Origin: a virus
DNA length: 30,782 bases
Strand: one strand, 5' to 3'
Virus record (IMG/VR): IMGVR_UViG_3300031825_000371
Location: 1-30,782 of that record
This document shows positions 1-30,782 of this stretch, one piece after another; the stretch's first letter is position 1, and each line of letters opens with the position of its first letter. Made by a program: the position numbers and the translations under genes. The notes under the pieces are model-generated. The model did not search any database and was not told the DNA's origin. It worked only from the letters and a program-made list of their open reading frames with translations.

Positions 1-1410
1 GAGGCCGATGACGCCGCGCTGACTCTGCTGGCGCAGCGCCGTGGCCTCCTCGTCGACGAGGAAGCGCAGCACCTCGCGGGACCGGCCGCCATAGTCCTCG
101 ACGGCGGCCTGCGCGTCGCCATAGGCCTCCCGAAGCTCGCGGATGAGCTTCGTGTGGTTTTCGAGCGCGTCCTCGATGGTCGGCGCGTCGGATTTCCAGG
201 CCGACCACAGATACCCGACGCCGCCGGCGAGCGCGGCGACGCCCACGACCGCGAGGTTGATCGGCGTCAGCATCGACATGAAGCCGGCGGCGAGGTTCGT
301 TCCGGCCGTCGCGAGCGACGTGCCGGGCGCGAACATCTGCGAGACCTGCATGCCCTGCTGCATCATCACGACGAACGGGCTCTGGCCGGAGGCGAGCGAC
401 ACCGCGACGTCGTTCAACTGGTACTGCATGCCGACGAGCTGGCCGGTCGACATCTGGCCGGCCTTGCCGACCGCCCGGATCCCGGCCGCCTCCTCGTCGA
501 AGCGCCGCCGCGCCAGCCCCTGCGCGAGGCCGAGCTCTTCCGTCGAGATCGCGCCGGCGCTGGCGAGCCGCTGATACTCGAGGAGCGCGGCGTTCATCCG
601 GTCGAACGCGGCGCCGACAGGGTCTATCTCGGACCGCAGGCGGGCGGCCGAAGCCGACATCGCCTCCGCCTCGCGGATGCTGTCCTCGAACACCGCGGCC
701 GAGGCTCGCGCCGAGCCCCCGGCTCGACCGATGCCGAACAGGTCATTGACATCCTGCTGCGACGACACGGCGAACTGGGCGGACCGGGCGCCTTCGATCA
801 TCTCGACGCGCCGCATCTCCTCGTCGAGCGCCTGGAAGGTCGCTCCGGAAGCCGCTGCGCCCGGCTGGCCGATGCCCAGTCGGCTGTTGAGCCCGTCGCG
901 GAACGCGGCGCCCGCTTCCGCGCCGCGCAGGCGAGCGATATCGTCGAGGCGGGACAGTTCGGTATCGAAGGTCGACGCGGCTTCCGCCGCGGACTTTCCG
1001 ACCGCATCGCTCACGCCGAGCAGCCGGTTCAAGGCGGTCTGGTCCACCGCGGACGCGCCGGCCGTCCCGAGGCCCTGCAGCTTCTGCCGCAACGCATCGA
1101 CCACGGTGCCGGTCCGCTCGGCGCTGGCGGCGCCCTGGTTCATCGCCGTCGCGACGATGCCGAGGTCGCGCGCGACGTCCCGCATGCCGCGCGCCAGAGG
1201 ATCGACCCGCCGCTCCAATCCCTCGAAGCTGCGGAGGGCGGACAGCATCCGCCGGTCCGTGCCCTCGGTCGAGCGGCCCATCGCTTCGCCCGACGCGCCG
1301 ACCTTGTCCTCGGCGTCGGCCAGGCCGAGCAAGGCGTCGCGCAGCCGCTCGACGTCGCCGGCGCCGGCGGCCTGCACGGTTACCCTGCGGATGGTGTCGA
1401 TCGTCGCCAT
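1..1410 (-). CDS. Tail length tape measure protein (3' truncated at window edge)
   Basis: An open frame runs from an ATG at 1410 to the window edge with no stop, giving the first 470 residues. The tape measure protein sets tail length and helps DNA delivery at infection. The visible part is rich in Ala, Glu and Arg with long helical stretches, then a hydrophobic segment near residues 405-430 (motif AVVGVAALAGGVGYLWSAW), typical of TMP_2-type (prophage tail length tape measure) proteins. It starts one base after the stop of the frameshifted chaperone, exactly where tape measure genes sit in siphophages. Its start is supported by tight coupling to the upstream gene. The C-terminal part lies outside the window, so total length is unknown. 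Confidence 0.85.
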   Translation of the reverse strand, partial: MATIDTIRRVTVQAAGAGDVERLRDALLGLADAEDKVGASGEAMGRSTEGTDRRMLSALRSFEGLERRVDPLARGMRDVARDLGIVATAMNQGAASAERTGTVVDALRQKLQGLGTAGASAVDQTALNRLLGVSDAVGKSAAEAASTFDTELSRLDDIARLRGAEAGAAFRDGLNSRLGIGQPGAAASGATFQALDEEMRRVEMIEGARSAQFAVSSQQDVNDLFGIGRAGGSARASAAVFEDSIREAEAMSASAARLRSEIDPVGAAFDRMNAALLEYQRLASAGAISTEELGLAQGLARRRFDEEAAGIRAVGKAGQMSTGQLVGMQYQLNDVAVSLASGQSPFVVMMQQGMQVSQMFAPGTSLATAGTNLAAGFMSMLTPINLAVVGVAALAGGVGYLWSAWKSDAPTIEDALENHTKLIRELREAYGDAQAAVEDYGGRSREVLRFLVDEEATALRQQSQRGVIGL

Positions 1411-1411
1411 G

Positions 1412-2169
1412 TCAGCGCTTCGCGTCCTCTGCCGCCTTGCGGCGTTCGGCCCAGTGGTCGAGCAGCACCCGGTCCATGGCCCTGATCAGCGCCACGAACC
1501 GGTCGAATTCTTCCGCGTCATCGATGCCGTGCCGATCGGCCCAACGGTCGATCGCCGTGAAGGGGATGGGACCGGAGCCATTGAGGCCGGCCGCCCGGTC
1601 GGTGCCGAGCTCCCAGAACGCCCCCCACTCGACCGTCAGGTGAGCGGGAAGCGTCGGCTTGGCGGCGAGCTCGTCGTCGGCTTCGCCGTCCTCGCTGGCG
1701 ACGGCACGAAGCCACTCTTCGTGCTCGCCCCACGCCAGGTGCCATTCGAGGACGGCGGTCAGTTTCCCACGTCGGCCGCGAGATCGGCCCGGCCGCGCTC
1801 GTTCTGCATGTCGGCGGCGAGCCGCACGATCGACCGGAACGCGGCGAGGGACGGGTCGAACAGGAGCGCCTTCGCCCGCTCCGGCGAGTAGGGGATCGCC
1901 GTGCCATCGTCCTCCTCGAGGCCCGCCCAGTCGAGCAGCACGAGCTCGTGCAGCAGCGCGGCGTCGATCCGGTCCTCGTCCTCCGGGTCGAGCATCGTGC
2001 CGATCCGCCGCGCGACACCCGCCTCGAGCTGACGCTGGCGCCGGCGATACTCGACCGTGCCGCGGCTGCGGACCTTGAGCGAGACGCCCTTGAAGTGCGT
2101 CCCCGGAACATCGACCCACGCGCCGCCTTCGGCCTTGTCGACGTCGTACCTGATGCTTGAAAGCTTCAT
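1412..2169 (-). CDS. Tail assembly chaperone, frameshifted long form (GT-type fusion)
   Basis: The short chaperone frame ends at 1759, but the -1 frame continues to 1412 with a clearly protein-like sequence (LTAVLEWHLAWGEHEEW at its start). That extension has no ATG near its beginning, so separate initiation is unlikely. A slippery GGGAAAC lies directly before the short-form stop. Slippage would give a 252-residue fusion: 136 residues of the short form plus 116 of extension. This mirrors lambda gpG and gpGT, where the long form recruits tail tube subunits onto the tape measure. It lies between the tail tube and tape measure genes, as in lambda. The fusion is inferred from sequence; the frequency of slippage cannot be read here. 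Confidence 0.8.
1759..2169 (-). CDS. Tail assembly chaperone, short form (gpG-like)
   Basis: This encodes 136 residues beginning MKLSSIRYDV. The start at 2169 overlaps the upstream stop as ATGA, favouring it over start codons further upstream in the frame. The protein has a beta-rich N-terminal third (positions about 1-40), then a helical, acidic region with LLHELVLLDWAGL. Size, position between tail tube and tape measure, and the slippery site at its end identify it as the tail assembly chaperone rather than sequence motifs alone. In siphophages this protein coats the tape measure and keeps it soluble until tube polymerisation, and is absent from the finished virion. Confidence 0.75.
   Translation of the reverse strand: MKLSSIRYDVDKAEGGAWVDVPGTHFKGVSLKVRSRGTVEYRRRQRQLEAGVARRIGTMLDPEDEDRIDAALLHELVLLDWAGLEEDDGTAIPYSPERAKALLFDPSLAAFRSIVRLAADMQNERGRADLAADVGN
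1762..1768 (-). promoter_or_regulatory. Programmed -1 ribosomal frameshift slippery heptamer
   Basis: Read on the minus strand the bases are G GGA AAC, matching the X XXY YYZ rule, and the next in-frame codon is TGA (1761-1759). After a -1 slip, reading resumes at CTG ACC in the frame that stays open to 1412. Lambda G/GT uses the closely related GGGAAAG. The frame relation was checked by coordinates: short-form codons start at positions divisible by three, and the extension is offset by one in the -1 sense. A downstream stimulatory structure was not evaluated. Confidence 0.82.
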
Positions 2170-2357
2170 TCCCGTGCGCCCTTCTTCTTCGCCGCCACAC
2201 CCTCGGCCACCCCGTCGGTGTAGAGGGCGAGACCCTTCGCCACCCATTGGCCGGCGAGGTCGTCGTCGACCGGAAGGCGCCGACCGACGGCGAGCGACTC
2301 GCGCATCTTGTCGTCGCGGTAGTAGTCGAACGCCGTCGTGATGATGACGTCACGCAT
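2166..2357 (-). CDS. Small phage protein of unknown function (63 aa)
   Basis: A 63-residue protein starting MRDVIITTAFDYYRDDK. Both ends are translationally coupled: its ATG at 2357 shares a base with the tail tube stop (TGATG), and its TGA overlaps the chaperone ATG. This coupling, together with ordinary composition for this genome, supports it as real. It has a short helical centre and a lysine-rich C-terminus (VAAKKKGARE). No family is recognised. Placement between tail tube and chaperone suggests a role in tail assembly, but that is inference from location only. Confidence 0.65.
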   Translation of the reverse strand: MRDVIITTAFDYYRDDKMRESLAVGRRLPVDDDLAGQWVAKGLALYTDGVAEGVAAKKKGARE

Positions 2358-3286
2358 CACGCCACCGCCCGGGTGATCTTGATCGAGCACGCTTCCGTCG
2401 CGTCGTACTTCGCGCGGAAGGGCACCCGCATCATCACCTTCTGGTTCTTGCCGCCGATCTGGTGCGCGCCGTCGAGGAAGACGGAATTCGGCAGGAGGAT
2501 CGTGTATTTCTCGTTCGCGGTCTGGCCGAGCGTGGCCGAGATCGCGCCGCCGCCGTGATCGAGCACCTTCTGGTAGAGGTCGATGCCGTCGAACAGCGCC
2601 TCGAGCTCGCCGGTCACGTCGCAGTCGCCGTCGGCGTACTCGTCGCCGACCATCGAGCCGAGATAGGGCACGTCGGCGAGGTTGTTGCGGATCTGCAGGG
2701 TGAGGCGCCGGAGCTTCGGCGCCGGAGAGAGATCGGCGATCGACAGTCCGCCGAAGCTCGCGGCGGCGGTCATCACACCCTTGGTGTTGGCGGCCGTGTA
2801 GGTCGCCCCCGAGATCGCCGAGGACGCCACGGCGATCGTCTGTGCCTTCACCGCGAGGCTGCCGGTGATCTTCTGCTGCGCGGTGATGTCGAGCGACAGC
2901 ATGTCGACCATGCCCATCGGGCCGCGCACGAACGAGGGCGAGGAGAGCGCCGAGATCGCCTCCTCGAAGGTGAAGAACTGCCGCGTGATACCGTTCTTCA
3001 GCACGTGCGTCGCCCACGTGCCGAACGCCGCCCCCGCGAAGAGCGCGTCCATCGATCCGTAGGAGAGCTCGAACGGATAGGTCGCCGAGGCGGCCATGAA
3101 GAGCATGAACTCGTCGCGGACGTTGCGGTCCGGCTGGATCTCTTCCGAGACGCCGGTCGTCTTGTTCGGCCGGAGCCCGCCGCCGGTCACCCGCATGGTC
3201 TGGAAGGCCGGCGTGGCCGGGGTCGTGCCGGGCGTCACTTCCGGCACGTAGGCGAAGCGCGTCGCCGCGCCCGAAGGGGTGGCCAT
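2357..3286 (-). CDS. Phage major tail tube protein
   Basis: A 309-residue protein starting MATPSGAATRFAYVPEVTPG. The opening pattern (small residues, then RFAYVPEVTPGTTP) is typical of siphophage tail tube proteins, as is the beta-rich body with repeated sheets and LTLQIRNNLADVPYLG in the middle. It would polymerise as stacked rings to form the tail tube. A strong ribosome binding site (GGAGG, six bases upstream of the ATG) precedes it, stronger than for its neighbours, consistent with a highly expressed structural protein. It sits between the tail terminator and the chaperone. Family assignment rests on pattern and order. Confidence 0.8.
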   Translation of the reverse strand: MATPSGAATRFAYVPEVTPGTTPATPAFQTMRVTGGGLRPNKTTGVSEEIQPDRNVRDEFMLFMAASATYPFELSYGSMDALFAGAAFGTWATHVLKNGITRQFFTFEEAISALSSPSFVRGPMGMVDMLSLDITAQQKITGSLAVKAQTIAVASSAISGATYTAANTKGVMTAAASFGGLSIADLSPAPKLRRLTLQIRNNLADVPYLGSMVGDEYADGDCDVTGELEALFDGIDLYQKVLDHGGGAISATLGQTANEKYTILLPNSVFLDGAHQIGGKNQKVMMRVPFRAKYDATEACSIKITRAVA

Positions 3287-3316
3287 GGCGGCCCTCCTTT
3301 GCTTGGTGAGTGGTGG

Positions 3317-3724
3317 TCAGCCGAAGAGGTCGGCGGTGTAGGGCACGACGACGGCGGCGCCGGCGAAGTTGCCGTTGCCCTCGAGGCCGCCGGGAAACAC
3401 GGTCGGCGCGAAGGTCTCGACGGTGCCGATGAGCTTGCCGCGGAACAGCGCGGCGATCGTCGAGGCCCAGGCGAGCGCCAAGTCGTCGCCGCTGCCACGG
3501 GTCACCATGACGACGACGCGGAACGCGCCCTCTTCGCGGAAGAGGTTCTGCCCGGGCGCCCCGATCGTCACCTGTTCGGACCGCGCGAAGGGATATTCGA
3601 CGCGCAGGAACGGCGACCCGTCCGACGGCGCCGTGCCGGCCGTGTTCGTCCCGATGATCGGCGTCGTCGCCCAGTTGAGGGCGAGAAACGCCTCGATCGT
3701 GTCGACGACCGCCTTGTCAGCCAT
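3317..3724 (-). CDS. Tail terminator protein (DUF4128-like)
   Basis: A 135-residue protein (MADKAVVDTIEAFLALNW). The N-terminal helix, a central sheet with LRVEYPFARSEQVTIG, and a long helix (ALAWASTIAALFRGKLIG) match the alpha/beta layout of DUF4128 and lambda gpU-type tail terminators, which cap the tail tube at the head-proximal end. It lies between the neck protein and tail tube genes, the usual site. The start ATG is at 3724, three bases after the upstream stop. A 30-base gap follows before the tail tube gene and contains that gene's ribosome binding site. Confidence 0.72.
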   Translation of the reverse strand: MADKAVVDTIEAFLALNWATTPIIGTNTAGTAPSDGSPFLRVEYPFARSEQVTIGAPGQNLFREEGAFRVVVMVTRGSGDDLALAWASTIAALFRGKLIGTVETFAPTVFPGGLEGNGNFAGAAVVVPYTADLFG

Positions 3725-3727
3725 CGG

Positions 3728-4384
3728 TCACCTCGGCGTCACGACGATCGCCGGCTGCCGGCGCAGCCACTCGGCCCGTCGCGCGCCCTTCGATCGCGAT
3801 TTCATGCCGGTCTTGCCGGCCCATTCGTCGACCGCGCCGAAGAGCGGCGCGCGGTCGCCGAAGCGGATCCGGGCAAGGTTCCCGAACCGCTTCGCGGCCG
3901 TGACCGCGACGGCCTGATAGACGCCGTCGGGCGCCTGGTCCGACTGCCCGCGCTCGATCTTCCGTGCGTAGGGCTGCAGGTTCACGAAAGCCGCTTCCTC
4001 GAACCGGCCGGGAAGCGCCGCACCCGCCGCGATCTCGACGCCGTCCACCGTGAAGACGTGCGAGCGCGCGTAGCGACCGGTGAGGGTCGGCGACGCCTCG
4101 ACGAGCGCCCGGCCGATCCACTGCAGCATGTCCTCGAAGAGATCGAACTCGGCGACGATCACGCCCCGCGGCGACACGCTGTCGAGCGGCGCGCCGAGGC
4201 GTCCGTCGACGGTGGTCTCGTGCGGCGGCACCCGCCCGAGGGCGCGGGCGTTCTGCGAGGCCGCCTCGTCGATCGCATCGCGCGCCGCGGCCGCCAGCGA
4301 CCGGCTCTGCGCCTCCGGCGACAACTCGTCGTCGATCAAGGCGAAGATCGCGCGATCCGGCGACCGGCTCGATCTGACCGCCAT
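3728..4384 (-). CDS. Neck / tail completion protein (HK97 gp10-like position)
   Basis: A 218-residue protein from the ATG at 4384 (MAVRSSRSPDRAIFALIDDE). That ATG overlaps the preceding stop as TGATG, while a GTG one codon earlier is also possible. The N-terminal half is helical, the middle has beta-rich TGRYARSHVFTVDG, and the C-terminus is basic (GMKSRSKGARRAEWLRRQ). In siphophages the gene between head closure and tail terminator is commonly an HK97 gp10-type protein that helps join head and tail. The assignment here is mainly by position; the sequence itself is not diagnostic. Confidence 0.55.
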   Translation of the reverse strand: MAVRSSRSPDRAIFALIDDELSPEAQSRSLAAAARDAIDEAASQNARALGRVPPHETTVDGRLGAPLDSVSPRGVIVAEFDLFEDMLQWIGRALVEASPTLTGRYARSHVFTVDGVEIAAGAALPGRFEEAAFVNLQPYARKIERGQSDQAPDGVYQAVAVTAAKRFGNLARIRFGDRAPLFGAVDEWAGKTGMKSRSKGARRAEWLRRQPAIVVTPR

Positions 4385-4731
4385 CACCCGATCACCCGGA
4401 TGCCGTAGGCGATGAGCACGCTGCCGATCCGCCGCGTCGAATCGTCGACCGCGACCGGCGTCGTAACAGTGCCGCGGATGACGATGCGGTCCCGGCCGCC
4501 CATCTCGATCGGCACCGGGAACGAGCCGATGTCCTCGGCCAGCAGCACGACGAGCCGTTCGCCCTGCTGCACACCCTCGACGAGCTCGACGGGATCGTAA
4601 GCGGTCACCCGCGCCCGCATCGTCACCTCGGTCGGCGCGGCGGGCGACGGGTTGAGGCGGCGCAGCGTGACGGTCTCGCCGAAGGCCTCGATCATCCGCC
4701 GATAGGTCGCGAGAGCGCGCGCGGCGGGCAT
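4384..4731 (-). CDS. Putative head closure / head-tail joining protein
   Basis: A 115-residue protein from the ATG at 4731 (MPAARALATYRRMIEAFGE), whose start overlaps the connector stop as TGATG. The predicted strands (TVTLRRLNP, MRARVTAYD, GERLVVLLAED, RDRIVIRGT) suggest a small beta-barrel, as in head closure proteins that seal the connector after packaging. Size and order (connector, closure, gp10-like, terminator) support this. The large open frame extending upstream to 5208 is a shadow of the connector gene. Function is inferred from order. Confidence 0.6.
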   Translation of the reverse strand: MPAARALATYRRMIEAFGETVTLRRLNPSPAAPTEVTMRARVTAYDPVELVEGVQQGERLVVLLAEDIGSFPVPIEMGGRDRIVIRGTVTTPVAVDDSTRRIGSVLIAYGIRVIG

Positions 4732-5357
4732 CAGAAGATCCGGAACGGTGCGAGCAAGAGCGAGCACGCCCGATCGTAGGAGATGCCGACGATGTCCGAC
4801 GTCGTCCAATCCCACGACCCGACGCCGGTCACCTCTTCGCGCCGCAGCAGGGCGTCCGGCCGCAGCAGCGAGCGCAGGTAGCCGACCCGAAGCACGATCG
4901 CCTGCCGGATTGGCTCGGGAACGTCGGTGCCGGCGGCGCCATATCCCGCCACGAAGCGCACCCGCACCGACTGCTGGCCGGAGGCGCCAGACGGCCATCC
5001 GCCGGTGGCGCGTGCCGGGATGATCCGGGCCGGCGTGCCGGGCAGCACGCGATAGGCCGACGGCGCGACGACAGTCTCTTCGCCTTCGGCGTCCGTGATG
5101 CCGATCTCGGTCACCGACTGATAGGGCGGCAGCGGCAACCGAATCTCGCACGGGAACCCGTCGAGCAGCAGATCCCACGTCTGATTGATGAGGGCTCGGC
5201 CGAGCCACCCCGCCGAACCGTCGATCTCCTGCCGCGCCGAAATGATCAGCGCGCTGAGAACCGCGTCCGAAACGCTGTCCGGCAAGCCGAGCCGCGACCG
5301 CACCTCTGCGGCCGTGAGCGGCTCGACCGCCGGCGGGATAGCGAGGACGAGGGCCAC
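4731..5357 (-). CDS. Head-tail connector protein, phiE125 gp8 family
   Basis: A 208-residue protein with a GTG start at 5357 (then ALVLAIPPAVEPLTAAEV). The N-terminal EPLTAAEVRSRLGLP, followed by a helix with LSALIISARQEIDGSAGW, a conserved LLLDGFP and PLPPYQSVTEI, is the signature layout of phiE125 gp8 / gp6-like connector proteins. They form the ring under the portal through which DNA passes. The helical C-terminus includes PIRQAIVLRVGYLRSLLRPD. It ends overlapping the head closure start. The start is three bases after the upstream stop, so it is probably translated by coupling. Confidence 0.82.
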   Translation of the reverse strand: MALVLAIPPAVEPLTAAEVRSRLGLPDSVSDAVLSALIISARQEIDGSAGWLGRALINQTWDLLLDGFPCEIRLPLPPYQSVTEIGITDAEGEETVVAPSAYRVLPGTPARIIPARATGGWPSGASGQQSVRVRFVAGYGAAGTDVPEPIRQAIVLRVGYLRSLLRPDALLRREEVTGVGSWDWTTSDIVGISYDRACSLLLAPFRIF

Positions 5358-5360
5358 GGA

Positions 5361-5801
5361 TCAGGCCTGGTTCGCTTCGGGCTGGTTGTGGCCATACGCC
5401 TTGACGACAAGCGCCGTGATCGGCGTCGGAGAACCGTGCGTGCCGCTGAAGTCCGCCAGGAGCTTCAGGTAGCGCCGGCCGCCCTTGTAGCCGCAGCGAT
5501 AGACCGCGCCTGCCGCGTGCGCGGCCGTCAGGGCCTTGATGATCCCTCCGGAACCGACCGAGGCGAGGCCGAGCATGTCGCTCGCCGTCACCGCGTCATA
5601 GGTCGCGTCGTCGTCGGAGTGCGTGAGCTTGAACTCGACCTTGTTGGTGCCGCTGAAGGTGATGCCGCCGATGCCGACCGCGAGAACGATCTCGACGCCC
5701 GCATAGCCGAGGAGATCGATCGCCGCCGGCGTGTTGTCGGCGGAGAGAGCGGCGGCGTCGATCGCGGAGACGACCGTCATGCCGGAGTGAATGTCCTTCA
5801 T
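5361..5801 (-). CDS. Capsid-associated phage protein of unknown function
   Basis: A 146-residue protein (MKDIHSGMTVVSAIDAAAL). It is beta-rich with alternating small residues, one cysteine region (VYRCGYKGGRRYLKLLADF), and no membrane segment. A ribosome binding site (AAGGG, nine bases upstream) precedes the ATG. Located between major capsid and gp8 connector, it resembles the small virion-associated proteins often found there, for instance head decoration proteins, but the family is not recognised and the virion role is inference. A strong GC hairpin separates it from the capsid gene. Confidence 0.62.
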   Translation of the reverse strand: MKDIHSGMTVVSAIDAAALSADNTPAAIDLLGYAGVEIVLAVGIGGITFSGTNKVEFKLTHSDDDATYDAVTASDMLGLASVGSGGIIKALTAAHAAGAVYRCGYKGGRRYLKLLADFSGTHGSPTPITALVVKAYGHNQPEANQA

Positions 5802-5837
5802 GGACGTAGCCCTTTCGGCTCGAGGGAGGGAGATGGC

Positions 5838-5861
5838 GGCGGCGGGCTGGAGCCCGCCGCC
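5838..5861 (-). terminator. GC-rich hairpin after the major capsid gene
   Basis: A perfect 10-bp stem (5838-5847 with 5852-5861) with a four-base loop lies in the 79-base gap downstream of the capsid stop. It has no following T-run on the minus strand, so it is not a classical intrinsic terminator. It may act as an RNA stability barrier or partial attenuator that sets capsid mRNA above downstream neck genes. The stem is direct observation; the role is inference. Confidence 0.4.
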
Positions 5862-5880
5862 TGGGATGCGCCGCGACCCG

Positions 5881-7152
5881 TCAGGTCGAGCACTTCATCA
5901 GCTTGATGGCCTCGAAGTTGGCGACGCCGCCGCCGACCCGCTTCGTGGTGTAGAAGTGGACGTAGGGCTTGTTCGTGTAGGGGTCGCGCAGGACGCGGAT
6001 GCCGGTCCGATCGAGGATCAGATAGGCGCGGCGGAAGTCGCCGAACGCGACGGGGAAGTTGCCGGCACCGAGGCCCGGCATGTTGTCGTCGGTGACGACA
6101 CGCTTGCCGAGGACGGTCGACGGCGCCTCCGGCGCGGTCGGCGGCGCCCAGAGGTGGTTCCCCTGGCCGTCCTTGAACTTGCGGACCGACGCCATCACCG
6201 CATCCGACATCAGCCACGAAGAGTTCTGCCGGTAGCCCTGCTTCAGCCCGTAGTAGAGATCGATGAACGCGTCGCCGGGGCTCGACGCGGCGAACGCCGC
6301 CGCGGCGCCGGAGACGGTGAAGCCGATCTTGCCCCACGCGTAGGAGGCGTTCGCCACGGTATCGTAGTTGAGCAGACCACGCGGCCGCTTCACGCCGTTG
6401 CCGGTCAGGAAGGCCGCGCCCTCCTGCTCGGCGAAGGTGATGTTCACCTCGTCGGCGAGCCACCCGGCGACGTCGATGATGCCGTCGTCGAGCATGGTCT
6501 GGGTCGTCGCCGGATTGGCGTAGAGCTCCATGACCGTGAACAGGAGCTCGCGCAGCGTCGGGGTGGTCGTCTCGGCGCGGCTCTCCTCCTCACCGACCCA
6601 GCCGGAGCCGGCGCCGCCCATGTTGACGAGCTTCTTGTAGACGCTGGTGCCGATCGGCATCACGGTCGCAATCTGCCGCATGATCGACACCGTCCCGAGG
6701 ACGCGGTCGATGGTGCCGGACATTTCCTCCGGCACCAGATAGCCGCCGTCGGGATCGCTTTGGGTCGTGAGTTTCGCCTTGACCTCGAGGTCGCTCAGTC
6801 CAGCATCGACGCCCTTGCGGAAGAAGCGATCGAAGGCCTTGGCATGCTCGGCCTTGGCCGGGTCGGCGTCCGCGCCGACGCCGCCGATCTTGGCGGCGGC
6901 CAGAGCCGCGTTCACCTGGTCGATCGCCGACTGGATCTTGGTGATCTCGGCATTGATCCGGTCGACCTTCTCGCTCTGGACGACATCGCCCAGGCCCTTC
7001 TTCACGGCCGCGAGTTCCGCCTCGTGTTCGGCCTTGAACGCCGCGAAGGTCTGCTGCATCTCGCCGAGCAGAACCTTGATGTCCCCGCCGGCCCCATCGG
7101 CGCGCACGGCAACGACGCCGCGGAAGCGCCGCGGCTCGGAATGAACGGTCAT
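5881..7152 (-). CDS. Major capsid protein, HK97 family
   Basis: A 423-residue protein. Residues about 25-110 form a charged coiled-coil (VLLGEMQQTFAAFKAEHE), the HK97 delta (scaffold) domain normally removed by the prohead protease. After about residue 120 comes the HK97-fold body, with the characteristic DGGYLVPEEMSGTID entry, an E-loop region around GGAGSGWVGEEESRAET, LTGNGVKRPRGLLNY, and C-terminal GDFRRAYLILDRTGIRVLRDPY. It assembles the icosahedral head. The start ATG has a good ribosome binding site (AGGAAA). It directly follows the ClpP-like protease. The cleavage site is not pinpointed, and crosslinking as in HK97 is not claimed. Confidence 0.95.
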   Translation of the reverse strand: MTVHSEPRRFRGVVAVRADGAGGDIKVLLGEMQQTFAAFKAEHEAELAAVKKGLGDVVQSEKVDRINAEITKIQSAIDQVNAALAAAKIGGVGADADPAKAEHAKAFDRFFRKGVDAGLSDLEVKAKLTTQSDPDGGYLVPEEMSGTIDRVLGTVSIMRQIATVMPIGTSVYKKLVNMGGAGSGWVGEEESRAETTTPTLRELLFTVMELYANPATTQTMLDDGIIDVAGWLADEVNITFAEQEGAAFLTGNGVKRPRGLLNYDTVANASYAWGKIGFTVSGAAAAFAASSPGDAFIDLYYGLKQGYRQNSSWLMSDAVMASVRKFKDGQGNHLWAPPTAPEAPSTVLGKRVVTDDNMPGLGAGNFPVAFGDFRRAYLILDRTGIRVLRDPYTNKPYVHFYTTKRVGGGVANFEAIKLMKCST

Positions 7153-7161
7153 ATTGGTTTC

Positions 7162-8010
7162 CTACCGTTTGAGTGTGTCGATCAACCGCCGGATGTCGGC
7201 AGCGAAGGAAGCAGGCTCGCCAGCGCGCGGCGTGGCGTCATCGGCAGCGTCGTGCGTGCCGGTTGCTTCGCGCAGGAGGCGCCGCCGCTCGGAACGCGGC
7301 ATGCCCTGCTGGGCGAGGATGGCGTCGAGGCGGCGGCGCGCACCGAGGTCCGCTCGGGCACTCCCGCCGCCGCTGGCCGAAGCGGCTTCGCTCGACACGG
7401 AGTCGGCGAGACCCTTGGCGACCGCTTCGCTCGCCCCGATGAAGCTTTCGGCGTCCATCAACTTGCCGATCGCCTTCGCATCGAGACCGCTCCTGGCGAC
7501 GTAGATTTCCGCCATCGCCTCGTCGAACTGGCGAAGAACGGCACCTACCTCGTCGAGGTCGTTCCGGTTGCCGACCACGACCGCCCAGGCATTGTGGATC
7601 ATCAGGAACGACCCCACGCCCATGGTGATCTCGTCTCCGGCCATTGCGATCACCGACGCGGCCGAAGCCGCGAGCGACATGACCTTCACCTTGACCTTGG
7701 CGGGGTGTTCCCGCAGCAGGTTGTAGATGGCTATGCCCTCGAAGAAATCCCCACCTGGCGAGTTGATCGCGACGGTGACGTCCTTCGGGCCGATAGACCG
7801 CAGTGCCGCCGCCATGCGCTTGGACGTGAAGCCGCCCCCAGTCCAGTAGTCATGACCGATCACGTCATAGATCGAGATCGTGCCGGGATCGTCGGACTCG
7901 GCCGCCTGGGGGGCATCCGCCCATCGGGCGAGCGCGTCTGACGGAGCGTCCCAGGAAAGGCCATCCGGCCGATCGAACGCCTTGACCTCAGGCAGGTTCC
8001 GCAGGCTCAT
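7162..8010 (-). CDS. Head maturation protease, ClpP/S14-like
   Basis: A 282-residue protein from the ATG at 8010 (MSLRNLPEVKAFDRPDG), overlapping the portal gene by 23 bases. The ClpP fold is clear: INSPGGDFFEGIAIYNLL at about 83-99, catalytic Ser116 in SLAASAAS, His139 in MIHNAWA, and an acidic third position near 186-188 in LMDAESFIGASEA. The last 70 residues are charged and probably act in scaffolding. The enzyme cleaves capsid delta domains and itself in the prohead. Its position between portal and capsid is standard for HK97-type phages. Confidence 0.93.
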   Translation of the reverse strand: MSLRNLPEVKAFDRPDGLSWDAPSDALARWADAPQAAESDDPGTISIYDVIGHDYWTGGGFTSKRMAAALRSIGPKDVTVAINSPGGDFFEGIAIYNLLREHPAKVKVKVMSLAASAASVIAMAGDEITMGVGSFLMIHNAWAVVVGNRNDLDEVGAVLRQFDEAMAEIYVARSGLDAKAIGKLMDAESFIGASEAVAKGLADSVSSEAASASGGGSARADLGARRRLDAILAQQGMPRSERRRLLREATGTHDAADDATPRAGEPASFAADIRRLIDTLKR

Positions 8011-9265
8011 CGCCCTCGTCCTTCTTTCTCTCGCCGCCGCCAGCGGTGTTCGGCGGCGGGTAGAACACGTCGCCGCCGTCGCGCGGGTTCTGATCCTCGA
8101 GCGCGCGGATTTCGTTGGGGCTGTAGACACCCCACTGCAATCCACGCACATAGGCTTCCCATCGCGCCTTGATGTCGCCCTTGACCAGGGCTGCCCGATT
8201 GAACTTGGCGTAGAGATCGCTGCTCGCATCGGCGATCAGATCTCTGTTGATCGTCTCTTCCCACGTCGTCAGATGATCTTCGAGGGTGTAAGCGACGAAG
8301 CCGATTGACTGCTGCTCGATGCCAGTGCCCCACGACGTCGACTTCTCAGTGTCGCCGATCATGTGAGGTGGAACGCCGAAGAACATCGCAATGTCGGTTC
8401 GCGAGAAGCGGCGGCTTTCGATCCACTGCGAATCCTGTGCCGTCATCGCCATCGGCGAGTAGTCCATGCCCTCCTCGAGGATCAGCATCTTGCCTTCGCG
8501 CTCGCCGCCGTGGCGGTACTCGTCGAGGCTGTGTCGAAGGTTGTCCTGCCCATCGATCCCAAGCTTCCCGGGATGCTTCAGAACGGCACTGACGCGGGCT
8601 CCATTGCGGAAAGTCGTGCCGCCGTGCTCTTCCGTTGCGATCGCGAGACCGATGGTCTCCCGCGCATAGGCGATCGGCGAGATCCCGTGCACCCCGTCGA
8701 GGGTGAGCCCCACCAGGTGCATCACCTCGGACTGCTGCAGCACGACCTGCCGGCCGTCCTTGCGGGTGTAGGTGTAGGTGAGGCTGAGGTCGTTCTCCTG
8801 CTTGCAGACCACGCTGTCCGGCCGCATCGGAATGATCTCGCGGACGTCGCCGCGCGATCGAACAATCAGTCCGTAGGCGTTGCCCCGCAGCAGGATGTGC
8901 GCCTGCAGCATCCGGCGAAATTGCGACGGAGTCTGCCAGCGGTTCGGGCGGCGACGGATCAGCTGCCAGAGAGAGGTGTCCGACGCGTCCTCGCGGGTCC
9001 GGCTGTCGACCCTCCGCTTGATGTCTAGCGGCAGCGTTGCAACCGCCCCGGCAATGATGCGCACGCACGCATAGACCGCGGCGACCCGCATCGACGTCAT
9101 CGGGGTGACGGCCGCCCCAGCTGCGGAGTTGGACCCGGACCGCAGCGCCTCCTCGAGTTCGGCCGATGTCGTGATAATGACGCCACCGCCGGCATCCTGA
9201 AGCGCGGCGCGCGGCCGAACCTCCGACGTCGAACGCCCTCCGAAGATGCGCGACCAGAAAGCCAT
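7988..9265 (-). CDS. Phage portal protein, HK97 family
   Basis: A 425-residue protein. The ATG at 9265 is preferred over a TTG one codon earlier because a GAGGA ribosome binding site lies at proper spacing only for the ATG. Typical features in order: SMRVAAVYACVRIIAGAVA at about 60-80, then LLRGNAYGLIVR, SEVMHLVGLTLDGVHGISP, MAMTAQDSQWIESRRFSR and PPHMIGDTEKS. These are hallmarks of HK97-type portals, the dodecameric ring at the capsid vertex that hosts the terminase and then the neck. The C-terminus is Pro/Asp/Glu-rich. It lies between large terminase and protease. Confidence 0.95.
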   Translation of the reverse strand: MAFWSRIFGGRSTSEVRPRAALQDAGGGVIITTSAELEEALRSGSNSAAGAAVTPMTSMRVAAVYACVRIIAGAVATLPLDIKRRVDSRTREDASDTSLWQLIRRRPNRWQTPSQFRRMLQAHILLRGNAYGLIVRSRGDVREIIPMRPDSVVCKQENDLSLTYTYTRKDGRQVVLQQSEVMHLVGLTLDGVHGISPIAYARETIGLAIATEEHGGTTFRNGARVSAVLKHPGKLGIDGQDNLRHSLDEYRHGGEREGKMLILEEGMDYSPMAMTAQDSQWIESRRFSRTDIAMFFGVPPHMIGDTEKSTSWGTGIEQQSIGFVAYTLEDHLTTWEETINRDLIADASSDLYAKFNRAALVKGDIKARWEAYVRGLQWGVYSPNEIRALEDQNPRDGGDVFYPPPNTAGGGERKKDEGDEPAEPA

Positions 9266-9271
9266 CAATCC

Positions 9272-10975
9272 TCACAGGGCGACGAGGCCGCGCGCCGCGT
9301 AAACGGACGGGCCGGCGGCGGAGGGGTTCCAGCTCATCAGGATCGCCGCGCACAGCATGGCGATGAACGGATCGATCTTGGTGCGGCCGGCGGCCTGCTT
9401 CGTGGCCATGTTGCCGTTGCCCTTGGTCTCGACCTTCACGTTGCCGACGCACCAGTTCATCAGCGCCGTGCCGCCGTGCGACAGCGTGCCATCGCTCAGC
9501 TTGTGCTCGAGCCCCCACAGCGCCGGAGACAGCGCCGGCCCTTGCAGCAGCCGCCGCATCATCGGTCCTGCGATGCCGCGCGACGCCATCGCGTCGACGA
9601 ACGCGGCTATGTTGTTCGGGTCGAACCCCACCGCGTCCTTCGCCGGCAGGAGCCCGGCCTCGGCGAGGCGAACGGCGATCTCCGCTATCCGGGCGATGTA
9701 CTCGCTCACCTCGCAGAACGTGAGCGAGCCCTCCTGCTCGAAGTCCTCGAGGGTGGCTGCGATTTCCTTGCGGACCTCTTTCACCTTCGGGTGCGCGTAG
9801 GCGTGGCTCCACACCAGCCAATGGCGCGTCTCCTTCTCACGCCCGATGACGCAGACCCCGAACAGGTCATCGAGCCCGCCGCCGTCGACGCCGAGTGTCG
9901 CGACCTCGCTTCGCCGGATTAGCTCGGCGAGATCGGCGAGCCTGACGTCGGCGCGGGTCTCCCAATAGTCGGCACCCCGCCACGCATCGTCGCCGAGCCC
10001 GACGCCGATCTCGATGTTGAGATGCTGCGACGCCCAGATCTGTTCGGCTTCCGGCGTCGCCGTGCCGTTGTTGTCGTAGTCGTCGTAGAGGCGCTGCGGA
10101 TCGATCGACCGGCCGAGGTTCGGCTGGATCATCGGCCAGTTGCGCTTGTCGCGCCAGAACACCGGATCGCGCTGCAGCGCCTCCGGATATTCGTAGATCA
10201 CCGGCAGCATGATCGGGTTAGGCCCGCCCTTGCCGTCCCTGATCCTCCTGGCCTTGCGGAGCTCGGTCTTGAACACGCCGGCCGGCGGTTCGTCCGATTC
10301 CGTCGTGATCATCAGGACCTGGCCGCCCTGCATCGTGATGCCGCCGCCGCGGATCTGCTGCATCACGGCGGCCGCCTTCGCCTTCTTCCCGAGCTCGTGC
10401 AGCTCGTCGATGATCGTCAGGATCGGGATCTCGCCGGTGACGATGCCGGTGTCGAACGACTTGACGTCGAGCTTGGTGCCAGTCCGCCGACGGGTGAGCG
10501 TCTTCAGGTGATCCTGGACGTGGAAGATCGACCGCAGCTTGTCGTCGAGCCGGATCATGCCCTGCGCCTGGTCGAAGCAGCGCTCGGAGATGTTCTGACT
10601 CGGCGCGATCATCAGCATCTGCCGGTTCGGCGCATCTTCCATGTAGAGCGCGGTCAAGCCGAGCGCGGCGACGTTGGTCGTCTTCGAGTTCTTCTTCGGC
10701 ACCATGCAGAAGAGTTCCCACACGAGCCGCCGGCCCGTCGCGGGATCCTCGCTGGCGAGGAACGCGCAGAGGATGTCGCGGAACCACTCGCCGCATGCGT
10801 CGACGAGCGGCGGGTTGCCTGGCACGTCCGGCAGCCGGAGCCGGTTGAAGAAGGCGGTCGCCCTCGCCGCCTTTTCCTGGTTCACCGGCACGTCGGCCAT
10901 CGGTGTACGGCCGGCCTTGATCCTCTCCCACCAATCCGGGCAGGCGAACCGCGGCAGCGGCTCAGTGGCGCGCAT
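9272..10975 (-). CDS. Terminase large subunit (TerL)
   Basis: A 567-residue packaging motor and nuclease. The ATPase has a Walker A at about 92-100 (VPKKNSKTT), Walker B at 185-191 (ILTIIDE) and a coupling motif near ITTESDE (223-229). The RNase H-like nuclease has its first acidic strand at LGVDGGGLDD (361-370) and a C-terminal KIDPFIAML. Walker A lacks the second glycine of the textbook P-loop, as is common in this TerL group. The gene starts 14 bases inside the small terminase end. Together with HNH and small terminase it cuts and translocates phage DNA into proheads. Confidence 0.95.
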   Translation of the reverse strand: MRATEPLPRFACPDWWERIKAGRTPMADVPVNQEKAARATAFFNRLRLPDVPGNPPLVDACGEWFRDILCAFLASEDPATGRRLVWELFCMVPKKNSKTTNVAALGLTALYMEDAPNRQMLMIAPSQNISERCFDQAQGMIRLDDKLRSIFHVQDHLKTLTRRRTGTKLDVKSFDTGIVTGEIPILTIIDELHELGKKAKAAAVMQQIRGGGITMQGGQVLMITTESDEPPAGVFKTELRKARRIRDGKGGPNPIMLPVIYEYPEALQRDPVFWRDKRNWPMIQPNLGRSIDPQRLYDDYDNNGTATPEAEQIWASQHLNIEIGVGLGDDAWRGADYWETRADVRLADLAELIRRSEVATLGVDGGGLDDLFGVCVIGREKETRHWLVWSHAYAHPKVKEVRKEIAATLEDFEQEGSLTFCEVSEYIARIAEIAVRLAEAGLLPAKDAVGFDPNNIAAFVDAMASRGIAGPMMRRLLQGPALSPALWGLEHKLSDGTLSHGGTALMNWCVGNVKVETKGNGNMATKQAAGRTKIDPFIAMLCAAILMSWNPSAAGPSVYAARGLVAL

Positions 10976-11444
10976 TCTGCGCCGCTTCGCGATCGAGCTC
11001 CGCCATCAGGTCGGCGTCGGCCTCAACGGCACGCTGCTCGTCGATCGCCTTCTTTCCCATGCGGCTCTTGTCGGCGGCGGGTCGACCCTCCGGCTCCCCC
11101 ATCTCCGCCTCGAAGCCCATCCGATCGTTCTTCTCGAGGAAGCGGTCGAACTCCTTCATGGCGGCGACGTTGCCGCCCTCGACTTCCTTCCACAGGAGCT
11201 CGGCCCGCCGCATGTTCAACCGATCGCGTGCAACCTCCCGATACTTGAGCTCGGAAAAGTAATGGCGCCGCAGCGTCGGAAGCGAGATGCGCAGAGTGGC
11301 AGCGATGCGCAGGTTCGCCCATCCGCACGCCAGCATCAAATTGACACGTCTACGGTTTTCGTGCGTCGGGACATGTTGCGGCCGACCGCGACCACCGCGA
11401 CCAGCCGGAACGGGATCACCGAAGAGGTCGAAAACTTCGCTCAC
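10962..11444 (-). CDS. Putative terminase small subunit (HTH protein)
   Basis: A 160-residue protein if the GTG at 11444 is the start (then SEVFDLFGDPVPAGRGG). The frame stays open to 11528, but that extra stretch encodes an unlikely Gly-rich sequence from a C9 tract (11511-11519 on the plus strand). A helix-turn-helix lies around ACGWANLRIAATLRISLPTL, preceded by a basic GRGGRGRPQHV. The rest is helical and acidic. A DNA-binding protein directly before TerL, overlapping it by 14 bases, is expected to recognise the packaging site. Start choice is uncertain. The 90 bases upstream hold only the homopolymer and a T-run, no second gene. Confidence 0.68.
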   Translation of the reverse strand: MSEVFDLFGDPVPAGRGGRGRPQHVPTHENRRRVNLMLACGWANLRIAATLRISLPTLRRHYFSELKYREVARDRLNMRRAELLWKEVEGGNVAAMKEFDRFLEKNDRMGFEAEMGEPEGRPAADKSRMGKKAIDEQRAVEADADLMAELDREAAQNARH

Positions 11445-11534
11445 AAGAAAAAAACCTGCGAATGAGAGCCCAGCCGGTCCGTGCCCCGAGGGGCGGTGAA
11501 GTTCTGACCACCCCCCCCCTCCCGACATGACCAG

Positions 11535-11840
11535 TCAGTGCCAGACGCCGCGCTGGTGCAGCGACGATTGCTCGCCCCGCTGCTTCGCACCGTCGTGACA
11601 GCGCTTGCACAGCGTCTGAAGGTTGTTCAATTCCCAGAACAGCGCTTCGCTGCCCCGGTGAGGAAGGATGTGGTCGCAGACGAGTTGTGAGGTGTCAGCC
11701 TCGATGCGTGGGCACGCACTGCACTTGAAGAGGTCCCGAACAAAGACTTCCATCCGCAGCCGGCGCCACCGGGCCGTCTTGTACCAACTCCGCCACGCGC
11801 CACCGGAGCGATGCTCACGTGCGCCGTCCATGCGAGCCAT
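11535..11840 (-). CDS. HNH endonuclease
   Basis: A 101-residue protein (MARMDGAREHRSGG). It carries the full HNH pattern: zinc-binding CSAC (about 40-43), CDHILPHRG with the catalytic His, ELNNLQTLC with the Asn, and KRCHDGAK with the last His and zinc Cys. In HK97-type phages an HNH enzyme next to the terminase supports DNA cleavage at the packaging site. A short AAGGG lies just before the ATG. The gene stands first in the late cluster, after the NusG-like gene and a 160-base gap. Confidence 0.93.
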   Translation of the reverse strand: MARMDGAREHRSGGAWRSWYKTARWRRLRMEVFVRDLFKCSACPRIEADTSQLVCDHILPHRGSEALFWELNNLQTLCKRCHDGAKQRGEQSSLHQRGVWH

Positions 11841-11917
11841 ACCCTTGGATGTGCGAAACCGCCCGGCGGGTATCCCGGCCGGGCATCTCTGATCTCGTGA
11901 TGTTTCCTAGCGCCGCA

Positions 11918-11941
11918 CTCCGGGCGCATCGCGCCCCGGAG
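11918..11941 (-). other. Hairpin in the gap between NusG-like and HNH genes
   Basis: The 160-base gap from 11841 to 12000 contains no ORF. It has a ten-pair stem (11918-11927 with 11931-11941, one bulged C) and a three-base loop. No T-run follows on the minus strand. It could be a factor-dependent terminator or pause site between the regulatory genes and the late operon, which would give the NusG-like factor a place to act. That link is inference. Confidence 0.35.
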
Positions 11942-12000
11942 GAAGGCCGGTCCATCTCACCCGGCGTTGCTGGCGGATCGGATATCGCCCCGTTCACCGC

Positions 12001-12777
12001 CTACCGCCTCAGGCCGCTCGACCGTCGCCCCCGCTTGCGCGAGGCCTCGATCTGGCCCGAAGGCGCGGTCACCGCAACCGTGCGACCGAACACTGCCAGA
12101 TCTACCCGCACGTCTCCCCGTCCGTCAACACCCGTCACCGGCCCTTCGAAGCCTGCGAACGGCCCCTCGATCAACCGCACCACCTCGCCCAAGGCCCAGG
12201 CCACCGCATCGTCGCCCTCGCCCGCCGGCGACGCCATCAGCCCCGCCTTGTCGGCCGAGGACACCAGCACCGCGACGACCGCGTCGGGCACCACCGCCGG
12301 CCCGTCGCCCCACGTGACCAGCCTCGCCACGCCGCGCGCCTTCGTCACGCCGTAGCAGCCCTGCCCCGGCTCGACGCGCACGAACAGGTAGCCCGCGAAG
12401 AGCGCCCGCTCGATAGTCTTCACCGGCCGCATCTTCCCCCGCACCGCCCGGCCGAAGGGCACGTCCACCCGGTAGCGCGGCAGGAACACGCCGAACCCCG
12501 CCTCGGCGAGCGCCGCCGCGGCCGCCGCCTCGCCACGCGGCACGGTCTGCACCAGGTGCCAGGCGCCGCGCCCCTCGCCCGCCGTCTCGCGCGCCCGCTC
12601 GGCCGCCCGCCGCGCCTCCGCCTCGGCGCTGCGCGCCAGCCACCACGCCCGGATCGCCGGGTCGACCGTCGCGGGATCGACGAGGCGCACACCCGATCGG
12701 CCTTCCTCCCGCCGATCCCGGCATCCTCCCGCCGCACCCTCGACCCTCCCGGCCGACAAGCCCTTGATCTCACTCAT
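12001..12777 (-). CDS. NusG-family transcription elongation / antitermination factor
   Basis: A 258-residue protein. After a phage-specific, Arg/Ala-rich N-terminal extension (1-70) comes a NusG N-terminal (NGN) domain at about 72-172: GAWHLVQTVPRGE, GFGVFLPRYR, ERALFAGYLFVRVEPGQG, GVARLVTWGDGPAVVP. A KOW motif follows at about 197-244 (GEVVRLIEGPFAGFEGPV). NGN binds RNA polymerase and suppresses pausing; KOW contacts Rho, ribosome or Nus factors. Housekeeping NusG is shorter (about 175-180 residues) and lies in the secE-nusG-rplK cluster, so this is a specialised paralogue. It lies just upstream of the HNH-terminase late genes, suggesting a late-gene antiterminator. Its leader is the GGGAGGAT repeat cluster. 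Confidence 0.85.
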   Translation of the reverse strand: MSEIKGLSAGRVEGAAGGCRDRREEGRSGVRLVDPATVDPAIRAWWLARSAEAEARRAAERARETAGEGRGAWHLVQTVPRGEAAAAAALAEAGFGVFLPRYRVDVPFGRAVRGKMRPVKTIERALFAGYLFVRVEPGQGCYGVTKARGVARLVTWGDGPAVVPDAVVAVLVSSADKAGLMASPAGEGDDAVAWALGEVVRLIEGPFAGFEGPVTGVDGRGDVRVDLAVFGRTVAVTAPSGQIEASRKRGRRSSGLRR

Positions 12778-12790
12778 GAGAGGTTCCCTT

Positions 12791-12971
12791 TTGGGAGGAT
12801 TTGGGAGGATGGGAGGATAATGGGTAATGATTTGTCATGGCGCGCAGGCGCGTCCACACGCATAGGCGTCATTGGCCGAAATCCTCCCATCCTCCCGCAT
12901 CCTCCCAACCGCTGCGATTTCAACGGCTTGCGCGTGGGAGGATGGCGGCCGCATCCTCCCGATGGGAGGAT
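12791..12971. repeat. Nine-copy GGGAGGAT/ATCCTCCC inverted repeat cluster
   Basis: On the plus strand GGGAGGAT occurs at 12793, 12803, 12811, 12936 and 12964; ATCCTCCC at 12881, 12889, 12899 and 12953. The two triplets have mirrored spacing (2 then 0, and 0 then 2), giving 28-bp arms (12791-12818 and 12881-12908) with only two mismatches around a 62-base loop. The second group makes short hairpins with 9-base and 3-base loops. The cluster fills the 198-base gap between the helicase stop and the NusG-like start, and would lie in that gene's mRNA leader. Single copies also occur at 12723-12730 and 14520-14527. Confidence 0.85.
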
Positions 12972-12975
12972 CGCG

Positions 12976-14649
12976 TCAGTCCTCGCGCGCCGCATGGCGG
13001 GGCCTCCCTTCGAAGTCGACGAGGTCGTCGATACCTTTGATCAACTGGCAGTCGAGCCACCACATCACGTTTGAATGCAGGTTTCTGAACCCGCGTTCTT
13101 TGAGAGCAGCCGCGAGACCCTTCGGAGACCATTCCTTTTCGCCGAACACCTTGGCCCAGGCGCAGAACAGCGCGTGCATGTCGCTCGATTGCACCCGGCT
13201 GCCCGGCACCATGCGCACGCACGCTTCGAGGAAGCGCCCGCACGGGTCGCTGTCCGTCCGATAGCTCGCCGTCGCCTCGGCCACCTCGGCGGGCACCACG
13301 AGGCCGTAGTCGAGCCAGTCGCAGAGCCCGTCGAGCAGCCGGTTGAGGATGCCGGCAAGCTCGGCCCGGAGCTTCTGGCCGAGGTGCTTGTCGCGCTTCG
13401 CGTCGGCGATCGTCACGAGCCACGGCACCAGGATGAGGCGGCGCCAGATCCCTTCGTCGGTGCCGTCCACCGAGGGCCGGTAGTTGCCCGATATGGTCAG
13501 CTTGAAGGCCGGGAAGAGCTTGAAGTATGGGCGGTTGAGGTGGCGCACGAGCAGCGGCTCGCCGCCGGTCGCGAGCTTGATCAGCGCCTCGGCGAGCTTC
13601 GCCCCCTTCTCAGGCTCGGATGTGCGCAGCAGCCGCACGCCGGGCAGAATGGCGAGTTCCGGCGAGGGCGCGCCGGCGTTCCGCGCCCGACCCGAATCGA
13701 GGAAGGTCTCGATCGGCACCGTCTCGGAATAGTCGCCGGCGACGAGCGCCCAGGTGTCGACCAAGGTAGACTTGCCGTTCTTCCCCTTGCCGTAGAAGAA
13801 CACGAGCCGCTGTTCCGAGGTGTCGCCGGTGAGCGAGTAGCCGCCCCACTGGTGCAGGAAGCGGCGGTTCGCCTCGTCGGGCTGCACGTCCTCGAGGAAG
13901 CGGTCATAGATCGGGCACTCGGCCGCCGGGTCGTAGGCGACGGGCGCGATCTTGGTGATCCGGTCGCCCCGGTTGTGCTTGCCGAAGGTGATCGAGGCGT
14001 GCCGCCCGCCCGCGCCGCGCACGATGCGGATCGTGCCGTTCTCGACGTTGATCGCGAACGGGTCGACGTCGAGCGCCGCCACCGCCACCTCGAGATAAGG
14101 GGCGGCGAGGCGGGCGATGCAGGCGAGGCGGTTCGCGCTCTCGCTCGCGATCGCCCAGCCCTTCAGCCGGTCGGAATACATCACCACCCGGCCGTCGCGC
14201 TTGCGGTCGACCACGTAGTCGTCGTCGGTGTCCTCGATCGCCTTCGCCTCGGCGCGGATCGCCCGCACGGTCTTGTAGACGGCGAGCGCCAGCAGCCCTT
14301 CGGCCGCCTCGCCGTTCCAGCGCTTGCCGTCCCAGCCGAGCCACCCGCGCTCCGGGCACCACAGGAACGAATCGCGGTAGCGGTCGACGAAGCGCTCGGC
14401 ATTGCCGAGGTCGGTCAAGGGCAGCTTGGCGAGCCGCCGGTCGCGCCCGACACCGCGCGCATCGCCACCCTTGCCACCCCCCGCACCCCCCGAAGAACGC
14501 CCGGCCTTGCCGCCCGTTCGGGAGGATGCCGGCTCGCTCCCGTCGGGAGGTGCGGAGGGCGAGGGCGCCGCGAACGGCGCGGCCGTGGCGATCGCCGCGC
14601 GCACGGCCTCCGGCCCGTCCTCGGCGGGGATCTCGTCGCCCGCCGTCAT
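12976..14649 (-). CDS. Phage replicative helicase/primase, P4/D5 C-terminal type
   Basis: A 557-residue protein. Residues 1-75 are a Gly/Ala/Ser-rich linker. A D5-type N-terminal domain follows (RFVDRYRDSFLWCPERGW at about 87-104), then the superfamily 3 ATPase: Walker A GKGKNGKST (287-295), Walker B region VRLLRTSEPE (338-347), sensor FKLTISGNYRPSVDG (382-396) and arginine finger IWRRLILVPW (401-410). It ends with a winged-helix-like part (SSDMHALFCAWAKVFGEKEW). It should unwind DNA at the phage origin. Its ATG overlaps the Toprim primase stop (ATGA), implying they form a primase-helicase pair. The longer frame upstream of 14649 is a shadow. Confidence 0.92.
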   Translation of the reverse strand: MTAGDEIPAEDGPEAVRAAIATAAPFAAPSPSAPPDGSEPASSRTGGKAGRSSGGAGGGKGGDARGVGRDRRLAKLPLTDLGNAERFVDRYRDSFLWCPERGWLGWDGKRWNGEAAEGLLALAVYKTVRAIRAEAKAIEDTDDDYVVDRKRDGRVVMYSDRLKGWAIASESANRLACIARLAAPYLEVAVAALDVDPFAINVENGTIRIVRGAGGRHASITFGKHNRGDRITKIAPVAYDPAAECPIYDRFLEDVQPDEANRRFLHQWGGYSLTGDTSEQRLVFFYGKGKNGKSTLVDTWALVAGDYSETVPIETFLDSGRARNAGAPSPELAILPGVRLLRTSEPEKGAKLAEALIKLATGGEPLLVRHLNRPYFKLFPAFKLTISGNYRPSVDGTDEGIWRRLILVPWLVTIADAKRDKHLGQKLRAELAGILNRLLDGLCDWLDYGLVVPAEVAEATASYRTDSDPCGRFLEACVRMVPGSRVQSSDMHALFCAWAKVFGEKEWSPKGLAAALKERGFRNLHSNVMWWLDCQLIKGIDDLVDFEGRPRHAARED

Positions 14650-15716
14650 CGCGCACCTCGATAGAGCGAGTTGAAGTCGTGCCCGGCCGGCGGCCGGGCG
14701 ATCGAGACCGCGAGCCCGCGGGCGGCGTGCGCCTCGGCCGCGGCGCGCTTCGTCGCCTCGGCGCGGGCCGGGTCGGCCTCGTCGGCATCGACCGCCAGCA
14801 CCACGGCGCCGACGCCGGCCGGCAAAGGCGCGGCGAGGTTGCCGAGCGAGAGCGCGGCGAAGGTCGGCAACCCCGTCGCCGCCATCACGGCGAGCGATGT
14901 CTCGATCCCCTCGGCCACCACGATCGCCGCCGCCGGCGGCGCCAGGCGCACGTGGCCGCCCTTGCAGGCGCCGCGCATCTTCCGAGCATCCTGCGATGTG
15001 CCGTCCGGCGCGGTGATCGTCGCCTTCGCCCGCCCGTCGGGCGCGAGCCACGTCAGGTGCACCCCGACGAGCCGCCCCGTCTCCCCATGCGTCACGAGAC
15101 CGACCTGTGCCGGCCCCTCGTGGATGACGACGGGCCGCGGCGGGGCCTCGCCTTTGGCGCGCGGCGGCGACCACCAGTAGGGCAAGCACGGGTGAAACCG
15201 CAGCGTCGGCGGCACGGCGGCGAGGCCGAGCCCGCGCGCGGCGAGCCACACCGGCACGAGGGTTCCCGCAGCCGGCCGGGCCGCACGCCAGAGGTCGCGC
15301 GCCTTCATCGTCTCGCGCAGCCGCGCCTCGGCGGCGTCGCGGGCGTGCGCGGCGCGCCGCGCCTCGGCCTCGCGCCGGCGCCGCTCGGCCTCGGCCGGGT
15401 CCGTCCGCTGGCCGTCGATCCCGAGGAACTTCCGCGCCTCCTCGAAGGTGCGCGCATCGACCTTGACGGCGCCCGTCAGGCAGTAGGCGAGGAGCGCCAG
15501 CACGTCGCCGCCGAGGCCTTGGCTGTGGCGATACCAGAGCCCGCGCCGCTGCCCGTCGAGCGTCACCCGCCAGGAACCGAGGTCGCCCCGGCTCTTCGGC
15601 GCGAGGTAGCCCTCGCCGCGCACCTCGAGCCACCCCGGGCAGTAGACGTCGAGCAGCCGCTCGAGCTCGTCGACGAGCCGCCCGCGGATGACGTCGCCGT
15701 CGTCGCGCGCGCTCAC
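14646..15716 (-). CDS. Toprim-domain primase (DUF7146-like)
   Basis: A 356-residue protein with a GTG start at 15716 that overlaps the methyltransferase stop as GTGA. The N-terminal 100 residues resemble a CHC2-derived primase domain without the zinc cysteines (YLAPKSRGDLGSWRV, GLGGDVLALLAY). The centre is an Arg/Ala coiled region. The Toprim domain is at about 260-345: VAEGIETS with Glu269, and AVDADEAD with Asp310 and Asp312 as metal ligands. It ends with PAGHDFNSLYRG, common in phage primases. It would synthesise primers for the adjacent helicase. Confidence 0.85.
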   Translation of the reverse strand: MSARDDGDVIRGRLVDELERLLDVYCPGWLEVRGEGYLAPKSRGDLGSWRVTLDGQRRGLWYRHSQGLGGDVLALLAYCLTGAVKVDARTFEEARKFLGIDGQRTDPAEAERRRREAEARRAAHARDAAEARLRETMKARDLWRAARPAAGTLVPVWLAARGLGLAAVPPTLRFHPCLPYWWSPPRAKGEAPPRPVVIHEGPAQVGLVTHGETGRLVGVHLTWLAPDGRAKATITAPDGTSQDARKMRGACKGGHVRLAPPAAAIVVAEGIETSLAVMAATGLPTFAALSLGNLAAPLPAGVGAVVLAVDADEADPARAEATKRAAAEAHAARGLAVSIARPPAGHDFNSLYRGAR

Positions 15717-17254
15717 TCCGCCGCCTCCCCGGGCTCGCCGTCCGTCGCGCCGAACAGCGGCCCGGCGTCGACCGCGCCGCCGCGGCGCTCGGCCTTCGCC
15801 TTGGCGGCGGCCGCCTTGCGGGTCGCCGGGCCTTCGGTGACGAGCGCCATCCGGCGGCGGATGTCGGCGGCGTACCGTTCCTCACGCTCGACGAGCACGG
15901 CGCGGCAGCCCTCGCGGAACGCCGCCTCGCCCGTGGTGCCGGTGCCGGCGAACGGGTCGAGCACCACGCCGCCCGGCGGCGTCACGAGCCGCACCAGCCA
16001 CCGCATCAGGTCGACCGGCTTGATCGTCGGGTGGCCCGAGCCGAGCCGGTCGTCGGCATCCGCCTTGGCCGAGTAGAAGAACCGGGCCGCCGAGCCGGAA
16101 TCGCCGTGGAAGGTGCTGCCCGCCTCGTCGCGGTTGCCCGCGAAGGCACCGTAGGTGTTGCGGAACTTGTCGGATCCGCGCGTCCGCACCGGCGCGTAAG
16201 CACCCGCCTCGGCCGGGAACGCCGCCACCACCCCGTCGCTGCCGTCGTGGATCAGGTTCGCCGGGTGGCGCCCCACGTTCGGATCGCGCCCCGGTTCTTC
16301 GTCCGCTTGGCGTGGGCCGCCGATGCCGCCGCCGTAGACCTCGCTGCGATTTTTGGGCAGAGAGGCCGGCACGGTCTTCGATGACCCCACCCGGCACCCG
16401 TCGATGTTGAGTGCCCCGGTCCCGTAGCGCAGCACGGTCTCCGCCACGGTCCCCTCGAGCGGCTTGCGCGCCAGCACGATCGGTTCGAACGCGGGCTTGA
16501 GCGCGGTGCCGAAGCCCTGCCAGCGCTCGGCCTCGGCCGTCGCGGGCGCCGTCACGGTCGGCACGAACACCCGCCCGTTGGTCTTTTCCCAGCCCGCCTT
16601 GTGCTGGTCCGCGCCGGGGATCATCCGTTTGACCGGTGCGCCCTCGGCGAGCACGCGCCGCTTCGCGCCGGCCGCCTTGTCGATCCCCTTCGCCACGTCG
16701 TGGTTCTTCGGGAACCTCGTCCCGTAGACCCACGCCAAGATCCCCTCGAAGCCGATGAGGTCGGCGATCCTGAGGAAGGCGTCGCGCTGCGCGTCGTCGA
16801 GGCTCTCGACGAAGCGGCGCACCTCCGGCACGAGGTCGAACATGTCGCCGATCGAGTCGCGCATCTCGAAGCCGGCCGTCTCGATCGCCGTGGCGAGGTG
16901 GTGGTAGGAGCGCGTGCCGCCGAAGGCGACGACGTGGCCGCCGGGCTTCAGCACCCGCAGCACCGCGCGCCAGAAGGCCGGGTCGAACGCCGTCTCGCCC
17001 GTATCCCAGGCCTGCCCCATGAAGCCGGCCGAGGCGCGCGCGTAGGCGCCGGTCGCGCCCTCCCGCGTGCCGGCATAGTCCTTCGCCGGCGCCGCGCCCG
17101 CCTTGCCGAAGCGCTTCCCGATCGAGACGAGCGCATAGGGCGGGTCGCACACCACGGCGTCGATCGACGCCGCGGCGAACCCGGCCAGCACGTCCCGGCT
17201 GTCGCCGACGTGCAGCACGACCCGACCGTCGAGGAGGGATTCGGGGGCTGTCAT
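15713..17254 (-). CDS. DNA methyltransferase, N6-adenine/N4-cytosine (beta motif order)
   Basis: A 513-residue protein from the ATG at 17254. Motif IV DPPY lies at 37-40 and motif I DPFAGTGTT at 433-441, so catalytic motif precedes the SAM-binding motif, as in beta-class enzymes such as CcrM. GHPTIKPVDLMRWLVRLV just before motif I is the conserved motif X region. The roughly 390 residues between are far larger than usual and should hold the target recognition domain. A basic tail follows motif I. DPPY is most often N6-adenine, but the base is not certain. No restriction enzyme is adjacent, so it is probably solitary and protects phage DNA or alters host methylation. Confidence 0.92.
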   Translation of the reverse strand: MTAPESLLDGRVVLHVGDSRDVLAGFAAASIDAVVCDPPYALVSIGKRFGKAGAAPAKDYAGTREGATGAYARASAGFMGQAWDTGETAFDPAFWRAVLRVLKPGGHVVAFGGTRSYHHLATAIETAGFEMRDSIGDMFDLVPEVRRFVESLDDAQRDAFLRIADLIGFEGILAWVYGTRFPKNHDVAKGIDKAAGAKRRVLAEGAPVKRMIPGADQHKAGWEKTNGRVFVPTVTAPATAEAERWQGFGTALKPAFEPIVLARKPLEGTVAETVLRYGTGALNIDGCRVGSSKTVPASLPKNRSEVYGGGIGGPRQADEEPGRDPNVGRHPANLIHDGSDGVVAAFPAEAGAYAPVRTRGSDKFRNTYGAFAGNRDEAGSTFHGDSGSAARFFYSAKADADDRLGSGHPTIKPVDLMRWLVRLVTPPGGVVLDPFAGTGTTGEAAFREGCRAVLVEREERYAADIRRRMALVTEGPATRKAAAAKAKAERRGGAVDAGPLFGATDGEPGEAAE

Positions 17255-17418
17255 CACTGCCTCACCGGCAATGGTGCACAGTAGCCGCAATAAATGTTGC
17301 CACACCGCTTCTTGAATACTTGCTTGTCCGTAGATACATCAGCCCGCGCCACTTCCCCCCGTGAATGGAGGAAGGGCAACGACACTGACCAATCTCCACC
17401 CCAGAGGATCGATGCACG

Positions 17419-17769
17419 ATGACGAACTATTCTATGACCGACCGGTGCGAACTTCACGAAGCGCTCGGCAACCTCAGAGACAAGCTCCTTCACCACGACA
17501 GCTTGAAGGATGTGAAGTTTGCCGAGTTTCGCGAGAAAGCCCTGATCCGAATGGGCCTCGCACCACTTCAGCCTGACGATCCTTCCTTCCCGCTCGATGC
17601 GCCGATGCAGCGCATTCTTCGGAAGCTCTCCCATCCGACGGCCCAGTATTCCGTTCTGGACGCGATCTGCGGCGACGAGTCGGGGTATCCGGGCAGGCCA
17701 GAGATATTGGCGGCCCTCCTCGCCGATATTGACGAGGCGCGAGAGAATATTCAGGCCGGAGCCTACTAG
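17419..17769 (+). CDS. Unknown protein on opposite strand between two methyltransferases (moron-like)
   Basis: A 116-residue protein (MTNYSMTDRCELHEALGN). It is acidic and mostly helical with no membrane segment; no family recognised. Codon positions favour this strand: third positions are richer in G/C than first positions, which is the reverse for the overlapping minus-strand frame. Local GC is clearly lower than in the flanking methyltransferase genes. A GAGG lies 11 bases upstream of the ATG, and a weak promoter-like pair (TTGAAT at 17312, TACATC at 17335, spacer 17) precedes it. Orientation against the operon, lower GC and possible own promoter are features of a phage moron gene. Confidence 0.55.
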   Translation: MTNYSMTDRCELHEALGNLRDKLLHHDSLKDVKFAEFREKALIRMGLAPLQPDDPSFPLDAPMQRILRKLSHPTAQYSVLDAICGDESGYPGRPEILAALLADIDEARENIQAGAY

Positions 17770-17792
17770 GCGCAGCGTGCCGTTGTTCCCCC

Positions 17793-19790
17793 TCACTCCG
17801 CCGCCTCCCGCGCGACCGCGAGGTCGGCGCAGTTGGCGGCGACGAGGGCAGCGGCGACCTGCGGGCAGACGCTGTTGCCGATCTTGTGGCGCTGCTCAGT
17901 ATCGTTGAGCACGCGCCCGTCGTGCGGCGCGGCCAGGACGTAGCTGTCCGGAAAGCCCTGCGCCCGGGCGAGCTCGCGCGGCGTCAGCATGCGCATGCCG
18001 ATGTCGACGATGACGTAGGTCTCGCCGCGCACCGTCACGGTCACGAGGTCGCCGCCGTCCCAGCATCCGTGCCGCCGCAGGAAGTCCGCGACCTGACGGG
18101 CGCGCGTCAGTTGCGCGTCGGCGAGCGGCGGCGGACCCGCCGTCGCCTCGGCGAGGCCGAACCGCGCCTTCGAGGTCACGGTGAGCGACGGCTCGTCGAT
18201 CGCCGCGCTCTGTCCGCCCGTCGAGTAGTAGGCCGTCATCAGCGGCAGCGTGACGACCGCCGCGTGCTGGCCGCCGGCGCAGACCGCCGGCACCGGCGCC
18301 TCGGCGGCGCCGCCACGGCGCTCGCTGCCCTTCATCGACAGCATGTGCGCGGCAACGACGCCTTGCGTGCTGCCCTTGCCAACGAGCGTCGACATCGCCT
18401 CGTCGGCGGCATGGCCGACCATGTCGGTGTTGTGCTGCGCGAGATAGACCGCGGCGAGGTCTCCGCCATTGCCGGTCGGAACGCCGGTCGGCATCGCCTC
18501 GTCGATCGCCCGCGTGCGCGGGTCCTGCCCGGGCCGCTCGCCGTAGCGCGGCACCAGGTAGGGCACGACGATGCCGTTCGTGTCCTTCCGGCTCGCCGTG
18601 ACCGTGTGGTGCGCCTCGTCGGCCGGCCGGCTGGCGCCGCCCTGCTGGCCGTAGCTGACGAACGGCGCGGCGACGGCCTCGACAAGAGCATGCCGCGGCG
18701 CGGTGGTGACCACGCGCGTCGGTTCGTCAACAGACGCCGAGCGATCGCCACCGCCGGCCCCCTCGCCGTAGTACGCTTGGAGATGCGGCACGACCAAACC
18801 GTGCGCGTCGCGCGCTGCCGCGACGGTGCGGAACGCCTCGCCGGCCGCCTGCCCGCGGAACCCGTCGCCACCGTGGTTGCAGGTGACGATGAAGGGCTCG
18901 GCCGCGGCGAGCACGTAGCGCTGCACGCCCTTGGCGATGCGCGCCTCAGTCTTCGGGGCGAGCGGCCGGATGATGCGCACGCCCGTCGCCGCCGTGTAGT
19001 CCTTCGATTCCGCCTTGGTCAGGAAGATCGACGGGCAGGGCCGGTCCCAGTCGATGATGTCGGCCGCCACCGGCCAAGGCGCGAGTTCCCCGCTCGCCAC
19101 CTCCGGCGAGCCCGGCCTGCCGTGCGTCGCCGCCGGCCAGACGATCTCACCCTCGAGCGCGGCGATGAGGCAAAGCCGCTTGCGGATGGTCGGCGAGCCC
19201 TTGGTGCAAGCGCGGATCTCCCGCCACTCGACGCGCCGGTAGCTGTAGCGCTTCAGCTCGGCGACCCAGGCGTCGAAGGTCTCGCCCTCGCGATCGGGAT
19301 CTGGTCGCCGGCCGCCGCGCCCGTCGTCGATGAGCGGCCCCCACTTCCGGAATTCCTCGACGTTCTCTAGGAAGATCCAGCGCGGCCGCTGCTCGGGCCG
19401 AAGTTCCTTCAGCCACCGCATCAGCACCCACGCGAGATCGCGCACCGACGGCGAGACGGGCGCGCCGCCCTTCGCCTTCGAGTGATGCCGGCAGTCCGGG
19501 CTCATCCACAGCAAGCCGATGCGGCGGCCGCCGACCAGCTCGCGCAGCGACACCTTCCAGACGTTGTGCGGCAGGTGCAGCGTGGCCGGGTGGTTCGCCG
19601 TGTGCATCGCGAGCGCGGCGGGATCGTGGTTGATCGCGATGTCGGGCGAGCGCCCGAGCGCCCACTCGATGCCGAGGCTCGCCCCGCCGCCGCCGGCAAA
19701 GGCGTCAACGATGAGCTCGTCGCCCGGCACCACGCCGACCGGCAGCCGCGGCGCACCGATCTCCCCGAAGAGGTCCGTCGCGGCGCGCAT
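17793..19790 (-). CDS. DNA (cytosine-5) methyltransferase with seven internal repeats
   Basis: A 665-residue protein from the ATG at 19790. C5-methyltransferase motifs in order: I DAFAGGGGASLG (29-40), IV MSPDCRHHSKAKGG with catalytic Cys100, VI LENVEEF (141-147), VIII SPTIRKRLCLIA (199-210), and IX/X MLTPRELARAQGFPDSY to IGNSVCPQVAAALVAAN (601-652). Between VIII and IX, residues 299-547 hold seven imperfect repeats of 32-36 residues, each with an aromatic/Gly start, a DEP/DEA turn and a TVT-HALV-like end. This replaces an ordinary target recognition domain. It is probably a solitary phage methyltransferase. Its start overlaps the TSCPD gene stop. Confidence 0.93.
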   Translation of the reverse strand: MRAATDLFGEIGAPRLPVGVVPGDELIVDAFAGGGGASLGIEWALGRSPDIAINHDPAALAMHTANHPATLHLPHNVWKVSLRELVGGRRIGLLWMSPDCRHHSKAKGGAPVSPSVRDLAWVLMRWLKELRPEQRPRWIFLENVEEFRKWGPLIDDGRGGRRPDPDREGETFDAWVAELKRYSYRRVEWREIRACTKGSPTIRKRLCLIAALEGEIVWPAATHGRPGSPEVASGELAPWPVAADIIDWDRPCPSIFLTKAESKDYTAATGVRIIRPLAPKTEARIAKGVQRYVLAAAEPFIVTCNHGGDGFRGQAAGEAFRTVAAARDAHGLVVPHLQAYYGEGAGGGDRSASVDEPTRVVTTAPRHALVEAVAAPFVSYGQQGGASRPADEAHHTVTASRKDTNGIVVPYLVPRYGERPGQDPRTRAIDEAMPTGVPTGNGGDLAAVYLAQHNTDMVGHAADEAMSTLVGKGSTQGVVAAHMLSMKGSERRGGAAEAPVPAVCAGGQHAAVVTLPLMTAYYSTGGQSAAIDEPSLTVTSKARFGLAEATAGPPPLADAQLTRARQVADFLRRHGCWDGGDLVTVTVRGETYVIVDIGMRMLTPRELARAQGFPDSYVLAAPHDGRVLNDTEQRHKIGNSVCPQVAAALVAANCADLAVAREAAE

Positions 19791-20113
19791 CACGGTGCCT
19801 CCCCGCCGATCCCGAGCTCGGCCAGCGCATCGACCAGCGCACCGCACGCCCCGGCCGCGAAGCCCGCCTCGTCGCGCGTCACCGCCTTGAGGATCGTCTC
19901 GAGCGACGCGCCGTGCTGCAGCGCGATCGACAGCACCACGGCGGCGTCGCGCGCGATCGCCTGAAGCGGCATTCCCGATTTTGTGGCGGTGAGGAACACC
20001 TCACCCACCCGCCCGTCGGCGTAGAACCCGACGCTCCCGGTGTAGAGGTGCCCCGCGTGCACGAACTCGAACGTCTCGGCCGGCCGCCTGGGCGGCAGCG
20101 TCTCGCGCGTCAT
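19790..20113 (-). CDS. Stand-alone TSCPD-domain protein (ribonucleotide reductase C-terminal module-like)
   Basis: A 107-residue protein (MTRETLPPRRPAETFEFVHA). FYADGRVGEVFLTATKSGMP, then a helix with DAAVVLSIALQHGASLETI, matches the TSCPD module found at the C-terminus of B12-dependent ribonucleotide reductases. No catalytic reductase domain is in the window, so this is an isolated module. The last 35 residues are helical with one cysteine. Starts and stops overlap neighbours (ATGA and TGATG). Known stand-alone copies have no established function; a role in dNTP metabolism or as a regulator is speculation. Confidence 0.7.
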   Translation of the reverse strand: MTRETLPPRRPAETFEFVHAGHLYTGSVGFYADGRVGEVFLTATKSGMPLQAIARDAAVVLSIALQHGASLETILKAVTRDEAGFAAGACGALVDALAELGIGGEAP

Positions 20114-20797
20114 GCCGTCACCCGCCCGGGCTTCGGCGCGCCGGCGGCCGCTTCGCCCGTCTGCCGCCGCAGCCGCTCCGAGGGCGGCGCCGTCAGGCCC
20201 GCGAGGCAACCCGCGCAATAGGACTGCCCGGCCACCGTCGGCGCGCCGCACCAGCGCTTGTCATCGAGCGGCACGGGCGCCCCCCCCCCAGAGCGGCCGG
20301 CGGCAGCGCTCGAACAAGGCGTCGAGGGCGGAGAAGGGGATGCCGGCTTCGCCGGCGGCAGTGGGCAGTCGGCAATCGGCAGTCGGAGGAAAGGCGGCGT
20401 CGAGACCGGACTTCGGCGGTGCGCGCCGCACCCGCACGACACCCTCTTCCGACTGCCCACTGCCCACTGCCGACTGCCGATCTCGCCCAACCTTCGCCAG
20501 GCTCACCGGCCCCGCATGCACCTGCGCGGACCGCGTCCGCCCGCCGGCCGCCGAGCGGTCGTTCTTCGGCCGCCGCAGCACGTGCATGGTGCTGCCCGCC
20601 GCCTTCGGCACCACGGTCCGGCCCGGGCGCGCCGTGCCGGACAGGCCGTTGCGGTGCACGAAGCCGGCGATCGCGTTCCGCGTCGTGTCGAGCGCGGCGG
20701 CGATGACGTCGAAGGACCGGTGTTCCGCGAGCATCCGCTCGACGGCGGCGAGGCGGTCGGCGAAGGGCGCCTCGCGCCAATAGCGGGCGCCGCTCAT
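20110..20797 (-). CDS. GcrA-family cell cycle regulator, split by a G10 frameshift
   Basis: From the ATG at 20797 the protein has a GcrA-type N-terminal DNA-binding region: VIAAALDTTRNAIAGFVHRNGLSG (written in two parts: VIAAALDTTRNAI then AGFVHRNGLSG). A basic linker follows, then the zinc-binding-like C-terminus CRRPL...WCGAP...YCAGCLAGL. That end is reached only by removing one G from the G10 run (20280-20289); as written the frame hits a stop at 20261. Repaired length is 228 residues. GcrA works with sigma70 at promoters with CcrM-methylated GANTC. The linker also carries an in-frame heptamer-repeat insertion. Sequencing error, phase variation and decay are all possible. Ends are coupled to both neighbours by ATGA overlaps. 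Confidence 0.7.
20280..20289 (-). repeat. G10 homopolymer at the gcrA-like frameshift
   Basis: Ten C on the plus strand, read as ten G in the GcrA-like gene. Nine or twelve G would join the N-terminal helix-turn-helix frame to the C-terminal cysteine-rich frame. The count decides whether a 179-residue truncated or a 228-residue full product is made. Long homopolymers are prone both to replication slippage and to sequencing error, so the cause cannot be settled from one sequence. Confidence 0.85.
20357..20478. repeat. Heptamer-repeat inverted element within the gcrA-like linker
   Basis: The left arm is four heptamers GGCAGTG/GGCAGTC/GGCAATC/GGCAGTC (20357-20384). The right arm is four heptamers GACTGCC/CACTGCC/CACTGCC/GACTGCC (20451-20478). 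The arms pair at 24 of 28 positions with a 66-base spacer. Both arms are flanked inward by a CCTCC/CTTCC-type hexamer. The element encodes the odd SAVGSGQS-like and ADCRLPTA peptides in the linker. A single arm of the same type occurs at 25121-25148. It resembles heptameric STRR-like repeats that disperse in bacterial genomes. Confidence 0.85.
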
Positions 20798-21348
20798 CGC
20801 CGCCCCCGCCCGCCCGAAAGCACCGAGAAGGCCTCGCCGCCGGCCGCGGCCACCGTCCCGCGCAGGTCGGCCACGCCGCGCGCCACGTCGGCCGCCTTGC
20901 GGTCGATCTCCTTCTGCTCGTGGCCGGTGATGACGCCGTCGTCCTCGGCCATGGCGACGGTCTGGGCGAGCTCGGCCGCGTCGCGCGCGACGGCGATGTG
21001 CGCGCTGCGGAAGCCGGGCCCGCCGCCGCTGCCGCGCGGGCCGAGGTCGCGGTCCTCGAGCTCGGCCCAGGCCTCGAGAATGTGCGACGAACCGGTCTCG
21101 GCCTGCAGCAGCAGCGCCGCCTGGATGGGGATGATCTCGACGGTGTCCGTCGTGCACCAGCGGAACACGGTCGACTTGCCGTAGCCGCAGAGCTCGCCGG
21201 CGCGCCGGTATCCGCCGGCACGCTCCACCACGTCGCGCGTTGCCGCCTTGAGGCGGAAAACCCACGCCACGGGCAGGTTCGGCCGGATATCGGAGGGCAT
21301 CCCCTCGGGCGTCCCCTCGCGGGACGCGGGCATGGCAGTGTCGCTCAC
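20794..21348 (-). CDS. HTH regulator, first gene of the leftward operon
   Basis: Up to 184 residues from a GTG at 21348; ATG codons at 21333 and 21300 are alternatives. The core LKAATRDVVERAGGYRRAG, then LCGYGKSTVFRWC and IIPIQAALLLQAETG, looks like a Cro/YdaS-type helix-turn-helix with a short dimer helix. The C-terminal half is helical (HIAVARDAAELAQTVAMAED), then Gly-rich. It opens the leftward early operon and sits beside an 8-bp inverted repeat, so autoregulation is likely. A CII-like activator or second repressor are both possible. Its stop overlaps the GcrA-like start (ATGA). Confidence 0.6.
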   Translation of the reverse strand: MSDTAMPASREGTPEGMPSDIRPNLPVAWVFRLKAATRDVVERAGGYRRAGELCGYGKSTVFRWCTTDTVEIIPIQAALLLQAETGSSHILEAWAELEDRDLGPRGSGGGPGFRSAHIAVARDAAELAQTVAMAEDDGVITGHEQKEIDRKAADVARGVADLRGTVAAAGGEAFSVLSGGRGRR

Positions 21349-21373
21349 GGGACAGGCCCCATGTTTGTCCCGT
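21347..21373. promoter_or_regulatory. Operator-like inverted repeat at the start of the leftward operon
   Basis: ACGGGACA (21347-21354) and TGTCCCGT (21366-21373) form a perfect 8-bp inverted repeat with an 11-base spacer. A further GCGGGACG half-site lies at 21376-21383 and CGCGGGACG at 21318-21326. The repeat overlaps the GTG start of the HTH gene, so a bound protein would block transcription or translation start. It is unlike the TACCGAT sites near the CI gene, pointing to a second regulator, perhaps the HTH protein itself. Confidence 0.55.
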
Positions 21374-21473
21374 AGCGGGACGGGTGGCGGAGATGCTTCA
21401 GTCGGCGCGTGGCCGATGCGTCAGGTCACGGCGGCCCGCGCTCCCGGCGCGGCGGGAGGAAGGAGGAACGGCG

Positions 21474-21869
21474 ATGCAGGACGAGCCAGCGACCTTTCGC
21501 CTGCGCGTGCGTTGCCCGCGCTGCGGCCAGAACACGACGCAGGAGCGCCCCCGGCAGAACCCGAGCGACATAGTCGAGTGCCCCGCCTGCCGGGTCCGGT
21601 TCCGCCTCGAGGAGAAACAGATCGCCGCCGCGGCGGCACGCCCGCGCCAGCCGGGCGCCGGTCCGGGGCGCCAGCCGCCCGGCCCGCGCCAGCCGCTCGA
21701 GGGCATCGATCACCGCATCGACCGGCCGGATGTCGACCGAGCCGATGCGCACGACGAGAACCGCCGCCGAGGCCGGCCCGGCAAGGCCGCCCGCCTCGCC
21801 GCCCGGGCGGCGCGGGAACCACGGCCCCCGCGCGAGCCGCCGCAGGGCGGCGAAGGTGCGGGCGAGTGA
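21474..21869 (+). CDS. Small zinc-ribbon protein
   Basis: A 131-residue ORF with an excellent ribosome binding site (AGGAGG, seven bases before the ATG). CPRCGQNT (from about residue 14) and VECPACRVRF make a two-CxxC zinc ribbon. The C-terminal two thirds are low-complexity Pro/Arg/Gly. Base composition by codon position favours this strand. An overlapping minus-strand frame (21426-21878) is open and coupled to the upstream gene by GTGA, so the strand is not fully certain. It may be a small nucleic-acid-binding phage protein; no function is assigned. Confidence 0.5.
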   Translation: MQDEPATFRLRVRCPRCGQNTTQERPRQNPSDIVECPACRVRFRLEEKQIAAAAARPRQPGAGPGRQPPGPRQPLEGIDHRIDRPDVDRADAHDENRRRGRPGKAARLAARAAREPRPPREPPQGGEGAGE

Positions 21870-21874
21870 GCGCG

Positions 21875-22060
21875 TCACGGGCGGCGGCCCTCGGCGGAGT
21901 GGATCACGAAGCCGTCGACCTCGATCGTCACCGGCGTCGTCGTGACATTGCGGACGGGCTCGAACGACACGTCGAGCGGCCGCGCATCGTACGAGGCGAC
22001 GACGGCCGCCATCTCCTCGCGGATGATCTCGCGGACGCGGGATTCGGTGAGGGTCGTCAT
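21875..22060 (-). CDS. Small protein of unknown function (61 aa)
   Basis: A 61-residue protein starting MTTLTESRVREIIREEM, with a helical N-terminus and a beta-like second half (VRNVTTTPVTIEVDGFVI). The ATG at 22060 overlaps the Cro-like gene stop (ATGA), implying co-translation from the leftward switch promoter. No family is recognised. Similar short proteins follow Cro-like genes in other prophages but without defined roles. Confidence 0.55.
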   Translation of the reverse strand: MTTLTESRVREIIREEMAAVVASYDARPLDVSFEPVRNVTTTPVTIEVDGFVIHSAEGRRP

Positions 22061-22305
22061 TCCGCGGCCTCCGAGATGGTGGTCGGACGGCGAATCGCCG
22101 GCGGCCACGCGGCCCCGGCCGGCCAGTTCGCGGAGAACCATTCGATCGCCATCACGTAGCGCCGCGTCGTCAGGTCTCGCCCGTCGGCCAGGCGACCGAG
22201 CAACTTGCCGTCGCCGAACACCTTCGACGAGACGGTCGAGCGCGTCAGACCGGCAGCCGCCGCATAGGCGTCCGCGAGGGTCAGGATGGCTTTGATCGGT
22301 TCCAT
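22057..22305 (-). CDS. Cro-like HTH regulator
   Basis: An 82-residue protein (MEPIKAILTLADAYAAAAGL). The helix pattern AAAAGLTRSTVSSKVFGDGK reads as a small helix-turn-helix, followed by LTTRRYVMAIEWFSANWP. It is transcribed away from the S24 repressor with a 75-base divergent control region between, which is the Cro position. Its promoter (TTGACC / TACCGT) leaves almost no leader, so the transcript may be near-leaderless. It would repress CI and drive the lytic state; this is inference from arrangement. Confidence 0.68.
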   Translation of the reverse strand: MEPIKAILTLADAYAAAAGLTRSTVSSKVFGDGKLLGRLADGRDLTTRRYVMAIEWFSANWPAGAAWPPAIRRPTTISEAAE

Positions 22306-22380
22306 GCGCCGGACGGTAGGGTACGGATACCGATCCGGTCAACGGTTTTCTTATCGATCGCGCAGAACGTAGGGTATGGT
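22306..22380. promoter_or_regulatory. Divergent cro-cI control region with promoter and operator motifs
   Basis: Leftward: TTGACC (22342-22337) and TACCGT (22318-22313), spacer 18, end seven bases before the Cro-like ATG. TACCGAT motifs lie at 22328-22334 and 22386-22392 (the second just inside the cI gene). A 20-bp box GGTTTTCTTATCGATCGCGC is at 22344-22363. The same promoter spacing, TACCGAT motifs and 16 of 20 bases of the box recur upstream of the plus-strand operon at 24043-24100. These are likely CI and/or Cro operators. The cI promoter itself is not clear. Confidence 0.65.
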
Positions 22381-23136
22381 ATGTTTACCGATATGACCGA
22401 CAACCCCTCGGCAATCCTGGCGCGGATCGATGCGCGCCTCGCCCAGTTGGACAAGACTCGCGCCGGCGCCTCGCTCGAGGCGGGTCTGAGCGACAGCGCG
22501 ATTCGCAACCTCGCCCGAAAGGCGGGGAGGGTTCCGCGCGTCGACACGCTGATGAAGCTTGCCAGCGTGCTGCAGGTCGATCCAAACTGGCTCCTCACCG
22601 GCGAGGGGGAGCTCGGCCCGGTGGAACCGAGACGCGCCGCCGCCGATCCTGGCACCGCGCCGAAGACGGCCAAGCGTAAGCCGCGGTCAGAGGTCGAGCC
22701 TGCCGACGTCGCCCTTCCTCTGCGCTCCCTCATGCCGCGCGACGTGCCGGTCTACGGCACCGCGGCCGGATCGATTGTGGGGGCGTTCGAAATGGATGGG
22801 ATCGTCGACTATGTCCGCCGGCCGCCGGCCGTCATGGCGGCACCGGACGTCTATGCGCTCTACATCACCGGAGAGAGCATGGCGCCCGCCTACAGGCCCG
22901 GCGATCTCGTCTTCGTGCACCCCGGCCGCCCGGTCCGGGTTGGCGATATCGTCATCGTGCAGACCCGCGACTTCGACTCGGCGCCGATCCAATCCTACAT
23001 CAAGGAACTCGTTCGCCGCACCGAAGGATCGCTCCGGCTGCATCAGTACAACCCCGTCGCAACCATCGACATTTCTCGCGAGACGGTGGTTGCCGTCCAC
23101 CGGGTCTTGAGCCTGGCCGAACTGTTCGGGGTCTGA
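22381..23136 (+). CDS. CI-like repressor with S24 (LexA-type) autocleavage domain
   Basis: A 251-residue protein from the ATG at 22381; an ATG at 22393 is equally possible. The N-terminal helix-turn-helix is at about 10-70 (LSDSAIRNLARKAGRVPRVD, then WLLTGEGE). A linker rich in Pro/Lys follows. The S24 domain has DVPVYGTAAG (likely cleavage region Ala-Gly near 125), GESMAPAYRPGDLVFV with nucleophile Ser166, and SYIKELVRR with Lys208. It should maintain lysogeny and self-cleave on RecA activation after DNA damage. Operators are the TACCGAT motifs on either side. Confidence 0.9.
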   Translation: MFTDMTDNPSAILARIDARLAQLDKTRAGASLEAGLSDSAIRNLARKAGRVPRVDTLMKLASVLQVDPNWLLTGEGELGPVEPRRAAADPGTAPKTAKRKPRSEVEPADVALPLRSLMPRDVPVYGTAAGSIVGAFEMDGIVDYVRRPPAVMAAPDVYALYITGESMAPAYRPGDLVFVHPGRPVRVGDIVIVQTRDFDSAPIQSYIKELVRRTEGSLRLHQYNPVATIDISRETVVAVHRVLSLAELFGV

Positions 23137-23140
23137 AGTC

Positions 23141-23617
23141 TCACGGGCGGCGATAGGCCACCACCCGGCCGGTGTTGAAGGTCCGGTGGTCGATGGTCTG
23201 CTTCAGGTTGAGCACCATCATATCCGCGCCCGGCGTTAGCCAACCCTCAATTGCTTGCTCGTTCGTACCGACCTCATCCCTCGGATAGTCGATCGAGAGA
23301 TGTCCGGTGCCACCGATCGCGCATGACTCGTCAAGGTGAAGCCGAAGCCGAAGCCGGTGAGGACTGTCGAAGCCTCGATAACAGAAACCAGACAATGACG
23401 ACCCGCGACGGGAAAGCTTGACATCGCATTCTAGACTGAACTCGAACAATTCCACCGGCGGCTTATCGCGGTAGGTCTTAAGCGCGATACTCCAGTTTAT
23501 CGTGGTGGCCCACTCCCCTCCGAGGTGCTCCCCGGAGCACTTCGGCCCCGCGACCGCCGGCCCCGCGATCAGCGAACACACAACCGCCGCGTAGAACAAA
23601 CGCATCCTTTGCGCCAT
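23141..23617 (-). CDS. Exported protein of unknown function (signal peptide)
   Basis: 158 residues from the ATG at 23617, with AGGGAG ten bases upstream. The N-terminus MRLFYAAVVCSLIAGPAVAG is a typical signal peptide with cleavage after AVA. The mature part has four cysteines (for example PKCSGEH and GFCYRGF) and a beta-rich body, consistent with a periplasmic disulfide-bonded protein. GC is lower than nearby phage genes. It converges on the cI gene with a four-base gap. Position beside the repressor suggests expression in lysogens. Confidence 0.6.
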   Translation of the reverse strand: MAQRMRLFYAAVVCSLIAGPAVAGPKCSGEHLGGEWATTINWSIALKTYRDKPPVELFEFSLECDVKLSRRGSSLSGFCYRGFDSPHRLRLRLHLDESCAIGGTGHLSIDYPRDEVGTNEQAIEGWLTPGADMMVLNLKQTIDHRTFNTGRVVAYRRP

Positions 23618-23631
23618 CACGTTCGCGCTCC

Positions 23632-23967
23632 CTATACGGACGACTTCGCCACAAGCACATATCCGCGCTGCGCCATACACCCCTTGGCGATCGCCAGCAG
23701 CCCGGCCGCACGTTGATCGAGGATCACCTGGGCCGAAAGCGCACCGAGCAAGCCACGGTAGTAGATCGGCTCCATGCCGACGGCCGCCTTCTGCATCTCG
23801 CCTTCGCATATCGTTCGATCTAGATCGAACTGCGCAGTCAGCGCCGGATTGCCGGTGATGATCTGTCCGTCGGTCCTCGCCCAAACATGGGTCGCGTTCG
23901 TCGTCTGCGTCGTCGTTTGACAGCCCGCCAACAGGCAGACGACCGCCACCATCGCGACCCGCTTCAT
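23632..23967 (-). CDS. Small lipoprotein of unknown function
   Basis: 111 residues from the ATG at 23967: MKRVAMVAVVCLLAGC, a lipoprotein signal with lipobox LAGC and Cys16 as lipidation site. The mature protein is Thr-rich at first, then helical with SAQVILDQRAAGLLAIAKGC. The start is chosen because it begins exactly at the signal peptide; the frame is open further upstream. It lies 14 bases upstream of the signal-peptide gene and is probably co-transcribed. A surface role such as superinfection exclusion is speculation. Confidence 0.62.
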   Translation of the reverse strand: MKRVAMVAVVCLLAGCQTTTQTTNATHVWARTDGQIITGNPALTAQFDLDRTICEGEMQKAAVGMEPIYYRGLLGALSAQVILDQRAAGLLAIAKGCMAQRGYVLVAKSSV

Positions 23968-24042
23968 TGTAGCCCCCGCCGCAGCGTGCCCTACCCAGAC
24001 GCGAGTGTCGCGCGAGCACACCCTCGCGTCGAGCGGATACGC

Positions 24043-24100
24043 TACCGATCGGTTTTTCTATCGATCCAGCTTGACAGCGGTATTTGTACCGATTTACCGT
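24043..24100 (+). promoter_or_regulatory. Promoter/operator of the plus-strand operon
   Basis: TTGACA (24071-24076) and TACCGT (24095-24100), spacer 18, match the leftward cro promoter in spacing and in the TACCGTCC end. TACCGAT occurs at 24043-24049, within the perfect palindrome ACCGATCGGT (24044-24053), and again at 24087-24093 inside the spacer. A 20-bp box (24051-24070) matches 16 of 20 bases of the box at 22344-22363. Start of transcription near 24107 leaves a short leader with GGGAGA. Repression by CI is inferred. Confidence 0.65.
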
Positions 24101-24125
24101 CCTCCCATCACTCGGGAGAACGAGC

Positions 24126-24419
24126 ATGCCCCAACGCCTTCACACCACCCCGCCGCCCTTCGCCTTCCGCATCGTCCCGCCGGCGCCGCTGCAGCAGCGC
24201 GTCGCGGCGGCGCGCATCGCCGGCCCGGAGTCCGTCGCGGCCCTGATGGTCGAGCGGCTCGCCGGCGCGGGCGTCGACGTCACCGTCACGGCCGCCGATC
24301 TCCGCGCCGACGGCTTCACCGCCCGCGAGATCGACAAGCTCGGCCCCGCCGCCGTCGCCCGCGCCGGCGGCGTCCTCGCCCGCCGCGAGGCCGAGCGCAC
24401 CGTCGGGCGGGCCGCGTGA
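24126..24419 (+). CDS. Small phage protein of unknown function (97 aa)
   Basis: 97 residues from the ATG at 24126, with GGGAGA six bases upstream. The open frame starts earlier (24084), but that would lie across the promoter. The N-terminus is Pro-rich; residues 20-85 are helical (PESVAALMVERLAGAGVDV and TAREIDKLGPAAVARAGGV). The second part hints at a small DNA- or protein-binding fold. First gene of the plus-strand operon. Its stop overlaps the next start as TGATG. No family recognised. Confidence 0.6.
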   Translation: MPQRLHTTPPPFAFRIVPPAPLQQRVAAARIAGPESVAALMVERLAGAGVDVTVTAADLRADGFTAREIDKLGPAAVARAGGVLARREAERTVGRAA

Positions 24420-24790
24420 TGGACGCCGAAACCGCCGTTCTCGACGAAGCCGCCCGCGTCATGTACGCGGCGTTCGGCTCCGTGTTCGCCAAGCACGCGG
24501 CGGCGGCCGACGCCGCCGGCACCCCGCCGCCCTGCCCGTCATGCCTGCTCCGGCGGCTGGCGCGCGACATGCTGGCGACCTCGCTCGCCTCCGATGCCTT
24601 CGCCGCCGCGGCGGTGCCGGGCGCCCCGACGAGCCGCGAGATCAACGCCGTGATGACGCGGGAGAGCGTGATGCTCTCGCGCGCCGTCTGCCTCGCGATG
24701 GAGATCGCGGCAGCCGACATCGCGTCCGAAGGCGTGCGCGCCGGCGAGGACATGCCCGCCGCTCCAGGAGGCAGCCATGTCCACCACTGA
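24419..24790 (+). CDS. Small cysteine-containing phage protein (123 aa)
   Basis: 123 residues (MDAETAVLDEAARVMYAAFG). Helical and Ala-rich with one CPSC pair (Cys39, Cys42) that could bind a metal with other residues. It ends GGSHVHH, a His cluster. The start shares a base with the preceding stop. It overlaps the following membrane protein gene by 14 bases. No family is recognised and no function assigned. Confidence 0.58.
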   Translation: MDAETAVLDEAARVMYAAFGSVFAKHAAAADAAGTPPPCPSCLLRRLARDMLATSLASDAFAAAAVPGAPTSREINAVMTRESVMLSRAVCLAMEIAAADIASEGVRAGEDMPAAPGGSHVHH

Positions 24791-24983
24791 CACCACCCCA
24801 GCTCCCTCGCCGAGGCTTTCGATGCTTCCCTCGGCGCACCTCCTGGCGGGGCGTCGGCCCCGCCGGGCCTTTCTTCGGGCGGCGGCTAGCCTCGCCGGCG
24901 ACATCGCCGCCTTCATCGTCTCGCTCGCGCTGGCGCTGGCGATCTTCGCCGTCGTCGTCGTCGCCGTCGGAGCGCTGCCGTGA
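24777..24983 (+). CDS. Small single-pass membrane protein (68 aa)
   Basis: 68 residues (MSTTDTTPAPSPRLSMLPSA). A basic stretch (GRRPRRAFLR) precedes one strong membrane helix at about 40-66, ending at the C-terminus (SLALALAIFAVVVVAVG). The positive-inside rule suggests the N-terminus in the cytoplasm. It overlaps both neighbours (14 bases, then GTGA). Such tiny membrane proteins in phage early operons can act in exclusion or in host membrane changes; there is no specific evidence here. Confidence 0.5.
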   Translation: MSTTDTTPAPSPRLSMLPSAHLLAGRRPRRAFLRAAASLAGDIAAFIVSLALALAIFAVVVVAVGALP

Positions 24984-25165
24984 GCCCGGCCATGGCGGCG
25001 ATCGCCGCCACCCTGCACGCCGTCGGCGTGGCGCTCGCCACGGTCGCCGTCGCGCTGGCCGCGGCCGACCTCCGCCTTGAAGCGCCGAAGCGCGCCGACC
25101 GCCTCCCGCTCCTCCTTCCCGACTGCCGACTGCCCACTGCCGACTGCCGGCCGGAGGCCAAATGA
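24980..25165 (+). CDS. Second small membrane protein with heptamer-repeat tail (61 aa)
   Basis: 61 residues from a GTG at 24980 overlapping the previous stop; the ATG at 24989 is the alternative. One membrane helix (AATLHAVGVALATVAVALAA) is followed by a basic stretch. The last 15 residues (DCRLPTADCRPEAK region) come from the heptamer repeat at 25121-25148, so the original C-terminus has probably been replaced. Its stop overlaps the cupin-like start (ATGA). Confidence 0.45.
   Translation: MSPAMAAIAATLHAVGVALATVAVALAAADLRLEAPKRADRLPLLLPDCRLPTADCRPEAK
25121..25148. repeat. Single-arm heptamer repeat
   Basis: Four heptamers GACTGCC, GACTGCC, CACTGCC, GACTGCC in tandem, preceded by CTTCC. It equals the right arm of the element at 20357-20478 apart from the first base of one or two heptamers. 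Here no inverted partner lies nearby. It forms the 3' end of a small membrane protein gene and stops 13 bases before the next start. Confidence 0.85.
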
Positions 25166-25683
25166 TCCGCGTTCCCGCCCCCGTCCTCCGCCGCCTGCGC
25201 GCCCGCGCCGAACGGGCGATGGCCGCCCGCGTGCCCGACTTCGTCGTCGGCGGCGCCGAGAACCCCTATCTGCTGCGCTGGCACGGCCTCCGCCGCAACG
25301 CCGTCGGCAACGTCTACCTGCACGACTTCCGCCGCGACGACGACGACCGCGCCCTGCACGACCACCCGTGGCCGTCGCTGTCGATCTGCCTCGCCGGCAT
25401 GATGCGCGAGACCTACGCGCCGCGAAGCATCTGGTCGCGCACCGGCGACGACCCGCGCGACCCGACCCTGCACCGCACCCGCGTCGTCGCCGCCGGCGAC
25501 GTCGTCTGGCGCGGCCCGCGCTTCGCCCACCGCCTCGAGGTGGTGGCGCGGCCCGCCCTCACTTTCTTCCTCACCGGCCCGCGCGTCCGCGAGTGGGGCT
25601 TCTGGTGCCCGCAGGGCTTCCGCCCCTGGCAGCAGTTCGTCGCGCCGCACGACAAGGGCGATGTCGGGAGGGGCTGCGAATGA
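25162..25683 (+). CDS. Cupin-like phage protein
   Basis: 173 residues. A double-stranded beta-helix pattern: NVYLHDFRRDDDDRALHDHP with His66 and His68, SLSICLAGMMRETYAP, VVAAGDVVWRGPRFAHRLEV with His123, then LTFFLTGPRVREWGFWCP and a conserved PQGFRPW. The two histidines and GD turn fit a metal-binding cupin. Homologous proteins recur in early regions of high-GC temperate phages. Substrate is unknown. Start overlaps the upstream stop; its stop overlaps the next start (ATGA). Confidence 0.68.
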   Translation: MIRVPAPVLRRLRARAERAMAARVPDFVVGGAENPYLLRWHGLRRNAVGNVYLHDFRRDDDDRALHDHPWPSLSICLAGMMRETYAPRSIWSRTGDDPRDPTLHRTRVVAAGDVVWRGPRFAHRLEVVARPALTFFLTGPRVREWGFWCPQGFRPWQQFVAPHDKGDVGRGCE

Positions 25684-26207
25684 AGCCCCTTCTCATCCTC
25701 GCCGCCCCGCCGCACGGCGGCGCCGGCCTCGTCGCGGACATGCTCGCCGCCGGCGGCGTCAGGGTCGTCACCCCGGACGCCCTCACGCGCAGCGACGCGA
25801 AGCGCCACGGCGTCGCCGTCGTCGTGCGGGAGCCGATCATCGTTCCGGTCGTCGCGGCGCTGGCGTGGCCGCGTCTCGCCGTCGTCGTCGAGCGCGGCCT
25901 CGTCGCCCATGCTCGCCGCCGAATGGCGTCCCTCCTCACCACCCGGCCGGAGCTCGCCGCCGGTGCCGCCGCGCCGCCCTCGGCCGCCGTCGTCGCCGCG
26001 CACCGCGCGCAGGAGGCGATGCGCCGGGCGGTGAAGGCGAGCGGCACGCCCCTCATCCGCCTTTCCTTCGAGGCCGCCCTCGAGGATCCGCACGCCGCCG
26101 CTCGCACGCTGGCGACGACCCTCGCCCCGTGGTGGCCGGCCCTCGACGCCGCCGCCATGGCCGCCGCCGTCCGCCGGCCGGCGGCGGCGGAGATCTCCGC
26201 CCTCTGA
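25680..26207 (+). CDS. P-loop / sulfotransferase-like protein
   Basis: 175 residues (MKPLLILAAPPHGGAGLVAD). The start, a hydrophobic strand followed by APPHGGAGLVADMLAAGG at 8-25, resembles the PAPS-binding loop of sulfotransferase-like P-loop proteins. GTPLIRLSFEAALEDPHAAA near 122-141 resembles their conserved second strand plus helix. It is shorter than full sulfotransferases (about 250-300). Activity is not claimed. It is coupled to the cupin-like gene by ATGA, so the two may function together. Confidence 0.5.
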   Translation: MKPLLILAAPPHGGAGLVADMLAAGGVRVVTPDALTRSDAKRHGVAVVVREPIIVPVVAALAWPRLAVVVERGLVAHARRRMASLLTTRPELAAGAAAPPSAAVVAAHRAQEAMRRAVKASGTPLIRLSFEAALEDPHAAARTLATTLAPWWPALDAAAMAAAVRRPAAAEISAL

Positions 26208-26238
26208 GCCCCGCTGCCGCACCCGAAGGGAGCACCCC

Positions 26239-26583
26239 GTGAAGAAGATCCGCGACGCCACCACCCTCATCGGCATGCTCGAGCGCGGCGAGCTCGCCGA
26301 GGAGCTGTCGAACACCCTCGTCGACACGCTGCGCACGCTGAAGGACATCGCCGGCGGCAAGAAGGACGTGAAGGCGAAGGGCGAAGTCTCGCTCAAGCTC
26401 TCGCTCGCCGTCGACGGCGACGCCGTCACCATTCACGCGGAGGTGTCGTCGAAGACGCCGAAGGCGCCGCGCGGCTCGTCCTTCTTCTTCGTCACCGACG
26501 ACGGCGAGATCACCACCGAGCACCCCCGCCAGCGCGACATGTTCGGGCCGCGCGAGGCGGAGTTGCCCGCGCGCAGTTCCTGA
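26239..26583 (+). CDS. Phage protein preceding DUF2303 gene (114 aa)
   Basis: 114 residues with a GTG start at 26239 and AGGGAG at good spacing. N-terminal helix (TTLIGMLERGELAEELSNTL), a lysine-rich turn (GGKKDVKAKGE), a beta hairpin (VSLKLSLAVDGDAVTIHAEV) and a C-terminal RQRDMFG. It lies 37 bases before the DUF2303 gene. Similar small proteins are regularly placed next to YfdQ genes in prophages, suggesting a shared process, but the function is unknown. Confidence 0.62.
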   Translation: MKKIRDATTLIGMLERGELAEELSNTLVDTLRTLKDIAGGKKDVKAKGEVSLKLSLAVDGDAVTIHAEVSSKTPKAPRGSSFFFVTDDGEITTEHPRQRDMFGPREAELPARSS

Positions 26584-26620
26584 CGATCCGTCCAGCCCCA
26601 GCCCCGCGAAAGGGAAGCCC

Positions 26621-27556
26621 ATGACCAAGAGCGCTCTGCCGGAGACCCTGCCGAACGATGCCGCCGTTCGGCTCATCGCCGATCTCGGCCGCGACGCGAA
26701 CGGCTACGAGCTCGTCCTCGTCCCCACCACCGGCCTCGGGCCGGGCCTGCCCGCGGTCGTGCCGGCGATCTTCAACCGCCACACCGGCCGTCTCGATAGC
26801 CTGCGCGACGAGTTGGAGCGCTACCGTCTCGACCCGGCGCGACGGCGCGGCACGGCGACCGCGACGACGCTCGCCTCGTTCATGGATATCGTCTCGCGCG
26901 TCGCCAACACCGAGAGCGTCATCTTCGCCCGCACCGAGTGGCCGAACCCGAAGCTGACCGCGGTCATCGACTATCATCAGGCCGGCCCGGCCGGCCTGCC
27001 CCGCCACGGGGAGCACCGCGTCGTCTATTCCTTCCCGGTCACGCCGGAGTTCCAGGCCTGGATCGCGACGAACGGCAAGCCGCTCGACCAGGGCGGGTTC
27101 GCCGCCTTCGTCGAGGAGCACGCGGCCGAGATGTCGAGCCCGATGGACATCGAGCGGGCCGAGCTCGAGCCCCTGTTCCAGACGAAGTTCGCCACCCCGG
27201 CCGAGATGGTGCAGCTCGCGCGCGGCCTGACGATCCACGTCGCCGGCAAGGTCCGCAACACGCTCACGCTGCAGTCGGGCGAATCGGAGATCGTCTTCGT
27301 CGAGGAGCACCAGGATTCTCGCGGCGAGAAGATCCTCGTCCCCGGCCTGTTCATGATCTCGATTCCCGTCTTCCTCGACGGGATGCCCGTGCGCATTCCC
27401 GCTCGCCTGCGCTACCGCGCCCGCGAGGGCCAGATCACCTGGTTCTACCAACTCTACCTGTGGGAGCGGTGGGTGCGCGAGCGTGTCGTCGAGGATCTGC
27501 GCACCGCCGCCAAGCGCACCGGCCTGCCGACCTTCGAAGGCGCGCCGGAGGCCTGA
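26621..27556 (+). CDS. DUF2303 family protein (YfdQ-like)
   Basis: 311 residues, with AAGGGA upstream of the ATG. The family pattern is clear: a start around AAVRLIADLGRDANGYELVLVP, ATTLASFMDIVSRVANTESVIFA, TAVIDYHQAGPAGLPRHGEHRVVY (cited here in parts: TAVIDYHQAG and RHGEHRVVY), WIATNGKPLDQGGFAAFVEE, and C-terminal IPARLRYRAREGQITWFYQL. DUF2303/YfdQ proteins are common in temperate phages and prophages of Proteobacteria; their biochemical role is not established. It sits in the middle of the plus-strand operon. Confidence 0.88.
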   Translation: MTKSALPETLPNDAAVRLIADLGRDANGYELVLVPTTGLGPGLPAVVPAIFNRHTGRLDSLRDELERYRLDPARRRGTATATTLASFMDIVSRVANTESVIFARTEWPNPKLTAVIDYHQAGPAGLPRHGEHRVVYSFPVTPEFQAWIATNGKPLDQGGFAAFVEEHAAEMSSPMDIERAELEPLFQTKFATPAEMVQLARGLTIHVAGKVRNTLTLQSGESEIVFVEEHQDSRGEKILVPGLFMISIPVFLDGMPVRIPARLRYRAREGQITWFYQLYLWERWVRERVVEDLRTAAKRTGLPTFEGAPEA

Positions 27557-27559
27557 CCG

Positions 27560-27841
27560 ATGGCCCGCCCCGCCGCCAGACCGTCGACCCGGCCGGCAAT
27601 CCTGCCGGCCGAGACCGAGCGCCGGCTCGCCGCCGAGCTCGCACGGGTCGATGCGCTGGCGGCGGCCTGGGCCGAGGCCGCCGCGCCGCGGTCCAACCAC
27701 TGCCCGGCGGATGCGCGCCGGGCAGTGGCCCGCATCCGCCTCATCCGCGACGAGGCGCTCGGCCGCCTCGGCCGCGCCGCCCCGTCCGATCTCCCCGCCG
27801 CCGCCGAGGCGGCGATCGCCACCTTGCAGAGGATCACGTGA
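27560..27841 (+). CDS. Small Ala-rich protein of unknown function (93 aa)
   Basis: 93 residues (MARPAARPSTRPAILPAETE), three bases after the DUF2303 stop. Predicted to be helical throughout (ETERRLAAELARVDALAAAW) with one cysteine. Its TGA shares a base with the next ATG. The composition is near what random GC-rich frames give, but tight coupling on both sides supports it. No family recognised. Confidence 0.5.
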   Translation: MARPAARPSTRPAILPAETERRLAAELARVDALAAAWAEAAAPRSNHCPADARRAVARIRLIRDEALGRLGRAAPSDLPAAAEAAIATLQRIT

Positions 27842-28209
27842 TGCCCCGTGACCGCGCCCGCCTCGTCGAGCTTCTCGCCAGCGTCAACCCGACGCCCGCC
27901 GGCGACCACCTCGCCGGCCTCTGCCACGAAGCCGCGGCGATGCTCGCCGGCGAGACCGAGGGCGTCGCCTTTCCGGTCGGGACCGAGGTCGAGAAGCTCG
28001 GCGGCGACTACACCTTCGCCGGCCCGGTCGTCGGCGTCGTTCGCAAGCGCGCCGGCGCCGTCCGCTACGTCGTCGAGGATGACCGCGGCGCGCTGCACAT
28101 CTTCCGCGGCGAGCAGCTGCGCAGGCCGCCCCAGGCCACCATCGGCATCGGATGGGCGGTGCCGTCCGCCGATCCGATCTTCCGCACCTCCATGCTTCGG
28201 GAGGCCTGA
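27841..28209 (+). CDS. Phage protein of unknown function (122 aa)
   Basis: 122 residues (MPRDRARLVELLASVNPTPA). An N-terminal helical part (GDHLAGLCHEAAAMLAGETE) is followed by a small beta-barrel-like part: VGTEVEKLGGDYTFAGPVV, RYVVEDDRGALHIFRGEQL. The second part resembles an SH3-like fold found in many small phage proteins that act as hydrolase-inhibitor or binding modules. No firm family. The open frame further upstream (from 26938) is a shadow of DUF2303. Confidence 0.58.
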   Translation: MPRDRARLVELLASVNPTPAGDHLAGLCHEAAAMLAGETEGVAFPVGTEVEKLGGDYTFAGPVVGVVRKRAGAVRYVVEDDRGALHIFRGEQLRRPPQATIGIGWAVPSADPIFRTSMLREA

Positions 28210-28212
28210 CCC

Positions 28213-29304
28213 ATGGGCGCCATCACGTCGATCGAGTGGACCGATGCATCCTGGACCATGATCCGTGCCCGCAACCGCGCGACCGGCAAGGCCGGATGGC
28301 ATTGCACCCACGTGAGCGAGGCGTGCCGCAACTGCTACGCCGAGCGCCGCAATAGGTGGATCGGCACCGGCCTCGCCTTCAAGCCGGGGCACTTGAAGGA
28401 TGTCGAGATCTTCCTCGACGAGGCGATGCTCCTCGCCCCGCTGCGCTGGCGGAAGCCGCGGAAGATCTTCGTCTGTTCGATGACGGACCTGTTCGGCGAC
28501 TTCGTCAGCGACGAGATGATCGACAAGGTGTTCGCCGTCATGGCGCTCTGCCCGCAGCACATCTTCCAGGTGCTGACGAAGCGGCCGGAGCGGATGCAGG
28601 CGTACATGGACAGCGCCTGCGGCCGGATCGCCGACACGATCATCGCGGCGCGTCGCGAGCGGGGGGACGCCGACATGGTGATTGTGCCCCTGCCGCACGT
28701 GACACCGGGCCGCCCTTGGTGGCCCCTCCCCAACGTGTGGCTCGGCACCTCCGCCGAGGACCAGGCGACGGCCGACGCGCGCATCCCCGAGCTGCTGGCG
28801 ACGCCGGCGGCCGTGCGGTTCGTGAGTGCCGAGCCGATGCTCGGGCCTATCGACTTTCTCGATATCCCATGGCCGTCGGACCGCCCCCGCTTCCCGGCAA
28901 GCGATGACATCTCCGATGGGAGATCGGCATTGCACATGATCGAAGGCACCAGGATCGACTGGGTGATCTGCGGCGGCGAGAGCGGCCCGCACGCCCGGCC
29001 GATGCACCCCGACTGGGCGCGCGCGCTGCGCGACCAGTGCGCCGCCGCCGGCGTGCCGTTCTTCTTCAAGCAATGGGGGGAGTGGGCGCCGGAGGATGGG
29101 ACCAGCGGTGTTCATCCAGACGGCTGCTATTTCGATTCCGGCCATCCGCGATGGATCGGCCGGGCCATAGGCTACGATGGTGCTACTGCGCGGAGCGCCG
29201 ACGAAGCGGCCCCGCCGCACGCCTTTCTTCGCCGTGTCGGCAAGAAAGCTGCCGGCCGCATCCTCGACGGCCGCACCCACGACGATCTGCCGTCGAGGGC
29301 TTGA
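28213..29304 (+). CDS. DUF5131 / phage Gp37-Gp68 family protein
   Basis: 363 residues with GGGAGG upstream. IEWTDASWTM opens the protein, then a cysteine cluster CTHVSEACRNCYAER (Cys31, Cys38, Cys41; CX6CX2C), KIFVCSMTDLFGDFV, IFQVLTKRPERM, WLGTSAEDQATADARI, RFVSAEPMLGPID, DWVICGGESGPHARPMHPDW and FFFKQWGEW. This series defines the Gp37/Gp68 family, which has a radical-SAM-like barrel and cysteine cluster. Substrate is unknown. It is three bases after the previous stop and just before the excisionase-like gene. Confidence 0.9.
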   Translation: MGAITSIEWTDASWTMIRARNRATGKAGWHCTHVSEACRNCYAERRNRWIGTGLAFKPGHLKDVEIFLDEAMLLAPLRWRKPRKIFVCSMTDLFGDFVSDEMIDKVFAVMALCPQHIFQVLTKRPERMQAYMDSACGRIADTIIAARRERGDADMVIVPLPHVTPGRPWWPLPNVWLGTSAEDQATADARIPELLATPAAVRFVSAEPMLGPIDFLDIPWPSDRPRFPASDDISDGRSALHMIEGTRIDWVICGGESGPHARPMHPDWARALRDQCAAAGVPFFFKQWGEWAPEDGTSGVHPDGCYFDSGHPRWIGRAIGYDGATARSADEAAPPHAFLRRVGKKAAGRILDGRTHDDLPSRA

Positions 29305-29307
29305 CCG

Positions 29308-29754
29308 ATGATCGAGCCCGTCCACACGATCGACGAGGTCGCGGCCCTGCTGCGGGTCGGACGGCGGACGCTCGACGGATGGCTCGCCGAGGATGCGAGG
29401 CGCCGCCCGTCGGAGCAGCGCCTGCAGTTCCACCGCTGGCGCGGAAGGAAGCGCGTATGGACGGAAACCCAGGTGGCGGCGCTGGCGGCGGCGATCGAGG
29501 CGCGAAGCGCCCCGGGCGCCGAGCCCGCGGAATCGCGGTCATCGAGCGAGGCGGCTTCTGGCACGTCGTCGGCACCGTCGTCGCTCGCGGACGCTCTGTC
29601 CGCGTCCGAAAGAGTACTGGCCTTGCGGCCCGGCGGGATCTCTACGACACCGCGTGGGACGAAGCCCGGCGCATCGAGGCCGAGATCATCGGCGAGATCA
29701 CCGGGGCGCGACGACCGGGTGATTTCCTTTCCGTCGCGGCAGAACGCTACCTGA
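29308..29754 (+). CDS. Excisionase-like DNA-binding protein
   Basis: 148 residues. The first 65 form a MerR/AlpA-type helix-turn-helix: VHTIDEVAALLRVGRRTLDG, then HRWRGRKRVWTETQVAALAA. This is the usual fold of phage Xis proteins and its place before the integrase fits. The remaining 80 residues are Ser/Ala/Arg-rich and overlap the integrase reading frame by almost 300 bases, so the C-terminal tail may be non-conserved or the product of a frameshift. GAGGG precedes the start. Alternatively it is a small transcription regulator. Confidence 0.65.
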   Translation: MIEPVHTIDEVAALLRVGRRTLDGWLAEDARRRPSEQRLQFHRWRGRKRVWTETQVAALAAAIEARSAPGAEPAESRSSSEAASGTSSAPSSLADALSASERVLALRPGGISTTPRGTKPGASRPRSSARSPGRDDRVISFPSRQNAT

Positions 29755-30782
29755 CGCGCAAGCGCGAGCGCCCCCTCGGCGCGTCGACCATCTCCATCGT
29801 GCAGGAGCTCGTCGCTGCCTTCGGCACCCGCCGGCTGAACGACATTCCGGACCGCGAGTGGCAGGCCTTCGTCGATCGGCGCCACGCCGCCAACGCCGCG
29901 GCGACGCGCGAGCGCTACCTCAACGCCGTCGTCGCCTTCCTCGCCTGGTGCGCGTCGCCGAAGAGCAACGCCGGCCTCGCCACTGTCCCGGCCTTCGACC
30001 GCGACGCCAAGGCGCGCAACCCGAATCGCCGCGCCCGCCGGCGCGTCCGCGAGATGAGGCCGGATCTCATCGGCCGCCTCATCCGGGCGGCGCACATCGC
30101 CGTGCGCGCGCAACTCGCCGTCGAGTGGTCGACCGGCGCCCGCGTCTCGTCGGTGCTGCACGGCTGCCGCGTCTGCGACCTCATCCTCGCCCCCGGCCGC
30201 AGTCAGATCACCTTCCACGACACCAAGAACGGCACGTCGGTGACCGCCGCGCTGCACCCGGCGGCGGTGCGCGTGCTCGAGGACTATCTCGCCTGGCGCG
30301 GCCGGCTGCACGACCGCGAGGCCCCGCTCTTCCTCACGCCGCTGCGCCGGCCCTACAAGGACGTCGGCGGCGCATGGTCCGGCCAGAACAAAACCGCCTT
30401 CAACGCCGCCAAGCGCCGCGCCGCCGGCGATCTCCGCCGAGACGCGGCCGCCACCGCCCGAACCCTGCGCACCGAGAACCGCCGCGCCGAGGCGTGGGAC
30501 GCGATCGCCGCCGCGAAGGCCGACGCGGCACTGCTCGGCCAGGTGACGCAACATTGGTTTCGCCACCTGCTCGCCACGCGCCTCCTGCAGATCGGCGACA
30601 TCCGCACGGCGATGGATCAAGGCGGGTGGATCGACCAGCGCTCGGTCATGGGCTATTCGCACGACGCCCCCGAGCACCGCCGCCGCATCGTCGACGCACT
30701 CGATGGTTTCGACACAACATTGACACACGACCGCGACCAGTCGACGGCAAGTAACGGAAAGATCAACGCAATTCGAAAGTGA
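29457..30782 (+). CDS. int: Tyrosine site-specific recombinase (phage integrase)
   Basis: 441 residues from the ATG at 29457. The N-terminal IAVIERGGFWHVVGTVVARG is a beta-rich arm-binding domain; a core-binding SAM-like domain lies at about 88-170. The catalytic domain has Arg229 (STGARVSS), Lys257 (HDTKNG), His366 and Arg369 (HWFRHLLATRLL), Trp391 in the His/Trp position, and nucleophile Tyr400 (VMGYSH). All residues needed for strand exchange are present. It ends on the last base of the window. It should catalyse integration and, with the excisionase-like protein, excision. The attachment site probably lies just beyond. Confidence 0.95.
   Translation: MDGNPGGGAGGGDRGAKRPGRRARGIAVIERGGFWHVVGTVVARGRSVRVRKSTGLAARRDLYDTAWDEARRIEAEIIGEITGARRPGDFLSVAAERYLTRKRERPLGASTISIVQELVAAFGTRRLNDIPDREWQAFVDRRHAANAAATRERYLNAVVAFLAWCASPKSNAGLATVPAFDRDAKARNPNRRARRRVREMRPDLIGRLIRAAHIAVRAQLAVEWSTGARVSSVLHGCRVCDLILAPGRSQITFHDTKNGTSVTAALHPAAVRVLEDYLAWRGRLHDREAPLFLTPLRRPYKDVGGAWSGQNKTAFNAAKRRAAGDLRRDAAATARTLRTENRRAEAWDAIAAAKADAALLGQVTQHWFRHLLATRLLQIGDIRTAMDQGGWIDQRSVMGYSHDAPEHRRRIVDALDGFDTTLTHDRDQSTASNGKINAIRK

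Follow-up and report, generated by a model that had tools for sequence, protein, structure and literature searches.

The 30,782-nt virus record IMGVR_UViG_3300031825_000371, the whole of which is referred to here as the window, carries an array of repeated octamers directly 3' of a P4-family helicase gene. At a probability of roughly 0.88, this array is the iteron replication origin of a temperate phage of alphaproteobacterial type, forming a pri-rep-ori module with a Toprim primase and the P4-family helicase. Since the order of primase, helicase and two inverted iteron sets around an AT-richer core is as in PICI, an iteron origin is the best explanation, and the array is probably a further example of the known P4-family/PICI origin type (rep-ori).

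Octamer array and surrounding phage genes

The features of the window on which the argument rests are the following, in order from the primase gene to the NusG-like gene.

14646-15716, minus strand: Toprim primase gene (pri), directly upstream of rep; PF13362, PF23639; phrog_510
12976-14649, minus strand: P4-family/D5_N SF3 initiator helicase gene (rep); PF08706, 78 bits; TIGR01613, 209 bits (cut-off 108.7)
13066-13068, minus strand: codon of helicase residue V479, in the wing turn of the modelled winged helix
12964-12971, plus strand: iteron GGGAGGAT, helicase-side outer group
12953-12960, minus strand: iteron, helicase-side outer group
12936-12943, plus strand: iteron, helicase-side outer group
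12899-12906, minus strand: iteron, helicase-side inner triplet
12889-12896, minus strand: iteron, helicase-side inner triplet
12881-12888, minus strand: iteron, helicase-side inner triplet
12819-12880, no strand: core spacer between the inverted triplets, 62 b, putative melting region
12811-12818, plus strand: iteron, NusG-side inner triplet
12803-12810, plus strand: iteron, NusG-side inner triplet
12793-12800, plus strand: iteron, NusG-side inner triplet
12743-12750, minus strand: one-mismatch iteron GGGAGGGT, NusG-side outer group, within the NusG-like ORF
12723-12730, minus strand: exact iteron (the tenth), NusG-side outer group, within the NusG-like ORF
12703-12710, minus strand: one-mismatch iteron GGGAGGAA, NusG-side outer group, within the NusG-like ORF
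12001-12777, minus strand: NusG-like gene, neighbour of the array; PF02357 and KOW; phrog_6386

Nine exact GGGAGGAT/ATCCTCCC octamers were found between 12793 and 12971, at the positions reported by an earlier, sequence-only reading and far beyond what chance would give. The exact octamer occurs 11 times in the whole window (expected 1.26, s.d. 1.04; maximum of 100 shuffles 5), and ten copies of a single 8-mer within 260 b were seen in none of 40 simulations of the window under a second-order Markov model, where the maximum was 5. One stray copy lies at 14520, and all other exact copies are clustered in the array. The limits first given to the array (12778-12975) enclose the nine sites but miss the three that lie inside the NusG-like ORF.

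When the two one-mismatch copies are counted, the array comprises 12 sites in 275 b, starting 4 b past the helicase stop codon, with six to either side of the core, a 6+6 count that depends on these two sites. Read from the helicase side, the strand order is + - + - - - (core) + + + - - -. The mirrored spacing of sense and antisense triplets that had been proposed proved exact for the two inner triplets (spacing 10,8 and 8,10). The three exact mirror pairs of the window array were equalled by 140 of 20,000 random arrays; the outer sites are poorly mirrored, and the dyad symmetry of the whole array is non-significant beyond the inner triplets. The core has an AT content of 0.44 as compared with 0.31 in the flanks, and is thus AT-richer than its surroundings, not AT-rich in absolute terms. 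GC skew exhibited no clear switch at the array, neither sigma-70 promoters nor intrinsic terminators were found in 12500-13300, and no second array was found within the window, a record that may be incomplete at its ends.

The minus strand carries, in order, a CII-like regulator, methylases, the Toprim primase, the P4-family helicase, the array, the NusG-like gene and HNH, followed by a small conserved gene at the usual TerS place, TerL, portal, a Clp-like protease and capsid. On this strand the array thus separates the replication genes from the packaging genes. A PICI is a satellite without its own TerL, portal and capsid; because TerL, portal, Clp-like protease and capsid are all encoded in the window, the element was not filed as one, and the 30.8-kb record is a full-size phage. 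It encodes both a CI-like and a CII-like regulator. Two DNA methyltransferase genes, of N6/N4 and C5 type, lie upstream of the primase (15713-17305 and 17793-19847).

The AlphaFold2 model of the helicase (pLDDT 91.9) has a C-terminal winged helix at about residues 429-487 of the fragment encoded by 14502-12976, and its best match among solved structures was the SaPI5 primase-helicase 7ola (Z 30, rmsd 4.6, 391 aligned, residues 16-492). We propose that each octamer would be a docking site for this winged-helix C-terminus, that the sites on either side of the core would load one helicase hexamer per side, head to head, and that the loaded helicases would melt the core and admit the primase. The six sites per side suggest one hexamer per side; this reading is kept as a suggestion because the site count varies across loci, 6+6 being one of the commonest arrangements yet found in just 7 of 68. 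The NusG-like gene would merely be the next gene, with about 28 first codons running over the outer iterons.

Arrays 3' of the helicase gene in relatives

In total, 86 helicase loci (numbered L) were gathered from viral contigs and from bacterial genomes, the latter of Sphingomonas, Hyphomicrobiales, Xanthobacteraceae, Ancylobacter and Paracoccus. In 70 of the 86, the 8-mer repeated most often in the locus fell in the 720-base tile that follows the helicase stop on its 3' side. Within 700 b past this stop, a single 8-mer recurs in four or more exact copies at 57 of the 67 non-redundant loci, and in six or more at 45. A clear exact array was absent within this distance in ten (L014, L018, L022, L043, L053, L060, L061, L063, L065 and L067), in which the origin may have decayed or shifted elsewhere. 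Degenerate GGGGA-type repeats were observed in L018. The 54 loci with at least five copies use 23 different units, with a strand balance of 195:202 copies, and the orientation counts are unequal in several loci, such as L008 (2F/5R) and L050 (3F/8R).

Across lineages the sites keep their positions with respect to the helicase stop codon, while the unit varies. The inner triplets of the window lie at offsets of 69/79/87 and 157/165/175 from the stop, those of L036, with the unit ATCCTTCC, at 77/87/95 and 159/167/177, and those of L045 at 66/76/85 and 151/160/169. Near-identical offsets are shared by the window, L036, L037, L040, L045, L049 and others, with ATCCTCCC, ATCCTTCC or ACCCTTGC as unit. 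The L006-type arrays (L006, L016, L025) are palindromic, - - - + - - (core) + + - + + +, and dyad symmetry of the whole array is strong in these and in L036. In 66 of 68 loci the core had a higher AT content than its flanks.

Some arrays lie further from the helicase stop, at offsets of 414-661 in L015, which has an extra 128-aa ORF between helicase and array, 159-546 in L062 and 199-477 in L069. Inspected by eye, many cores have a TTTTCGCGC...GTATA-like stretch following the left inner iterons and a TATAC-like one preceding the right ones (L006, L008, L009, L011, L015, L018 and L025), possibly a second conserved origin element. Among the checked relatives of the window helicase the next gene after the array is usually phrog_9306, of unknown function, which is found directly 3' of the array in L009, L011, L025, L035 and L037. 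Being linked to the putative origin, it may act in replication or packaging.

Comparison with P4, PICI and other phages

The P4 record was used as positive control, and SaPI was compared via papers and the 7ola fold rather than by sequence. The annotated type 1 octamers at P4 ori, TGTTCACC, have the strand order - - - + - - and spacing 10,11,22,43,10, and the half-arrays of L006 type (spacing 8-10, 10-11, 17-19, 48-50, 8-9) match these in strand order and spacing class. The P4 alpha protein binds type 1 octamers. P4 thus resembles the window in its P4-family initiator helicase, in 8-bp repeats of both orientations and in an array that immediately follows the initiator gene. It differs in the octamer itself, in having two separated arrays (ori and crr) where the window has a single two-sided one, and in being a satellite, whereas the window phage is full-size and has a separate Toprim primase gene.

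The P4 layout also provides the argument for a different role, namely that the window array, like crr, is an iteron site linked to the helicase for partition (centromere-like) or another purpose, with the true start of replication elsewhere. The alpha-linked array of P4 is in fact crr, with ten more type 1 octamers directly 3' of the alpha gene; crr is needed in cis and replication initiates at ori, 4.5 kb away. We nevertheless consider such a role unlikely, since each half of the array resembles P4 ori rather than crr, since the window, within its possibly incomplete ends, offers no second array as start site, and since two symmetric clusters with an AT-richer core are the layout of the PICI ori (PMC6092414).

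Functionally tested PICI origins consist of two iteron sets around an AT-rich region immediately 3' of rep, a layout described as common to no other known replicon (PMC6092414). SaPI Rep and SCCmec Cch2, of the Primase_Cterm/D5_N type, use the C-terminal domain to bind iterons that lie immediately past the genes encoding them, apparently as two hexamers (PMC7581432). The window shares with PICI/SaPI the order primase, initiator helicase and ori, the two iteron sets flanking an AT-richer core, and the helicase fold, but its module belongs to a phage of full size, which has genes for terminase, portal, protease and capsid. With the SCCmec Cch2 operon it shares a Primase_Cterm/D5_N helicase and repeats directly downstream, binding through the C-terminal domain being a property of Cch2; the Cch2 iterons are three direct repeats of 5 nt, as against twelve 8-nt sites in both orientations.

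Among named phages, both-strand arrays of 7-8-mers were found within 300 b of the stop of the P4-family primase in phi105, Patt, AcaML1, Mae-JY28 and Pthi1, including the following.

L106 2937-3160, both strands: phi105 array 3' of the primase, unit AAGTAACA
L110 2886-3090, both strands: Mycobacterium phage Patt array 3' of the primase, unit AGGGACAT
L112 2799-2920, both strands: AcaML1 array 3' of the primase, unit CCGTCAGA
Mae-JY28, both strands: array 3' of the P4-family primase, unit CCTTCCA

These arrays have other units than the window, and the annotation of the stretches read does not label any of them as an origin. In RR1-A, BPP-1 and Percival no array was found 3' of the P4-family primase. 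Our search of the open-access literature, which may have missed earlier descriptions, found no published phage iterons downstream of primases. One such description may be that of Streptococcus thermophilus phage Sfi21, with an origin next to the primase.

Iteron unit, helicase residue 479 and the NusG-like gene

Unit distance correlated with helicase distance (Spearman 0.51 for the core, 0.41 for the C-terminal domain), and the C-terminal domain was no better than the helicase core at predicting unit distance (partial r 0.08, permutation p 0.09). In all 36 loci of the clade of the window, base 6 of the unit (C or T) was concordant with residue 479 of the helicase (non-Gly or Gly), the only helicase column that follows base 6 perfectly. 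In a tree computed from the helicase minus its C-terminal domain, each trait shows two changes, which coincide in place, L036 having switched both independently of the Sphingomonas-type clade. Because the link comprises two independent events, a sign test cannot reach significance (p 0.5). The AlphaFold2 model places residue 479 in the wing of the winged helix, where a turn joins strands 474-476 and 480-487. The C-terminal domain of the window helicase would be expected to prefer GGGAGGAT, and that of L036 GGAAGGAT.

The same tracking of the unit with helicase lineage bears on whether the array is an operator or enhancer, serving late transcription at the early-late junction through a phage regulator (a repressor, the CII-like activator or the NusG-like protein). 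A position at the boundary of replication and packaging genes that share a strand, in a phage encoding both CI-like and CII-like regulators, is what such an array would have. However, no second array lies near the regulators, all octamers but one being at this site, there is no promoter-like site, and the layout fits the annotated P4 ori. An operator or enhancer is therefore very unlikely as the main function, and the array could have a secondary regulatory role.

The sequence-only reading had placed the array in the leader of the NusG-like gene, as an RNA attenuator or antiterminator in which alternative pairings of octamers would switch transcription or translation. The array does precede a gene for a phage transcription factor, and the minus-strand segment, which was to be checked by folding, gave a very stable fold (z -6.6). 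This stability is no evidence for an RNA role, however, because any inverted repeat array gives such a fold; copies in unequal numbers, as in L008 and L050, and the lack of an intrinsic terminator also speak against pairing of this kind. The RNA attenuator was rejected on comparative grounds, not on folding. Only one other relative of the NusG-like gene was found, that of L006 (68-74% identical), and none in the genome contigs or annotated phages searched. The gap before the gene in L006 also contains a repeat array, but its unit differs (GCGAGGGT/ACCCTCGC, plus a single stray GGGAGGAT), and the L006 helicase is just 36% identical to that of the window. In contrast, L037, L039 and L040, with helicases 58-63% identical to that of the window, have ATCCTCCC arrays and no NusG-like gene, as is the case for arrays in dozens of helicase loci. 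The array thus belongs to the helicase and not to the NusG-like gene, and changes of unit follow the helicase. Since the array accompanies the helicase where there is no NusG-like gene and the L006 unit differs, a switch in the NusG leader is exceedingly improbable, and the suggested Shine-Dalgarno mimicry in NusG-like translation finds no support. Compensatory changes between octamers, put forward as a sign of an RNA role, cannot tell the two readings apart here: the two orientations of an iteron array undergo concerted evolution, so that both arms change together under protein binding as well. Of the alternatives that had been listed, the evidence instead favours DNA-binding iterons that form an origin near the helicase gene. 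A dispersed host repeat was rejected, as the clustered copies are all in one gap of the virus record and relatives carry other units there.

The NusG-like gene starts just past the inner iterons in both the window and L006, so that translation of its first codons runs through the outer iterons. The two proteins are homologous from residue 29 onwards, the first 28 or so window codons overlapping the outer iterons, and since the N-terminal tail is encoded by outer iterons in both phages (12690-12777 in the window, 5911-5995 in L006) the tails are unrelated while the rest is about 70% identical. The gene (phrog_6386) may encode an antiterminator of late genes, RfaH-like below cut-off (58 bits against the RfaH model, cut-off 144.5); the RfaH ops recruitment element GGCGGTAGnnT has no match in the window.

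With the array as iteron origin, sequence alone would give an origin address, directly 3' of the P4-family helicase, for many unannotated temperate phages of alphaproteobacteria and some others, and an origin layout ascribed to PICIs alone (PMC6092414) would be extended to full-size phages. A wider proposal, which we hold tentatively and at somewhat less than even odds, is that full-size temperate phages share a widespread modular origin system in which six sites per half-origin serve one hexamer, residue 479 reads iteron base 6, and specificity is switched by one amino acid together with a concerted change of about twelve DNA sites. If true, these phages would supply a naturally occurring series of helicase-origin pairs orthogonal to one another. 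The 23 units of conserved geometry and the link between base 6 and residue 479 make the joint change of an initiator and a dozen DNA sites a directly testable question.
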